DNA from: Oceanicoccus sp. KOV_DT_Chl
GTDB lineage: Bacteria; Pseudomonadota; Gammaproteobacteria; Pseudomonadales; Dasaniaceae
Direction: 5' to 3'
Assembly (NCBI RefSeq): GCF_900120175.1
Contig: NZ_FQLF01000001.1
Coordinates: 1-64,000, forward strand
Length of the DNA: 64,000 nucleotides
Shown here: positions 1 to 64,000 of the stretch, piece by piece
Position numbering within the stretch: the stretch's first letter is position 1
How the letters are laid out: every line of letters starts with the position of its first letter
The notes under the pieces: model-generated
What the model was told of the DNA's origin: nothing
The model's database searches: none
The model's input: the letters and a program-made list of their open reading frames with translations, nothing else
Made by a program: the position numbers and the translations under genes

Positions 1-672
<672 letters not shown>

Positions 673-881
673 ATAATGAAATGGTTTTATGACTAGTTCA
701 TTGTATGTAAAGCTAAGAAACATTGATGAGACATAACCTTCGGGTTAAACGGATCATACGAAGCAACACAAGAAATTACAGTCTCTTGTTAAAGAGAGCT
801 AATTAGCTTATTTACCACCTTATTTGGATTGAATGTGCAGCGCAACGCGCGCGTAAGACAGACCATTCAGCCAAGCCAGTT

Positions 882-1000
882 TGCCTGGCGACCATAGAGA
901 CATGGAACCACCTGACCCCATCCCGAACTCAGTAGTGAAATGTGTCCTCGCCGATGGTAGTGTGGGGTTTCCCCATGTGAGAGTAGGTCATCGCCAGGCT
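882..1000 (+). rRNA. rrf: 5S ribosomal RNA
   Basis: Typical bacterial 5S. The 5' end TGCCTGGCGACC pairs with the 3' end TCGCCAGGC, and the conserved CCGAACTCAG and CCGATGGTAGTGTGGGG segments lie between them. It follows 23S after a spacer of about 210 bases in which I see no tRNA. Confidence 0.97.
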
Positions 1001-1010
1001 TTAATTAGGA

Positions 1011-1042
1011 ACGCCAGTATCGGAAGGTACTGGCGTTTTTTT
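1011..1042 (+). terminator. Intrinsic terminator of the rrn operon
   Basis: A perfect 9-bp stem (ACGCCAGTA / TACTGGCGT) with a short loop is followed at once by a run of seven T residues, 10 bases after the 5S gene. This is a textbook rho-independent terminator. Confidence 0.93.
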
Positions 1043-1171
1043 ATGGGTGTGATTTAGGTGGGTTGGCATCTAATAGCAAATTGCAATGCTTAGGAAGATC
1101 GTTATCGCGAATAACATGGAAAGATAGCAGCTACGTTCAAGCTTTTGTAGATAGACCTGCGTAGTATCAGC

Positions 1172-1270
1172 GCTGTGTCAGGGATTGACACAGCCAGGAG
1201 GGTTACCCAGGAGGGGATTGCAAGGGAATGCGATTGAGCACGGATGCTTAATCCTCCTGGCTTCTTTTTT
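1172..1270 (+). ncRNA. Candidate structured small RNA with its own terminator
   Basis: Two tight secondary-structure elements sit together in a 715-base gene-free stretch (1043-1757). A perfect 9-bp hairpin GCTGTGTCA / TGACACAGC with a 5-base loop is at 1172-1194. It is followed by GCCAGGAGG (1193-1201), which pairs perfectly with CCTCCTGGC (1253-1261) and then TTCTTTTTTT. The two stems share GC at 1193-1194, so they may be mutually exclusive. The sequence between the long arms is G-rich and has a second near copy of the arm (CCCAGGAGG, about 1206-1214) that could compete for pairing. I do not recognise a known family. The rest of the gap to 1757 shows only AT-rich DNA. Confidence 0.45.
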
Positions 1271-1757
1271 TATACTTCTTTTTTATTTAATGTGATTGAT
1301 TGCTGTGTGCGTCCTTTATCGGGTAACGATCCCGCAGAGGTGCTTGCAGGTGATTCCTCTATTGCCAGAACTGCGCTTTTTAGTGTGCCAATGCGGTGAG
1401 GGGCTTAGTGGTATCACGCCGTGCGGACGGTAAGTGGGTTGGAGCGTATTGCAGGTAGTTTATTGAAGACCGGTTGGTCGCTTTTTACCTACCACCGTTT
1501 ACAGTACGCTTATGAATAATTTCCTATCTCATTGGTATGGTCTGATTTTGTTTAGCTGGTTAAATAAAATCAGGTAGCTTCGACAGGACACTAGGTTACA
1601 ATATTGCAGTCACTAATTGCTAATATATATTTATTCCATTGTTTGGTTTCAGATGTCATTTAATATTTATGGTTTATAGTGGTTTGATGCTTCTCTTGTA
1701 GTAAAATACGAGTTCACAATAATTATTATTCGTTAATTAAATTACTGTTTTTATACT

Positions 1758-2516
1758 ATGAGAAGATATCTCGACCTTATTTTTTTACGTGCCTTGGCGG
1801 AGATAAAATCTGGAACAAAACAATCTCATCTTGGAGCGCTTTGGTGGTTTTTAGATCCCCTTCTATATTTGTCAGTTTTTTATGTTGTTTTTGGGGTGGT
1901 ACTCCATAGAGGCGGTGACGGTTTTGTGACGTACCTTATTATTGGTTTAGTCTTTTGGAGATGGTTTGAATCATCCATACACCAGTGTTCAAGTGTACTT
2001 ATTAATTACAAGGGTGTAATAGATCAGGTCTACCTACCAAAAATAATATTACCTTTTATTCCATTCTTTTCTAATGTGATACGTTTCCTGATCATTTTAT
2101 CAGTTTTACTCATTCTTCTTATTTTGTTCAATACCCCTAGCTATTCTACATGGCACTGGTTGCCGGTTTTATTACTTGGTCAGGCTTTAATGATTCTTTC
2201 CATCGGTGTTCTGCTATCAGCGCTGCTGCCATTTTTTCCTGATTTAAGGTCATTTATTGGTTACGGTTTAAGTTTGCTTTTTTTTATGTCTGCTATTTTT
2301 TACCGCATCGATGATTTGTCTGAAAAGAAGCAGTTTTTCTTTATGTTTAACCCAATGGTGTTTTATATTGAGTCCCAGAGGGGGGTTTTGATAGAGGGAA
2401 CCAAGCCAGCCTTAATGTTTTTATTCGCCTATATAGTTATGTCATTGATTGTGCTTTGTATCGGGCTATTATTACTTCATCGTTACGATAGACGTTATCC
2501 TAAAATTATGGGTTGA
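1758..2516 (+). CDS. wzm: ABC-2 polysaccharide export permease (Wzm-like)
   Basis: The product is the inner-membrane half of an ABC exporter that carries lipid-linked polysaccharide across the cytoplasmic membrane. The 252-residue protein begins with the amphipathic stretch typical of ABC-2 permeases (RYLDLIFLRALAEIK), followed by HLGALWWFLDP, a well-conserved Wzm/KpsM-type segment. About six hydrophobic helices follow, and the length is normal for Wzm. ATG is the start. It lies 10 bases before the ATPase gene, so the two are co-transcribed. It is the first gene of the glycan locus, about 700 bases after the rrn terminator. Confidence 0.9.
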   Translation: MRRYLDLIFLRALAEIKSGTKQSHLGALWWFLDPLLYLSVFYVVFGVVLHRGGDGFVTYLIIGLVFWRWFESSIHQCSSVLINYKGVIDQVYLPKIILPFIPFFSNVIRFLIILSVLLILLILFNTPSYSTWHWLPVLLLGQALMILSIGVLLSALLPFFPDLRSFIGYGLSLLFFMSAIFYRIDDLSEKKQFFFMFNPMVFYIESQRGVLIEGTKPALMFLFAYIVMSLIVLCIGLLLLHRYDRRYPKIMG

Positions 2517-2526
2517 TTTGATTGCT

Positions 2527-3345
2527 ATGAATTCTGCACATCCAATTATTTATTCAGCAGCGAATGTCGGTGTCTGTTACAGAAGTCTGTCAGGAAAGCT
2601 CAATTCGAAAAGTGAGTGGGTGCTAAGAGGTCTGGATCTTGAAATCTATCAGGGCGAAAGCCTTGCAATTGTAGGTCGAAATGGTGCCGGTAAAAGTACT
2701 TTGATGCGATTAATTGCTGGCATTATAGAGGAAGATGAAGGGATCATAAAAAAGACAGGCTCAGCAAAGGCTGCTTTGCTGTCTCTGCAAGCCGGATTTA
2801 TTTCTGATCTATCAGGGTTGGATAACATATACCTCAGTGCAGTGTTACTCGGCTTGTCAAAATCCCAGGTTGATAGCAAGTTGCAAGCAATTATTGACTA
2901 TGCAGACCTGGGTTCGCATATACACAAATCAATAAGTACCTATTCCTCAGGAATGAGGGCGCGTTTGGGTTTTTCTATCGCTTTATATTCTGAGCCGGAA
3001 GTGGTGCTTGTGGATGAAGTGTTGGGTGTTGGTGATGAGGAGTTCAAAGAGAAGTCAACGCGAGCAATTCATGAGATGGTTAAATCAGATCAAACAGTTG
3101 TTTTTGTGTCGCACGCTCCTGCCATAGTGAAAGAGCTTTGTGATCGGGCAGTATGGTTGGAGAATGGGCGCGTGGTATACGAATCTACGCCGGAGAATGT
3201 ATTAAAGCGATACAGCCAGTTTAATTCTATTTGTAGTATGATTGCTAAGGATAATGGCTGGACGGAGTCCGAGGCTCGTTTACACGAGAATAATAAGAAC
3301 CCAATGGAAACTATAGCTAGATTTCATAATACCAGAAGTAAGTAG
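2527..3345 (+). CDS. wzt: ABC transporter ATPase for polysaccharide export (Wzt-like, short form)
   Basis: The ATPase partner of the upstream permease. From the ATG at 2527 the protein has 272 residues. Walker A GRNGAGKST is at about 50-58, the signature YSSGM at 139-143, Walker B VVLVDE at about 159-164 and the switch His (VSHAP) near 196. The open frame extends upstream to 2449, but that would overlap wzm heavily, and the conserved domain starts after the 2527 ATG. The protein stops soon after the nucleotide-binding domain. The C-terminal carbohydrate-binding domain of O9a/O8-type Wzt is missing, so export is probably not controlled by recognition of a terminal residue through Wzt. Confidence 0.9.
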   Translation: MNSAHPIIYSAANVGVCYRSLSGKLNSKSEWVLRGLDLEIYQGESLAIVGRNGAGKSTLMRLIAGIIEEDEGIIKKTGSAKAALLSLQAGFISDLSGLDNIYLSAVLLGLSKSQVDSKLQAIIDYADLGSHIHKSISTYSSGMRARLGFSIALYSEPEVVLVDEVLGVGDEEFKEKSTRAIHEMVKSDQTVVFVSHAPAIVKELCDRAVWLENGRVVYESTPENVLKRYSQFNSICSMIAKDNGWTESEARLHENNKNPMETIARFHNTRSK

Positions 3346-3370
3346 CCCAATAATCGTGCGGGAATAATTT

Positions 3371-4420
3371 GTGAAACAATTATTAATCGTTTGTGGTATG
3401 CATAGAAGTGGGACATCACTTATTTCAAGGTCATTGTCGAAGACGGGCCTGAGTTTTGGTTCAACCTATATAGCGGATCAACCGTTTATTAATCGTGATG
3501 GGTTCTATGAAGATAAGCGAGTTGTTGCAATAAATGAGAAGATTTTAGGGAGAAATAAACATAGTTGGTGGTCGATAGAACCGTTTTTTGATCATAATTC
3601 TGATGTAAGTATCGCTGACATCCGTGAATTATTAAAGACCATTGATGAGCCTTATTATGCAATTAAGGATCCCAGACTTTGTCTTACTATTGATCTGTGG
3701 CTAAAAGCTGCAGCTCTAGAGTTAATCACAACAAAAATCGTATGGGTTGAACGTTGCGTTGAATCTATAGCTTTATCACTATATAGAAGAGATTTGTTAC
3801 CACCAATCATAAGTCATGAACTGTTAGCTGTTTACCGGGATAGTTTTTTTGTTGCAGCGGACGCTCATGATGGTTATTTAGGTACGATTCATTATCCCCC
3901 GCATGAACAAGAATTAGACAGCAGTCATGATTTGGAGAAGTGGCTTACTTCACTCGGCATGACGTCATTTAAAGACGCGTATATAGCCAGTTATGACGGG
4001 GCTGAAAATAGAAATTCTGCGAGTCCTGGGGTTTTTGGAATTAAGGAAAAGCAACAGATACTTAATCGTTGGAAAGATACGCATGAATTGATTGCAGAAT
4101 TAGAAGACGATCTTAAGGCAAGTAGGAAAGTGTGGATTCGAAAGCGAGTAAAGCACATTGTTGATAAAGATCAGGAATGGTTTGAAAACTTAGAGAAAAG
4201 AAATCTTGAGCTGGAACAGGCTTTAGGATCTAGAATTATTCAATTGGAATCTAGTAATAGCCAGCTAGGCGCTAGAATAAATGAATTAGAAAATGACTTG
4301 GCATCAGTGCGAGAAGAAAATAATCTATACAAGTTGCGTGATTTAAAATTCCCATGGGTTCTTTATTTATTCTTAAAAAGAAAAATTGACCGTATTTTCT
4401 TAAGGGGGAATTCTGACTGA
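3371..4420 (+). CDS. Sulfotransferase-family protein with C-terminal coiled coil
   Basis: The 349-residue protein opens with a nucleotide-binding loop GMHRSGTS at residues 9-16, the PAPS 5'-phosphosulfate loop seen in bacterial sulfotransferase-like proteins. A second conserved patch AIKDPRLCL fits the region that binds the 3'-phosphate and substrate. After about residue 240 the sequence becomes charged and heptad-like (repeated LE, QL, EL patterns), predicting a coiled coil, and it ends with a basic, aromatic tail that could touch the membrane. The start is GTG at 3371. A second protein with the same loop is at 12098-13030. The substrate is unknown; sulfation of the locus glycan is an inference from context. 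No PAPS-synthesis gene is in the window. Confidence 0.72.
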   Translation: MKQLLIVCGMHRSGTSLISRSLSKTGLSFGSTYIADQPFINRDGFYEDKRVVAINEKILGRNKHSWWSIEPFFDHNSDVSIADIRELLKTIDEPYYAIKDPRLCLTIDLWLKAAALELITTKIVWVERCVESIALSLYRRDLLPPIISHELLAVYRDSFFVAADAHDGYLGTIHYPPHEQELDSSHDLEKWLTSLGMTSFKDAYIASYDGAENRNSASPGVFGIKEKQQILNRWKDTHELIAELEDDLKASRKVWIRKRVKHIVDKDQEWFENLEKRNLELEQALGSRIIQLESSNSQLGARINELENDLASVREENNLYKLRDLKFPWVLYLFLKRKIDRIFLRGNSD

Positions 4421-4421
4421 G

Positions 4422-4441
4422 TTTATCGAGATTTCGATAAA
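4422..4441. terminator. Possible bidirectional terminator hairpin between convergent genes
   Basis: A perfect 8-bp inverted repeat (TTTATCGA / TCGATAAA) with a 4-base loop lies two bases after the sulfotransferase stop and before the convergent methyltransferase gene. There is no clear T run on either side, so termination is only a suggestion from position. Confidence 0.35.
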
Positions 4442-4495
4442 AGTCCGGCGGATCGTTTTTAAAGGTAGAAGAAATAAACTTGACGTATTATTGAG

Positions 4496-5362
4496 TTAAT
4501 CTGGCTTGATTGCAGCAATTATTCCATACCCCAGAATCTGTTCAGCCCAAAATTTTTCAAGTACATCACAGGACTCGACGAATTGATTCCATCCTTCTTC
4601 CCCTATTAGTTTTATTACTTTGTCTTTATGAATATAGGCATTTTCGCGCCAACAACTAAAGGTAGGCTGTGTCTGGAAAGAAATATTCTCAGAGTGTAAA
4701 ACAGACATTTTATTGCAAGCAAACTGATCATTGTAGAACTCCATCGTTGCCATGCGGGCTCTGCCAAAGGCGTCGCGTAACAAAAGAAACTCGTCACGAT
4801 ATTGGATGACGGTTTCAAGTGCTAACGTCTGATGTAGGATAATATCGCAAAGCACCAGACGCCCCCCGGGTTTTAATACTCTGCAAGCCTCTTTAATCAA
4901 GCTTTGCTTGTCTGGTATAAGGTGAGATGACTCCATGATCCAAACGCAGTCGAAGCTCTGTTCGGTAAAGCACATCAATGCGCCGTCGCCCATAATAAAC
5001 TCTACCTGCCCGGTGAGCGTTCGGGACAGTGCTCTATCTCTGGCTTGCTCGACACAAATCTTGCTGGGAGATATGCCAATTACGCTGGCTGCATAGTCCT
5101 GTGCCATCATGCAGGCTGGATTACCTGTTCCGCAGCCGACATCTAAAACTCGATGCCCTGCTTGAAGCTGCGCTAATTCAGTCATCTTATTACTTAGACT
5201 TTCTGTTGCACTTGTCAATGTGTCTCCATCAGGCCCGAAATAGCCATAATGCAGGTTTTCACCAAGCAGAAATCCCCAAGCCCGTGTTACGCGATTATAG
5301 TGCGCTGTTGGGTCATTAAGCGCTAGGTCATTCAGGTGTTGATGATCATTGCTAAGTTTCAA
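4496..5362 (-). CDS. Class I SAM-dependent methyltransferase (UbiE / tocopherol-MT type)
   Basis: 288 residues with the SAM-binding motif I VLDVGCGTGNP at about residues 93-103, motif II DCVWIMESSHLIPD and post-motif LKPGGRLVLCDI. The layout with a short N-terminal helical segment (AHYNRVTRAWGFLLGENLHYGYF) is typical of small-molecule C- or N-methyltransferases near the gamma-tocopherol / sarcosine-dimethylglycine group, not of rRNA or protein methylases. The start is TTG at 5362 preceded by AGGGA. It is the last gene of a minus-strand run (ACP, AMP-ligase, FabG-like, methyltransferase), so its substrate may be the acyl group made or activated there. The exact substrate is unknown. Confidence 0.8.
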   Translation of the reverse strand: MKLSNDHQHLNDLALNDPTAHYNRVTRAWGFLLGENLHYGYFGPDGDTLTSATESLSNKMTELAQLQAGHRVLDVGCGTGNPACMMAQDYAASVIGISPSKICVEQARDRALSRTLTGQVEFIMGDGALMCFTEQSFDCVWIMESSHLIPDKQSLIKEACRVLKPGGRLVLCDIILHQTLALETVIQYRDEFLLLRDAFGRARMATMEFYNDQFACNKMSVLHSENISFQTQPTFSCWRENAYIHKDKVIKLIGEEGWNQFVESCDVLEKFWAEQILGYGIIAAIKPD

Positions 5363-5396
5363 TTTTGGTCCCTGTATTGCTCATTGGTAGAGCCTC

Positions 5397-6125
5397 TTAG
5401 CAAGAAATACCACCATCTACGACCAAGACTTGGCCGGTTATGAATTTTGCAGCTGGGCTGGCAATAAAGCCAACCAATTCGGCTACATCTTCGGGGTCGC
5501 CCAATCGTCCTAAAGGTGTACGGTTTACAATTTGGCGTGTTTGTTTCTGGTTGAGTTCATCGGTCATTTCAGTCGTCAAATAGCCAGGGGCAACTGAGTT
5601 AACGGTGATGTTTCTTGGGCCTAGCTCCCTAGCCAACGAACGGGTAAAACCATCGAGTGCAGCTTTGGTTGCGCTATATACGGATAGCCCTCGGTAGCCT
5701 GTTAGGCCCACAATCGATGAAATATTAATTATCCGACCACTGCTAAGTGATAGCATCGGGCGACAAATCATTTTTGTCAATTGAAAAGTACCCTTCAGGT
5801 TGAGGTCGATGATTTCGTCCATGTCCTTATCAGAGAATAGCGGCAGTAAGCTGGTCTTGCTGATGCCGGCATTGTTTACAAGCACATTAATATCACCTAG
5901 TTTTTCCTGAACTGTTTTTACAAAGTTGGAACAGGCCGCTGTATCTGTCAGGCTTAGAGTATCAAAATAAAAATTTTCAGGGTGGGAAGACTGCCATTTT
6001 TTTACCTGGGCGGTGGTGTTGCGGCTAAACGTAGCAACGTAATCTCCCTGATCCAGAAAATACTGGACTAGTGAGGCTCCTAAACCTCTACTGCCGCCAC
6101 TTATAATAACAATGTTTTTTTTCAA
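5397..6125 (-). CDS. Short-chain dehydrogenase, FabG-like 3-oxoacyl reductase
   Basis: Classical SDR of 242 residues: cofactor loop GGSRGLG at about 10-16, NNAG at 84-87, catalytic Ser near 137, Tyr150 and Lys154 (YSATK), and C-terminal GQVLVVDGG. This is the 3-oxoacyl-[ACP] reductase pattern. Its place ten bases after an AMP-ligase and next to a dedicated ACP argues that it reduces an ACP-bound acyl chain made for the surface glycan, not general fatty-acid synthesis. The start is TTG at 6125; no better start is seen. Confidence 0.85.
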   Translation of the reverse strand: MKKNIVIISGGSRGLGASLVQYFLDQGDYVATFSRNTTAQVKKWQSSHPENFYFDTLSLTDTAACSNFVKTVQEKLGDINVLVNNAGISKTSLLPLFSDKDMDEIIDLNLKGTFQLTKMICRPMLSLSSGRIINISSIVGLTGYRGLSVYSATKAALDGFTRSLARELGPRNITVNSVAPGYLTTEMTDELNQKQTRQIVNRTPLGRLGDPEDVAELVGFIASPAAKFITGQVLVVDGGISC

Positions 6126-6134
6126 GATCGGCGC

Positions 6135-7517
6135 CTAATTCTTACGTGAAAGCTTATAGTTATTGATATCCAGTGAATCTACCATTTGCACGAGCTTTGG
6201 TCGACTATGTCTGGGGAGGATTGTGCAGGCCTCAAATATAGCATCTTCAACCTGATCTGAATTAACTTCTTTTTCCAGTACAACATTAACCGCAACAATT
6301 TGCCCCATAATGGGGTTGTCACGCCCATAGACATGAGCAAGATGAACCCCTGGCACTTGACTAATAATATCCTCGACTTCTAGCGGGTGTACCTTAACTC
6401 CCCCGACGTTAATGGATTCAGTTTTTCGGCCCAAAAATAGAATTCTATTGTTTTCTATTCGCACCAGGTCTCCGGTTTCTCGCCAGCCTTGGTCGTCTAT
6501 ATCTTGCTTGCTTGCGGAAGCCTTATCAACATATCCCCTCATGCCATGTTTCGCCTTAACATATAGCTCGCCATCTTTAATTTTGAATTGAACATCATGA
6601 TCATCGCAACGATCCAGTACCGCCAAGGGTAAGCCAGGTTTACGATCAGTCACCGAAACGCATGACCCTAGTTCTGTAGCCGCATATATTTGGGAAATAC
6701 TTGCATCAGGAAATAGCGCCGTTAAGTGGCTTAAAATCGATGAAGTTACGGCTTCACTGCCAAGGGTTATATGTTGGAGAGACAATTTCAATGTTGGTTG
6801 AGAATGCATTTGCGCAATGGCAAAGCGCCAGAAGGTCGGTGTGGCACTGATATGTGTGGCCGAATACAGTTGGGCAGCCTTCAACATTCCAGTGACACTA
6901 TTGGATTCTGCCAGTACCAGAGAGCAGCGATTAACAAGAGCATATATAAACATTTGAATGCCGGCAAAATGATTCAGGTGATAAGTCAGTAACCAGTTTT
7001 GACTGGCCCCCTGCACAGAGCGCTTGACCTGTGCGGCAATATCAGACCAACGGTAACGGACGCATTTAGGCGTTCCAGTCGTTCCTGATGTCATAATGAG
7101 TAAGTCAGCATCTATACCCGTTATCAGGTTTTTTTTATCTGCATACAGCAACGCCTGTTTTTCCAGTTGATCCATTTGAAGTATTTTACAAGGGACTGTT
7201 AATTCAAGCTCTCTATCAGTGACTATAAGGTCAACATCTAATTCGTTGGCAAGTAGTTTTATTTGCTCGGGCGAATAATCACGGTTAAAGATACAGATTG
7301 AAGTGCCGGATATGGCAGCCGCCGCCATTAAGGAAAGTAAGCGGGGAGAGTCAGGCATGTAGCAGGCGAGTACGACTACTTTTTGTTCAGTAAGTGCGGC
7401 TGCAAGAAGGGTGCTTTGATCAAGAAATCGCTGGTAAGTCCAGCTCCCTGAAGGTGCATGTAAGAGCGGTTGCTCAGCAGCCGAGTCGATAGCTTCATGT
7501 AATAACTGCTTAATCAC
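6135..7517 (-). CDS. AMP-dependent acyl-CoA / acyl-ACP ligase
   Basis: ANL-superfamily adenylating enzyme of 460 residues. The phosphate-binding loop TSGTTGTPK is at about 143-151, the A5 motif is YAATELGS, the A7 motif is TGDL, and the hinge/A8 motif is GRKTESINVGGVKV. The A10 lysine region is short (NNYKLSRK) at the extreme C terminus. It starts with GTG at 7517, seven bases after the ACP stop, so it most likely loads a carboxylic acid onto that ACP. It is slightly shorter than usual acyl-CoA synthetases (500-550), as is common for stand-alone loading ligases in glycan and peptide clusters. The substrate cannot be read from the sequence. Confidence 0.83.
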   Translation of the reverse strand: MIKQLLHEAIDSAAEQPLLHAPSGSWTYQRFLDQSTLLAAALTEQKVVVLACYMPDSPRLLSLMAAAAISGTSICIFNRDYSPEQIKLLANELDVDLIVTDRELELTVPCKILQMDQLEKQALLYADKKNLITGIDADLLIMTSGTTGTPKCVRYRWSDIAAQVKRSVQGASQNWLLTYHLNHFAGIQMFIYALVNRCSLVLAESNSVTGMLKAAQLYSATHISATPTFWRFAIAQMHSQPTLKLSLQHITLGSEAVTSSILSHLTALFPDASISQIYAATELGSCVSVTDRKPGLPLAVLDRCDDHDVQFKIKDGELYVKAKHGMRGYVDKASASKQDIDDQGWRETGDLVRIENNRILFLGRKTESINVGGVKVHPLEVEDIISQVPGVHLAHVYGRDNPIMGQIVAVNVVLEKEVNSDQVEDAIFEACTILPRHSRPKLVQMVDSLDINNYKLSRKN

Positions 7518-7523
7518 GACTTA

Positions 7524-7757
7524 TCAGGCATCGTAGAACGAAATAATATCCGCTACAGTTTGCGGTAAAACACCACTAGTATATGGGTCTTTCCCATAGT
7601 TTTTTTCTAGCTGCGCCGAAAGCTCAGCTACACAAAGAGAGTCAAGACCAATACCGTCGTCATAAAGGGGTGACTCAGCCGATACAACGATTTCTGGAAG
7701 ACCTTGGTGCTTTAGTATCACCGTAATAATTTCGATTATTTTGTTTTCAGTGCTCAT
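7524..7757 (-). CDS. Acyl carrier protein
   Basis: A 77-residue four-helix carrier with GLDSLCVAEL; Ser40 in the DSL motif is the phosphopantetheine attachment site. It is an accessory ACP, not the housekeeping AcpP: it sits directly before a dedicated ligase and lacks the usual fab neighbours. It heads the short operon ACP, ligase, reductase, methyltransferase. ATG is the start. Confidence 0.9.
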   Translation of the reverse strand: MSTENKIIEIITVILKHQGLPEIVVSAESPLYDDGIGLDSLCVAELSAQLEKNYGKDPYTSGVLPQTVADIISFYDA

Positions 7758-7847
7758 TTAGTAACCATGCCTAGATTCATAATCCTAACAGCCAGCACAC
7801 CAGGAATAGCAATAGAGTGCGGGCGATGGGGTGAAAAAACCGGTCAG

Positions 7848-7856
7848 ATTATACCA
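7848..7856 (-). promoter_or_regulatory. Candidate extended -10 promoter for the ACP operon
   Basis: On the minus strand TGG-TATAAT (extended -10) lies about 90 bases before the ACP start. No good -35 box is seen 17 bases further upstream, which is acceptable for an extended -10 promoter. It falls between a terminator-like hairpin (7906-7959) and the ACP gene, where a new transcript would be expected to begin. Confidence 0.38.
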
Positions 7857-7905
7857 TAACCAACGGCCAGGAAATATTCTGCTCTGCGCACGGATCAGCT
7901 TAACA

Positions 7906-7959
7906 AAAACCGGGCGAATATTAATTTCTCAGTGACGATATAATACAAGCCCCGGTTTT
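7906..7959 (-). terminator. Terminator-like inverted repeat after the SGNH-like gene
   Basis: AAAACCGGG (7906-7914) and CCCGGTTTT (7951-7959) form a perfect 9-bp stem with a 36-base spacer. The T-rich side follows the stem on the minus strand, just downstream of the gene ending at 7979. The long loop is unusual, hence moderate confidence. Confidence 0.45.
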
Positions 7960-7978
7960 CGTTATACATTTAGCGATA

Positions 7979-9163
7979 CTAATTACTTGTGGGGGCCTTT
8001 ATCTGCCGTATTAATTGAGCTGTGTTTTCTTCATGTTCCTTAAGGAAGTCAATATTGATTTTTTCAACTTGGTCTAGATAAGTAGCTAAGTTGGTCTTGT
8101 TGAGCTTGATGCCATGGCTTGGAGAAATATCGTTTGAAAGTGTTTCATTGAGCATAATCTTACCGAAATGGGGGTTAAAGTGAACACCGCCCTGAAACCA
8201 GCTCTTAGTCGAATCTATGTTGTTCCATAGAGGTTCATTTACGATATCGTAAGCGGCATTAAAACCCCATATGCTATAAGTATCTCGCTGATATTGCCTG
8301 GCTAGGCGATTGTTTTCTGCAATTAGACGATCGTGCCAATATCGCCATTCATCCATTAAATTAAGATGTTTATAAACTTCGAGATACATAATATGCACAG
8401 GCATTAATATAAAGTGCGTATTGATCTTATTAGCATGACAAAACTCGAGTAACTCTACGAAATAGGAAAAGTCCATTGCTTGCTCAGGGCCATAAGGGGT
8501 CTGCAACTCAATCTGGTGTTTTGCAGTAAACTTAAAACCAGCAATTCCGGAAAAAATATGTTTGGAGCCTGAATACCAATTTCCACTGGGAAAGTATGTA
8601 TTGTGTGTCGTTCTCTTATCTAAAATGGCTGACAGGGAATTTATTAAAGTCGTTGTTGATAGTAAGGTTCGATAGTGTACTTTGAAGCGACTCCACCCAG
8701 TCACAATGGATGAAATCTCACCCTCTCTATTAGTAAGCGCGGCATCATCAAATCCGCGTCTAAGTTTGGGGGCTGATGGCAGAAAGGCACTAAAATCCAG
8801 ACCAATAACCAGACTCATGAGAGGTTGTGTGGCATGGCTATGTTGTACTAATCTCAATAGCTCATAATTGGTGATACCAGGAATAGATAAATTGTAGGAT
8901 GTGTATGTTTCCCATGATGGGTGTTGGGGCGCGATTCTTCCCGCAGTTGAAGAACCTATTACAATAGCGTTGGGCTGAAGTTGATAAACCTTCAGTGGTT
9001 TAATCGTTCGCATGTGATGAAATTGATTAATGCGACTTAATGAGAACTTGGTTGCAGGCCGATAAAGCCCATAGGGGTCAACTCGATAATTAATCGAAGC
9101 GATGACTATGACCAAAATAAAAGTAAAAAAAGTAGAAAAATAGAGGTAGTTTTTATAGTTCAC
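7979..9163 (-). CDS. SGNH-hydrolase-like periplasmic partner of the MBOAT acyltransferase
   Basis: 394 residues with an N-terminal signal anchor (FTFILVIVIASI, residues 14-25), so the body lies in the periplasm. The block VIGSSTAGR (about 68-76) carries a Ser in the position of the SGNH nucleophile. A late GGVHFNPHF (His near 328) fits the catalytic His block of DltD/AlgJ/AlgX-type proteins. Such proteins accept an acyl group from an MBOAT membrane enzyme and pass it to a glycan. The MBOAT gene lies directly upstream (9174-10714). I infer O-acylation of the surface glycan; assignment to a precise SGNH family is not certain. The start is GTG at 9163. Confidence 0.68.
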   Translation of the reverse strand: MNYKNYLYFSTFFTFILVIVIASINYRVDPYGLYRPATKFSLSRINQFHHMRTIKPLKVYQLQPNAIVIGSSTAGRIAPQHPSWETYTSYNLSIPGITNYELLRLVQHSHATQPLMSLVIGLDFSAFLPSAPKLRRGFDDAALTNREGEISSIVTGWSRFKVHYRTLLSTTTLINSLSAILDKRTTHNTYFPSGNWYSGSKHIFSGIAGFKFTAKHQIELQTPYGPEQAMDFSYFVELLEFCHANKINTHFILMPVHIMYLEVYKHLNLMDEWRYWHDRLIAENNRLARQYQRDTYSIWGFNAAYDIVNEPLWNNIDSTKSWFQGGVHFNPHFGKIMLNETLSNDISPSHGIKLNKTNLATYLDQVEKINIDFLKEHEENTAQLIRQIKAPTSN

Positions 9164-9173
9164 TAGGAGAACT

Positions 9174-10714
9174 CTAGAATTGAAAATAAATAAATTCAGA
9201 GACTTCCGTAAGCCCCAGGAATGAAATAGCCAATAATATTGCAGTCATACTAGCCCAGCGTATATTGCTATGCCAGATAACGCCGAATGCAGGCTCCCTG
9301 ACGATTCTTTGTTCAAGTATAGCTACATCATAGGGCTTAAACAATTGATAGGTATTAGGAAGGAACCAGCATATAGAAAGCGCAAGCAGAAGCGCAGACA
9401 AGACCAGAGGTACTAATGATATAGCTGGGTTAAATGTCTTGGCTAATAATATAAGGTTACTGTTATTAAGTGACGTCTGGTAAATCATTGAGAAGCCTTG
9501 GCCGGGAAATTCATCAGGCTTTTAAAAAGATAGGTTGCACTTTCAAGTGATTCCGCCCTAAAGAAAACTAGTGTTAAGGAAATTAGTACGAAAGTAAAAG
9601 CCTGGCAGCTATATTTATAAATGCGATTGTTAATTAGTCCAAGTGGGCCAGAGATTTTTATGCGCCATATCTGATGTAGAACCACATAGAGACCATGACA
9701 GCTACCGTATATAACAAATGTCCAGCCGGCTCCATGCCAGACGCCGCCCAAAAACATCGTCGCAAAGAGGTTGAATTTTTGTCGGCGTGGGCTACAGACA
9801 AAGCCACCCAGTGGAGTATAAATATAATCCCTAAGAAACCTTGCTAGGGTTGCGTGCCACATGCGCCAGAAATCAGCAATATTCTGTGCCCGATAGGGAG
9901 AAAAAAAGTTTACTGGTAAGCGAACCCCAAACAAAAATGCAAGACCTATTGCCATATCACTGTAACCGGAAAAATCGAAATACAGTTGAAAAGAGTAACT
10001 AAAAATCCCAGCCAAGGCATCTAGCGTATTTATATCCGCACCGTCTGCTGCTGCCGAATAAGCCGGGCTTGCCCATTGGGCAAAGCTATCAGCCAAAATC
10101 ACTTTCTTAAAAAGGCCTATGGATATAATGGAGCAGCCTATGGCCAAGTTTAAAATCACTTCCTTCTTAAGGTGTAGTGTCTGAAACTGCGGTAGCATCT
10201 GTTTATGGTGGACTATGGGGCCCGCAATTAATTGTGGGAAGAAGGTTACAAAAAGACAGTATTCCAAAAAGCTATGTGGTTCTGTCAGTCCTTTGTAAGT
10301 ATCAACCAAATAGGCAATTTGTTGAAAGGTGAAAAAAGAAATTGCTAGAGGAAGAATGATTTTTTGCAGATGAAAGTCATCAGTAAGCAGGTAATTAATA
10401 TTATCAACAAAAAAATTGGCGTATTTAAAGTAACCTAGTAAGCAGAGGTTGAATAAGAGACCTAGAACTAAGAATAAGCGATGATGATTTTTGGCCCTTT
10501 GCGAAACAATTAGTAGGCTAAATGCATAATTAGCGCCAATTGAAAGCAGTATCAAGAGCAGATAACTAGGGTTCCACCAGGCATAAAAAAATAATGAGGC
10601 GGCTGTTAGCCAAACGATTTGAGAAATAATTTTTCCCTTAAAGTGGAGGATCTGAAAAACGACGTAGACCATAGGTAGGAATAAAAATATGAATTCCAGC
10701 GAATTAAATAACAT
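9174..10714 (-). CDS. MBOAT-family O-acyltransferase (AlgI/DltB type), frame-broken in this sequence
   Basis: Membrane-bound O-acyltransferase that moves an acyl group across the membrane to a periplasmic acceptor. The first open frame (9485-10714, 409 residues) carries LFNSLEFIFLFLP at the N terminus, the family block DFWRMWHATL, and the active-site HGAGW with His near 327 and a second His near 340. It stops too early for the AlgI-type subfamily. The next frame (9174-9488) supplies exactly the expected ending: a LPNTYQL segment, two more helices and the characteristic terminal FIYFQF. Adding one base at about 9496-9499 (CC or TT run) joins them to about 513 residues. I therefore read one gene, not an MBOAT plus a small membrane protein. 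The partner SGNH-like gene follows after 10 bases. Confidence 0.85.
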
Positions 10715-10776
10715 AGAGCTATTCCGGGTTGTTATTCTTTTTCATTAAGGTCGAATTATATACGGATAATAAATGC

Positions 10777-12081
10777 TCACTTAAGTTTTAGTTCTTCGAT
10801 AATTTTACACGCCTGATCAGATTTTATACTGCCATTAGATATACTGTTTAACAGAATATTAAGTGAGTTATTATCTGGATCAATAATACCTTGTCTGCTT
10901 ATGATACTTTCTGGCGGCTCTGGGTCCTGTTTATAAATAAAGTTATCAATGATTTCGTTATATTCGTAGTTAAGTGTTTGGTTTTCGCAGCTAGTATTAA
11001 TGATTAGTAGTAATCCTGTTGGTGAAGTATCGACAGCTATCATTGCAAGGTCGGGGCGGTAATGTTTTAGGCAGGGTATTAATTTCCAGACATCCCCCGT
11101 CCAAACTTGAGAGTCTCGTTTTCTAAGAGCTTGTCTGGGGTGGCAGGGGAATATGTCATCGATAATAATTAATGTGCTTTCATGGCTGTATAGTTCACAA
11201 TTAATAAAATCTCTTAGTGCATATTCAAAAAGATGCATCCCGTCAATAAATATTAGGTCTCTGTTGTTCTTAAGAATGTTGGGAGCAATGTTTTCAAAAA
11301 AGTCATCACTGGTATTTGGGTAGATGATTGTGTTTTCAAGAGTGACTTTTATATCAGGAGTAGGGTCAATGCCAATAGATGGGCATTTCGCTTGAGCGAG
11401 GGAGCGACCATGCCTTATACCGATTTCAAGGTAGTTCTGAGGTGATATTTTCTTGTGGATATGGTCAAAGAAAGATAGGTAAGGTATTTTTCCTCTGGTC
11501 TTTTCTTCTTCTTCCGAGGCTGGTGATATTGGTCCGCTCAAGTGAGTCGGTATGTCTAGTAATGAATGGCGTAATTCTAATTCGGGTTTTCCATCCCAGC
11601 CATTTTTGTTAGTGGTTTTCCTTATAATTGAGTAAACTTCATTATCTTTTCCTCTTTTTTCAAACCAGTGGTCAACTATTCTAGAGTGGTTTAGTTTTGA
11701 TAGATTGCTAATCTCGCTGGGTGTGGGAGAGGTATTATTGTTTTTGTGATTTCCAGTGACAAGAAAAAAATATCCGTCATCATTTAAAGCGGACAATAGT
11801 TGTACAAAGATTTTATTAAGCGATATGTTCTTATCAGTAAGATTGACGAAGATAATGATGTCATATGTGGTTTTGGTGTTTATGATAAGCTCGTCACTTG
11901 GCGGTAAAATATTAACTGATTCATATGTGCAGAAGTCCTTATTGAAAACTGAAGAAATATGACTTGGCCCTGTGTCATAGATTATCTCAAAAATTTTCAA
12001 GGTATTTTTTATCTGATAGGCATCATCTCCAATAAATTTTGAGAAAGCCTTACCAATATTTTCTTTTATTGTGATATTCAT
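10777..12081 (-). CDS. Two-domain methyltransferase-like protein (Methyltransf_24 type C-terminal half)
   Basis: 434 residues. The C-terminal half (about 210-370) is a class I SAM methyltransferase fold: YLEIGIRHGRSL is motif I, then DLIFIDGMHLFEYALRD and LIIIDDIFPCH. This is the pattern of Methyltransf_24 / cephalosporin-hydroxylase-like proteins common in glycan clusters. The N-terminal half (1-190) has a weaker Rossmann-like look (IKNTLKIFEIIYD, YDIIIFVNLTD, LNDDGYFFLVTG) and may be a decayed second methyltransferase domain. It is 17 bases downstream of the sulfotransferase-like gene, on the same strand. The substrate is unknown. Confidence 0.65.
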   Translation of the reverse strand: MNITIKENIGKAFSKFIGDDAYQIKNTLKIFEIIYDTGPSHISSVFNKDFCTYESVNILPPSDELIINTKTTYDIIIFVNLTDKNISLNKIFVQLLSALNDDGYFFLVTGNHKNNNTSPTPSEISNLSKLNHSRIVDHWFEKRGKDNEVYSIIRKTTNKNGWDGKPELELRHSLLDIPTHLSGPISPASEEEEKTRGKIPYLSFFDHIHKKISPQNYLEIGIRHGRSLAQAKCPSIGIDPTPDIKVTLENTIIYPNTSDDFFENIAPNILKNNRDLIFIDGMHLFEYALRDFINCELYSHESTLIIIDDIFPCHPRQALRKRDSQVWTGDVWKLIPCLKHYRPDLAMIAVDTSPTGLLLIINTSCENQTLNYEYNEIIDNFIYKQDPEPPESIISRQGIIDPDNNSLNILLNSISNGSIKSDQACKIIEELKLK

Positions 12082-12097
12082 CTTAAGTACTCAGTTA

Positions 12098-13030
12098 TTA
12101 TCCGCATAGCCGGTGAATAATTTTTTTAATAAAGCTGCGATCAGTTTTATTTTTTATTGTCCACTCCAGGTTGCGTATCTTACGTGCGTGGTCGGCGGCA
12201 TCGTTTAGTATGTTGTAGGTATAATTAACAAGATTGTTATAATCTTCTATAGAAATGCTATTTGCTAAGTCTTCCTGCCATTGATTTAAGGTGGATAGCA
12301 AAGCTGTTTTGTTTTCTCTGTAGTTCTTTAATTGGGGTAGATGTTCATCATTGATAGATATAGATTTATGATTGATCAAGCCTGGCGTGATTACGCTATA
12401 GGGGTCAGCGTTGTTATGTTCAACCTGTAGTTTTTCTAATGATTGCTTAATTATCTGAGGGTTTCTGACAACCTCATCAAAGAAGATAGTTGTATTATTT
12501 TTATCAATAATAGAATTAATTGCTTCGAGATAATACCGTATCCACAGTAATTTTCCTTGAATTAATGGCATACCATCACGTCGATGCAGTGAGGCACAGA
12601 CTTGTTCTGGGTCGCGTATCAAAGTGATAGTCTGAACATTGATGTTCAAATTTTGAGCGGCAATTAGCCACAGCGGTAAAAGGCGGCACACCCGAGGGTC
12701 TTTAATGCACAGTGTATCGGTGTGTTGAAACTCCTGATTGAGATAGTTGCCTATGTAATCAAGGGCTCTTTTTGCCGGTACAGAGTTTGTATCCAAAGTA
12801 AGTGGGGTAGTATTGCCCCAGTGGCTATTAAGCTGCTTCAGAAAACAATCTTGTTGCCTGGCCAAATCAAGGTCTTCAAAATACCCTTTTTGGTTATCTT
12901 CACCAATAGCCGATTTGGCATTCTTGGCTAGAGGTATACCTAGGTGGTTGATAATGTTGGCGCACATTGATGTGCCTGACCTGTGCATGCCAATTAATAG
13001 TATGAGGGTTCTTTGGATCTGCTGTGGCAT
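12098..13030 (-). CDS. Sulfotransferase-family protein
   Basis: 310 residues with the phosphosulfate loop GMHRSGTS at 14-21 and CIKDPRVCRLLPLW, matching AIKDPRLCL of the protein at 3371-4420. The pattern IRDPEQVCASLHRRDGMP is a typical bacterial sulfotransferase middle motif. The C-terminal part is helical and basic. It is the first gene of a minus-strand run that continues into the acylation genes, and it is divergent from the dioxygenase gene. The acceptor is unknown, and some members of this loose family may not be sulfotransferases. Confidence 0.7.
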   Translation of the reverse strand: MPQQIQRTLILLIGMHRSGTSMCANIINHLGIPLAKNAKSAIGEDNQKGYFEDLDLARQQDCFLKQLNSHWGNTTPLTLDTNSVPAKRALDYIGNYLNQEFQHTDTLCIKDPRVCRLLPLWLIAAQNLNINVQTITLIRDPEQVCASLHRRDGMPLIQGKLLWIRYYLEAINSIIDKNNTTIFFDEVVRNPQIIKQSLEKLQVEHNNADPYSVITPGLINHKSISINDEHLPQLKNYRENKTALLSTLNQWQEDLANSISIEDYNNLVNYTYNILNDAADHARKIRNLEWTIKNKTDRSFIKKIIHRLCG

Positions 13031-13181
13031 TTGTTCTATATCATTGTATGATTGAAAAGCTATTGATAGAGGTTAAACAGGTGTTAGTTTGGGTTATAAT
13101 TTACCACAGATTAGATACTTAATGCTTAAATTTACTACTCAATTTTGTTAGCGTCTGGAAATCTTATGTTTGAGGAAAATA

Positions 13182-14273
13182 ATGGCTAATAATTCTACTG
13201 TGGATATTTCAAGTGCTGAGCAATTGACCTTCCTGCAGTCACTGTTCTTGTCGCTGGCATCTATTTTACCACTGCGCCTACGGTATTATTTCCTGTCGAT
13301 TTGTTCCTTTTGCCATTCAACTCAGCAGTGGCTTGAAACGGTTGAGTTGATGGCGTCTCGTTTTCCCTCAATAGCATCAGAAAGCTTAAATATAGATCTG
13401 AGATTGCTGCATTTTAAGCGAAGGCCTGAGTTTGCAAAAAATAACTTTGTTGAAACTAGCGAAAAATCAATATTTCCCAAAGGTAGTATTCCAAGAATAT
13501 CGTATGTCAATTTATCCGAGTCAATATTGGACGATGCGATGCGAAATCATGGCGCATTAATTGTTGAAAATGCAATATCATCTGATAAAGCTGAAGAATT
13601 GAAGGCTGAGATCGAGACAGTCAGATCAGAGCATCAAAAGCGTTTGATTGATATTGCAGGCTATACTTGCGGTCGTCACTACAGGCCGCTACCGGCTGAG
13701 AATAAAAACAATTCATATTTTATTAATAGTTCTATCTATCTTGCTGAGGCGCCACTTATATTTAATGCTTTTTATAATATTCTGAATACTACTAAGTTGC
13801 GTAGTCTTATTGTAAATTATCTTGGTAATCATGCGGCGATGTCGGTGGAAAAATCTGTTCTGAGAAAGATGGAGCCGGATAATAGTGATAAATGGCAGTG
13901 GGCATGGCATCAGGATGGCGCTTTTCTTGGTGATAACATTCATTCATTAAATATGTGGTTGGCACTGACTGATTGCGGTGCCGAGGCTCCAAGCCTGGAT
14001 GTGCTTACTGAGCGTTATAGGGCTATATTACCTACCGGGTCCGGCAAGGCTTTATACGATTGGTCGCTTTGCCCTGATTTGATTGAAGATGAAATCCAAA
14101 AACATGGTTTTGAGCATACTGATTTTAAACAGGGGGACCTTATTTTCTTTGACCACTATAATGTTCATAGAACAGGAATGATCAAGAATATGACCAAAAC
14201 GCGTTATGCAATTGAAAGCTGGTTTTTTAGTGAATATGGCTTTCCTGAAACCAAGACCGGGTTAAAACTTTAA
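13182..14273 (+). CDS. Phytanoyl-CoA-dioxygenase-like Fe(II)/2-oxoglutarate oxygenase
   Basis: 363 residues from the ATG at 13182, which has GAGGAAA just upstream; the open frame also offers a TTG at 13170, which I reject because it overlaps that Shine-Dalgarno. The metal-binding triad of PhyH proteins is visible: His243-x-Asp245 in WAWHQDGAF and the distal His near 329 in FFDHYNVHRTG, followed by an Arg-rich C-terminal strand. The N-terminal 100 residues are not part of the core. PhyH enzymes hydroxylate lipids or small molecules. Within this locus the substrate could be an acyl chain or sugar precursor, but this is inference. It is followed after 15 bases by a GT2 gene on the same strand. 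Confidence 0.78.
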   Translation: MANNSTVDISSAEQLTFLQSLFLSLASILPLRLRYYFLSICSFCHSTQQWLETVELMASRFPSIASESLNIDLRLLHFKRRPEFAKNNFVETSEKSIFPKGSIPRISYVNLSESILDDAMRNHGALIVENAISSDKAEELKAEIETVRSEHQKRLIDIAGYTCGRHYRPLPAENKNNSYFINSSIYLAEAPLIFNAFYNILNTTKLRSLIVNYLGNHAAMSVEKSVLRKMEPDNSDKWQWAWHQDGAFLGDNIHSLNMWLALTDCGAEAPSLDVLTERYRAILPTGSGKALYDWSLCPDLIEDEIQKHGFEHTDFKQGDLIFFDHYNVHRTGMIKNMTKTRYAIESWFFSEYGFPETKTGLKL

Positions 14274-14288
14274 GGAACTACCGCTACA

Positions 14289-16174
14289 GTGTCAGACTAT
14301 AAATATAAGCTATCGATAATAGTCGCATGTTACAACATGCAGAGAGAGTTACCTCGAACTATTGAAACGTTGATGCCACGTTACCAACGAGGTATTGAAA
14401 AAGAAGAATATGAAGTAATTGTTATAGACAATGGTTCTGAGGAGCCCCTGATAATTGAGCGGGAAGCCTATTCACAGTCAAATCTTCAGATTATTAGTGT
14501 TGAAAATCCAAAAGTTTCCCCTGTTAGTGCTATCAATGAAGCAGTCAAGCAGTCTCGGGGGAGAACATTGCGATATTAATAGATGGCGCCAGGATGGTGA
14601 CACCGGGCCTATTGTCACAGGCATTAACAATTCTAAATTCCTCGCCATATAACGTTGTTTCTGCATTGTCATACCACTTGGGGCCTGGAGTTCAGCACAT
14701 TACAGTTTCACAAGGTTATTGTCAGGACGTTGAAGATAATCTGCTGGCAAGCATTGATTGGCGTAATAATGGGTATGAGTTGTTCACCATTTCAGAAATG
14801 GCGGCGAGTTCTGGTGCAGGTATGTTTGAGCCAGTGAGTGAGTCAAACTCTATCTTTGTATCAAAAAAGTTCTGGTTTGAAATTGGTGGTTTTGAGGAAG
14901 CCTTTGTTTCGCCGGGCGCGGGTTTGGCAAATCTGGATTTATATAAGCGTATTTGTGAACATGAATTATCTGAGGTATACACGCTTATGGGGGAGGGTAG
15001 TTTTCATCAAATTCATGGCGGTGTATCTACCAATACACCGGGTGGACGTTTTGCTGAATTTGAAGAAGAGTATATTCGTATTAGGGGTGAGCGATTTATT
15101 AAACCGTCTTCGCCTGCAATTGTATATGGTAAGCCTCATTTTCATGCACTCAGATTTATAGAGCAGTCGGTATTACAATCGCAAAATATACGTTCTAATA
15201 AAGCAAAAAACCGCATAGAAGTTTCTCTGCATACGGATGAACATCAAGATGCCTCTGCGATACTAGTGGTTGGGCTGTTGGCGATGTCTGATCAGGAGTT
15301 CTCTTCTTTATATTGTCAGGGTTATGGTGATTCGCTATCTCGATTTATCCAGGATTTAAACAAGCAGTTATTATCTACGTTTGAGATGTCGGCCTTTTAT
15401 AATGCTTCACTAAACCACACCTGGCTTAAGAAAATTGCCAAAAATTACGATGCTAGTAAATTGAAGCAACAATTATCGAGTCTTGCGCTAGCATCTATTG
15501 AGTGTCTTTATGATCCATTAATGAATAGGTGTCTGCCATTTTGGTTGGAGCCGATAAATGATAGATGTAAAACCATATCGCCTTTGTTCGTTATTTCTGA
15601 CCCCGAAAACTTTGTCTTAAGACAGGCTGACAAGCTTGGCTTAAGTAGTGATCAGGCTTTGTCGTTTTGGTTTTATTCTTATATGGATGCAGAAAGAGCA
15701 TCCAGATCATTAGATAGAGTTTGTATTGCTGAACAGGCATTGTTACTAGTACGGTCTGCAGAAGGGTCACATTTTTTCGATAAGTTCTTCTCAAGTGATT
15801 TTAAAAACGAAGTACTGGTCCCTGAGGTTAAAGGAGTTGGTAATAAGCTGGATATTTATAGAGAGTTTTTTACCCTGCTAATGGATTTGACGGTGTCGGA
15901 TGATGAGGCGAAGCACAAAGAAATTGATGAATTTTACCTCAGGTATCTTGATTTTGAATGTTTATCAGATACTTCTGTAAGTATATTAGAGGGTATTATT
16001 AATCATAAAAATGCTGTTATAGATGATCAGCATTTAAGGCTGGAAGAATTGTTGGTGAGGGTGGACCGTCTTGAAAATTGGTCTGCTCGCTATAAGAATG
16101 CCTTTGCCCGTCCTTATCTAGGCGTGGTAAAAGGCGCATGGCGGGTGTTAAAAAGAAAGCTTGCTAAGGTTTGA
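14289..16174 (+). CDS. GT2 glycosyltransferase, frame-broken near its N terminus
   Basis: The first frame (from GTG 14289) gives a GT-A start: SIIVACYNMQRELPRTIETL and VIVIDNGSEEPL. It ends prematurely at 14579. The correct continuation is in another frame (ENIAILIDGARMVTPG) and runs to 16174. The break is at a G5 run (14557-14561); one extra G restores a protein of about 628 residues. The DxD-like DGA motif and later GEGSFHQIHGG motif match the neighbouring convergent gene, so the two are paralogues. The C-terminal 300 residues (after about 330) are not a standard GT domain: helical, with no membrane helices and no recognised motif. The sugar donor is unknown. Confidence 0.75.
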
Positions 16175-17139
16175 TAACGTCATTCATTGCTGCAAGGTTT
16201 GGCATGTGGCCTATATATTGAATATTCACTTTTGGTCTTGAATAAGCCTTTTTATAAATAGAATAATATTCACTTTGATAGCTTGATAATTTTATTGTTC
16301 TTTCAGATCCATTGCTGTTGGTTGTATCACCGCCGTGAACTTGGTGGAATGTGCCCTCACCAATAATGCCCACGATAGTTGTTTTGCTGCCCTCAACCAT
16401 TCTCTTATATAAGTCAAGGTTTACCAGTCCGCCCCCGGCAATTTGAATGATTCGTTGACTGCGCCATATTGGTAAAAGTCATATCGGTTAATAAATAGAC
16501 AGTTGCACTCGAATTTTTCCATAAACCAGCTTTGATTGCTTTCGCCGATAATTTCGCCGATCTCAAATAGTTTGTAGCCGTCAGTAGGCCAGTTAATCTG
16601 TTCAAATAGCAGGTCTTCAGCCTGCTGATTGTAGCCGTTTTTTGTCGTTATACTTTGTTGTCCCGGACCAAGAAAAAGTAATGAGGTGTGATAATGGGCT
16701 TTTTGTATATCCGGGTGGCCAAATCTGCATAATGCAATACTCCCGGAGTAAGTATGTGAGCACCATCTATCATCATGCATAGATATTCGCCACTGGCTTG
16801 TTGGGCGCCTAGATTCATTGCTTTTGCCGGAGACTTACTGGCATTGCTAATTCTAAGGAGCTTGAATTCTGGTCCGAATGAATGAACTAAATCTGGATCT
16901 AAAGGTTGATCTGACCCGTTATCTACAACAATTACCTCATAGCTGAGATCTCGTATGCCCCACTGGTAGCTTCTGCTCAGTGATTGTAAGGTGCGCTTGA
17001 TTTCCCGCTCCATGTTGTAGCATATAACGATGAAACTGAATTTGGGCGCGGTTTCAAAAATCGAGAAAAAAATGAATTCATTGATTAAGCCGAAAGAAGT
17101 TTTAGTATTTGAATATACGGGTTGATGGAGCTTTAACAA
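16164..17139 (-). CDS. GT2 glycosyltransferase, two frame breaks
   Basis: Read in three frames that overlap head to tail: 16648-17139 (FSFIVICYNMEREIKRTL, VIVVDNGSDQPL, MMIDGAHILTPG), 16421-16780 (LFLGPGQQSITTKNGYN, LPGA), and 16164-16400 (GIIGEGTFHQVHGG). Breaks are at an A5 run (16673-16677) and a C5 run (16432-16436); one extra base in each restores about 325 residues. It is clearly homologous to the N-terminal half of the convergent gene at 14289-16174, which it overlaps tail to tail by 11 bases, but lacks that gene's long C-terminal extension. If the breaks were real it would be a pseudogene. I think they are assembly errors. Confidence 0.7.
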
Positions 17140-17211
17140 AGATAATACGGGTATGAATTTCTTGATAATCCTTTAGAATTAACGTCAATTATATATCTAC
17201 TAGAGTTTCAT

Positions 17212-19395
17212 ATGAAGTTAGCAGTGATAATGCCTGTCTATGGGGATTTTAGCTTAACATCGGCTTGTCTTGACAGTGTTATTCAATCAAAGGTTATGAA
17301 TGCAACTGATTTCCGGTTGCTAGTGATTTATGACTGTTCTGGGGACAAGGACATTGAACAGTATCTGGATAATTTGGAGGCGGCTGGCTTAATAGAGCTA
17401 CACAAAAATCTATCTAATCTTGGGTTTGTTAAGACGGTCAATCGCGGTTTTTCCTACACCGAGGATGCCGATTGCATTATTTTAAATAGTGATACTCTGG
17501 TTAATGGTGATTGGATCGATCGTCTTGTGAGTGTTGCCGATAGTGATCCGGCAATTGGGACTATTACGCCGTACACTAATAATGGTGAGATATGTTCTTT
17601 TCCTGAAATCTGTAAGGATAATGTGCTCCCGGAATTCACAACCTTTGCTGAGATTGATAGAGCTTTTTCCAGGAATTACGATGAAGCTATTATTGACCTG
17701 CCGACAGGAGTGGGTTTTTGTATGTATGTCAGCCGCCAAGCTTTAAAGGCGGCTGGTAATTTTGATGAGGGCGCTTTTGGAAAGGGTTATGGAGAAGAAA
17801 ACGACCTTTGTCAGCGCTTTGCCAAGCTTGGCTACAGAAATGTTTTAGCGCCTAACATCTTTGTTTATCACTCGGGTGGAGCTAGCTTTGGAGAAAAAAA
17901 GCAGCAACTTATTAATAATGCGATGACAGTTATTAATAATAGGTATCCAGATTATGCCGCATTAGTATCTGTGTTTATTGAAAACGATTTACCGCAATAT
18001 ACACGTTTTAAGACTATGGCTCGCCTGATGGCAGAATCGGATAAGCCATCCATCCTGATGATTTGTCATGGCTTGGGAGGAGGGACTGGGCGTTATGTCG
18101 ATGAGTTATGCGATTTTTTTCATGGGGCCGCTAATTTTTTCCGTTTAACTCCTTCCCAAAACAAACGTGTGAGCCTGTCCTTCCCAGCATGGTGTGGCCT
18201 GGATCCGCTATCTTTTAGTATCGAAGAAAACTACGATAATTTTATTGACTTATTACAGTCACTTTCTTTAAATCTCATACATATTAATCATATAAAAGGT
18301 TATGAATTTCTGGTGTCACGCCTGATTAAAGATATGGCATTACGGTATATCTTTACTCTGCACGACTATTATCTGGTGTCGGGAAATCCAGTACTTACCG
18401 GTGGTAATGGTATTCACGACTCTCAGATAGCTTTGGATCCACAATTAAGGCACAAGGATTTTGACCGGCATATTAGATTCTGTAGTTATCAGGATTGGCT
18501 GTCCCTTGGTGAGATATTGATTGAGGGGGCGCATACAGTCATTGCTCCTTGTCGTAGCATCGTTGATATTTTTCAGGGTATTTATCCCAATGCCAGCTAC
18601 TTGGTAACGCCTCACTTGGATACCCAACAATTATCCGTATACCCGGATGTGTATGTAAGGCCAACTAGCAGTGAGGCTTTAAAGAAAGTTGTGGTATTAG
18701 GGGCTTTAAGTCAGGAAAAAGGTGCGGATATACTTGAGCAGGTCGCAGACCTTGCAAGAGAAAATGGACTCAATATTGAATTCCATCTGGTAGGTTATGG
18801 ATACCGCCGGCTTAGTTCAAATGTGATTGTTACTGGCCCATATGCTGAAGAGGATTTGCCAGCGCTCTTGGACAAGATCAACCCCGACCTGATTTGGTTT
18901 CCCTCGCGCTGGGCTGAAACCTATAGTTACACATTGAGCGCTGCATTTCTCGCTGCATGCCCAGTGATGGTCCCAGAGTTTGGTGCGCAATATGTTCGCT
19001 CTTCCGGACGCCCACAAACAACTGTTTTTACTTCCTACGAGGCAAAGGATTTACTGGATACAATTCAGACTAGCCTGTCATCACTTGATCAGCATCAGGG
19101 AAAAACGATTCACTGGCAGCAGGATATGTGCGACGGTTTCAGTTACCTTGAAGACTATTTGTGGCTGGCAGAACCCAATGCTGAAAGGGGGAGGATCAGT
19201 GATGAATTGGCTGTCGCTTGTTTGGATAATTATAGGCCACCTGAGCTGACCGAGAATTTCAAAAAGAAACTTTTACGGTTGTTGGTCATGATAAGAATGA
19301 GCCGAATGGGTGCGACAGTATCACGATTAGTTCCATTGTCGTTACAGAAAAAGATTAAGCGTATGTTATTTCGAGGCAGTGTTCATGAGTTATAG
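17212..19395 (+). CDS. Bifunctional glycosyltransferase (GT2 + GT4)
   Basis: 727 residues, two glycosyltransferase domains. The N-terminal domain (1-270) is GT2: LAVIMPVYGDFSLT, ILNSDTL (DxD equivalent) and FDEGAFGKGYGEENDLC, the acceptor/catalytic-base block. The C-terminal domain (280-680) is GT4-like GT-B: ICHGLGGGTGRYVDEL glycine loop, VLGALSQEKGADIL and FPSRWAETYSYTLSAAF, the donor-sugar EX7E-like region (here AETYSYTLSAAF). Such fusions usually add two successive sugars in polysaccharide assembly. A short basic tail follows. The start is ATG 17212; the gene is divergent from the frame-broken GT2 at 16164-17139. Confidence 0.85.
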   Translation: MKLAVIMPVYGDFSLTSACLDSVIQSKVMNATDFRLLVIYDCSGDKDIEQYLDNLEAAGLIELHKNLSNLGFVKTVNRGFSYTEDADCIILNSDTLVNGDWIDRLVSVADSDPAIGTITPYTNNGEICSFPEICKDNVLPEFTTFAEIDRAFSRNYDEAIIDLPTGVGFCMYVSRQALKAAGNFDEGAFGKGYGEENDLCQRFAKLGYRNVLAPNIFVYHSGGASFGEKKQQLINNAMTVINNRYPDYAALVSVFIENDLPQYTRFKTMARLMAESDKPSILMICHGLGGGTGRYVDELCDFFHGAANFFRLTPSQNKRVSLSFPAWCGLDPLSFSIEENYDNFIDLLQSLSLNLIHINHIKGYEFLVSRLIKDMALRYIFTLHDYYLVSGNPVLTGGNGIHDSQIALDPQLRHKDFDRHIRFCSYQDWLSLGEILIEGAHTVIAPCRSIVDIFQGIYPNASYLVTPHLDTQQLSVYPDVYVRPTSSEALKKVVVLGALSQEKGADILEQVADLARENGLNIEFHLVGYGYRRLSSNVIVTGPYAEEDLPALLDKINPDLIWFPSRWAETYSYTLSAAFLAACPVMVPEFGAQYVRSSGRPQTTVFTSYEAKDLLDTIQTSLSSLDQHQGKTIHWQQDMCDGFSYLEDYLWLAEPNAERGRISDELAVACLDNYRPPELTENFKKKLLRLLVMIRMSRMGATVSRLVPLSLQKKIKRMLFRGSVHEL

Positions 19396-19490
19396 GGATG
19401 GGGCGTGGATTCAGAGATTAGCTGAAAAAAAACAGTGTCTCCCGAGGTGTTGCTCGACAGGGGAATAGTAATGAGGTTCTAACAAGTATT

Positions 19491-21198
19491 ATGATCGCTC
19501 GCTTTAATTTGGCATTTTCTATCACTGTGTTCTTGTTGGGCTTGGTATCACTGCTGGTAAGTCTTACGGTATGGTATCGATACCACGTACAAATCCCAAT
19601 AAAAGATACTCTTGATTTACTAACCTTGGTTACATCGGCGATGGAGAAGGGTTGGTCGGGCGTTAGCCTGGAAGAGTGGCTGGCACCCCACTCGGGTGCA
19701 CACAGAATTTTTATTACTCGCTTGCTGATGGTCTTTGATTACGCCCACCTAGGCGGGAAAAACATTTTAATATACCTGAGTCTCTGGTCGAGTATAGCGG
19801 TGTTGTTGCTGGCCTATATAGCGGCCGCTCGGACTACTCTCTCAAGGGTGCAAGGGGCCTATTTTTTTATCGCAGGCCTCGCATTAATATATATTTGCAG
19901 TCCGACTCAATACTGGAACATTGTTAATCCTATCAATGCTAGTTGGTATGTTGCCTTTGCAGCCAGCGCTGCGAGCGTCTTGATACTTACAGCCTGTGGA
20001 AAAGACCTGAGTGTCAGGATGGCATTTCTGGCATGTTGTCTATCTGCTGTTGCAGCTTTGTCTAATTTTTCCGGTTTGCTTTGCTGCCTGATGATACCCG
20101 TTATAGTCATATACCATCGTTCCCGAAATTGTGCTTGGGTAGTCGTTTTTTGTGTGGTTTTGTGTTCCTTTATATGCAAGGTATTGAGTCCGGTAGTGCA
20201 AAAATAGCCCGGTTGCAGGCAAATTCCCCCGGTTTTTTTAATTCCTGGTTTACGAGGCTGAGTGGTGTTGTTTCCAATACCGGATTGCATCTCGGAGCCC
20301 CTTTGTCAGTCAAGTACGCAGCACTGGCCTCAGTAGCTGTACTGATTTCGGTCGTCTTTATAGCCTATAACTGGATCAGGCTGTGGCTTGATTGGTATAA
20401 GAAAAAAGACCTGGCCTCAAAGGCGCTCGAGTTTTATTTGGTTATGGCGACTATTTGTCTTGGGGTTTCTGCTGCTATTTGGCTTGGTCGGGCGGTATAT
20501 GTTGATCCCACTGCGGAGAGATACCAAACAATTACTATGCTTTACTGGTTAAGCGTCTCTTGCCTGATGTTATGCCAGATCTACTCAATGTCTAATAAAA
20601 AAAATGCCCTCATAGCTTTGATTTCTGTGGCCTTGATTCCATTGGTTTTGCTGTCGGGGGCGAATATGTTTTCTTTATCTGGTGTTACTAACGTTAGTGA
20701 AAGTGCTGGCAGGATCCAAATATTAGGAAGCATGGGACTAGCTCGATTGAAGGGAGATAATGCTGTGCTGCCAATGAATAAAAAGGATTATTTTTCTCAG
20801 CATTTTGATTTTCTTCTGGAGCATAGTTTTACGCCTATTGGCGGCAGTGCACCCCATCCACAGAGGGGGGCGAGCAGTGATGACCGGTGCCCCAAACTGA
20901 AGGTAACTACAGCGTCGACTCACTGGTCGGATATCCAGAAAGTTTCCCTCTCGCTGGAGAGAAATTCTGCTATTTTTCTGAGAAGAATGGACATGATTGG
21001 TGTAAATGAACAGCGGGGGGCTTATATTTTTTAACACCCCGGCAGTACCGGTGGCAGTCAGTTATTCAGGGTTCCCGAAAGTGGGATGGTTTTTATCGTG
21101 GTAATATAGAAAGTTCAATGCCGGTAGAGCTGGTAATTAATCCTGTTTTTGGGCGCAGTTATCGCTGTAGGTTGAGTGTAGAAAACTTACAGAGTTAG
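19491..21198 (+). CDS. GT-C-like polytopic membrane protein, two frame breaks
   Basis: About 570 residues when repaired. The N-terminal helix is followed by a periplasmic loop with IPIKDTLDLL and HSGAHRIFITR, which lines up with the loops of the proteins at 29632-31026 and 38155-39717 (DDY..., HEHRTVINR, NDHRIVTNR). This places it in the same uncharacterised GT-C-like family. Frame 1 ends at 20207, and the continuation is in the frame that runs to 21034. One extra T in the T6 run at 20146-20151 (or T3 at 20169-20171) joins them. A second break at T6 21027-21032 is repaired by one T and extends the protein to the stop at 21196-21198. Probable polyprenyl-phosphate-sugar-dependent glycosyltransferase, by inference. 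Confidence 0.6.
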
Positions 21199-21384
21199 AT
21201 CCTTCTGCCTCATATTTGATTTCAAGGGCGAGGGTTATTTATACAGGCCTAGTGTTATAAAATTCAAAATATGAGGTCTGTTTAAATAGTATTTTGTTCG
21301 CTAATGTCAACGTTAGTTGTTAGGTTTTTGGTATGAAGCTTTCATTTTTCTCGGTGGGAAATAAGTAATCTATAGGGGATTTAT

Positions 21385-22127
21385 TTGTATAAATATAATG
21401 AAGAATTCTATAACTATATCGGTGGGGGCGCAGTAGATTCTGCCAAGATAATTGTACCGCTTGTATTAAAAGTGTTATTACGCCAAGTAGACTCAGTGCT
21501 GGATGTGGGGTGTGGTGCTGGCGCATGGTTGTCGGTATGGAAAGAGCACGGTAGTCGCATAACGGGTATCGATGGTGAGTACGTAAACAGGGATATGTTA
21601 ATGATAGCGCCAGATACTTTTGTGGGGCGGGATTTAAGGTTTGAGTTTTTGCTCCCGCAGCATTATGATTTAGTCCAATGTTTAGAGGTAGCGGAGCACC
21701 TTCCCGGTTCTTCTGCTCCACAATTGGTGGCTAGTCTTTGCCGACATAGTGATATTGTAGTTTTTTCTGCTGCACCGCCTGGCCAAGGTGGAGAGAATCA
21801 TATTAATGAGCAGGATTATTCATATTGGAGGGATCTTTTTGATAAGAATAATTTTCAGATGTATGACTGTCTTCGCCCCATCTGATCAATAATCGTATGG
21901 TTATGCCATGGTACCGGTACAATATTTTTGTTTATATTAACAGAAAATGTGTTCCTGAAACTCATCAGTTATTAATGGATTTTGCTATTGCCCATGATGA
22001 ATCTCCCAAAGATGTATCGCCTACACTATACCAGATTAGAAAGCTTATTATTCGTGGCATTCCTGTCAAGTTACAAACTATGTTAGCTATCATGAAAAAG
22101 AATTTTAATAACTTCTTCGGCATATAG
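21385..22127 (+). CDS. SAM-dependent methyltransferase, one frame break
   Basis: About 247 residues when joined. The start is TTG 21385 with AGGGG upstream. Motif I SVLDVGCGAGAWLS, then GIDGEYV, motif II LVQCLEVAEHLPG and VVFSAAPPGQGGENHINEQ are a strong class I pattern of the type found beside glycan genes. The frame stops at 21885, but the next frame gives NNRMVMPWYRYNIFVYI, the ending usually seen after the R-P motif in this family. One extra C in the C4 run 21876-21879 joins them. The acceptor is unknown. Confidence 0.78.
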
Positions 22128-22176
22128 CCTGTATTTTCTAATTAATATCCAGAATTGAGATTACAAGAGTAGAGTT

Positions 22177-23162
22177 ATGTCGCTATCGCCCCTCCTAAGA
22201 TTAGCTTGGTTATACCTTGTTATAACGAAGAAGAAATTCTTCCAATTATTTCGGTTAAATTAAAAGCCAAGCTGTCACTATTAATAGAGCAAGGCTTGAT
22301 CCATGAGGCATCTAAAGTTTACTTTATCGATGATGGTAGCATTGATGATACTTGGTTAACGATTTCTTCTCTTGTCGAAGAGGGGGGGCCTTTTGTAGGG
22401 GTAAGGTTAACCAGAAACTTTGGTCACCAGTATGCGCTCTATGCTGGCCTGATGCAGGCTGATGGCGATGCCCTGATTTCGTTAGATGCAGATTTACAGG
22501 ATGATATAGATGTTATTGAGGAGATGATTCAGCTTTATCTTGAAGGTAATGAAATTGTGTATGGAGTGCGTGAGAATCGGGAAAGCGACAGCCTCTTTAA
22601 GAAATGGACTGCTATTTCGCACTATCGAATTTCGGCTTTGTTAGGTGTAAATACAGTCCAGGATCACGCTGACTATCGTTTGCTAAGCCGGCGAGCAGTT
22701 AAAATGTTAGGTCAATATCGTGAGACCAATATTTATTTAAGAGGTGTGATTCCTTTATTAGGGCTGAAATCTTCCAAAGTCTATTATACCCGGCATGCAC
22801 GAGTTGCTGGAGAATCGAAATACAATCTTAAAAGCATGTTTAGCTTGTCAGTTAAAGGTGTGACGTCTTTTTCAATTATGCCCTTACGAATTATCACCTT
22901 ACTGGGGTTTCTGGTTTTTATAATTTCTCTCATCATGGGCGGATGGGCACTAACTGCCGCAATAGGAGGTGATACTGCAATAGCAGGGTGGGCCTCTACA
23001 GTAATTCCAATCTATTTATTTGGTGGTATTCAGCTGTTAGCGCTTGGTGTGGCTGGGGAGTATATTGGTAAAACCTATATAGAGGTTAAAAATCGCCCGC
23101 TTTATTTAATTGACGAAATATGCCGTAACGACATACAGGTCGAGCAGAAGTCAGATAATTGA
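22177..23162 (+). CDS. Polyprenyl-phosphate glycosyltransferase (GT2, DPM1/GtrB/ArnC type)
   Basis: GT2 enzyme that transfers a sugar from a nucleotide donor to polyprenyl phosphate. It shows SLVIPCYNEEEI, FIDDGSIDDTW, LTRNFGHQYAL, DADLQDD and RVAGESKYNLKSMFSLSVKG, then two C-terminal membrane helices (about 230-255 and 265-300). The ATG at 22177 starts the natural protein (MSLSP then PPKISLVIP) once one C is added to the C4 run 22189-22192; in the given sequence only a TTG at 22206 inside the core is in frame. It would supply a lipid-linked sugar to GT-C-type enzymes or a GtrA-type system (GtrA at 35368). Confidence 0.88.
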
Positions 23163-23202
23163 AAGAGCCATATGCAGGTAGTCGATTGTAATAGAGAGCT
23201 AA

Positions 23203-23937
23203 ATGAAAACAGAATTTTCAAATGATCAATATGATTTTGCTTACCCGGATGGCATTGAAAATCATTGGTGGAGCATGGCTAGAAGTAAGATTATTTCGAA
23301 AGTTATTTCTAAGCATTTATCTCCCGGCGCTCTAATTCTTGAAGTTGGTGCTGGCAAGGGTGTTACGGTCAAGCAGTTAAGAAGTTACGATATTTTTTGT
23401 GATGGTGTGGAGTTAGCTGAGGTGACTCCTTTAAAGGGCGTTGAGGATGTTATGGTGACAGGCCTCAGCGCTGAAGAATTGTCTCAATCCGAGCGAGAAA
23501 AATACGAGGTGATTTTATTACTTGATGTAATAGAACATTTGCCAGATCCTCATGCTTTTATAAAAGCATTAAGGCTGTCCTTCCCCAATGTTTCCACTGT
23601 ATTGATTACTGTTCCGGCCGGTCCAAAAATATGGTCTAATTATGATCAATTTTATGGGCATTACCGACGTTATAATTTGAGTATGCTGGCCCACTTGGTA
23701 GAGTCTCTAGGCGCAATATCATTGGTAAAAAGTTATTTTTTTCACCTGCCTTATCTTCCAGCACGAGTCCTCTCTATTTTTAAGGTTAGCAGAAGCGTTC
23801 GAATTAATGCTCCGCATGGGTTGTTGGTATTTTTAAATAAAATTATTGCTAAATTGATGTTTTTTGATTTTATTTGCATGCCTGCTTGTGTGGCGGGTAC
23901 TAGCGCGATAGTTTGTTTTAAATTTAACAAATTATAA
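23203..23937 (+). CDS. SAM-dependent methyltransferase (Methyltransf_23 type)
   Basis: 244 residues, complete. Motif I ALILEVGAGKGVTVK, motif II VILLLDVIEHLPDP and the family block GHYRRYNLSML are typical of glycan-locus methyltransferases. The C-terminal part has hydrophobic stretches (LPARVLSIF, KIIAKLMFFDFICM) suggesting membrane contact, as expected for a lipid-linked substrate. It overlaps the convergent gene at 23932 by six bases. ATG start. Confidence 0.8.
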   Translation: MKTEFSNDQYDFAYPDGIENHWWSMARSKIISKVISKHLSPGALILEVGAGKGVTVKQLRSYDIFCDGVELAEVTPLKGVEDVMVTGLSAEELSQSEREKYEVILLLDVIEHLPDPHAFIKALRLSFPNVSTVLITVPAGPKIWSNYDQFYGHYRRYNLSMLAHLVESLGAISLVKSYFFHLPYLPARVLSIFKVSRSVRINAPHGLLVFLNKIIAKLMFFDFICMPACVAGTSAIVCFKFNKL

Positions 23938-25581
23938 CTCTGTGATTTTATCTATCTTGCCTTTCGGGCGCCAAATACTTAAATTATATCTTCCGCCGCC
24001 AGGCCTTTTGATTAGCGAAATAGTTAATATATCAGTTTTTTCATAGTATTTTTTTAAGTAGCTGGTGCCATCTATAGCGGGGTCTAGATGCGATGGTGGC
24101 GCTGGTATTTTCGTCGAGCGATCTAGTATTATCAGATCAAATTCTTGATCCTCTATGTTTTTATAAATTCGGCTTATATGTGATTGCCATATAGTGTTTA
24201 GAATGGTGTCTTTTTCAGTTCTTTTAAATATTTCTGGTTTGAAACTGGCGTACATAAAGTAGTTTGTATGGCCATTTTGATATATTGGTTTGTCAGTATT
24301 GAGTATTTGGGTGAGAATAATGGGGGGGCCATATATTTTTTTATTCTCTGACATAATTGCTTCTAACTTCCTCCAGCTTTCAGTGTCAACGGTGAAATCT
24401 TTTGGAAGAACCTCATAGCTTTTGTACAGGGAGAAAACTATAAGGGGTAAGGATATCCATTTGAATTTATCGCTATTCGATATTGTTTTGAAAGATGCTA
24501 TTAGAAAGAAGGGTGACATTATCTGGAAAAGATATGTCATGTTATTTGCAGGGTTCTTGCCTAATATTAAAACTATTATTGATATAGAGCAGGCTAAGCA
24601 AAATAATATATAGTTTGGCTTTCTGGAAAGTAGTGGGGCGTTTATATTTTTAAAATTAAATAGTTGATATTTCTTTTCGTATTTATCTTTACGATATTCA
24701 TTTGTTGTTGTTTTTTCAGTAGATAGTTTGTATATAACTAAAAAAGTAGTCAAGAGTAGCAGTGCTAAGTAATATTCAAAAAATAATGACATCTGCTTTA
24801 GCATGGCTTGATTTGACGAGATTGTGCTTATAACTATTTTAACCGAAAAAAATGTGTTATCTAAAAAGTATGGAGAGGTTTTGTGAATCACAATAAGGCT
24901 AGTTATTATAGACAGCAGTGATAGTATTCCAAAAGCAAGAGCTTTTTTCTTGGATACTGCAATAAATAAATATAGGCTCAGGTACCCTAAACTGGCGATA
25001 AAATATTGTTTACTATAGAAGGCCAGTATGCCGAGAATCAGTGCTATCACTAAACTTCGATTAGAAAAATTGAACTGCCAGGGAATGAAAATGCTGGCTA
25101 GAAAGAAAAACAATCCAGTGCTATTTGGGCTTGCAATTGGGGTGGAATAAAAAAGCAGTGCAGCATAATAGAGTATGGCTGAAGCCAGACTATTAGATGC
25201 GGACCTGCTTTCCTTGTATGTTGCAAAGTAGCAAAGTACACATGATCCCAGGATGAAAATAGCAACTACACTTCGATGTAGTTCTAAGTTATTGCCGAAC
25301 ACAAACGTCAAGGGGGCTACGATTATGTTGTACAGAACGGGGTATACGCTCGCTCTTGAAGGCTGGTTCTTTAATGTATAAGGGTTTTCGCCCGACGCTA
25401 TCGTTGCTGTAACTGTTGGTTGAGCCGCTTCATTATAGTCAAGTGGAATGCTTGCTGAAATCATTTGGAAGTGATTGTAGAGTAAAGCGCAGAGCACTAG
25501 TAAAATGGCTACAAAATAAGCTGTTAGCCGTATTCTTTCGTTGGTCGGCAAGCTCATAGGGTGACTTTGTTTCCTCAGCAT
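23932..25581 (-). CDS. GT-C-like polytopic membrane protein
   Basis: 549 residues, about ten hydrophobic helices, then a soluble periplasmic domain from about residue 400. The first external loop carries IPLDYNEAAQPTVTATIASGENPY; the acidic DYNE is where GT39/GT87-type GT-C enzymes keep their catalytic acid. The YP-containing segment SRASVYPVLYNIIVAP is also typical of these enzymes. I infer a polyprenyl-phosphate-sugar-dependent glycosyltransferase. ATG 25581 gives MLRKQSHP; a second ATG eight codons later is equally possible. Confidence 0.6.
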   Translation of the reverse strand: MLRKQSHPMSLPTNERIRLTAYFVAILLVLCALLYNHFQMISASIPLDYNEAAQPTVTATIASGENPYTLKNQPSRASVYPVLYNIIVAPLTFVFGNNLELHRSVVAIFILGSCVLCYFATYKESRSASNSLASAILYYAALLFYSTPIASPNSTGLFFFLASIFIPWQFNFSNRSLVIALILGILAFYSKQYFIASLGYLSLYLFIAVSKKKALAFGILSLLSIITSLIVIHKTSPYFLDNTFFSVKIVISTISSNQAMLKQMSLFFEYYLALLLLTTFLVIYKLSTEKTTTNEYRKDKYEKKYQLFNFKNINAPLLSRKPNYILFCLACSISIIVLILGKNPANNMTYLFQIMSPFFLIASFKTISNSDKFKWISLPLIVFSLYKSYEVLPKDFTVDTESWRKLEAIMSENKKIYGPPIILTQILNTDKPIYQNGHTNYFMYASFKPEIFKRTEKDTILNTIWQSHISRIYKNIEDQEFDLIILDRSTKIPAPPSHLDPAIDGTSYLKKYYEKTDILTISLIKRPGGGRYNLSIWRPKGKIDKITEL

Positions 25582-25706
25582 GCCGGGGTTTCCCTTAGGG
25601 GCGGAAGGTTCAACTTATTATCTCGATACGCATAGCGAATTATAACAACTAAGGGTAATTACAAAAACAGTTTTCAGCGTCGTAGTTAAGTAGTGCATGA
25701 TTTGGT

Positions 25707-26693
25707 CTATAGTCTGTCCGCAGAGAGCGCTTCAGCACTGTACTCCCGTGCAAAAATCAACCCCATGGTTAAGCGCGCTATAATTAATCCAATTGAGAGA
25801 GTAAAGCTGGCGGCTAACAACGTCTCTTTGTCGGCGTATCCGCTGAAAAGTGTCACGAATACGAGTTGGCCTGTCCCTAGTCCTGCTGCGGCGATGGGTA
25901 ACGCAGTGACGAATAACAAAACAGAAACATAGACTGCCATTGTGATCCACGGTAGTTGGATGTCGAAGCCTTCCAAAATTGACCAAGTGAGCAGAATGTA
26001 ACTGAATACAAAACCCATGCGCATGGTGACAAGCCATACTAGATACTTGATGGGTAATGTCCGAGCAGCGCTAAAAACATTCAGATGTCGAACCCGGTCA
26101 AATATGCCCATTGCTAGTGGCGCACGCAATACAACGAAGCCTGCGATGATTCCTAGACCGACCATTAGTACTATGCTGACCTGAACACCGATAGCGTTGC
26201 CGCCAGTAAGCATGATACTTATACTTACAAGTATAATGAGGCTGCTCAAATCGAAAAGTCCGATGATAAATACAGCTCCTGCTGCATCTGCAAGGGGTAA
26301 ACCGGCGCGGCGGTGCAATAAGAAGCTGAGCGCACCAGCGCCAATGGCGTAATTAATAAGTCCTAGTAGATAAGACGCTGCTTTTATTTTTGTTGCCATT
26401 GCGAGGGTGATTACAGCTTTTTTTGACTGCGAAACTACACTGACAAGGCATAGGCCCTCAATCAGTAGGCTGACTCCCAGAAATATCAGCAAAGCGGGAA
26501 TAAATAACAATATCTGGTCAACAGTAATTCTTGAGTAAACCGCCGCTATGTCTATACCTGAAAGTGTGTAAGAAAGAAGTGCCGCGCTAACCGTGAAAGG
26601 AAGAATCCAATTTAGCAATTTGCGTATCTGGTTACTTTGCAGCCACTGTCTAGCTGAGCTCATCTCTGTAGCAGGTTGTCGTGGATTGTTCAT
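25707..26693 (-). CDS. AglD / UPF0104-like membrane protein (LPG-synthase transmembrane domain family)
   Basis: 328 residues, about eight membrane helices. Family marks are the N-terminal LLNWILPFTVSAALLSYTL, the VDQILLFIPALLIFLGVSLLIE segment and the later ALPIAAAGLGTGQLVFVTLF, a glycine-rich PxxxGGxG-type loop. Known relatives include the membrane half of MprF and archaeal AglD; many are lipid flippases or lipid-glycosylation factors. It overlaps the desaturase gene upstream by four bases, so translation is coupled and a role in lipid handling is likely. No catalytic residues can be named. Confidence 0.68.
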   Translation of the reverse strand: MNNPRQPATEMSSARQWLQSNQIRKLLNWILPFTVSAALLSYTLSGIDIAAVYSRITVDQILLFIPALLIFLGVSLLIEGLCLVSVVSQSKKAVITLAMATKIKAASYLLGLINYAIGAGALSFLLHRRAGLPLADAAGAVFIIGLFDLSSLIILVSISIMLTGGNAIGVQVSIVLMVGLGIIAGFVVLRAPLAMGIFDRVRHLNVFSAARTLPIKYLVWLVTMRMGFVFSYILLTWSILEGFDIQLPWITMAVYVSVLLFVTALPIAAAGLGTGQLVFVTLFSGYADKETLLAASFTLSIGLIIARLTMGLIFAREYSAEALSADRL

Positions 26694-27712
26694 GCTCCGC
26701 GTATCTTATTCGCTAAGACCCTGCAGTAGTTTTCCTCAATGGAGACCTGATTATTTTTTACGGTACGCGTGCCATATTCATCTTGCCAAAGCCTGCAATT
26801 AACTTCGGGTAAATATTGGTAACTTATCCAGGGCCAAAGATGATGTTCCGCGTGGTAATGAAAGTTGATTTTAGAAAGAAATAAACGCTCAAGCCATGTT
26901 GCGTGAACTGAGCGTAACATCGGTCCGGGCGTATTTAGAAAGTAGGGGGTGGCAGTGTTGGCAGCCGAAGTATTGTCAGCTCGGGGTGGTTGATGTTCGG
27001 CAAGAGAGCGCAATTTTCCAAGGAGGAAGCTCAAGGTTAATAGTGGCCATAGCCATAGGATGAAATAGTAGGTAGGAATGCCTGCGTGCAGCGGGTCCAC
27101 TGTTAGGAAAACCAGAAAAATAATCCCGTGTACCGCAATTATTGCTCTTTGGTCGTGGCGTAAGTTAGCTTTAAATTGTTTGGATTTTTCGCCGTTACCT
27201 TCTTGTTTTCCGTGTCGCATTGCCTCCACCGCTTGGAGAATATAGTCGAGTCCGGATAGACTTCGCAGTATCTCGATTAAAAACCGCCAGCCACGTACGT
27301 CGCGTCGATAGAAGGTTTTTGTATCATTTTGCTGAGACACTAAGCGGTGATGGATAAAGTGGCGTTGTCGATACACATTGAATGGAAGTAGCGCTGGCGC
27401 TGCAAAAAGATAGGTGCCAATACGGTCGTTGATCCGGTGGTCTTGAGGCCATATTAGTCGGTGTGCTGCTTCGTGGCTGATCATCGACAAACCGTGCTGT
27501 GCGCCTGCAATAATCATTACGCAAATTAGCCAGCTCCAGACTGAGGGATAAATGATAAATACTGAGCAGGCTAGAATTGCTTGAATCCAGGACAGCGATA
27601 GATCAAATACCAGTCGCAGCGTTTTGGGCCTGCGGTAGCGTTGTTTCTCCTCAGGAGTGAACTGAGTGTCCCCATCCTCGGTATTAGTTGAGCTCAAATT
27701 GGTGCTTGTCAT
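26690..27712 (-). CDS. Membrane fatty-acid desaturase / hydroxylase
   Basis: 340 residues. Three histidine clusters of the di-iron desaturase fold are visible: HEAAHRLIW, RHFIHHRLV and HYHAEHHLWP. Four hydrophobic helices lie between them. Enzymes of this family use O2 to introduce a double bond or hydroxyl into an acyl chain or carotenoid-like lipid. It shares four-base overlaps with genes on both sides (25707-26693 and 27709-28647), a tight operon. Its presence in a glycan locus suggests it works on a lipid carrier or on an acyl substituent; this is inference. Confidence 0.83.
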   Translation of the reverse strand: MTSTNLSSTNTEDGDTQFTPEEKQRYRRPKTLRLVFDLSLSWIQAILACSVFIIYPSVWSWLICVMIIAGAQHGLSMISHEAAHRLIWPQDHRINDRIGTYLFAAPALLPFNVYRQRHFIHHRLVSQQNDTKTFYRRDVRGWRFLIEILRSLSGLDYILQAVEAMRHGKQEGNGEKSKQFKANLRHDQRAIIAVHGIIFLVFLTVDPLHAGIPTYYFILWLWPLLTLSFLLGKLRSLAEHQPPRADNTSAANTATPYFLNTPGPMLRSVHATWLERLFLSKINFHYHAEHHLWPWISYQYLPEVNCRLWQDEYGTRTVKNNQVSIEENYCRVLANKIRGA

Positions 27713-28647
27713 TTGCGGGCGATGAATATCATGCAGTCGCCGCGACGAACGAGAAAGTCAAAAATACTTAGTGGTGCGGTGATGGCCACAAGTAACGTCC
27801 ATAGTCGAGTATGCCCGCCGTCTATTGTTAGTGGTAAGCCAAGCTTTCCCAGAAGGAGGTTTTGCAAAGATAGCGCTGGAAATAAGTTTAGATCTTCTAC
27901 AATTTCCACATCGCGAAAGCCGCTATCATGTAAGAGTGCATCGAGGGATTGCTTTGTAAATAGATGCAGGTGGCGTGGAAAGTGATAGCCGCCCCAGTAA
28001 CGACCAAAAAGACGGTTGCCCAGACTGCCCAGTTTTGGAGTGCGTCCGTAAAATACGCCACCGTCAGCCAGCAATGTTAACGCTTTTTTCAGCATGGCCT
28101 GTGGGTCGATAACATGCTCGATCAGATGGTTCATTGTAAGGATATCAACAGTGCCTGCTCGTTCTGTTGGGTTGTATTCTTCAAAAGTCCCATCAGAAAT
28201 ATCAAATCCGGCGTCACATGCGGCGCGGGCCATGTCTTTGTTCATCTCTACACCAGAGAACTCAAAGCCTCCGATTGACCCAATTGCGCGAAAATGACGG
28301 CAGTCTCCGGCACCTACATCGAAGAGGCGTATTGGGCGTCTTGAGGTGAGCTTGAGTAGTCGCTTGGCCTCTGCTCGACAGCGTCTGTCATAAAGGGTTT
28401 GCCAGAAATGTCCCATCTCCTGATCGTAAGCATAATAGTTTTCTGGGTACATGTGCTGGAGTTGAGCCAGAGTTGGGCGTGGCCACACAAACTCAGAGCC
28501 GCAACTAGTGCAGCTACAAAGACTAAATTGTGCTGCAATATCGACGTCGTACTCGTAATCCTGCGGCTGAACCGCCAGATTGTGACTGCTACTTGTGCAG
28601 CATACGGGGCAATGTATTTGCGCTAGGGTATCTTGGGTCATAGTCAA
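27709..28647 (-). CDS. Zinc-ribbon methyltransferase
   Basis: 312 residues. An N-terminal ribbon with two Cys pairs (CPVC and CTSC; IHCPVCCTSS and CSCTSCGSEFVWP, residues about 13-53) precedes a class I methyltransferase core: LFDVGAGDCRHFRAIG, then DILTMNHLIEHVIDP and YGRTPKLGSLGNRLFGRYW. This arrangement (Met_10-like ribbon plus Methyltransf_23) is common in O-antigen and lipid-modification operons. It overlaps the desaturase start by four bases. The substrate is unknown. Confidence 0.8.
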   Translation of the reverse strand: MTMTQDTLAQIHCPVCCTSSSHNLAVQPQDYEYDVDIAAQFSLCSCTSCGSEFVWPRPTLAQLQHMYPENYYAYDQEMGHFWQTLYDRRCRAEAKRLLKLTSRRPIRLFDVGAGDCRHFRAIGSIGGFEFSGVEMNKDMARAACDAGFDISDGTFEEYNPTERAGTVDILTMNHLIEHVIDPQAMLKKALTLLADGGVFYGRTPKLGSLGNRLFGRYWGGYHFPRHLHLFTKQSLDALLHDSGFRDVEIVEDLNLFPALSLQNLLLGKLGLPLTIDGGHTRLWTLLVAITAPLSIFDFLVRRGDCMIFIARK

Positions 28648-28671
28648 TTCGTTGTGGTTTTATTTATCGCT

Positions 28672-29487
28672 TTAAGCGCAGGGCTTGGTTCCCTTTACGC
28701 ACCAGCTATATCCATGACGATGATGTATTTCGAGATTACAAAATCCAGATTTTTCTAAAATTTCTAGTGCTTCATGTTTTTTGTGGTACTTGGCATGCGA
28801 GGGGTTTAGTTGGTCGTATATCACAAGCCGTCTCTTTTTGGGCGTCATTGGCCACCAAATTGTTTCTATATATTTTTTCAGTGGTAGTGGTAGTAAAGTT
28901 GTCGCGAGTCTGTAAATGCAGAGGGTGGCGTAGAGCACTTCAATAACAACAGTTAGCATGAAATGGGGTAGTTTGGTGGTCAGCTTACGTAAAGGTTGAA
29001 TAAAGTTCAGGTAGAGTTCGTTGCCTTCATAACTGTAAAGCCACAGGAAAATATCACCTCCTGGTTTTAGGTTGTCATAGGCTGTTTTAAGCGTTGTGCC
29101 GGGGTCAACAATAAACTGTATGACGCCGATAGAAAATACATAATCTAAAGGGGATGCTGCTTGCCAATCATCACCGCGGGCGTTGATACATGTCACCTGA
29201 TCACCTTTAGGCATTTCGGCTATATTGGCTTTCATTTTCTGGTATGCGCCTGTTGCGGGTTCTATTGCATAGACGTGTGATGCACCAGCATCTAAAAGCA
29301 TACCGACGATACGGCCAGTGCCGCTGCCAATATCGGCGATGTTTTTATCTTTTAAATCCTCACAAGAAAGTAGCGGCGAAATCATGTCTTTAAAGAGATC
29401 TAAAGATGCGTACCAGCCATCGTTGTCACTGTAGCGTGTCCATTGTTCGTCAAAATCCTGAATGGTTTTGTCATCGAGAGTTGTCAT
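28672..29487 (-). CDS. SAM-dependent methyltransferase
   Basis: 271 residues. Motif I NIADIGSGTGRIVGMLLDAG (about 45-64), then VYAIEPATGAY, DYVFSIGVIQFIVDP and LKPGGDIFLWLYSYEGNE. The LYSYEGNE block and the following hydrophobic segment (LTVVIEVLYATLCIYRLATT) are usual in methyltransferases placed beside glycosyltransferases. First gene of the run 29487 to 25707. ATG start. Confidence 0.8.
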   Translation of the reverse strand: MTTLDDKTIQDFDEQWTRYSDNDGWYASLDLFKDMISPLLSCEDLKDKNIADIGSGTGRIVGMLLDAGASHVYAIEPATGAYQKMKANIAEMPKGDQVTCINARGDDWQAASPLDYVFSIGVIQFIVDPGTTLKTAYDNLKPGGDIFLWLYSYEGNELYLNFIQPLRKLTTKLPHFMLTVVIEVLYATLCIYRLATTLLPLPLKKYIETIWWPMTPKKRRLVIYDQLNPSHAKYHKKHEALEILEKSGFCNLEIHHRHGYSWCVKGTKPCA

Positions 29488-29631
29488 AAATTATTATTTT
29501 CCAGCTATAGCGCCGTCACTAAATGGTTGGGTAGTTATCGGCTAGGCTCGAAAGCACGCTGATTATTAGCGGCTATTTTACATCTACCTCAATTAGTTAC
29601 AATAAAATATTCAGTTTAAAAATACAGTAAT

Positions 29632-31026
29632 TCAGTGTTTTTCGGTGACAAAGCAAGAGTCCTGGTTACAAAACGGGCGTTCATCTGAGATGTCTTTGGC
29701 TATTGCTATCACTGGTAGGGTCAGGGGAGTATATTTTCCCTCATCTATTATTGTTTGTAGATCCATTAGCACTTTTTTTGGGTTGCTTCCCTGTGGATAT
29801 GATAAGTATCTTGCGTCTCCCGTTTCCTGCCAAATCTGCATTCCGTTCTCTTTCCTGTGGTAAACCTCTTTGATAATGGGGGTTCTTATTTCATAGGTAT
29901 AAATACAGAGTAAAAATGTTAATAGGAGCAAAGTTGCACTGATTTTCAATGCTTGTTCAGATAGAACTTTCAATGTCAGTATGATCATGCAAATCCAGTA
30001 ATTGAAAGCTATAAAACGGTAGCGATCAGCATATACAATTAAGTAATCGTGCCCCCCCCATGACCTTGTCAGCGCGATCACTGCAAGGCTGGCCAAGAGG
30101 AATAGAGAGAAGGCTAACAAAACGTGCTGTTTCCAGGCACCTAAAATGGCCACAGTCAAAAGTATGATTACCCCGCAAATGCCTATTGTGCCAGCAAGTA
30201 AGTGGTTCCCATAGGCGAATGGAGATCCGACTAATTTGAAAAACGCCCAAATATAATTATGTTGGTTGGAGAGAGTGCCGTTCAGTGTTATGACAGCTTC
30301 TAACCTTTTTGTGGGCATGCCACTATAAAATACAACGAGAATTAATAGTCCGGCGGCCAGCCAAATAATATTTTTCCTATCGAGTAAGGATGTTTTTCTA
30401 TCCAGAATGTTTGTCAATAGCAAGGCTAACCCAGCAAAAAAAACTAATTGTCCAGAAGCCAGTGTGAATGTGGAAAAAGCGGCAAAAATAATTGCTAAGG
30501 GAAGCCCCCACCAGTATTTGCAATTTAAAAATATTAGTGAAAGAAAGCTAAAGGTGATGACACTATAGTTGGAAATAACAGTTATTGGCCAAAGTGCTGC
30601 TCTAGTGCAAGCTATTTGGAATAACAATGAGCAAATAATGGCAAGAGTAACCAGACGCTCTGGGGTGAATCTGATTTCTCGGTAATAACAAACGATCAGA
30701 GCAAGGATGTTAATATTTCCAATCATCGTTAGAGTGTAAAAATTAATTTCTCCTGTTATTGCGTAGATTGTCGCGTAAAGTATTCTGTTAGTGACGATTC
30801 TGTGGTCGTTATAGGGTGATAAAAATTGGTTGATTTTTTCAACAAGAGTACTGTCGCTAGAAAATTGAAGAATAAAAGGGATGGCGTCCTGATAGTCATC
30901 ACCCATAGGTATGTTTTGTGCGTACGTTATTATAATAAAGCAATAGCTAGCCGCGGCTATAAAAATTATTGAATAGGCAAGAATTCTTATGAGTGGCGTT
31001 AGTTTTTTTATATTAACGTTTTTCAT
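29632..31026 (-). CDS. GT-C-like polytopic membrane protein
   Basis: 464 residues, about ten helices. After the first helix comes IPMGDDYQDAIPFILQF, then SPYNDHRIVTNRILYATIY: the DDY and HRxxxNR marks are shared with 38155-39717 and, in weaker form, with 19491-21198. The acidic pair in the first periplasmic loop is the usual catalytic site of GT-C enzymes. The short C-terminal soluble part ends in a Cys pair (CNQDSCF). I infer a glycosyltransferase that uses a polyprenyl-phosphate sugar; it stands next to the DprE1/E2 genes. Confidence 0.6.
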   Translation of the reverse strand: MKNVNIKKLTPLIRILAYSIIFIAAASYCFIIITYAQNIPMGDDYQDAIPFILQFSSDSTLVEKINQFLSPYNDHRIVTNRILYATIYAITGEINFYTLTMIGNINILALIVCYYREIRFTPERLVTLAIICSLLFQIACTRAALWPITVISNYSVITFSFLSLIFLNCKYWWGLPLAIIFAAFSTFTLASGQLVFFAGLALLLTNILDRKTSLLDRKNIIWLAAGLLILVVFYSGMPTKRLEAVITLNGTLSNQHNYIWAFFKLVGSPFAYGNHLLAGTIGICGVIILLTVAILGAWKQHVLLAFSLFLLASLAVIALTRSWGGHDYLIVYADRYRFIAFNYWICMIILTLKVLSEQALKISATLLLLTFLLCIYTYEIRTPIIKEVYHRKENGMQIWQETGDARYLSYPQGSNPKKVLMDLQTIIDEGKYTPLTLPVIAIAKDISDERPFCNQDSCFVTEKH

Positions 31027-31137
31027 TATTTAGTAGGTGATTATTAGAATATTTTTTGGTTGGTCGTGAACAGGTTTGGTTATATAATTTTTTGAGTGAC
31101 TTGACTTCTTATATGGCAAGATATTTCTTTGAAAACG

Positions 31138-31902
31138 TTATATAGGTAGCCGATAAAGTATAGCCGCAGGTAGAAATTTTATTATGAGCATAATGAGTCG
31201 CCAGTAGGACGGCACATAGCAGTTACTTTTTCCTATTAATATAGCCTTGTATATCGCTGGGGCGATTTTCTCGGGCGTTGACCACAGTAAACCCTTTTGA
31301 AAGTCTCTGGTCATGGGGGTGTCGATCATTCCGGGTTTAATATTGACTATGCGTATATTTGTTCCTGAAAATCGTCCCTGTAAGCCTTGTAGTAATGTGT
31401 TCAGGGCACTTTTGCTGGCGCCATAAATGTAATTGGTCTTGCGCCCCCGGTCACCTGCGACCGATGAAATGACTGCCAGAGTGCCGCTGCCCTGAGCTTC
31501 TAGTCGCTGGCAGCTTTCCAGTACTATGGCGGCACAACTTGTGAAGTTGGCATTAATGGATTCGATAGCCTTGTTGATATCTTTTTCCAGCAGCTCGTTG
31601 TCGGGGAGGGTACCGTGTGCGACCAGTATGAGATCCAGACTCCCCATTTTATTACTAGCGCTATCTACACAGGACTGAATTGAGTCAACATGATTGAAAT
31701 CAAAGCTGCTGGTACCACTGATAGTGGCGCCTCTTGTTTTCAAGTCTTGCGTTATTGCTGCTAGTCGCGACTCATCTCTTGCTGCTAGAAAAAAATGACA
31801 TGTTTGCTCAGAGAGTATTTTTAGTACGGCGTGGCATATCGCTGAAGTGGCCCCAAATACTAGAATGTTATTAAACTTTTTCAAGGATTTACTCGTCTCC
31901 AA
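31138..31902 (-). CDS. dprE2: DprE2-like polyprenylphosphoryl-2-keto-ribose reductase (SDR)
   Basis: 254-residue SDR. NAD(P) loop VFGATSAICHAV (about 15-26), VAHG, Ser in VISSVAGDRGRKTN, and YIYGASKSAL with the catalytic Tyr and Lys. The C-terminal helix is hydrophobic, as in DprE2 which works on a membrane lipid. The gene follows dprE1 with an overlap of about 22 bases and starts with TTG at 31902, as no ATG is nearby. In the known pathway DprE2 reduces the 2-keto intermediate made by DprE1 to the arabinose epimer. The assignment leans on this neighbour. Confidence 0.82.
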   Translation of the reverse strand: METSKSLKKFNNILVFGATSAICHAVLKILSEQTCHFFLAARDESRLAAITQDLKTRGATISGTSSFDFNHVDSIQSCVDSASNKMGSLDLILVAHGTLPDNELLEKDINKAIESINANFTSCAAIVLESCQRLEAQGSGTLAVISSVAGDRGRKTNYIYGASKSALNTLLQGLQGRFSGTNIRIVNIKPGMIDTPMTRDFQKGLLWSTPEKIAPAIYKAILIGKSNCYVPSYWRLIMLIIKFLPAAILYRLPI

Positions 31903-33166
31903 AAAGAGGATGAAAATTGTGGGTCAATGTGCGGTGTGAAATCTTTGGTTCCAGGATAGCTATTTTTGAACATCTGGGCAGACATACGTGCATCTTTGGC
32001 GGCATAGACCGCTCCCTTAGAGGCCAGAACAATGCTATCCAGTTTATTAAGAAAGTCCAGTGTTTGCTCTCCCTGATTAGGGAAATCAACTGCTAGCGTG
32101 AAGCCAGGGCGGGTGAAAGGCAGCATGCCGGGAGAAGTGATGTTCCCAAATTCTTTGAGCACCGCTAAAAATGAACCGGCTTTGCTTGAGCTGATTAAGG
32201 CCTGAAGTTTTCCAATAGTTTCAATATCGGGAACTACGCATTGGTATTGGTAAAAGCCCTTGCGGCCATAGATTCGGTTCCAGTGTTTTACCCCGTCAAG
32301 AGGAAAGAAAAAAGATCTGTAATGGCATTTCTTTAGACCTTGTTGCCTGCTGTGTAGGCGAAAATAGCATTCGTTAAAACAACGCAGACTAAGTTTATTA
32401 ATCAGTGACACAGGCGGTGTTAACGGAGCCTGCAGCCATTCGCTTGGGCTTTTTGTAATTCACCGTCATTGGCATGTCGGCCACGGCTGTAAATACCTCG
32501 GCCTCCGCCTTGGGAGAGGCAGTCTATCCAGGCAACAGTGTATTCCCAGTCTGACGATTGTTGGTTGATGTTTTGAAATTCGGTGAGGGAGTGGAAAGGG
32601 ATTTCTTCGAATTCCATACGGTTTGAATTAACAGGCATTAAGTTAATCTCTGCCCATATAATCATGCCTGTCAGGCCGAGGCCACCGATGGTCGCTGAAA
32701 ATAAATCGGGGTGTTGCTGGCGAGAGCAGATAAGGCGCTCACCTGAAGATCGAAGCAGCTCAAACCGTTCCACATGAGCGCCGAAACTGCCTTTTAGCTG
32801 ATGATTCTTTCCGTGAATATCATTAGCGATAGCGCCGCCAATAGTGACAAACCGCGTCCCGGGGATGACTGGTAAAAACCAGCCTGCAGGAATCAGTAGT
32901 TCAAGTATTTCCCCGAGTTGAACGCCCGCCTCCACGATAAGGCGTCCTTCCTGACGATTGAACTCCATCATTCGATTCAGCTGAGCGCTCTCTAGTAACG
33001 CGCCGTCCTTGTTCAGGCAAACATCGCCGTAGCTACGCCCATTGCCAAACGGGGTCATTGGTAATTTCCCTGAGGCGGGTAAATTTTCAAAGCGCCAATC
33101 GTCGATGTGGACCTGACTGGGTTTGCAGGAAGGGATTTTATTCCAGCTTTGGTAGCTTTTTGTCAT
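31881..33166 (-). CDS. dprE1: DprE1-like polyprenylphosphoryl-ribose 2-oxidase, one frame break
   Basis: FAD-dependent oxidase of the VAO fold. The first frame (32420-33166) holds FGNGRSYGD at about 40-48, matching GRSYGD of the mycobacterial enzyme, and DIHGKNH with His near 118. The second frame (31881-32411) holds FTLAVDFP, YAAKDAR with the expected Lys, and an IDPQFSSSFWRR ending, matching the mycobacterial C terminus. One extra A in the run read as T5 at 32450-32454 joins them to about 428 residues. The residue matching Cys387, the target of benzothiazinone drugs in mycobacteria, is Ala here (the A of FTLAVDFP). Product: the 2-keto intermediate of polyprenylphosphoryl-arabinose. Confidence 0.86.
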
Positions 33167-33212
33167 GGTGAGATTAATACCCTTTCGGGGGAATTTTCAG
33201 GGCTATGCAATG

Positions 33213-34640
33213 TTACCTGGCAAACCATATTACCAGTAAAATAATCGCTGCCATCAGGTAGCTTTTTGTGTCTCTGATGGCAAATAACACAGGGTCCTGA
33301 TCCAGTGAGCCGCGTCTTGCCAGTAGCCAGATCCGGCTAATCCAGTACATAAGAATAGGGCATAACAGCCAGATTAGCTCAGGGTGGGTATAGAGGCGAA
33401 CAATAGCTGTACTGTTTATATAAAGTGCCAATACCAGTATAGCCATATAGCCGCTGGTGATACCCAGGGATGAAAGGGTTTCTGCGTCACTGTAAACGTA
33501 GCCTCTGCGCTGTATGTTTTGTGCCTGGCTCGGTTGCAGACTATAGAGCTCGGCGTATCGTTTAGCGACGGCTAGGCTCATGAATAGAAACATTGAAAAG
33601 GCCATCAGCCAGAAGGACGGGAATGTGCCCATTATTGTCGCGCCAGCTACAATTCTTAGGGTGTAGAGGCCGGCAAGGACGATCACATCGATAATGGCGA
33701 TTTTCTTAAGCAGGAAGGAATAGGCCAGAGTCACCAGGTAATAGGCACACAAGGCGAGAGTAAACATTAGGGGTAGAATGGCTGTTAGTGCTAATGCTGA
33801 CACTAATAATATAGGCGCCAGGCAAAAGCCCCAAGTGATAGAAAGCTTGCCGGAGGCAAAGGGGCGGTCTTTTTTCGTGTCATGCTGACGATCCGCTTGT
33901 AGGTCACATAAGTCGTTAGTCAGGTAGACACTTGAAGCGCACAGACAAAATGCAATAAATGCCAAGGTGGTCTGGAGTAACAGTTGACCCTCTCCCAGTT
34001 GATGTGCCATCGCCAGATTAACGAAGATCAGCAGGTTTTTTGGCCACTGGTAAACCCGTGTTGCCCGAAATAGTTGGGGTAGTAGGCTGGGTTGCTTGCC
34101 AATTTCCAGTACAACGTTGGCGACTTTGTCCGCATTTTTTCTAACCTGAGTATTGCCATTGACGACAATGGCTTCCTGGCAGTGAGGCCAGATATTTAAA
34201 TCTATTGAGGCATTTCCCGCATAGGAGAAATTCTTCACTCCAAAGCGTCGAGTCATTTCGGCTAACTTATTTTTGCCTGACATATTGGTGTCAGTGTTGC
34301 TGGCGATGATGTCATCAAAGATATTCAAATGGGCAGCAATCTGAGCTGCGGGCTTGCTGTGGGAAGCCGTGGCAAGTATCAGGCTGCGCCCCTGTTGTTT
34401 TTGGTTATGAAGGTAATCCAGTAACTCTTCGTTATAAGGCAGTTGTGCCGGGTTGATATGTGCATTTTCAGCGATTTTATGTTTAAACCGGGCTTTGCCC
34501 TGGCTGAGCCATAACGGGAAGAGTAACAGCAGGTAGGGTTTACGAATAATAATGTTAAGAATGCTTTCCAGCAAAACATCTGAGCGTATCAGTGTGCCAT
34601 CCAGATCGACACAGAGCGGTGTTTGCTGTGCTTGGGTCAT
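33213..34640 (-). CDS. HAD phosphatase / UbiA-family polyprenyl-phosphate phosphoribosyltransferase fusion
   Basis: 475 residues from ATG 34640 (CAGG upstream); the open frame goes back to 34679 but would overlap the gene before it. Residues about 1-190 are a HAD phosphatase: CVDLDGTLIRSD nucleophile block, ATASHSKP and the GNASIDLN acidic motif. Residues about 200-475 are a UbiA membrane prenyltransferase: RVYQWPKNLLIF, NDLCDLQADRQHDTKKDRP metal site. UbiA proteins of this branch make polyprenylphosphoryl-5-phosphoribose from PRPP. The HAD domain may remove the 5-phosphate, giving the DprE1 substrate. Directly upstream of dprE1 in the operon, which supports the pathway. Confidence 0.82.
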   Translation of the reverse strand: MTQAQQTPLCVDLDGTLIRSDVLLESILNIIIRKPYLLLLFPLWLSQGKARFKHKIAENAHINPAQLPYNEELLDYLHNQKQQGRSLILATASHSKPAAQIAAHLNIFDDIIASNTDTNMSGKNKLAEMTRRFGVKNFSYAGNASIDLNIWPHCQEAIVVNGNTQVRKNADKVANVVLEIGKQPSLLPQLFRATRVYQWPKNLLIFVNLAMAHQLGEGQLLLQTTLAFIAFCLCASSVYLTNDLCDLQADRQHDTKKDRPFASGKLSITWGFCLAPILLVSALALTAILPLMFTLALCAYYLVTLAYSFLLKKIAIIDVIVLAGLYTLRIVAGATIMGTFPSFWLMAFSMFLFMSLAVAKRYAELYSLQPSQAQNIQRRGYVYSDAETLSSLGITSGYMAILVLALYINSTAIVRLYTHPELIWLLCPILMYWISRIWLLARRGSLDQDPVLFAIRDTKSYLMAAIILLVIWFAR

Positions 34641-34647
34641 GTTTATG

Positions 34648-35336
34648 CTATGCCTGTGTTTTTGAATTACGGGTTGCAACGATCAGAAACTGCTTCCCTA
34701 GGATTTTCCAGACCAGCGGAATTTTAAGGTATAGCTTAACCAGGAATAAATTAGGATGATTGCCATCTGACATAGTATAGGGGAGAAATTTAGCGTGTTT
34801 CTGTTGAATACTAAAACCCTTAAGCTCTAACAGCTCTGCTAATGAGTGCTCCGATATTGGAACATGGTGGTCCCAAAAATCCCAGTATTCACCGGGTAAA
34901 TACTTGATGTTTGGGCCCAGACAGATGATTTTTCCACCGGGCTTAAGGCAGCGTTGTGCCTGCTCAATAGTGGTTTCTACAGCAACCTTATCGGGTAAGT
35001 GCTCGAGGAAATTACTGGTAAAGATTACATCCAGAGAGTGGTCATCGACCGGCCAGCTATCAGCACAGCTTTGGTTAATAAAACTCACCTCATTGCCCAG
35101 TTTTTTCCTGCGTCGGGGTTCAGGTCGATGGCATATTTTTTCGCTGCTTCGATATTGCTAATAAACTCACCCCAGCCACAACCAAGATCCAGTACTACGG
35201 AGTTTGCAGGTATGTAGTGCTGAAAAAACTGCTTACATAATACTGACCAAAGTGCCTTTCGATACTCTTCAGCTTTAGAGAAACGGTTGCGGTATTGTGC
35301 TTTAAGGTCTTCGCCTTGTTGTTCTAGGTCTGGCAT
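34648..35336 (-). CDS. SAM-dependent methyltransferase, one frame break
   Basis: About 229 residues when joined. ATG 35336 gives MPDLEQQGED. The first frame shows VVLDLGCGWGEFISNI (motif I) and AIDLNPDAGK and stops at 35085; the second frame (34648-35088) gives SFINQSCADSWPVDD, DVIFTSNFLEHLPD, LKPGGKIICLGPN. One extra A in the run read as T6 at 35101-35106 joins them. The pattern is the class I family often seen beside GtrA and DPM1-like genes. The acceptor is unknown. It lies between GtrA and the UbiA fusion. Confidence 0.82.
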
Positions 35337-35367
35337 AGTAAATACTGTGTCTGGGTTATTGGTTCTA

Positions 35368-35784
35368 TTATTTAGAGGCGAAAGTAAAATATTTATGTCC
35401 CAAAAAACTGGTAAACACCGGGAAAACAACGCCAATAAAATGAGCTATTGCTTCTCCCGACTCTTGTCCCATTAGCGATATTAACACAAGGTCAGCGAGG
35501 ACTACGCTAATCAACCAGGTCTGGGCCAGCGCTACAAGGTTGACGAGAATGTAATAGCCGGCTTCCTTGCCGCGAGAATGATCTCCGGCCTCGAAAACTA
35601 TGTAGCGGGCTAAGAGGTAGCCGCTGACCAGGCCGGTGAAAAAAGCGAATATGACAGCGATTTTAAATTCTACAAACTGGCTATAAAAGAAGCGGCTTCC
35701 GAAGTTGATCATAGCTGCCAGCCCGCCAGCTAGAAGGAACTTGAGGAACTGTTTGTTCATAAATTGGGCGGAAAGTGATTTCAC
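35368..35784 (-). CDS. GtrA-family membrane protein
   Basis: 138 residues (GTG 35784; an ATG nine codons in at 35760 is also possible). Four helices with the GtrA family layout: FLKFLLAGGLAAMINFGSRFF, VIFAFFTGLVSGYLLARYIVF, ILVNLVALAQTWLISVVLA and the terminal FLGHKYFTF. GtrA-type proteins are proposed to move polyprenyl-phosphate sugars across the inner membrane. Here it would flip the arabinose or other lipid-linked sugar made by the neighbouring enzymes. Five bases downstream of the FAD-protein gene. Confidence 0.82.
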   Translation of the reverse strand: MKSLSAQFMNKQFLKFLLAGGLAAMINFGSRFFYSQFVEFKIAVIFAFFTGLVSGYLLARYIVFEAGDHSRGKEAGYYILVNLVALAQTWLISVVLADLVLISLMGQESGEAIAHFIGVVFPVFTSFLGHKYFTFASK

Positions 35785-35786
35785 AG

Positions 35787-37069
35787 TTATTGTCCCGACA
35801 TGGAGGCTAACTGATTACCTAACTTAATGCTTTCGGATATAGAACGGTCTTCCGGGTAATAATATGACGTATCGGCAATATACAGTCCTTCAATCCCGGG
35901 GTTGATGGGTGGCAGTTGCTCGAGAAAGTTTGGTGGGCAGATTGGTTGGGCATAACGGTAGCGGCCTGCTTTGATGGTGAGGATATCATCATCACTTAAG
36001 TTCGGGTTAATTTGCTTTAGGTATGTCCTGACTTTGCCGGTAAAGACTTCATCGGCCTCCAGGTATTTCGGGTGGTCGCCTGGCAGGTAGAAGGGGACGT
36101 AGACAATATGGTCTTTCAGGGGCGCAGGCGGGTGTATTCAACAACTCCCGGGATATCCATAGTTTCGTCACTTACATTCAGCCAAAAATACTTACTGAGT
36201 GGTTTTTTCAGTTTGGCCAGTACACAGACAACCGCGATATTTTCAACCGAGCGGTAGCGTTCAAGGGTGGTTTCTGGCAAATCTTCCAGCATGTCAGGCA
36301 CGTAAGGTAGCGGTACTGTCGATACAACCCGGTCAAAACTTTCGTATCCTTGTTCAGTGTTGATACCGGTAATTTTGCCATTATTGATGGTGATTTTCTT
36401 AACGGGAGTTGAGAGTCTGATGTCTCCGGAGAGATCTTCAATGGCGTCCTTGATCCGATAGAGAAATGTGTCAGATCCGCCATCCAGATAGCCCAGACTT
36501 TCCTGAAGTAGATGTCGGCGCGAGCTCCCTACCCGTTTCAGCCTTGACCAGATCCAGGCCGCTGAAAGGTTATCGGTATACTGATGAAATTTTAATTCGA
36601 AAAGTGGTTTCCAGAGTACATCATAGGCCTCTTGGCCGACCCAATTCTTGAGCCAGGATACTGCATCAACACCATCGAGCTTTTTCCAGTTTGACCGCTT
36701 GGTTGAGGTAAAGGCCATCAGTCCGTAGCGAACTTTGGATAATAGAGATAGGTCTGGAAACCTGAGTAGGGCAAAGGGATCGCCCCAATCGCGAGTCGCC
36801 TTTTTCCAGTAGTACCCCATGTAGGTGTCCTGCCAGCGCAGGCTTTCTTCAATGCCCAGGTCTCTCAGTAAATCGAATAGCGGGTAGTCGGAGCGGCAAA
36901 GAAAGTGATAGAAACGCTCAATTTTAACCCCGTCAAAATCAAATGAAGCAGACATGCCGCCGATGATGCTGTCGGCTTCAAAAAGCGTGACCTGGTGCCC
37001 CATTTTGAGTAAACGGTAACTGACTGTCAGGCCCATGGGGCCTGCGCCTACAACTGCAATTTTTGCCAT
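35787..37069 (-). CDS. FAD-dependent amine-oxidase-like oxidoreductase, one frame break
   Basis: About 427 residues when joined. VVGAGPMGLTVSYRLL is the FAD dinucleotide loop, then LFEADSIIGGMSASFDFDG and a late GIEGLYIADTSYYYPEDR, the flavin-binding end typical of the protoporphyrinogen-oxidase / UDP-galactopyranose-mutase-like group found in glycan loci. The frame breaks at a G4 run (36119-36122 on the plus strand); one extra base restores LRPLKDHIVYVPFYLPGDH and the stop at 35787. The role is unknown. A sugar-ring or lipid oxidoreduction is possible. Confidence 0.78.
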
Positions 37070-37082
37070 AAAACAGGACTCG

Positions 37083-38022
37083 TTAAAATTTCAGCACTAC
37101 CTTGCTGTAAACAGGGTCGGTAAGTGTAATATCGATCGCATCGGCGAACGGGTTGCCTTAACGTCAAAAATTGATTCCCAGTCGACCAGATCAAAAATAT
37201 CATCTGCCACCAAAGCTTTCAGTTGCGCAGGGGTAAAGGGGGGGATTTATCAAAGATGCCGTAGATCCGTAATAGTATGTCAAATAAACGATAGGGTATT
37301 GGTAGTAGGATTGTGCGGCTTTTAATGGTTTTCTTTATCGTTTTAATAATATCGATATAAGTCAGTTTTTCGCGGCCGGTGATATCGTAAGTTTTGTTGC
37401 TAATTCTTTTTTCCATAGAGGAAACAATAATGTCACAAAAATCACCGACAAATAGAGGTTGCCTCAGGTATTTGCCATCCCCTGGAATCGGAAATACTGG
37501 AGTTTTTTTCATAAACCTAGAGAGCCAGCCAAAGTGTTTTCTATCAAACCAGCCGAACATTAGCGTCGGTCTGAGGATGCAGTATTCAATACCACTATCG
37601 AGAACGATATTTTCTTGTTCTGTTTTGGAGCGAGTATAAAAATCATCAGCCACTGAGTTTATAACTGAAGAGCTGACATGAACCAGATGGCAGCTTTCGG
37701 GGTTGATAGCTGCCAATACATTTTCTGTGGCCAGAATATTATTACGTTGAAAAGGCTCATACTCTTTAGCTCCGATTTGTGCCTGTAGCATAATGACCTG
37801 AGAAGCGCTTTTAACTTTCTGCTGCCAAACTCCGGGCTCAGCAAGATCTACCTCAAAGCAGCGAATAGCAGGGTGCATTTTCTGCAAAATGGCCAGGTTG
37901 AATTGGTTTTTATCAAAGACGGTTAGATTGTTATAGCCCCGTTCGAGTAGTTTTGCGCATAGATTTTGGCCGACTAATCCTGCGCCGCCCGTTAAGGTGA
38001 TAGCTCTGTTTTTATCTGTCAT
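37083..38022 (-). CDS. NAD(P)-dependent epimerase/dehydratase-like protein, one or two frame breaks
   Basis: Extended-SDR: TGGAGLVGQNL loop at about 10-20, VHVSSSVIN and YTRSKTEQEN with the catalytic Tyr and Lys. The first frame stops at 37219 in a G7 run (37238-37244); one extra base restores PPFTPAQLKALVADDIFDLVDW. A second likely break at 37146-37147 (AA, plus strand) allows the ending DPVYSKVVLKF and a stop at 37083-37085, about 313 residues. The substrate (nucleotide or lipid-linked sugar) is not known. First gene in the run leading to dprE2. Confidence 0.72.
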
Positions 38023-38154
38023 TAGTAGATTTAATCGGATCGCTATTGAATAAATTTATTGGCAAGAGTCTAGCAAATAAGGGGGGCACTTCACATAGCT
38101 AAATCATATTTTTGGTCTGCCGGACGCATTCAGGATTAGCAGGCCAGAATAAAT

Positions 38155-39717
38155 TCATAGTTGTGAGGTTGGGATATAAACCGGAAGCTGTTTGTATTCC
38201 AGTTGATATTGTGTTCCAGACACGCAGAAACTAATATTTTTAGTATCCGGTTTTACAACCATGGTTGAATCTATCTTTAATATACTATATTCAGGTTTTT
38301 GTATTGTTATTGAGGTTGTCAGAGTATTACAATTTCCTGATGAAATTAAACGGGTGGGCAAGTTGTTTTCTGGGATAGCCTTTATTGGGTCATATAGTTT
38401 AATTTCTCGTGCTTGACGCAGCAGTCTGTGTGGATTTTCTGCAAATAGAACAAAGAGCCTTTTGGGGTCTTCATGCTCTAGCCAATAGATAAGGTTCTGT
38501 TGAATTGGCTTGAGCATTTTTTCAACATGAGGTCTTCCCCAGTGCCATGAATATAGGTTGAAAGTTATGGCGAAGAAAAAAATTGCAATAATTAATGGGT
38601 TGCTTAAGGCGGGATTGCCCTTTCTATTTACGTGATTTATAAAGGTACTGAGAAGAAAAGCGCCAAGAACAAGAGAGTAAAAGCTATAACGATTTTGAAA
38701 ATCAATGTCCATAAACGTTAAAACAAAGCGCATATAAGCCGTCAAGGCGATTGTGCCCAGTAAAAATAGACAAAATAGCATGGGCACAGGTTGTTGTTTG
38801 AATTCTCGCTTAAGCAGAAAGCCAGCAAAAATAACTATAATTAACCCTATTAAGGGTTGTATTTTTTCAATCCCAAAGCTGAACCCTGATCCAGTTAATG
38901 AAAGAAACCATATGATGAATTTAACTGGTTCAGATTGAACTAATTGTAGTTGGTTTTCTCGGCCGTCGGTATAGAAAATGGTCGTAATAACTTCGGATGA
39001 GTGATAATCCCTAAAAAATAAAAACGATGTGCCGATTGAAAAAATCAACCATATAGCTAATTGCCGATTGGGGCCATTTCTTAGATAGATTAATATTGCT
39101 CCAAGAGGCAGGATTAGCATGCCATTTCCTAAAGAATAGCAGCACAATAAGCCACTCAGCATTGCAAGAATAAAAGGTACAGGTCGAGTGCGTGTTAGTA
39201 GTATCAGTGTAATGAGTGCAAAGCTGGTTACAGCGAAGTAAGAGATTGCAGTGATCACCCAAAAACTTGCACCCCAATAGGCCAAGTTTAGTATTAGTAG
39301 TGCTCCGGTAAGCATAGCTATTGGGTGCTTAAATATTGCGCCGTGTAGCAGCACAAGAACAATGAGAAAAAAATTAGCAATTAACAAAATATGTTGATAA
39401 TTCAACTCACCAAAAAAAGAGTAATACAGTGTATAGATAGATCGGTTGATAACCGTTCTATGTTCATGGTGTTGCTCAAAAAAAAGTGCCAGTCGCTGCG
39501 AGAAGTCTGTCGCGTTCAGGTATTCCACCATAAACCTTAGGGAGTCACTGTAGTCATCATGTCTGGGGATATTGTTGGAGTGAAGATGGATTTGATATAA
39601 ATAAAATAAGGCTAATAAAAATAGAATACCTAAGCTGAAAAACCTAAAAATAGGAAAATAATCAGTAGTAGTAGATTCTAGAGTGGTGATTTTCAGCAAT
39701 TTAATTTCCTGTTTCAT
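38155..39717 (-). CDS. GT-C-like polytopic membrane protein
   Basis: 520 residues, about ten helices and a periplasmic C-terminal domain from about 400. The loop after the first helix reads IPRHDDYSDSLRFMVEYL and then HHEHRTVINRSIYTLYYSFFGELNYQHI, closely like 29632-31026 (DDY; NDHRIVTNRILYATIYAITGEINFY). The family is not one I can name. The acidic DDY suggests a GT-C active site. It stands alone between the epimerase-led operon and the YidC-fusion gene. Confidence 0.6.
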   Translation of the reverse strand: MKQEIKLLKITTLESTTTDYFPIFRFFSLGILFLLALFYLYQIHLHSNNIPRHDDYSDSLRFMVEYLNATDFSQRLALFFEQHHEHRTVINRSIYTLYYSFFGELNYQHILLIANFFLIVLVLLHGAIFKHPIAMLTGALLILNLAYWGASFWVITAISYFAVTSFALITLILLTRTRPVPFILAMLSGLLCCYSLGNGMLILPLGAILIYLRNGPNRQLAIWLIFSIGTSFLFFRDYHSSEVITTIFYTDGRENQLQLVQSEPVKFIIWFLSLTGSGFSFGIEKIQPLIGLIIVIFAGFLLKREFKQQPVPMLFCLFLLGTIALTAYMRFVLTFMDIDFQNRYSFYSLVLGAFLLSTFINHVNRKGNPALSNPLIIAIFFFAITFNLYSWHWGRPHVEKMLKPIQQNLIYWLEHEDPKRLFVLFAENPHRLLRQAREIKLYDPIKAIPENNLPTRLISSGNCNTLTTSITIQKPEYSILKIDSTMVVKPDTKNISFCVSGTQYQLEYKQLPVYIPTSQL

Positions 39718-39862
39718 TACTTTTATACATTGCCCCAGATTTTTCTGAATCGGGCTTGGTTTAAATCTAGACTGCGTCTATCTTAACCAAGAGATCACTG
39801 GATTTCTGTATTATGCAAATATTACTGTAGATTTTATCCAGAACAGCCTATTCGGCAATAGT

Positions 39863-42800
39863 CTAATATCGTAGCTCTATATTTTGAATTAGAACCACTG
39901 ATGATATTGTTGGGTCCATATCAATTCTAAATGGACCAATAAAGTCCTTTTCAGGGAATTTGATATATATTGAGTTACTACCTTTCGCGATCGAGTAATG
40001 TATCTGTTGAGATTCATGAAATTTTTTCATGTGCCCTGTTTGATAGTAAAAACTGATCGATTGTTCTTGGTTGCTCTTTAGTTTTATATGCAAGATCGGT
40101 TCAGATATTGCACTTTCTGATGCGGCATTAATAGTAATATAAGGGTCTTTGTTTTTAATTGAAATAACTTCAAGACCATTTTTTCCAGCATGCAGGTCCT
40201 TAAGTCCATGTGAGTTGATGACTGAGCGCTCCAAATCGTAGGGATGCTTATTTTTTCTGTTTGAAAATGAGTTTTCGAGCACTTTTTGTAGTGTTTTTGT
40301 TTTCATCTTTCTAAATATAAAATCTTCTGTCCTCTCAATTTCAAAAAGTGAAACATTGAATTCGGCAGGGAGGACCTTTTTCTCAGGCAATGAAAATGCA
40401 AAAAAACCGTCCTGTTCACGAACCTTGCCTGACTTAAAAACTGCTTGGATTTTACCATCTAGTACAGCAGCTATTATTTTGTCGTTTGCAGGGGTATTTC
40501 CATCATAAATAGTTCCGAAATGTGAGATTTCTTCAGGGTTCAGTGATCCGTCAAATGCAGCATTCAGATTGCTGGCAGTGCTTGTTGTTTTTTCATTGAC
40601 CTTGGCATCGATTAAAGCATTGTAGATTGGATTCTCAGTATAATTAACAGCAATCGTATGTGTGGGGCTCTCCTCCGAAAACAGTTGTCTCTTTCTATCT
40701 CGCGATTTCTGGAATAAAGTATCGATGTCAGTGAAGTATTTATTGTACCCGGGTATCATTTCGACCGATGGCGTTTGAAAGTCTCCATTAATTTCACTTA
40801 AGTCACGCCCGATAGATTTCCAGGGGCTGTCAATTCCAGTTACTTTAAGAATGGTAGAGGAAATATCTAAAGTCGTCACAAAAGATGGCTTAACTTTCCC
40901 TGTATTCTGATTAGGGTATTTTATCAATAGTGGCACTGAAATAATGTTTGGCCATGAGCCTTTGTTGTTAGGTGCCCTTCTGCTAGGCCCAATTTTATTA
41001 TAAGACACCCCATGGTCTGCAGTAACTATTATCAAACTTCTATCAAATATTTCTTTTTTCTTCAGCAGTTTGATGAAGTCATGCAGCAAGCTGTCGGCGT
41101 ATGCCGACTGCTGTATGTAATTGTGATATACAACATTTAAGTGTGCCAGCTTTGCATTTTTAACAAAAGGATCATGATCGAGCAATGTGGAAAGTATAGG
41201 TTTGCTATTGCGAATGGAGCGGCCTAGAGATGTTGTAGTGTAGTGTGCGTGTGGGATTTCAAAGTGTAAAAAATTAAACTGACTGCTTACGCCGGCAGTA
41301 TCTACACGTTTCATCCAGTCAATGAATTGCTTCTCGTGCGGATTTGTATGTGGCTTGGTTGATAGTTTGTTTTTATCTTTAAAAAATATGCCAAACCCTT
41401 TCCATGTTTGAGGGATAACCCCGATTTTTTCTTCAATCCAATCTTGGTGGCTTATGATATGTATGTACAAGGTTGAAAGGTCGGAGGCCAATAACCTTTT
41501 ATTTGTATATCTATTGGATATGAAGTCGGCAGGTAAAATGCTACTTAATGCGTCAATAGATCCTTTTGATTGAAATAACTCAATTAAGTTAGCCTTCGGT
41601 GCGAGTCCCTTTTCTTGGATTCGCAAGTTTCCTGAGGCGATACTGGGAACGCTAATAGCCGTTCTCGGGTGTACAGTAAGCGCATTAGGGAAATAATCTG
41701 ACGCCATAGCTAATTCTGCAAACCCGGGGTATCTGATCTCATCCAGTAGGCCTTTCGAGTTTTGGAGTGTTAAGCCGCTGAGCTCATCAAAAATCAATAA
41801 AAAAACAGGGGTTTCATTCATTTTCTCTATTATAGAAGATGATGATTTTTCTGGCTGCTTAAATAAACTGGAGGCAGGAGAAGCAAATATGAAGTGTAAA
41901 ATAACTAGCGGTATTATAAATGATAAGTATGAGATGTTTTTTAATAGTTTCTTTCTTAAGATAATGACAACGGCTGAAGCTGTTAGTACTAAAGACAATA
42001 ATAACAATATGTAAGGTTCGTATTTGGATGAGAAATAGCCATAACCTAATTTGTTTAAGGTATAAAAGATAAACAAACCAAGAAAAATGAATGAGTTTAT
42101 AAAGTCAAATGATGTTGCAATTCCCGCGCGTTTGCTCGCCCAGCGGAGTACGCTTAAAGTAAGAGGTGGGATAATAAAAATTGCTAGCAATATTCCAATA
42201 ATAGAGTTACTTGACAAGCTGTGGGCAGTAAAAAAATTAAACTGGTCACCAAGCACACCTAGTAAAGGAATAAGAATAGCCAGATTTGTCAAAAAAAATA
42301 GGTAACCGTACTCTTCAAAAACATGGACAATGAATGTTTTTTTGAATTCTATCTTGGCTTTTCTTGGCTTTAATTTATCAGTTATAGCAGGTGTAAAATT
42401 TGAAACTAAAGAGAACAGGTTGCTTGTTGTCCAGTAAATAAGTAGTGCAAGAGGAGACGCGTACAGTACAACAAGAAATATCAATGATATAAGTAAGCCT
42501 TGTATAAAGTTTTTTCGACTAAACGTCGGTGCCGTGATTAATGCGATAACATTTACCAGTGTCATCACAAATGGCATCAAGTGAGCACGACCGAATAAAA
42601 GGGTGTCAGGCTTCCCCAAATCACCTATATACGGCACCATACTCCCTGCCAACTGGGGAAAATCAGAGAGCATGAAGTAGGCCGCAATAAAGAAAGGCAG
42701 TTGCACGCCCAAGCCGGCAAGAGAGCGTATAGTAAAGACGGGGTGGTAACCGTATCTTGTGTATAGTCTTTGAATGGCTTCGTGTCGCTGTGCTGCTTTA

Positions 42801-43021
42801 TATTTTAGTTTTATTGCTGCGATTTGCGGTGCCAAAACTGACTCTATTTCAACTTGATTGGTAACTGCTCGGCTTGCATATTTTTCTAACGGTTTAGTTG
42901 CAAGGCGCACCGCAATGGCGAGTAACACAATACCCAACAAATAAGAGTTTGTTATACTGCTTAAGATAATAAAAATAGTTTCTAGAACAGATTCAATCGG
43001 TGCAAGTGTATACTGGTACAT
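39863..43021 (-). CDS. YidC/Oxa1-core membrane domain fused to an LtaS/sulfatase-type domain
   Basis: 1052 residues, three parts. (1) Residues about 1-235 match the conserved core of YidC/Oxa1 insertases: the first core helix carries the hydrophilic-groove Arg (AIAVRLATKPLEK, Arg39), then a cytosolic hairpin (APQIAAIKLKY, LYTRYGYHPVF), LGVQLPFFIAAYFML and two more helices ending LLIYWTTSNLFSLV. There is no YidC P1 domain. (2) About 235-385: five or six extra helices. (3) About 390-700: alkaline-phosphatase/sulfatase superfamily, with metal ligands in LLIFDELSG, nucleophile-region VHPRTAISVPS, and IIVTADHGVSYN. A beta-rich tail follows. LtaS/OpgB-type enzymes in this superfamily move phosphoglycerol. 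Adjacent (22 bases) to a CDP-glycerol-type transferase. Complete frame. Confidence 0.85.
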   Translation of the reverse strand: MYQYTLAPIESVLETIFIILSSITNSYLLGIVLLAIAVRLATKPLEKYASRAVTNQVEIESVLAPQIAAIKLKYKAAQRHEAIQRLYTRYGYHPVFTIRSLAGLGVQLPFFIAAYFMLSDFPQLAGSMVPYIGDLGKPDTLLFGRAHLMPFVMTLVNVIALITAPTFSRKNFIQGLLISLIFLVVLYASPLALLIYWTTSNLFSLVSNFTPAITDKLKPRKAKIEFKKTFIVHVFEEYGYLFFLTNLAILIPLLGVLGDQFNFFTAHSLSSNSIIGILLAIFIIPPLTLSVLRWASKRAGIATSFDFINSFIFLGLFIFYTLNKLGYGYFSSKYEPYILLLLSLVLTASAVVIILRKKLLKNISYLSFIIPLVILHFIFASPASSLFKQPEKSSSSIIEKMNETPVFLLIFDELSGLTLQNSKGLLDEIRYPGFAELAMASDYFPNALTVHPRTAISVPSIASGNLRIQEKGLAPKANLIELFQSKGSIDALSSILPADFISNRYTNKRLLASDLSTLYIHIISHQDWIEEKIGVIPQTWKGFGIFFKDKNKLSTKPHTNPHEKQFIDWMKRVDTAGVSSQFNFLHFEIPHAHYTTTSLGRSIRNSKPILSTLLDHDPFVKNAKLAHLNVVYHNYIQQSAYADSLLHDFIKLLKKKEIFDRSLIIVTADHGVSYNKIGPSRRAPNNKGSWPNIISVPLLIKYPNQNTGKVKPSFVTTLDISSTILKVTGIDSPWKSIGRDLSEINGDFQTPSVEMIPGYNKYFTDIDTLFQKSRDRKRQLFSEESPTHTIAVNYTENPIYNALIDAKVNEKTTSTASNLNAAFDGSLNPEEISHFGTIYDGNTPANDKIIAAVLDGKIQAVFKSGKVREQDGFFAFSLPEKKVLPAEFNVSLFEIERTEDFIFRKMKTKTLQKVLENSFSNRKNKHPYDLERSVINSHGLKDLHAGKNGLEVISIKNKDPYITINAASESAISEPILHIKLKSNQEQSISFYYQTGHMKKFHESQQIHYSIAKGSNSIYIKFPEKDFIGPFRIDMDPTISSVVLIQNIELRY

Positions 43022-43042
43022 ATATAAAATATAATCCTTGTA

Positions 43043-44437
43043 TCAGATCGAAGTAGTCTGATTTGGCTGCTTACGAATATCACCTATCTCATTCCGCAAG
43101 ACGTCCATTTGGTGCTTGAGGGGTTGCTCAGTGGCTGTCATTGATAGCAGATCGGTCTGCTGCTTTAGGTACGCAGCAATAGCAACGGATGAGCTGCCAT
43201 TATTAGCAACATATTTATTTCTCAGTCCCTCCATGCTTTCTGGTGTGAATTGCTTTATTGTTTCTTCTGCAATTTGGTTAATTAAATGAATTTTATCTGA
43301 ATTAACGACCACGCCAATTTTTTCAGCCATTGTGTCGGCCCATGTTTCTGTCATGTAGTCGCTTTCATAGATTTGGCGGCTTTGCCGCGAGATCGGCAAC
43401 GTGATGACAGGTTTTTGGTATAAAAAAGCAAAATCAAAGCGAATAGATGATGCATCCGATATAAGAATGTCTGCCTGAGACATGGCCTGAGTTCCAAAAA
43501 CATTGTCATCCCAGGTCACATTGCTTAGGTTTTTGGTGTCAGCGATCCATCTGTCAATAGCTTCAGGCTCAAATATATAAGAATGAGGGTGTAAGCGGAC
43601 AATTACGCGATATTTTGCCTCGGCGAGGGTTTTGACAAAGTTTGTTCCATACTCTGAAAAGCATCCTTTCGCTCCCCATGAAGGAGCAACAAGAACCGTT
43701 ATGTATGGCTGCTCTTTTATTTCGGCCGGCATTGCATATTCATATTTTTGACGTTCCAGATCATCAAGGTAGGGCAGCCCTGCAACAACCAGTTCCTTTT
43801 TTTTCAGATTTCTGGCACTTTCTACTAGTCTTATTGAACGCTCTTCGTGTGGACCTACTATTAAAACAGAGTCATAAAAATCAAGGCTTCCTTTGTGATA
43901 GCAAGAAAGGTCGACCATTGAATGAAATACATGCACCAGATTTATGACACCTGAAGGACGTTGCACCGGATAACCTGCTGAACCTATGTTCGGTGTGGTA
44001 CTCAGCATGACAGGGGATTTAATGTTAGCTATTTTTGCAAAACCTAAGCGCCCCTTGGGCAGCCGTCTGGAATGCATGAACGTGTTGTCAATCTCAAGCC
44101 CCGGATCGTATACATCAAGGGTGATATAGCGAAAATGTATTTTTTGCGAAATAAGTTCTTCAATAATAGGCCGAAAAGTTGTCCAGTAGGTTTTGCCTTC
44201 ACTAAAAATTACCGGCATGCATTGCTCATCGCTGCCACACTTTTCATGCTTGGATCCATCTGATGAGCGGGTAAGTAGCTTATAAAAAACAGACTTTATA
44301 AAAAAAATTATTGAGCCAAAAATTGCAATAAAAAATGAGGCGATGGCATTCCCTGACGCGGGATCCAGATAAGCATAGGCGGTTTCAGAATTCATCAAGA
44401 CGATTAATAAGAGTAGCACTGCAAATTTGTTATTCAT
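43043..44437 (-). CDS. CDP-glycerol glycerophosphotransferase-like protein (TagB/TagF type)
   Basis: 464 residues. The N terminus has a signal-like helix, then YLDPASGNAIASFFIAIFG with a second helix. The soluble part is GT-B-like: VLVAPSWGAKGCF, VIVRLHPHSYIFEP, DILISDASSIRFDFAFLYQKPVI; these RLHPH and SDxSS blocks are the CDP-glycerol:poly(glycerophosphate) transferase marks, with conserved His and Asp. Gram-positive relatives build teichoic acid; Gram-negative relatives add glycerol phosphate to capsules. It precedes the YidC-sulfatase-fold fusion by 22 bases, so the two probably act together. No CDP-glycerol synthesis gene (tagD) is in the window. Confidence 0.82.
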   Translation of the reverse strand: MNNKFAVLLLLIVLMNSETAYAYLDPASGNAIASFFIAIFGSIIFFIKSVFYKLLTRSSDGSKHEKCGSDEQCMPVIFSEGKTYWTTFRPIIEELISQKIHFRYITLDVYDPGLEIDNTFMHSRRLPKGRLGFAKIANIKSPVMLSTTPNIGSAGYPVQRPSGVINLVHVFHSMVDLSCYHKGSLDFYDSVLIVGPHEERSIRLVESARNLKKKELVVAGLPYLDDLERQKYEYAMPAEIKEQPYITVLVAPSWGAKGCFSEYGTNFVKTLAEAKYRVIVRLHPHSYIFEPEAIDRWIADTKNLSNVTWDDNVFGTQAMSQADILISDASSIRFDFAFLYQKPVITLPISRQSRQIYESDYMTETWADTMAEKIGVVVNSDKIHLINQIAEETIKQFTPESMEGLRNKYVANNGSSSVAIAAYLKQQTDLLSMTATEQPLKHQMDVLRNEIGDIRKQPNQTTSI

Positions 44438-45259
44438 GTCTATCCAAACAAAAAATTAATAGAAGGGTGTGTGGTCATTTCTATTAGCTACAACTCTAAT
44501 CATAAATGGGTTTTCTTCTTTTCAGGTTATTGAGAGCCAGCCCCTGACCCTTTATGAGAAGCAAAACTTATCACCACTTTTCATTGATTTATAAGTTTTT
44601 TGATGCGTTATGTGGCCAGATTCATCAGCTATTTACTGTAGAAGCTGCGATAATCATACCTTTATGCTCGTGAAGCACCAAAACATAACTAAATCAAAAG
44701 GTTAGAGTAGCAGCAATTATCTATTATTAGCAATTTACTTGGTTGTCATGAGGGCTTTGGGTCTTTTCGATACCGCTAAGGGTATTAGCCTCGGCTAATT
44801 AGCTGCCAGAATCGAAAGCGCTGTCGCGAACGGGGCTATCAACCTAACCCCTTGGCGTAGTGAGTGTCTTGATAAAGGTTTTGGTGTGGGGCCAGCTGAA
44901 GCAGAAATCGACATCGTTTATTGTTCATAGCTTGTAGTTGCGCCATTAATGTAAGTTGTAATGACTAAAGTTTGTCGTGTGCCCGGTGCGGGAGTTGCAT
45001 ATAGTAGTTTAAGTTGGCCGTTACCCGCTTGGCTCCATGAGGCTATTTTAGAATATTTGGAGCCAGGTTCAATTTAACAACGTTTGTAAATTGGCCGTTG
45101 GGCTGTTCTATAGCTAAAATGGCTCGCCTTTTGTCTTGAGGCCGAGCAGTATCAACAAAAACTTCAATTTACATATCGGTGAGTTGTCAAGATAGACAGA
45201 TTTATCTTGTCAGTTTTGTTAATATACTGGTCGTTTATATCAGTCACTAGGTTTTTAAT
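44438..45259. other. 822-base stretch without an intact gene
   Basis: Divergent promoter region between 44437 (minus) and 45260 (plus). It holds a frame-broken coding-like segment at 44918-45206 (separate entry) and two small inverted repeats near 44780-44806 on the plus strand (ATACC / GGTAT and TTAGCC / GGCTAA). I see no RNA gene and no clean promoter. Confidence 0.5.
44918..45206 (-). pseudogene. Coding-like fragment, frame-broken, unknown protein
   Basis: Read on the minus strand with single-base corrections at T3 45168-45170 and T4 45047-45050, the DNA gives about 95 residues of plausible protein: SVYLDNSPICKIEVFVDTA, RRAILAIEQPNGQFTNVV, LNLAPN, IASWSQAGNGQLKLLYA, RQTLVITTYINGATTSYEQ, stop. 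The correction rule is the same as for the known broken genes. No start codon is evident, and the segment runs close to the start of the radical SAM gene. It may be a gene remnant or part of a mis-sequenced gene. I recognise no family. Confidence 0.35.
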
Positions 45260-46285
45260 ATGAGTGGTCCTTTACAGATGGCGCAGGCCATAGGTGATTA
45301 TTTAATAACTAAGCGTATGAAGCATATGATTGTGCATGTAACTAATGCGTGTAACTTTCGTTGCGATCATTGTTTTGTCGATTTTGAAGGTAAAAAACGA
45401 GACTTAAAGCTTGCCGATTATCAACAGCTTGCTGCAGATAGCGAATCCTTGATGTGGCTCGATATAGCCGGTGGAGAGCCTTTCTTGCGTAAAGATCTTG
45501 CCGATATTGTTTGTGCGTTCGATGCCAAAATCGTTCATATACCAACGAATGGATCTTTGATACCTCAAATGATTTCTACTTTAAGGGAAATAAAAGAACG
45601 CTCCGATTGCGAAATTATCATTGGCTTGAGTTTGGATGGTTTACAGGATTCTCATGACAGGATTCGCAAGGTGCCAGGTAGTTATGAGCAGGTTTGGGAG
45701 GCTTATGAGGCTTTAAGGGAGATCAGTGGAGTTTCCGTTAAGGTTTGTACGGTTATTAATAATGAAAACCTGAATGAAATTTTACCCTTGATGGAGGAGG
45801 TTCAAAGCAGGGGAGCGGATTTCCATTCAGTTATTCTTCTTAGGGGAGAAACGCTGGACCCCAATGTTCGTCTGCCCACCTTGGTAGAATTAAGAAGTCT
45901 TGAGTCGAAAATGTTTGAGGTGCTTAGCCGTTACGATTATGGCCGATCATCCCTTTCGGCCCATATTCTTAGAAATTTCCATCGTAATCTATGGGATATA
46001 TCGCTGAAAACATTGGAGCAGCGTACACAGGTTATACCCTGTTTAGCTGGGCAAACTCAGCTGGTGGTTAACGGTGATGGCACTGTGTCTTCATGTGAAA
46101 TGCTGCCTGCTGTGGGTAATATTAAGGATAATCGTTTGCCGGATATTATTTCCAGTGATGCCTATCAAGAGCAAGTCAATATGATAAAAAATAAGGGATG
46201 TCATTGCACACACAATTGCGCAATGCTTGATAGTATATTTTTTAATCCGGCTAATTTACCTTCACTATTATTTAGCCGTGCCTGA
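45260..46285 (+). CDS. Radical SAM protein with C-terminal cysteine cluster
   Basis: 341 residues. The CxxxCxxC cluster that holds the 4Fe-4S centre is CNFRCDHC at 31-38, preceded by HMIVHVTNA. Then WLDIAGGEPFLRKDL (GGEP SAM contact) and GLSLDGLQDSHD, standard for the radical SAM TIM barrel. The end has several Cys (CLAGQ, SCEML, GCHCTHNCAM) arranged like a SPASM/twitch extension, which binds an extra cluster. The reaction is unknown. The gene is followed after 10 bases by a GT2 gene and they appear to be one operon. ATG 45260 with AGG upstream. Confidence 0.85.
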   Translation: MSGPLQMAQAIGDYLITKRMKHMIVHVTNACNFRCDHCFVDFEGKKRDLKLADYQQLAADSESLMWLDIAGGEPFLRKDLADIVCAFDAKIVHIPTNGSLIPQMISTLREIKERSDCEIIIGLSLDGLQDSHDRIRKVPGSYEQVWEAYEALREISGVSVKVCTVINNENLNEILPLMEEVQSRGADFHSVILLRGETLDPNVRLPTLVELRSLESKMFEVLSRYDYGRSSLSAHILRNFHRNLWDISLKTLEQRTQVIPCLAGQTQLVVNGDGTVSSCEMLPAVGNIKDNRLPDIISSDAYQEQVNMIKNKGCHCTHNCAMLDSIFFNPANLPSLLFSRA

Positions 46286-46295
46286 AAACTTTTTT

Positions 46296-47237
46296 ATGAC
46301 TCGACATTGTGTATTGGTTCCTTTCTACGGCCGTGTTTCCCAAGTCGAAAACTGTGTGAGAAAATTGCTGAGTGAGGGGTTGCCTGATACATATATTGTT
46401 CTTATCAATGATGGTACGCCTTCTTCAGAGCTTGGTACTACTCTTGATGAGTTGTTGGAAAATGAATCGCTGGTTATGTTACATCATACTGGGAATATGG
46501 GCGTAGCTGCAGCTCGGAATACAGGTGTTGAGTGGGCAAGAGCGCATCAATGCGAAATAGTTATCATGATTGATAGTGACTGTATCCCTTCAGAAAGTTT
46601 TATTAAGCAGCATTTGGGATTACATGCTCGCTATGCCGACGTAGCTTGCTTTGGTGGCGGCATTTTGGGTGTGGGTTCCACCTTGTGGGCAAGGCTGGAT
46701 AATCTTATGTCTTGGGTTCATTCTGTACCCTACGGTGAGATTCGAAAGGTGTCAGCTCTTTACCACTTACCTACTACTAATTTTAGTATCAAGCTTTCGA
46801 GTGTTGACCCTACATTGCCTATGTTTGAGTCAAGGTTGAAGACCGGAGAGGACGCGTTATTGATTCGTCAATTGAGGCGGTCAGGGGCGTCGGTTATGTT
46901 TTCACCTGATCCTATTATTTATCATCTTGATCGTAGTGGCTTGGTTGATGTGTTGAAGCATCATTATGAGTGGGGGCATCATCAGTATTTTATTCAGCTT
47001 GGTGGTGACTTTTCAGAAATCACGATGAAACCCTGGTATCGAGTGCTGTTTCTATTGGCGTTTCTGCCTTTTTTGCCGGTCTTTGCAATGTTGGGTGCGG
47101 TACTAAATATAGCCCCTTGGTTGAAACATAAGCCTGTTTATCTGGCCTACTTTCCTTTGGTTTATATGGTATGGATGTGCAAGTCTGTTGCAGTAGGTGA
47201 GGCAGCGTTACGACCGCATCGTTGTCTTAGGCTTTAG
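46296..47237 (+). CDS. GT2 glycosyltransferase with C-terminal membrane segments
   Basis: 313 residues from ATG 46296 (a GTG at 46278 and other upstream codons are in frame but overlap the radical SAM gene). GT-A marks: CVLVPFYGRVSQVENC, VLINDGTPSSELG, GNMGVAAARNTGVEWA, IMIDSDCIPS and TGEDALLIRQLRRSGA. The C terminus has one or two hydrophobic stretches (VLFLLAFLPFLPVFAMLGAV). Probable membrane-associated sugar transferase working with the radical SAM protein. Its 3' end overlaps the convergent gene at 47234 by four bases. Confidence 0.83.
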   Translation: MTRHCVLVPFYGRVSQVENCVRKLLSEGLPDTYIVLINDGTPSSELGTTLDELLENESLVMLHHTGNMGVAAARNTGVEWARAHQCEIVIMIDSDCIPSESFIKQHLGLHARYADVACFGGGILGVGSTLWARLDNLMSWVHSVPYGEIRKVSALYHLPTTNFSIKLSSVDPTLPMFESRLKTGEDALLIRQLRRSGASVMFSPDPIIYHLDRSGLVDVLKHHYEWGHHQYFIQLGGDFSEITMKPWYRVLFLLAFLPFLPVFAMLGAVLNIAPWLKHKPVYLAYFPLVYMVWMCKSVAVGEAALRPHRCLRL

Positions 47238-50064
47238 CTTGATTTAGAGCTGGTTGCTGACAGAATTTTAAAGCTCTGTTCTCCTGAAATTATCATTTCC
47301 GATATTAGGGGCGATTTATACAATGCCCATAAGATACTGATCCTTATTCTATAGTGATGTACGCCAGGGCGTAGGGTAAATGTTAAGTGGGTTTTATCCT
47401 CAAATGTAAGTTGAATGTTTTGTTCAATTTCTGAGGATACTTGCAAATTAAGAAAGCAGGGAAGGGTTGGGCAGTTTATGCCACTGTCATTATATATTCG
47501 ATATTCAGTCGAGGTGATATTTTCTTGAGACACATTTATTTGGGTTGATTCGGTTGTGTCGGTGGTACCGCCAAGAGCCCATATTGCAGGGATATGACGA
47601 AAATCTATAAGCTGTTTTAAATAATTATTGGTGAGCCGTTCGAGATCGATGCCTTCTTTATATTGACTGAACTTTTCTACACGGTCATAGCACGCTTGTT
47701 GGTCTCCTACTAGGGACCAGATATCAATGTTATTGATACGAGCGCAGGGTGCGAAATGCTTATAGATGTATTCAGCTATAGAAAATGATCTCAATGCATT
47801 GTCTATCCCATCGAGGTGATCCATCTTTGTGTTTTGTCTAAACAAGACATATGGCAGCCTCCCTGCCTGTCGTAATTGTTCCAGCTCTTTTATAGTATGA
47901 AGCTGTAATTTATTTGTACTCTGGTAAACCGTTTCCAGAATATAATTAGGAGCTTGTACATCACTCAATGCGTAAAGTAATGGCGCGTTGCTGAAGTCAT
48001 AGAATGTTTGTTCAGGGTTGAGGTTTAGATTCATGAACTGAACGAAATCGTCGTACTTTGTAACCTGATTATCCAGCCGCTGCTGTTCTGGTTTGGTATG
48101 TATTTTGTGAGTAAAGTCTACCGATGGAAACTCCCAGCGAGTTTGATGATGCTCAAGTGCGGCGATGAGCATATTCTCTGTTTTAGGGATCGCGATATTA
48201 GTCAATGCAATATAAAGTGCTATGACTGGAGCTAAGAATTTTGCATTGAGTCTGCAGCGAAGCCAAATGATGAGGAGAGCCACCAGACCGGTAATTAAAT
48301 ATAGATAATTATTAAATAGACCTTCAATGAGTGAGTGCCGATGCAGCGAACGTGTAGACATCATCAGTGTGCAGCTAGAAAGATAGATACTTAATAAAAA
48401 TAAGTATAAATGGTTATTGTTGACACTTTTTAATAATAGGCAGCGCACTAAATAAGCTAAAAACACGCAGGTAATACCAGGTAGGATAACGAGCTGCATT
48501 AACGATCTATAGTCTATCGCTTTATAAAAATTCACATAAGAGACTATGGGTATTTGTTTCGAAAGATATTCAGCCATTATATCTAGTTTGGGTGCTAAAT
48601 CCGTATTGCTGGTAATGATCGCGAGCACCGCAGCGGCCAGAAGGCTGAATATCCAGAAAGTCCTGTTGTTTTTGAGCGATCTTAATTTTTCTTTTTCTTG
48701 CCAGCGCTCTGCTAAGAAAATCACCAGATTCGAGGTTACAACTACCAGCCCAAAATCCATTCTCCATAATATTATGGCGGCGGTCAGAAGCCACTGCCAG
48801 GCCCACCAGCTGCTTTTTACGTCTTTATGTTGATAATTAATGATGTGGATGGCGGGCAAAAGTAACGGAGCGTAATAGGGGGTAATAAATGAAAGCTGGG
48901 AAGAAGCCATATCAGAAAAAATGCATGCCCAGGTGCAATTAATTTAGCCATAAATGTGAACATCAAGGCTGCGTATATTCCTCTCATCAACCAGCCATTA
49001 AAATAGCCGTCTCCCCAAATCAGCGACTCAAGTAATTCCCCCTCATTCAGCCACCAGTAAATACCATGTGGAAGAGCGTCAAATAACCCGTGAACGGGCA
49101 TGTAGTCAATAAATGGCCATTGGTTGTGACTACTCAATTGCTGCAAGGGTAATATTTTTTCTCCTAAATGAAACAAATCGAGGAACTGATAGCTGATCGT
49201 CTGCCGATATTCCGGCAAGATATAGGTTGTTATAAGGACGCTCATTCCCAGAAAGTAGATCGATGGGGCGGTGGGGCGACTTTTTAATCCATAGATAGAA
49301 ATTAATAACAAGGAGAGTAAACCGAAAATACTAGCGGTTGATACTTCAGGAAAATCATGCCTGCTCAAGCTATAGCATACTTCCAGGCTGGCTATGTATA
49401 TTAGTGGGCATAGTACTGCCCAGCGTGTTATTAAGGACCACAGGCTAGGAAAATAATCAGGAGCATCTTGCTTGGCTATAGTTTTATTGATGGCTAATAA
49501 TCCGGCTGTGAAGCCTAGCCATAGCAAAATCATTGAATAGCCCGTTGCCGTTGTAAAAAGCAAAGATATCTGTGTAGTAAGTTGCCAGGCAGGAAGAACC
49601 GTCTGGAAGTAACTGGCAAGTGGCTTTATGTTGCTTTTTCGTATTTGAAAGCAGTAAATCCAGATCAATGCCAGTAGGCTTGCAAGTAGTAGGTTATCCA
49701 GAAATAACGGGTTTTCTTGATAGGCAGAGATAAGAATTAGATTGCCCACAGCGCAGGCGGATATAGTCCATAACAATGAAGGTGCGCCTGTTCTGATTGA
49801 TGGCTTTTCAACTAAAGGAATAAATAGAAGACAAAAACAACTGAGTGAGACTCCGGCAATAATCGCCAGAATATACAGGTTGTTTCTATATATGGGGTTT
49901 ACATTTTCTGCAATGCTAATGCCGATAATCTGGTTATTCAGGAGCTCAGGTGTTGGTGTTTGTTTTAGGCATAGGATCAGCGATGCTAAAGTAATAGCGA
50001 AAAAAATAAATTGCCATGCTAGTATTGCTTTTTTTTTGGCTTGGCTTTCAAGGGCTGTATGCAT
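47234..50064 (-). CDS. Very large polytopic membrane protein, one frame break
   Basis: About 944 residues when joined. The frames 48817-50064 and 47234-48910 overlap, and one extra base in the G5 run (plus strand 48878-48882) turns HLLPP into a continuous HLLPPYYAPLLLPAIHI. About 15 to 17 membrane helices occupy residues 1-650 and a soluble domain follows (about 650-944), with PTLPCFLNLQVSSEIEQN and a beta-rich end. I do not recognise the family. The layout (many helices, then a beta-rich periplasmic domain) recalls large GT-C or arabinosyltransferase-type proteins, but no diagnostic acidic loop was found. It lies beside the second UbiA gene. Confidence 0.6.
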
Positions 50065-50161
50065 ACATTTATTTTTTGGGTCAAATGATACGTGTCTAAG
50101 GTTATGAATTATTATAAAGATAAGTCAAATATCGGCTCAACATTCATGGGGCAATTCTAAC

Positions 50162-51094
50162 ATGTCTTTTTGGTTCACACCTTATCTAAAGGTTGCCAGA
50201 CTGGACCATTGGTTTAAGAATGTTTTTATGTTGCCTGGTGCCGGGCTGGCGATAATCCTATCTACAGAAGACTATTATTCTCACTTACTGCCAACCTTGC
50301 TAGGTTTTTTTGCCCTTTGTTTGTTAGCTTCTGCAAATTATACGATTAATGAGTGGCTAGATGCTGAGTTTGATCGCTATCATCCGGTAAAGAAAAATCG
50401 TCCTGCTGTTACAGGTGACGTTGGTCGTTGGGGTATTACCACCCAATATGTGATTTTAATTTCAGCAGGCCTAATTATAGGTAGTCGGGTATCAACCGAG
50501 TTTTTCATTATAGCGTTAGTGTTTGTGATTATGGGCGTTGTCTATAATGTTAAGCCGATACGTTCAAAAGATCGGGCTTATGTCGATGTGTTGACGGAGT
50601 CGATGAATAACCCGCTTCGGTTTCTGATGGGTTGGTCGGCAGTTATAGCGGGAACTTTGCCGCCCTCGAGTATCCTTCTTGCCTACTGGATGGGAGGAGC
50701 GTTTCTGATGGCGGTCAAGAGGTATGCTGAATTTCGTTTTATAGATGACTTAAATGTCGCCGCAAGTTATAGACGCTCGTTTGCATCCTATAGTGCAGAA
50801 AAGCTACTTTTGTCATGTTTTTTTTACGCTATCAATGCCAGTTTTTTTCTAGCAATATTCCTTATTAAGTACCGTATTGAGTTTCTGCTCTCTTTTCCAT
50901 TTTTTGCGATATTGTTTACATGGTATCTTGCCTTGGGTATGAAGTCTGATTCGCCAGCTCAAAACCCGGAGAAATTGTTGGCAGAGCGACCTTTTGTCGG
51001 TTTTGTCGTTTTGTTGGTTATGATTATTATTTTACTTTACTTGGTTGATATCCCGGAGCTGGACTTGCTTTTATCGAGATTAACTTACTCCTGA
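50162..51094 (+). CDS. UbiA-family polyprenyl-phosphate transferase (stand-alone)
   Basis: 310 residues, about nine helices. LKVARLDHWFKNVFMLPGAG is the N-terminal substrate block of the phosphoribosyl-polyprenyl branch; the metal motif is NEWLDAEFDRYHPVKKNRP, a variant with NE for the usual ND. DRAYVDVLTESMNNPLRFLMG replaces the second Asp motif. There is no HAD domain, unlike the paralogue at 33213-34640. A second, perhaps differently specific, polyprenyl-P transferase is the best reading. ATG 50162. Separated from the GT2 gene at 51358 by 263 bases. Confidence 0.75.
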   Translation: MSFWFTPYLKVARLDHWFKNVFMLPGAGLAIILSTEDYYSHLLPTLLGFFALCLLASANYTINEWLDAEFDRYHPVKKNRPAVTGDVGRWGITTQYVILISAGLIIGSRVSTEFFIIALVFVIMGVVYNVKPIRSKDRAYVDVLTESMNNPLRFLMGWSAVIAGTLPPSSILLAYWMGGAFLMAVKRYAEFRFIDDLNVAASYRRSFASYSAEKLLLSCFFYAINASFFLAIFLIKYRIEFLLSFPFFAILFTWYLALGMKSDSPAQNPEKLLAERPFVGFVVLLVMIIILLYLVDIPELDLLLSRLTYS

Positions 51095-51357
51095 AATTAT
51101 AGTTAACTTATTTAATGTTGCAGTTTTGGTGCATATTTAATGGCATTGTGAGATGTTTTAAGGGTCTAAAGTAAAATATTAGTTTGCTGGGGTTCTTTTC
51201 TGGTCTGAGCAAGGTCTGGGCTAGCTATTGCAGTAAGTGAAGCTGTACGGTAAATTTCTTCAAAAGTTGTGGTGTCTGTTGTTAGCATAACTACATATTA
51301 TAGGTCTGATATTGCTCTTTTTCTCGATGCTCTAAAGCTAATTAACTAAGGTTGTGT

Positions 51358-52188
51358 ATGAGGTTAACCGTTTCTGTAGTAACGTTTCGATCGGATCCGC
51401 TACTCTTTGTTGGGACCTTACACTCCCTTACTGACGCGGTTGCCTATGCCAAAAAAGTTTATTCTGAGCTGATTTGCGAAGTACATATTGTCGAAAATGA
51501 AAGCCGTGAGCGTCGAAATTTTAAGCAAGTTAAGCAATTTGTAGAAACCTATGGCTGGGAAGAGTTTGATGACGTTTTTCTTGAAGTCGCGAGTGCCAAT
51601 AATGGTTACGGTGCTGGTCATAATCAAGTAATAAAGAATGCGTGTTCTGATTATCATTTAGTATTAAATCCAGATGTTTCTTTGGCGCCTGATTCGATTT
51701 CTGTGGGGTTAGCTTATATGGCTGCTCATCAACAGGTGGCATTAATTAGCCCGGGAACTGTGGATGCGAATGGTGACCCTTTATATCTTTGTAAGCGTTT
51801 TCCTCGGGTCTTTGATTTATTTTTGAGAGGCTTTGCGCCATTATCGGTTAAGGACGTTTTTCGCCAAAGATTAGGCCGATACGAAATGCGTGAATTACAA
51901 CACATCCAGGACCCTGTGCCGGATGTTCCGATAGTTAGTGGTTGTTGTATGCTTTTTCGCTCTTGGCAATTACAGGAGGTTGATGGGTTTGATGATACTT
52001 TTTTTCTCTACTTTGAGGATTTCGATTTATCCCTTCGTATTGCCAAAGTTGGCGGCATTGTGTATCTGCCAGCAATGAAAATGACGCATTATGGAGGTTA
52101 TGCGGCAAGAAAGGGCTTAAAACATTTAATGATGTTTGGTGTGTCGGCAGTTAAATTTTATAATCGTTATGGCTGGAAATTTTTTTGA
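51358..52188 (+). CDS. GT2 glycosyltransferase, rhamnosyltransferase-like
   Basis: 276 residues from ATG 51358 (AAGG nine bases upstream; an upstream TTG at 51352 is in frame). LTVSVVTFRSD, CEVHIVENESRE, ANNGYGAGHNQVIK, LVLNPDVSLAPDSI and the GFDDTFFLYFEDFDLSLRIAKVG block are typical of WbbL-like rhamnosyl or related GT2 enzymes. The ending YNRYGWKFF is also characteristic. Last gene of the glycan locus; it faces the pnt operon across a hairpin. Confidence 0.88.
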   Translation: MRLTVSVVTFRSDPLLFVGTLHSLTDAVAYAKKVYSELICEVHIVENESRERRNFKQVKQFVETYGWEEFDDVFLEVASANNGYGAGHNQVIKNACSDYHLVLNPDVSLAPDSISVGLAYMAAHQQVALISPGTVDANGDPLYLCKRFPRVFDLFLRGFAPLSVKDVFRQRLGRYEMRELQHIQDPVPDVPIVSGCCMLFRSWQLQEVDGFDDTFFLYFEDFDLSLRIAKVGGIVYLPAMKMTHYGGYAARKGLKHLMMFGVSAVKFYNRYGWKFF

Positions 52189-52196
52189 GTATTAAT

Positions 52197-52220
52197 TAGG
52201 GCTTCGAGTAAGAAACCCTA
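52197..52220. terminator. Bidirectional terminator between GT2 and pntB
   Basis: TAGGG-C-TTC pairs with GAA-A-CCCTA (one mismatch) around a 6-base loop, in the 42 bases between two convergent stops. Confidence 0.5.
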
Positions 52221-52230
52221 TGAGCTCCAT

Positions 52231-53607
52231 TTAATCCTTAAATTCACCAACAATATGTGAGATGGATTCCTTCGCATCACCAAACAACATCCGCGTGTTA
52301 TCACCAAAAAACAGCGGGTTGTCCACACCAGAAAAGCCTGATCCCATCGATCGTTTCAAAACAAATACCGTGCGCGCTTCGTTGACGTTGATGACTGGCA
52401 TGCCGTAAAGCGGGCTGCCTTGGTCTTCATTGGCGGCGGGATTCACCACATCATTAGCGCCGATCACAATCGCCACATCCATATTACCCATTTGTGGATT
52501 GATATGGTCCATCTCAACCAATTGGTCATAGGGGACATTGGCTTCAGCTAGCAGTACATTCATGTGGCCGGGCATGCGGCCAGCTACCGGGTGAATGGCA
52601 AATTGAACTTCACAGCCGTTGGCTTCCAGGTGATCTGATAGCTCTCTTACCACGTGCTGTGCTTGTGCCACTGCCATCCCGTAGCCGGGTACAATGACGA
52701 CATTTTGTGCTGCTTCGAGAATGAGATAGGCATCGTCAGCGCTGATCGGTTTCACTTCGCCTTCGACTTTGGCGGAAGAGACTTTGGCAGCACCAAAGCC
52801 ACTGAATAACACATTATTAAGTGAGCGGTTCATCGCCTTACACATGATGTTAGTCAGAATAAGCCCACTGGCACCCACTAGTGAGCCAGATACGATCAAT
52901 AAGTTGTTACTGAGCACAAAGCCTGCAGCACAAGCGGCCAAGCCGGAGTAAGAATTCAATAGGGCGATTACCACCGGCATATCGGCACCACCGATGGGTA
53001 TTGTGATCATAATGCCGAAGACTAATGACAGGCCAATAACAGCTAATAACCATGGGCTGTCGACACCGGGTTGTAGGCAGAACATGACTGCAGATACCAG
53101 GATGGCGATGACTATTAAGCCGTTAACAATTTGTTGGCCGCTAAATTGAATCGCTTTGCTGGGCATTTTTTCGCTGAGTTTACCCCAGGCAATCAAGCTG
53201 CCGGTGAGCGTAACGCCGCCGATCAGGATCGATAAAATAATAGTAATGTTGGTAAAGGTGCTATTAGCTGCGGCGAATACTGCAACTAAACCTACTAATA
53301 AACTGGAGGCACCACCAAAACCATTAAACAAGGCAACCAGTTCAGGCATGCCGGTCATTTCCACCCGTCTGGCTGCGGTTGCACCGATCAGCGCGCCAAT
53401 GATTAACCCGGTGACAATGTTTTCCCATGGCAGTTTTATTTCATTGATGAGGGTAACGACGATAGCGACTAACATCCCTAATGCAGAAAGTAGGTTACCT
53501 TTGCGCGCTGTCGCCGGAGAACTCAGCATTTTCAAGCCGAATACAAACATCACCGCCGCAGCGATATAGGCTAAGTTGATAATTAAATTGATATTGGTTG
53601 CTGTCAT
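52231..53607 (-). CDS. pntB: Proton-translocating NAD(P) transhydrogenase, beta subunit
   Basis: 458 residues. The N-terminal half has about nine helices (domain II); the C-terminal domain III binds NADP, with VIVPGYGMAVAQAQHVV (about 305-321), HPVAGRMPGHMNVLLAEANVPY and DVVNPAA. Complete and of usual length. It couples hydride transfer from NADH to NADP+ with proton entry. Last gene of the pntA1-pntA2-pntB operon; 9 bases after pntA2. Confidence 0.97.
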   Translation of the reverse strand: MTATNINLIINLAYIAAAVMFVFGLKMLSSPATARKGNLLSALGMLVAIVVTLINEIKLPWENIVTGLIIGALIGATAARRVEMTGMPELVALFNGFGGASSLLVGLVAVFAAANSTFTNITIILSILIGGVTLTGSLIAWGKLSEKMPSKAIQFSGQQIVNGLIVIAILVSAVMFCLQPGVDSPWLLAVIGLSLVFGIMITIPIGGADMPVVIALLNSYSGLAACAAGFVLSNNLLIVSGSLVGASGLILTNIMCKAMNRSLNNVLFSGFGAAKVSSAKVEGEVKPISADDAYLILEAAQNVVIVPGYGMAVAQAQHVVRELSDHLEANGCEVQFAIHPVAGRMPGHMNVLLAEANVPYDQLVEMDHINPQMGNMDVAIVIGANDVVNPAANEDQGSPLYGMPVINVNEARTVFVLKRSMGSGFSGVDNPLFFGDNTRMLFGDAKESISHIVGEFKD

Positions 53608-53616
53608 GACAATTCC

Positions 53617-53895
53617 TTAGCCTTTCTTCTTAAACATGGCGAGCATACGGTCAGTGACCATATATCCACCCACCACATTGATAGTTGCTAATGCGACAGC
53701 AGCGGTACCCAGCCATAACGCTAGCTGATCACTACCACTATGAGCTGCTGTTAGGGCGCCGACCACGGTGATACCGGAAATAGCGTTGGAGCCTGACATC
53801 AAAGGTGTGTGCAAGGTGGCAGGTACTTTAGCGATCAGTTCAAACCCCAAAAAGATTGAGAGCATTAAAATAAATGATAGATAAATAGCGTCCAT
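53617..53895 (-). CDS. pntA: Transhydrogenase alpha subunit, membrane part (PntA2)
   Basis: 92 residues: three membrane helices of domain II (LSFILMLSIFLGFELIAKVP, TPLMSGSNAISGITVVGAL, AVALATINVVGGYMVTDRML). This is the part fused to the C terminus of PntA in E. coli; many other bacteria have it as a separate gene. It is in frame with its own ATG two bases after pntA1, so I take the split as natural. Confidence 0.95.
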   Translation of the reverse strand: MDAIYLSFILMLSIFLGFELIAKVPATLHTPLMSGSNAISGITVVGALTAAHSGSDQLALWLGTAAVALATINVVGGYMVTDRMLAMFKKKG

Positions 53896-53897
53896 GG

Positions 53898-55031
53898 TTA
53901 GGCCCTCGATTTTTTAATCATGTCATTGACCAGTTCACCGCCGTGTGTAATGACACAGCCCTTGATAATTTCGTCATCCATATTCAGGTCAAATTGTTGG
54001 GTGTCTTTATTCCAATATTCCAGCACTAAATTATGCAGGTTGGCGGAGTACATTTGGCTGGCATTGCTGGCAACGCGGCCGGGCATATTGGCCAACCCGA
54101 TCACTTTAACGCCGTTGATTTCAATTTCTTCGCCGGCTACCGAGCCCTCCACGTTACCGCCAGATTCAACGGCTAAATCCACCACCACACTGCCGGGCTT
54201 CATCGCGGCCAGCATGTCTTTGGTCACCACTATGGGGGCCGGACGACCAAATAATTGTGCCGTAGTAATAACGATATCCGATTGAGCGCAGATTTTTTTC
54301 TGGCCCTCCAGCTGTAACTGAACTTGCTCTGGCGTTAACGCGTTAGCATAGCCGCCAGCGGTTTGGCCGGTATCGCCCAAATCAATTTCTACAAATTTAC
54401 CGCCCAGCGATTCAACCTGTTCCTTTACTACCGGACGGGTGTCAAAGGCATCGACTCGCGCACCCAGACGTTTGGCGGTGGCAATAGCTTGCAGCCCTGC
54501 GACGCCAGCGCCAATAATAAACACGCGAGAAGGGGATATGGTGCCCGCGGGGGTCATCATCATGGGTAAAATCTTATCCAAACGCTCGGCGGCTAAAACC
54601 ACCATGGCATACCCCGCAAGGCTTGCTTGCGAACTTAGTGCATCCATTTTTTGTGCGCGGGTGGTGCGTGGAATCATCTCCATGCTAATAGAAGTCACTT
54701 CCGCTGCGGCGAAGGCATCGACCAAGGCATGCTCGTTAAACGGGTCCAGAAATGAAATATGGATGGAGCCTTTTTTTAACTGGCTCACTTCGGCAAGTTC
54801 CGGTTTGCGTAAACGCAAAATAATATCGGCATCGGCTAATAGAGCCGCGCGGTCACTGACGATAGTGGCGCCCGCTTTTTCGTAGGCACTGTCATCAATC
54901 CGTACCGCTTTCCCCATGCCGGCTTCGATCTGTACTTGCGCGCCTTGATCGGTAAAGCGTTTGACTGAATCCGGGATAACAGGGACTCGGGTTTCTCCGG
55001 CAGCAAGCTCCCGTGGGATTCCAATAATCAT
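53898..55031 (-). CDS. pntA: Transhydrogenase alpha subunit, NAD-binding part (PntA1)
   Basis: 377 residues, soluble domain I. The start MIIGIPRELAAGETRVPV is the alanine-dehydrogenase/PNT N-terminal signature; VFIIGAGVAGLQAIATAKRLGA (about 170-190) binds NAD; LANMPGRVASNASQMYSANL is the late conserved block. Complete. First gene of the pnt operon, divergent from leuA across a 514-base gap. Confidence 0.97.
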   Translation of the reverse strand: MIIGIPRELAAGETRVPVIPDSVKRFTDQGAQVQIEAGMGKAVRIDDSAYEKAGATIVSDRAALLADADIILRLRKPELAEVSQLKKGSIHISFLDPFNEHALVDAFAAAEVTSISMEMIPRTTRAQKMDALSSQASLAGYAMVVLAAERLDKILPMMMTPAGTISPSRVFIIGAGVAGLQAIATAKRLGARVDAFDTRPVVKEQVESLGGKFVEIDLGDTGQTAGGYANALTPEQVQLQLEGQKKICAQSDIVITTAQLFGRPAPIVVTKDMLAAMKPGSVVVDLAVESGGNVEGSVAGEEIEINGVKVIGLANMPGRVASNASQMYSANLHNLVLEYWNKDTQQFDLNMDDEIIKGCVITHGGELVNDMIKKSRA

Positions 55032-55545
55032 AAAATGTCCTTGTTTGGTTGCGGCTATTTAACGGCCTTCTCTTATTAATATACAAGCATTGATCAAATG
55101 CTATACAGCTGGCCAGAATAAAATGGCCGTTAACTCTACTGATGCCCTTGTTATTCACCAAGCCTATTTGATGAATAGCTGCTATAACATCGATGAATAG
55201 CGCATAAGATCTGTCCGAAAAGTCAGTGCCGCTGTAAGCAGTTGTAGCCGCAACAACAGTTGACAGCCACACCATCGAGCAAGAGCTTGTAGTGGTGAAA
55301 TAATACGATAAGCTTGGGAAGCAGGGGAATGCAAAACCGGCCAGATGCTGAGTTATCTTTGACCCGCATATGACTAGCAAGTAGTGGTAATTCTCGCTAC
55401 TGATTGGCGTCATGGCAGACTGGCGCTTAACTCGCTGTAAAAAAAATCCGTATCTGACTAAGTTTTACTGGCGTTTTGGTTTATCCTTCACGCACGAAAT
55501 TAAGCTAGCGGCCACTGACCTACCACTGAAGATTGAGACCAGCGA
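55032..55545. other. 514-base divergent intergenic region, pntA1 / leuA
   Basis: Contains the promoters for both directions. I see no leader peptide with a leucine run and no attenuator before leuA, and no RNA gene. The minus-strand open frame that overlaps the pntA1 start has no family marks and is rejected. Confidence 0.5.
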
Positions 55546-57096
55546 ATGAGCAGCAAAGACAACCTCATCATTTTTGATACTACGCTTAGAGACGGCGAGC
55601 AAAGCCCCGGCGCCTCGATGACCCGTGATGAAAAAGTGCGGATTGCAAAATTACTAGAGAAAATGCGTGTTGATGTCATTGAAGCAGGCTTTGCTATTGC
55701 CAGCCCTGGCGATTTTGACGCAGTAAAGGCGGTGGCTGAAAGTGTAAAAGACAGCATTATTTGTAGCCTGGCCCGAGCGGTGCCCGCAGATATAGAGCGG
55801 GCAGCAGAAGCATTAAAGCCGGCTAATGCCGGGCGTATCCATACTTTTATAGCTACTTCGCCAATTCATATGCAATACAAATTACAGATGCAGCCCGATC
55901 AGGTATTAGAGCGTGCTGTAGCGATGGTGAAATTGGCTCGTAATCTGCGCGATGATGTTGAGTTCTCTTTGGAAGATGGTAGCCGCAGTGAATTTGATTT
56001 TCAGTGTCGAGTGATTGAGGCGGTCATCAATGCTGGCGCTACTACTATCAATATTCCGGATACTGTTGGTTATGGTGCGCCCGATGAATACGGACTGATG
56101 TTCAGACGGGTGATTGAGAATGTCCCAAACGCGGATAAAGCGGTTTTTTCTACCCATTGCCACAATGATTTAGGGTTGGCGGTGGCTAACTCGCTATCGG
56201 CAGTCATGAATGGTGCGCGGCAGGTAGAATGTACGATTAATGGATTAGGTGAACGGGCAGGCAATGCTTCATTGGAAGAAATTGTAATGGCGGTGAAGAC
56301 CCGTGCGGATGTATTTCCCGTCACCACAAATATAGATCCGGTACATATTGTGCCCACGTCGCGTCTAGTATCTTCGATCACCGGTTTCCCGGTACAGCCT
56401 AACAAGGCGATTGTGGGGGCCAATGCCTTTGCTCACGAATCCGGAATTCATCAGGATGGCGTGCTTAAGCACCGCGAAACTTATGAAATCATGAGCGCCG
56501 AATCAGTAGGTTGGAAAACCAATAAACTGGTATTGGGTAAACACTCCGGTCGCGCTGCGGTTAAAGCGCGTTTTGAGGAGCTGGGGATAACCTTTGAGTC
56601 ACAGGAAGACCTGAATAAAGCCTTTATTAGTTTTAAAGATTTGGCCGATAAAAAGCATGAAATATTCGACGAGGATTTACAAGCGTTGGTCAGTGGTGTC
56701 ACTGCACCTGATATTGCCATTAAGTATGAATTTTTTAATCTGGAGGCAACTTCTAAATCCGGCGTAAAACCCAAGGCGTCAATGACCTTGAAGGTTGATG
56801 GTATTGAACATCAAACCGAAGCAGAAGGTGACGGTCTGGTCGATGCATCCTTTAAAGCCATTGAAAAGATTGCTAACAGTGATACTGAGTTGCAGTTGTA
56901 TCTGGTTAGTGCTGTTACCCAGGGAACAGATTCATTAGGTGAAGTGACTGTGCGCTTGGAAAAAGACGGCGTTATTGTTAATGGTTCCGGGACTGATACT
57001 GATGTGATTGTCGCTTCTGTCAAAGCCTATCTGGATGCCTTGAATTTAATGGCGGCGGGTACTTTAAAAGCCCATCCACAAAAAGAAGGTGTATAA
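55546..57096 (+). CDS. leuA: 2-isopropylmalate synthase
   Basis: 516 residues. [15 protein letters not shown] (about 10-24) opens the HMGL-like TIM barrel; [14 protein letters not shown] supplies metal-binding His residues; [26 protein letters not shown] and GKHSGR follow in order. The C-terminal leucine-sensing dimer domain lies at about 385-505. First committed step of leucine synthesis from 2-oxoisovalerate and acetyl-CoA. ATG with GAGACC upstream. Confidence 0.96.
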
Positions 57097-57102
57097 ATCA
57101 TA

Positions 57103-57924
57103 ATGAATGAAAGCCAGCGTTTGGCCTATATGGATGCAATGGGGGTGGATTGTTATGTCCCGCGCATACAGCTGCTTGGCGCTTTGGCTTCTACGCTATG
57201 TGTCATGCCGATTGTTGAGTTTGTGCCGGCGAGTGAGGTTGACGGCAGCGCCCCTGCTGGTATTGCGCAGCCCGATAGTACGGCTGCGGCTAAAGTGGCT
57301 AAAGCTAGCGGTGCAGCTGCGACCCATGCTTTGTTTGAAGATGATGGCAAAAAAAATCAACGTCAGGCAATAGCTAGCCAACAATCGGTAGCGGAAGTAA
57401 CTGATGAGTTAGTGAGTCAAACCGGTAGTTCCAAAGAATTACCCAAGTTTATATTATCGATTGTACGCGCCAATAACGTGTTACTGATCGATGAGGGTTT
57501 ACCGGGGCATGTTAACCCGCAGGAATACTTACAGTTGCTGCACAATTTATTATTTGCCTTGGGTGCAGGTAAACAGACGTTAACGATAGATGCGTTTGTC
57601 TGGCCAATTAATAAAAACAGTCAATTCGATCAAAGTGAAACAGCAGCCAGACAAACGTTGCAGGCATTTCTTGCCAAGCAAGTCGAACAGGCCAATATAC
57701 CTACCGTAATTCTAATGGGGCAAACGGCTGCGCATTATATTAGCGAGCAGCCTCTGGCGATGGCTGAATTAATTCAGCACCCGCAATTAGCGGCGCAAAT
57801 GATTCGTTGTGATAGTGGCTTCCCTTTATTGGCAGAGCCACTACTCAAAAAACAGCTCTGGCAACAGTTACAGCCTCTCTATCTGACCTTACAATCTACT
57901 AACGCTGCGAGTAAGGCGCATTAA
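57103..57924 (+). CDS. Probable DNA polymerase III psi-like protein (HolD analogue)
   Basis: 273 residues, no clear catalytic motif. N-terminal RLAYMDAMGVDCYVPR recalls the start of HolD (QLQQLGITQWSLRR in E. coli), and the C-terminal HPQLAAQMIRCDSG and KKQLWQQLQPLY recall the HolD ending (ALWQQICTYE). In E. coli, holD overlaps rimI; here the stop of this gene also overlaps the rimI ATG by one base, which supports the assignment. It is twice the length of E. coli HolD; the middle (about 50-110) is a low-complexity Ala/Ser/Gln-rich linker. Placed after leuA with a 6-base gap. Confidence 0.5.
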   Translation: MNESQRLAYMDAMGVDCYVPRIQLLGALASTLCVMPIVEFVPASEVDGSAPAGIAQPDSTAAAKVAKASGAAATHALFEDDGKKNQRQAIASQQSVAEVTDELVSQTGSSKELPKFILSIVRANNVLLIDEGLPGHVNPQEYLQLLHNLLFALGAGKQTLTIDAFVWPINKNSQFDQSETAARQTLQAFLAKQVEQANIPTVILMGQTAAHYISEQPLAMAELIQHPQLAAQMIRCDSGFPLLAEPLLKKQLWQQLQPLYLTLQSTNAASKAH

Positions 57925-58394
57925 TGAATTTGCGGCGCATGCTCCCGCGGGATTTAGAGCAAGTTGCGGCAGTAGAAACCGCGGCCGCTGCATTTCCCTG
58001 GCCGCAATCGCAATTCGCCAGTAGTTTAGTCGATGGTCATATCTGCACGGTATTGCAAATAGACGACGTGGTATTGGGTTTTACTGTGTTCTCAAAGGTG
58101 TTGGATGAATCGACGCTATTAAATATTGCAGTGCACCCGGATTTTCAGGGGCATGGTTATGGTAGGCAATTACTGCAGCAAGGCTTAACCCAGCTAGTTG
58201 ATGGTGGAATAAAGCAGTGTTTTTTGGAGGTCCGTGTTTCTAACAACGGTGCAAAGGCGCTGTATCAATCACTGGGGTTTGATGTTGTGGGTGAGCGTAA
58301 ACAATATTATCCGGCCCACAATGGGCGTGAAGATGCTTTGGTAATGAGCTGCCAGTTATTCGCTCAGCCACAAGTAAATGAGTCACAGCAATAA
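57924..58394 (+). CDS. rimI: Ribosomal protein S18-alanine N-acetyltransferase
   Basis: 156-residue GNAT: RRMLPRDLEQVAAVETAAAA at the start, then VLGFTVFSKVLDESTLLNIAVHPDFQGHGYGRQLLQ (acetyl-CoA loop Q-G-H-G-Y-G) and FLEVRVSNNGAKALYQSLGF, the RimI-specific block. Its ATG overlaps the stop of the preceding gene. Confidence 0.94.
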   Translation: MNLRRMLPRDLEQVAAVETAAAAFPWPQSQFASSLVDGHICTVLQIDDVVLGFTVFSKVLDESTLLNIAVHPDFQGHGYGRQLLQQGLTQLVDGGIKQCFLEVRVSNNGAKALYQSLGFDVVGERKQYYPAHNGREDALVMSCQLFAQPQVNESQQ

Positions 58395-58411
58395 TTATCG
58401 AGAGCAATACT

Positions 58412-58834
58412 ATGCGTGCAGTTGAAACCCAGTGGTGGGTACTGGAATTACCCGACGAGTGGCAGGCCGAGCAAGATGAAGAAACCATCATCATCACAGA
58501 CGAAGATGCTGTGGGTGAAATTGCCATTACCACCTTGCAGAAAGATGATGGCATTGTTGATGATAGCGAACTGAAAGAATATGCAGAAGACATAGAGTTG
58601 GATTACGGCCCTGGTATTGCTGTTGAAGTTAGTGATTTGGAAGGGGTTTACTATTGTTACCAGCAAGAAGGTGAGGCCATTCGCGAATGGTATTTACGTT
58701 ATGAAGATTTGCTGGTGTTGATAACTTATGTTTGTGATGTTTCCAATGCCGGCATGGATGATGGCGCAGTCGATGAAATTTTATCGACGTTGTTTATTAA
58801 GGACGGGGATGAGGAGATAGTGGAGGAGGAGTGA
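58412..58834 (+). CDS. Small acidic protein of unknown function
   Basis: 140 residues, strongly acidic (about one third Asp/Glu), with an ordered middle (WWVLELPDEWQAEQD, IAITTLQKDDG, GIAVEVSDLEGVYYCYQ, LLVLITYVCDV) and an acidic tail (DGDEEIVEEE). No known domain. It follows rimI by 17 bases and is likely co-transcribed. No signal peptide, so cytoplasmic. Confidence 0.75.
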   Translation: MRAVETQWWVLELPDEWQAEQDEETIIITDEDAVGEIAITTLQKDDGIVDDSELKEYAEDIELDYGPGIAVEVSDLEGVYYCYQQEGEAIREWYLRYEDLLVLITYVCDVSNAGMDDGAVDEILSTLFIKDGDEEIVEEE

Positions 58835-59561
58835 GTTCTTGATAAGGCATGAGATCTGTATTACGTGGCTGTCTCGTTATGGTAGCTTTTACAGTGTTCG
58901 ATCTGCTTGCTTGGAATACTTTAACTGAATAAAAATAAAAGTACCGATGTACCTAACCGCTGCCTCTCGATGTTAGAGGGGCGGATCACAGTTTAATATA
59001 TTGTCGACAATTGATTTCAGGGGCAGATTGTCCCTGTGCCTGAAGATGAGTGGCTCCGGAATATAATTTCTCATCAAAGCAGTGGGCATGGTTTCCTTTG
59101 AGTAATACCTATGACACTCCGACAAATACTTCGCAAGCCTTTTGCTAACGCCGCTAGTAAATTATGGAAAAATACTGAGCAATGGCTGAGCACCGTAAAG
59201 CGGTAGTTTTTAATAGAGGGCAGATCACGGGCTTATCTGTTGGCTTGTCGGGATCAGGGGGTTGCCCTAGAGCTCAGTATTAAATGTGGTGTGGTGGATT
59301 TGTAGTTAGGATTAAATATGACAAGGAGTGTTATCAATTAATAGAGAAGGATTTTTTTCACATAAAAGGGGCAGGTTGATACTCCTTTACAGCTTCCAGG
59401 CAAGGAACGAAAAACTCATCCAGCAGCAAGCTTTAAGTTAGCAGATAAGCGTAAACCAAGGAAACAGCTATACGTTTTACTTCGAGGATTGTTGCCGCTA
59501 CAGTATTGCCCCATAGTCACTCCCATAGCTGGGGACCATAGCAATCGTTTCAGGGCGTTTT
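58835..59561. repeat. 727-base gene-free region with repeated GGGGCRGAT-like words
   Basis: Short G-rich words of the form (G)GGGC[AG]G[AG]T recur at about 58976-58987, 59019-59028, 59217-59226 and 59368-59378. They resemble the arms of the inverted repeats at 63072-63117 and 63504-63553. I see no intact gene. A tiny reading frame (59111-59206, 31 codons) has no family marks. Confidence 0.4.
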
Positions 59562-60188
59562 ATGGAAACACCACCGGAGCTTCAGCTTCGCAAACAACCC
59601 AAGCAACAACGCAGTCGCGAATTAGTCGATAAAGTGCTGGATGCAGCCATGGCTATAGCGGAAGAATCGGGACTGGCCAAGTTCAATACCAATGCAGTGG
59701 CGGAACGGGCCGGGGTAGAAATCTCATCCATCTATCAATACTTTCCCAATAAAGAATCCATTCTTTTTTTAACCACCAAGCGTTGGCTGGAGGCGATCCG
59801 CAGTGCCTGTGATGAGCTGGAGCAGGAGCCTTATCTATCATTGGCTTGGCGTGAATTTTTTGCCCAATACGGTGACAGGATTTCCAATGTCCCGGGGTTT
59901 AAGAGTGGCTTTGCCTCAATGCAATCGCTCTGGGTACTTTATCCCGAATACCAGAGCCTGTCAGATACCCATCGGCAGTATCTGGTGGAATTCGTCGTTC
60001 GCCACTGTCAACGTCTTGGTGCCACTGTCGACGAGCCTAGCTTGCGCGCCAGAGCAACCTACTTATACATCGCCTCCACCAGCGTTATTCAATCGGCGCT
60101 GACTGTTGAACACCACCAAGCGGATAAACTACTGGCGCTCGATTTTGAAACCTGGTTGGCCATGCTTGAACAGATAATGCCTGATTGA
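59562..60188 (+). CDS. TetR-family transcriptional regulator
   Basis: 208 residues. The N-terminal helix-turn-helix is clear: LVDKVLDAAMAIAEESG, FNTNAVAERAGVEISSIYQYFPNKESIL (about 20-70). The ligand domain is variable, as usual. It precedes a monooxygenase gene by 161 bases on the same strand; a palindrome in between may be its operator. Likely controls the monooxygenase and hydrolase. ATG start. Confidence 0.92.
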   Translation: METPPELQLRKQPKQQRSRELVDKVLDAAMAIAEESGLAKFNTNAVAERAGVEISSIYQYFPNKESILFLTTKRWLEAIRSACDELEQEPYLSLAWREFFAQYGDRISNVPGFKSGFASMQSLWVLYPEYQSLSDTHRQYLVEFVVRHCQRLGATVDEPSLRARATYLYIASTSVIQSALTVEHHQADKLLALDFETWLAMLEQIMPD

Positions 60189-60269
60189 GCTTTATAACCC
60201 TCGCTAACACCCTAAACATGACCATTTCCTAAACAGGCTTGCCCTCAGCTTTTTGACCCGTGTATACTA

Positions 60270-60291
60270 AATGTTAGTTATTACTAATATT
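60270..60291. promoter_or_regulatory. Candidate TetR operator
   Basis: A 22-base imperfect palindrome with inner arms TTAGT / ACTAA around TATT and outer AAT / ATT, 59 bases before the monooxygenase start and after the TetR gene. AT-rich palindromes of this size are usual TetR sites. Confidence 0.45.
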
Positions 60292-60349
60292 TTGCGGCAA
60301 CACTCATCTTCTATGGGTTACCCCATTTTTTAATTAATAGGCCTGCTCT

Positions 60350-61830
60350 ATGACTAGCTCTTCCACCTCCTCCGATACTGGTGAATCGGTCTCCGACCCG
60401 CGTATTTGTATCGTCGGCGCTGGTATGTCAGGGATCCTGATGGCTATCAAGTTACTGGAACAGGGTATTGATAATTTTGTGGTCTTTGAAAAATCCAGCT
60501 CAGTATCGGGCACCTGGCGGCAAAATCGCTACCCCGGCGTTGCCTGCGATGTAGCATCTTTTACTTACTGTTATAGCTTTGAACCCAACCCTGACTGGAG
60601 CCATCGTTTTTCTCCGGGCCCGGAGATTCGCGCTTATTTTGAACGGGTGGTGGACAAGTATGGCGTGCGTCCCTTCATTCGTTTCAATACTGAAGTGACT
60701 GAGGCTTGCTTTGTTGATGAACAATGGCGCGTTACCAGCAGTGATGGTCAGCAGCAATTTTTTGATATTTATGTCGCCGCCACCGGCCCACTCAATAATC
60801 TGCATTACCCCAATATAAAAGGCTTAAAAGATTTTGCCGGCACTTGCTGCCATACCGCGGACTGGGATGATAATTTCGATTACACCGGCAAGCGAGTCGG
60901 CATTATTGGCACTGGTTCTTCCTCGGTACAATCGATTGACCCGCTCTCCGCCAAGGCTGAACACTTAACGATTTTTCAACGCACGCCGCAGTGGGTAATG
61001 GCAACGGATAATCCCGAGTACTCCGCGCTGGCGATAAAATTAAAACATCGCTTACCCGTACTGGGAAAACTAACCCGTTGGTTTTACGCCTGGATCGGTG
61101 AGCAATTTGGCCTCGCTGCACTCAAGGATGGATTTCGAAGGAAGTTGGTATTCAAGGCCTGCTATCAAGCGCTTAATGCTGTCAGAGATCCCGAACTGCG
61201 GAAAAAACTGACACCGGATTATCTGCCCATGTGTCGGCGTATGATTATGTCAGGCACTTTCCATGAGGCCGTGCAACGCACAAATGTTCTGGTGGAAACC
61301 ACGAGTATTGATCGCATTACCCCGAGGGCATTCGGATGGTCGATGGTAGCGAACACCAACTGGATTTACTTATTCTAGCGACCGGTTTTTTCTTTAACGT
61401 ACAAAACGTTAAAAAAGTTACCGGTGTTAACGGCCAATCACTGGCGGACTACTGGCAAACAGGGATTAAAAACTATCGTTCGATTACAGTGCCCGGCTTT
61501 CCTAATTATTTTATGTTGATAGGTCCCAGCAGTCCGGTCACTAATTTATCCTTGATTGAAATTGCCGAGATTGGCGTCGATTACGTGATGCAATGTGTGC
61601 AAAAAATTCGCCGTAAAGAAGTAACCACGATTGTCCCCAAAAATTGTGTCACCGACGCCTATACTGAAAAGTTACGTAATGCCTTTGGCGAAACTATCTG
61701 GACCTCCGGTTGTTCCAGTTGGTATCTTGATGATGAGGGTATTCCCGCCACGTGGCCCTGGCCACCCTCGGAATATCGTCGGCAATTAAGTGTGCCCGAG
61801 CTTGGCGATTATGATGTCATCTGTCCTTGA
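60350..61830 (+). CDS. Flavin monooxygenase, Baeyer-Villiger type, one frame break
   Basis: About 493 residues when joined. FAD loop CIVGAGMSGILMAIKL (about 20-35); the BVMO fingerprint FxGxxxHxxxW is present as FAGTCCHTADW (about 162-172); NADPH loop VGIIGTGSSSVQ. The first frame stops at 61378 and the second (61336-61830) continues with LDLLILATGF, the late FAD block. One extra C in the C4 run 61320-61323 gives ITPEGIRMVDGSEHQ. BVMOs insert oxygen next to a ketone. The hydrolase that follows could open the resulting ester or lactone. Confidence 0.88.
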
Positions 61831-61904
61831 GGGTTTCATCAGGCGCATACTGACATAAGTTTAGTGACACCAGCATAAAGTAAAAAAACGACTGAGGTTT
61901 AGCC

Positions 61905-63065
61905 ATGATTAAAGCGATGAAATTGATAACCGTTTTCATATTACTGCTAGTGTTAGTGGGCATCGTACTTTCTCTGGGTAAACAAGCGCCCGCTTTAGAC
62001 CCATTATCCGATAGTGCCCTGCGCTTAAAACCCGGACCTTATAGCGTTAATTATTACGATGAAACAATTATTGATCGCAGTCGCAGCACCCAAGCCAATG
62101 GTGACTTCGCCGGAACCGACAGTCGCACGCTGGTCAGCACCCTCTGGTATCCCGACCGAAAAGTTGAGGGCGGTTTTCCACTAATTGTTTACAGCCATGG
62201 TTTTTCCTCTAATCGAAGTGATGGTGAATATCTAGCGCAACATCTGACCAGCAAAGGTTATGTGGTGGTTGCCGCTGACTTTCCTTTAACCAATGCCTCG
62301 GCGCCCGGCGGCCCTCTGGTTAAAGATGTCGTTAATCAGCCCGCCGATGTCAGCTTCCTGATTGATACTTTACTGCAGCATAACTTTAACCCTGAACACG
62401 CCTTGGCCGACATGATCGACCCTGAACGCATTGGCCTGATGGGGCTTTCGCTGGGCGGCATGACCACCACGCTGGCCGCCTATCATCCGACCATGGCCGA
62501 CAGCCGAGTCGATGCTGCATTATCCCTTGCCGGGCCGACCGATCAATTTACCGCAGCCTTTTTCCAACAACGGACACCGGCTTTTCTGATGCTGGCAGGT
62601 ACTGCGGATGCGTTAGTTCCATACTCGAGCAATGCACTGCCCGTGCTGCAAAAGATTCCCAACGCCCAATTGCTAACGATTGCTGAAGGATCCCATATGG
62701 GCTTTTCTGGCAGCGCCAGCTTATTGCGCTGGATAAACCACCCGGACTCTATTGGTTGTTATGTGGTGATGAGCAATTTGGACGATGCCGACAGCGAAGC
62801 ACCCTGGTTTGATTTATTGGGCACGCCTGAGCAGGGCATCAATTATCAATCCACCAATGAACTATGTCAGCAAAACCCACTGCCCAAGGCCATCAATCCC
62901 TTGCGACAACAACAGATTAGTCGCTTAGTGGTGAGCAGCTTTTTTGACAGCCAGTTTTCACCCAGCCCTGAAAATAAAACGGCTGCAGACACTTTTTTGC
63001 AGCAGACTCTGCCACAAGAGTTTGCTGAGCTAAGCTACTCACGGGCTAAAGCCATAATCCCTTGA
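61905..63065 (+). CDS. Alpha/beta hydrolase (PAF-acetylhydrolase / dienelactone-hydrolase-like), exported
   Basis: 386 residues. N-terminal signal anchor (LITVFILLLVLVGIVLSL, about 7-24), so likely periplasmic. Nucleophile elbow GLSLGG with Ser182; Asp235 in AGTADALVPY and His264 in EGSHMG complete the triad; YSHGFSS is the oxyanion block. Downstream of the Baeyer-Villiger enzyme by 74 bases, it may hydrolyse its ester product, though the exported location argues for an outside substrate. Confidence 0.83.
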   Translation: MIKAMKLITVFILLLVLVGIVLSLGKQAPALDPLSDSALRLKPGPYSVNYYDETIIDRSRSTQANGDFAGTDSRTLVSTLWYPDRKVEGGFPLIVYSHGFSSNRSDGEYLAQHLTSKGYVVVAADFPLTNASAPGGPLVKDVVNQPADVSFLIDTLLQHNFNPEHALADMIDPERIGLMGLSLGGMTTTLAAYHPTMADSRVDAALSLAGPTDQFTAAFFQQRTPAFLMLAGTADALVPYSSNALPVLQKIPNAQLLTIAEGSHMGFSGSASLLRWINHPDSIGCYVVMSNLDDADSEAPWFDLLGTPEQGINYQSTNELCQQNPLPKAINPLRQQQISRLVVSSFFDSQFSPSPENKTAADTFLQQTLPQEFAELSYSRAKAIIP

Positions 63066-63071
63066 ACTTGA

Positions 63072-63117
63072 GGGGGGCAGAGTCATTTTATGGAAAACAA
63101 AAATGGATCCGCCCCCG
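63072..63117. repeat. REP-like imperfect inverted repeat
   Basis: GGGGGCAGAGTCATTTT and the reverse complement of AAATGGATCCGCCCCC match at 13 of 16 bases around an 11-base centre. It lies 7 bases after the hydrolase stop. Confidence 0.5.
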
Positions 63118-63348
63118 CACTGTGCCGCGACCAGATTGTTTCTAGCTGAGCTTATATCAATGCCTCAACTTGGCACCTTTGAGAACCTACGCCTTGATTA
63201 ACTTCGGGCTTTTTATGTTTGAAGCTGAATCTATAGCTGCCGAAAACAGCTAAGAAAAATCGTTAGATTGAAGAGTGTCTGTTGCGGAAGGTATGGCTGC
63301 AGGTCTTGAAGATTGTTTTACATGTAAGGTAATCGTCGGTATTGACCC

Positions 63349-63370
63349 TTAACAGCCTGAGGGCTGTTAA
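63349..63370. terminator. Perfect hairpin, possible terminator or REP element
   Basis: TTAACAGCC / GGCTGTTAA, 9-bp perfect stem with TGAG loop, in a 640-base gene-free stretch (63066-63704). No T run follows. Another GC-rich stretch (GGCCCTGCGGGC) is next to it. Confidence 0.4.
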
Positions 63371-63503
63371 GGCCCTGCGGGCTTCGCCTTCGGCTCGGTC
63401 CAAACGCTATGCGCGTTTGTGACCCATTACAGGCCCGAGTAATTACGTGCGCATTCCAGCTGGCAGGAAATTGGATAGGGTCGATCTTATCGCGGCACGA
63501 TGT

Positions 63504-63553
63504 GGGGTCGGACCAATAATTTTACGTAGTGTGTAAAATTTTGCTCTGACCCC
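63504..63553. repeat. REP-like imperfect inverted repeat
   Basis: Outer arms GGGGTCGGA and TCTGACCCC (8 of 9 pairs) and inner arms AATTTTAC and GTAAAATT enclose TGCTC and GTAGTGT spacers. It has the same design as the element at 63072-63117 (G-rich arms ending in GA, AT-rich middle). Confidence 0.55.
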
Positions 63554-63704
63554 CGCTAGAAACCGTTGGCACGATGTTGTTTCGAAGTATCTGCCAGAAT
63601 GGCAAGTTGATAAATCGGAGTGACCTGAAAAAGGTTTATTTAGGGAAATCGTGCCAACGTCTCTAATTGGCACGGAACTGCCGAGGTGCGACGTTGGTAT
63701 GGTT

Positions 63705-64000
63705 TTATTCTTTAAACCCAAACAACTTCTTGTTAATAATTTCCTCGGCAATACCTTTAGGTATGGATTGCTCCCAATCACCACGTCCCTTTGCCAGTTC
63801 TTCCATAACTTCGTTCGGCAGGATGTGCAGGTTTTCTTCCTTGTAATGCTCAATAGGAATTAATGATTTATTCAGTGTGAGGTATTTCAGTAAGTGAATA
63901 TTTTTTACAGGGACTTGTGCATTTTCCAGGGTGATAAGCTCGCCATTTATTTTCGCAGGGTAGACCATAGCGTGAGTGTCATCTGAAAATAATTTACCAA
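63705..64000 (-). CDS. Unknown protein, C-terminal part (runs off the window)
   Basis: The frame is open to the edge of the window, so its start is not seen; about 98 residues are visible. LFSDDTHAMVYPAKINGEL, LITLENAQVPVKNIHLL, LIPIEHYKEENLHILPNEV, MEELAKGRGDWEQSIPKGI, EEIINKKLFGFKE. The ATG at 63968 is internal to this reading. I do not recognise the family; soluble, no membrane helix in this part. The DNA before its stop carries REP-like repeats. Confidence 0.6.
   Translation of the reverse strand, partial: GKLFSDDTHAMVYPAKINGELITLENAQVPVKNIHLLKYLTLNKSLIPIEHYKEENLHILPNEVMEELAKGRGDWEQSIPKGIAEEIINKKLFGFKE

Follow-up and report, generated by a model that had tools for sequence, protein, structure and literature searches.

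A YidC paralogue fused to an alkaline-phosphatase-superfamily domain in an Oceanicoccus genome: a candidate surface-tailoring module

The gene at positions 39,863–43,021 (minus strand) of the 64,000-nucleotide stretch of Oceanicoccus sp. KOV_DT_Chl DNA analysed here (the window) starts with ATG, runs without interruption and encodes 1052 residues (P0001), and its sequence confirms that a YidC/Oxa1 core and an alkaline-phosphatase-superfamily domain lie on one chain. The fusion is more than chance because the E-values of both domains are low and a full-length homologue with 62% identity and the same gene order exists in another organism, Candidatus Nitrotoga sp. BS. We tentatively propose, at a little short of even confidence, that the protein belongs to a surface-tailoring module, in which a membrane transferase would act with its YidC paralogue and an upstream partner, the YidC part bringing the head group of a carrier to the periplasmic alkaline-phosphatase-type domain.

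Residues 1–210 (42,392–43,021, minus strand) constitute the YidC/Oxa1 core, as hydropathy and profile matches to YidC structures agree. The core had been recognised in an initial annotation of this DNA, and Pfam 60KD_IMP (PF02096) matches residues 27–209 with an E-value of 6.7e-21 and 75.4 bits against a cut-off of 35. Among PDB sequences, residues 18–209 match YidC2 (3wo6, 6.8e-8), and the N-terminal part of a profile built from five fusions matches the E. coli-type YidC 5mg3 (4.5e-15) and 3wo6 (1.8e-14). The P1 domain is absent, as annotated, with about 26 residues preceding the start of the 60KD_IMP match. In the profile alignment Arg39 (42,905–42,907, minus strand) falls in the groove Arg/Lys column of the core's first YidC helix, and we take it to be the counterpart of E. 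coli R366 and B. halodurans R72. AlphaFold2 models from two sequences (the fusion and its Nitrotoga homologue) are of low confidence, with a mean pLDDT of 31.7 over the full chain and 42.3 when only the YidC part is modelled.

Judged by profile and phylogeny, the YidC part of the fusion is a non-canonical paralogue. It resembles the YidC/Oxa1 insertases in its profile match over the whole core, in the Arg39 column, in a Lys/Arg-rich cytosolic loop and in the Gln107, Pro109, Tyr196 and Trp197 positions, which are invariant in 16/16 YidC paralogues compared; unlike them, it has no P1 domain, is joined to an enzyme, and scores 67.5 bits with the NCBIfam model of canonical YidC, TIGR03592, below the cut-off of 84.3. 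In a tree of 40 YidC cores the 24 taken as canonical form one group (support 100/100) with the window's fusion outside it, and the fusions form another (91/56; 94% of bootstrap trees). The canonical set started from 27 loci, of which the window itself (L003) and a locus with an alkaline-phosphatase-type match (L020) were removed by hand and L023 was dropped, its chosen ORF having no match; the paralogues of genomes G567 and G469 are absent from this tree. A canonical YidC is present elsewhere in the window's genome. The groove position carries Lys or Arg in all 24 canonical cores and keeps its charge in 10 of 11 separate YidC paralogues, whereas the charge is lost in three of the five fusions (Arg in the window and Nitrotoga proteins, Asn in two, Thr in one).

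Behind the YidC core the enzyme has a membrane part of its own. Five hydrophobic segments, at residues 239–381, lie in a region (237–385; 41,867–42,313, minus strand) shared with relatives that have no YidC part (L035, L036 and L037). The proposal that the YidC fold serves as the membrane part of the enzyme therefore does not hold, and from its sequence the YidC part appears to be an added module and not the enzyme's membrane anchor. Residues 400–760 (40,742–41,824, minus strand) contain the alkaline-phosphatase-type domain, again in line with the initial annotation: Pfam Sulfatase (PF00884) matches residues 434–730 (E-value 7e-16; 58.8 bits, cut-off 25), LtaS (PDB 2w5q) matches residues 610–742 (2.1e-7), and the motifs FDELSG (D412/E413), HPRTAISVPS and Asp-His-Gly are present. 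Thr454 (41,660–41,662), in the second of these, is the predicted nucleophile, and Asp669 and His670, followed by Gly671 (41,009–41,017; both minus strand), are predicted metal ligands. These residues are kept in 5/5 fusions, as against Arg39 in two of five, so that co-conservation of the groove Arg with the catalytic residues is not borne out. The C-terminal region, residues 761–1052 (39,866–40,741, minus strand), is the least conserved and has no Pfam match at an E-value of 0.01.

With its metal and Thr motifs in place and their roles assigned from family knowledge, the domain is read as a phosphotransferase-type member of the alkaline-phosphatase superfamily. In LtaS, EptA, OpgB/MdoB and PbgA/YejM, some five membrane helices precede an alkaline-phosphatase-fold domain that lies in the periplasm and has a Thr nucleophile and an Asp-His motif, a layout that the enzyme half would share; the fusion differs from them in the YidC core in front and the C-terminal region behind. 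The nucleophile column of 16 related domains holds Thr in 13, Ser in three and Cys in none, and Thr454 aligns with the Cys column of a phosphonate monoester hydrolase, in a short match that scores no more than 4.2 bits. Assignment as a formylglycine sulfatase was rejected, the C/S-x-P-x-R signature being absent where the site reads T-A-I-S-V, as was the name LtaS (NF053595, 40.2 bits against an equivalog cut-off of 970).

Fusions of this kind are rare and scattered. The architecture, with 60KD_IMP and Sulfatase on one chain, does recur beyond this genome, and five fusions are counted: those of the window, Ca. Nitrotoga BS, G339, G358 and G565. For G358 the alkaline-phosphatase-type domain reaches 22.8 bits in Pfam, where the cut-off is 25, and 122 bits with a related-domain profile that does not contain it. 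No full-length match besides the window's own was found among 244 genomes of the same order, nor any other fusion among the best matches from 398 genomes of the phylum; in the phylum scan the YidC-part profile returned, among the matches listed, the two paralogues of the window's genome and YidCs that look canonical by size and score. Family searches around G339 and G358 covered one and four genomes, respectively. No relatives of the fusion were found in viral contigs. Matches in a plasmid collection were partial: two records cover 16% and 14% of P0001, five cover up to 23% of the fusion at L057, and 19 cover up to 55% of the separate YidC paralogue at L063, and the partner gene described below had no match. 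A 1436-residue YidC fusion in G434 (L065) was not counted, its other domains being, by eye, rhodanese-like and PEP-synthase-like.

Directly upstream of the fusion, 21 bp before it, lies a gene for a 464-residue CDP-glycerol glycerophosphotransferase-like protein (43,043–44,437, minus strand), which resembles Glyphos_transf proteins of the TagF/TarF type in exceeding the Pfam cut-off (PF04464, 42.4 bits; cut-off 22.1). Its start (44,282–44,437, minus strand) encodes a hydrophobic segment, the motif YLDPASG and a second hydrophobic segment. A gene of this type also directly precedes the fusions at L040, L055 and L057, and the motif YxDPx(S/T)G with at least one hydrophobic segment occurs in partner-type genes of 5/5 fusion genomes; both the motif and an above-threshold segment are absent from the first 100 residues of all ten separate-type partners tested. 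In the 47 genomes matching PF04464, such a match is found no more than 10 kb away from six of nine paralogous YidCs, compared with 0/47 canonical ones (Fisher p = 2.6e-6), when the best YidC of each genome is taken as canonical and G434, a different fusion, is kept among the nine; removal of the window's genome leaves 4/7 against 0/46 (p = 1.2e-4). Across 14 non-canonical YidC matches, the partner lies within 1 kb in eight, within 2 kb in nine and within 10 kb in ten. For the remaining four (G358, G437, G382 and G350) no transferase-like gene was found within 10 kb, where 12 kb of the 22.6-kb contig of G358 was read and the contig of G437 is 4.4 kb long.

The YidC paralogue, the alkaline-phosphatase-type gene and the transferase-like partner follow a pattern of being fused in one genome and neighbours in another. 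Separate genes for all three lie in one stretch at L034, L035, L038, L059 and L063. At L034 the Pfam match of the alkaline-phosphatase-type gene is below the cut-off and split over two ORFs; at L059 the partner has no Pfam match and scores 393 bits with a partner profile not containing it, and the alkaline-phosphatase-type gene carries the YejM-type DUF3413. The stretches read at L036 and L037 contain an alkaline-phosphatase-type gene alone, with neither YidC nor partner. The partner and alkaline-phosphatase profiles were built from some of the loci tested, whose matches are thus by construction; independent are the partner matches at L059, L060, L067, L069 and L070, and the alkaline-phosphatase matches at L034, L056, L064, L067, L069 and, with 17 bits, L070.

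Phosphonate genes stand beside the module at L034 and L057, and at L035 and L063 they are assigned only by the likeness of ORF starts. In none of nine genomes, the window's included, does a protein exceed the cut-off of 165.4 for glycerol-3-phosphate cytidylyltransferase (TIGR01518); the best match in G000 reaches 52.3 bits, at the PEP-mutase gene, and the Nitrotoga genome has a better one of 132.9 bits. A PEP mutase with a cytidylyltransferase domain beside related loci is a likeness to the Pnt clusters described in PMC6697681, while the main text of that article contains no occurrence of YidC, insertase, sulfatase or glycerophosphotransferase.

The proposed module is known from its domain content, catalytic motifs, the kinship of its YidC part, its neighbourhood and its fused and separate versions; its topology and transferase chemistry we infer from family knowledge. 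The gene product would be a membrane-bound enzyme of the LtaS/EptA/OpgB kind that transfers phosphoryl or phosphonyl groups, with five helices of its own and a YidC paralogue joined to it. It would act together with the CDP-glycerol-transferase-like protein encoded upstream, and their task would probably be to tailor glycans of the cell surface. The cytosolic partner would load a membrane carrier with a polar group activated by CMP or CDP, which would be glycerol phosphate or, where phosphonate genes occur, a phosphonate. The hydrophilic groove of the YidC part, open to the lipids, would then give the carrier's head group a path to the periplasmic face, possibly by lipid scrambling, and the alkaline-phosphatase-type domain would take the group over in a phospho-Thr intermediate and pass it to a periplasmic glycan. 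Movement of a lipid head group by the YidC part, like the identity of the group and of its acceptor, is put forward here by inference only. The earlier suggestion of a lipid substrate gripped in the groove is possible and has support from elsewhere: in reconstituted proteoliposomes lipids were scrambled by E. coli YidC, and in simulation by Oxa1-family members (PMC10491306). Neither an enzyme fusion nor a role in surface modification figures in the sections of that work consulted. The co-occurrence in relatives of the fused parts with a third partner enzyme hints that the insertion fold may move lipids instead of proteins. It is possible, if doubtful, that a branch of the YidC/Oxa1 superfamily gave up protein insertion and now serves surface glycan tailoring alone, by moving polar groups bound to lipids (or to a polymer); in some lineages it would be joined covalently to the periplasmic transferase for which those groups are meant.

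Several observations weigh on this reading. Canonical YidC and other proteins might already scramble enough lipid. The lost groove charge in three of five fusions, the four of 14 non-canonical YidCs for which no nearby transferase-like gene was found, the lone alkaline-phosphatase-type genes of L036 and L037, the cytidylyltransferase scores below the cut-off and the rarity of the fusions also count against it. Insertion of membrane segments is the known work of YidC, and the paralogue could instead be a dedicated insertase or chaperone for the helices of the transferase or the segments of the Glyphos_transf protein, fusion keeping the client close; the charge retained in the window's protein and in nearly all separate paralogues is in keeping with this, as are the hydrophobic segments and motif of the fusion genomes' partners. 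We consider it unlikely, however, given that the genome already has a canonical YidC, that the ten separate-type partners lack motif and segment at their starts while a paralogue is still near, that most fusions have lost the charge, and that an insertase fused in cis would presumably not easily insert its own enzyme half. The variable charge suits a purely structural role, in which the YidC part is a passive anchor or scaffold, transports nothing and keeps the cytosolic transferase beside the periplasmic enzyme, and complex formation fits both fusion and adjacency, as the enzyme's possession of its own membrane part also allows. Yet of all parts of the two close fusions the YidC core differs least (75% identity, against 66% for the five-segment part, 63% for the alkaline-phosphatase domain and 51% for the C-terminal region), and its four invariant residues exceed the needs of a mere anchor, which leaves a scaffold rather improbable.

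Glyphos_transf includes TagF-type polymerases, and the YidC groove accepts hydrophilic peptide stretches, so the groove might pass a growing poly-polyol phosphate from the partner for the alkaline-phosphatase domain to trim or attach; with all 15 measured partners short (371–472 residues) and the window's own scoring 18.2 bits for TarF, where the cut-off is 550, there is only a slim chance of this. The rarity of full-length matches in the order and of fusions in the phylum would suit the joining, by accident or in assembly, of two functionally unrelated genes, which is hardly credible and is refuted by recurrence: the Nitrotoga homologue keeps the gene order, and three further fusions exist.

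In the literature searched we found no characterised fusion of a YidC core with an alkaline-phosphatase-superfamily domain, as the initial annotation had also supposed. The biosynthetic steps of phosphonate surface tailoring have been called enigmatic (PMC6697681), and the module proposed here, if true, would bear on them. Linked through both fusion and gene order to a transferase of the lipid-bound-donor kind, the YidC paralogue would make a natural test case for scrambling in the cell.

The ORF at window positions 39863-43021 (-) is unbroken and encodes 1052 residues, with matches above the Pfam cut-offs to 60KD_IMP (residues 27-209, 75.4 bits, cut-off 35) and to Sulfatase (residues 434-730, 58.8 bits, cut-off 25). 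A search of PDB sequences pairs the N-terminal part with YidC2 (3wo6) and the C-terminal part with LtaS (2w5q), in agreement with the initial annotation of a YidC core and an alkaline-phosphatase-superfamily (AP) domain on one chain; neither the LtaS model cut-off nor that of TIGR03592 is reached. A profile built from five fusions retrieves seven PDB YidC sequences (E 4.5e-15 to 1.9e-13) and aligns Arg39 with their conserved arginine column, which we take to be that of the groove arginine.

By hydropathy, the YidC part has four hydrophobic windows, followed by another five at residues 239-381. Because the last two core helices of YidC are contiguous, the protein is read as having ten helices; a low-confidence AlphaFold2 run gives separate helices at residues 169-188 and 190-214. 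In the loops at 35-99 and 196-238, Lys/Arg outnumber acidic residues (11 vs 4 and 7 vs 4, respectively), which fits a cytosolic position by the positive-inside rule. In the topology predicted from sequence, the N-terminus lies outside, the five core helices end inside and the next five end outside, and the catalytic domain would be placed in the periplasm. Relatives without YidC at three fetched loci (L035, L036 and L037) align across the five segments and the AP domain, so that the segments at 239-381 are part of the enzyme half and YidC is an extra module. The suggestion that the YidC core is the enzyme's membrane part does not hold, since the enzyme half has five segments of its own.

Of 16 AP-type domains compared, from the fusions as well as from other genes, none lacks the metal-site Asp (D412) or the Asp-His pair (D669-H670); in the nucleophile column, 13 have Thr and three (L038a, L059, L067) have Ser. 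With these residues, the domain appears to be catalytically competent and to belong with the Thr-nucleophile transferases, which include LtaS, EptA and OpgB. A formylglycine sulfatase was rejected on the same column (Cys in 0/16); T454 aligns with the Cys of the phosphonate monoester hydrolase motif C-x-P-x-R in a low-scoring fragment (4.2 bits) from a PDB profile search.

The fusion recurs in other genomes but is otherwise rare. Candidatus Nitrotoga sp. BS encodes a full-length homologue with 62% identity (YidC core 75%, five-segment part 66%, AP domain 63%, C-terminal region 51%), and a class-level scan of 369 genomes (14 matches in 13 genomes at 1e-12) yielded three more fusions, in genomes G339 (830 aa), G358 (941 aa) and G565 (959 aa). 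The AP domain of G358 scores 22.8 against a Pfam cut-off of 25, and 122 bits with a related-domain profile not containing it. In partly overlapping genome sets, the fusion was found in 1/83 genomes of the G565 family, in 1/100 of the Nitrotoga genome's family, and in the window's own genome only among 244 of the same order and, among the best matches listed, 398 of the phylum. No description of the architecture was found among the titles and abstract starts listed, a search with most subscription journals outside its scope. A different YidC fusion is encoded in G434 (L065:5008-9318 (-), 1436 aa, YidC core 68.9 bits), with outer parts that by eye are rhodanese-like and PEP-synthase-like.

Of 40 YidC cores placed in a tree, the 24 taken as canonical (housekeeping) form one group (support 100/100) that excludes the 11 separate paralogues, and the five fusions form another (91/56; present in 94% of bootstrap trees), with the details unsure owing to the long branches of L062, L064 and L056. 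The groove column is Lys/Arg in 24/24 canonical cores, 10/11 separate paralogues and 2/5 fusions.

A CDP-glycerol-transferase-like gene (Glyphos_transf, PF04464; 43043-44437 (-), 464 aa) lies 21 bp upstream of the window fusion. The same order recurs at L040, L055 and L057, with ORFs overlapping by 4 bp at both L040 and L057. Partner homologues lie within 1 kb of eight, 2 kb of nine and 10 kb of ten of the 14 non-canonical YidCs of the class-level scan. The exceptions are G358, with a homologue on another contig (L066; 12 kb of 22.6 kb read), G437, where YidC is on a 4.4 kb contig and the partner and an AP-type gene open another (L067), and G382 and G350, where none was found within 10 kb. For the order-scan paralogues of G068, G030 and G031, the stretch retrieved includes the partner; the G607 partner (L059) has no Pfam match and scores 393 bits with our partner profile. 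In 47 genomes with a PF04464 match, the distance to it is at most 10 kb for 6/9 paralogous and 0/47 canonical YidCs (Fisher p 2.6e-6; 4/7 vs 0/46, p 1.2e-4, with the window's genome left out), p-values that serve as a guide only, given related genomes and broken contigs. Two paralogues (L061:9407-12899 and L062:9007-11081) are without a Glyphos neighbour; the adjoining genes encode 486 aa, with a methyltransferase match under cut-off, and 471 aa, with no Pfam match.

Partner-type genes of all five fusion genomes carry a YxDPx(S/T)G motif and surrounding hydrophobic segments at their start (window 44282-44437 (-); also L040, L055, L057 and L066), and both motif and above-threshold segment are absent from the first 100 residues of 10/10 separate-type partners tested; in this small set, fused YidC and membrane-bound partner thus go together. 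At L061, the motif with its hydrophobic segments makes up a separate gene of 102 aa.

Separate AP-type genes lie near separate paralogues at L034 (the window's own genome), L035, L038, L059, L061 and L063, with weaker matches at L064, L069 and L070; the relatives at L036 and L037 have neither partner nor YidC paralogue in the stretch read. The L034 gene, next to that genome's second YidC paralogue, is split into two ORFs in different frames (L034:11007-13090 (-); Pfam match under cut-off), by gene decay or sequencing error. Beside the module, L034 has a PEP mutase that carries a cytidylyltransferase domain, together with a TPP enzyme and an iron alcohol dehydrogenase; L057 has a PEP mutase, TPP enzyme, cytidylyltransferase and LicD. 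Glycerol-3-phosphate cytidylyltransferase exceeds the cut-off in 0/9 genomes tested; because the window's genome reaches at most 52.3 bits, with its PEP-mutase gene, and the Nitrotoga genome 132.9 bits, below cut-off, the donor may be a phosphonate in the former and perhaps CDP-glycerol in the latter.

Elsewhere in the window, a lysyl-phosphatidylglycerol-synthase-type membrane domain (25707-26693 (-)) adjoins a fatty-acid desaturase and methyltransferases, and five long ORFs (23932-25581, 29632-31026, 38155-39717, 47234-48910 and 48817-50064) have no Pfam match (limits 0.01/0.001).

Several roles can be considered for the YidC part. It is unlikely that the paralogue is a dedicated insertase, and slightly less likely that it is a scaffold; passage of a polymer through it is improbable. 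Lipid scrambling has been reported for E. coli YidC in proteoliposomes and, in simulation, for Oxa1-family insertases (PMC10491306), and a 2025 review describes YidC as believed to act as a lipid scrambler (PMC7618853). Since the parts span the membrane and scrambling is reported for YidC (PMC10491306), we tentatively favor delivery of a lipid head group. The partner transferase would act inside, with CMP- or CDP-activated groups as its expected substrates, the YidC paralogue would, as the simplest joining step, deliver the membrane-bound polar group, and the AP domain would act outside as a Thr-nucleophile transferase.
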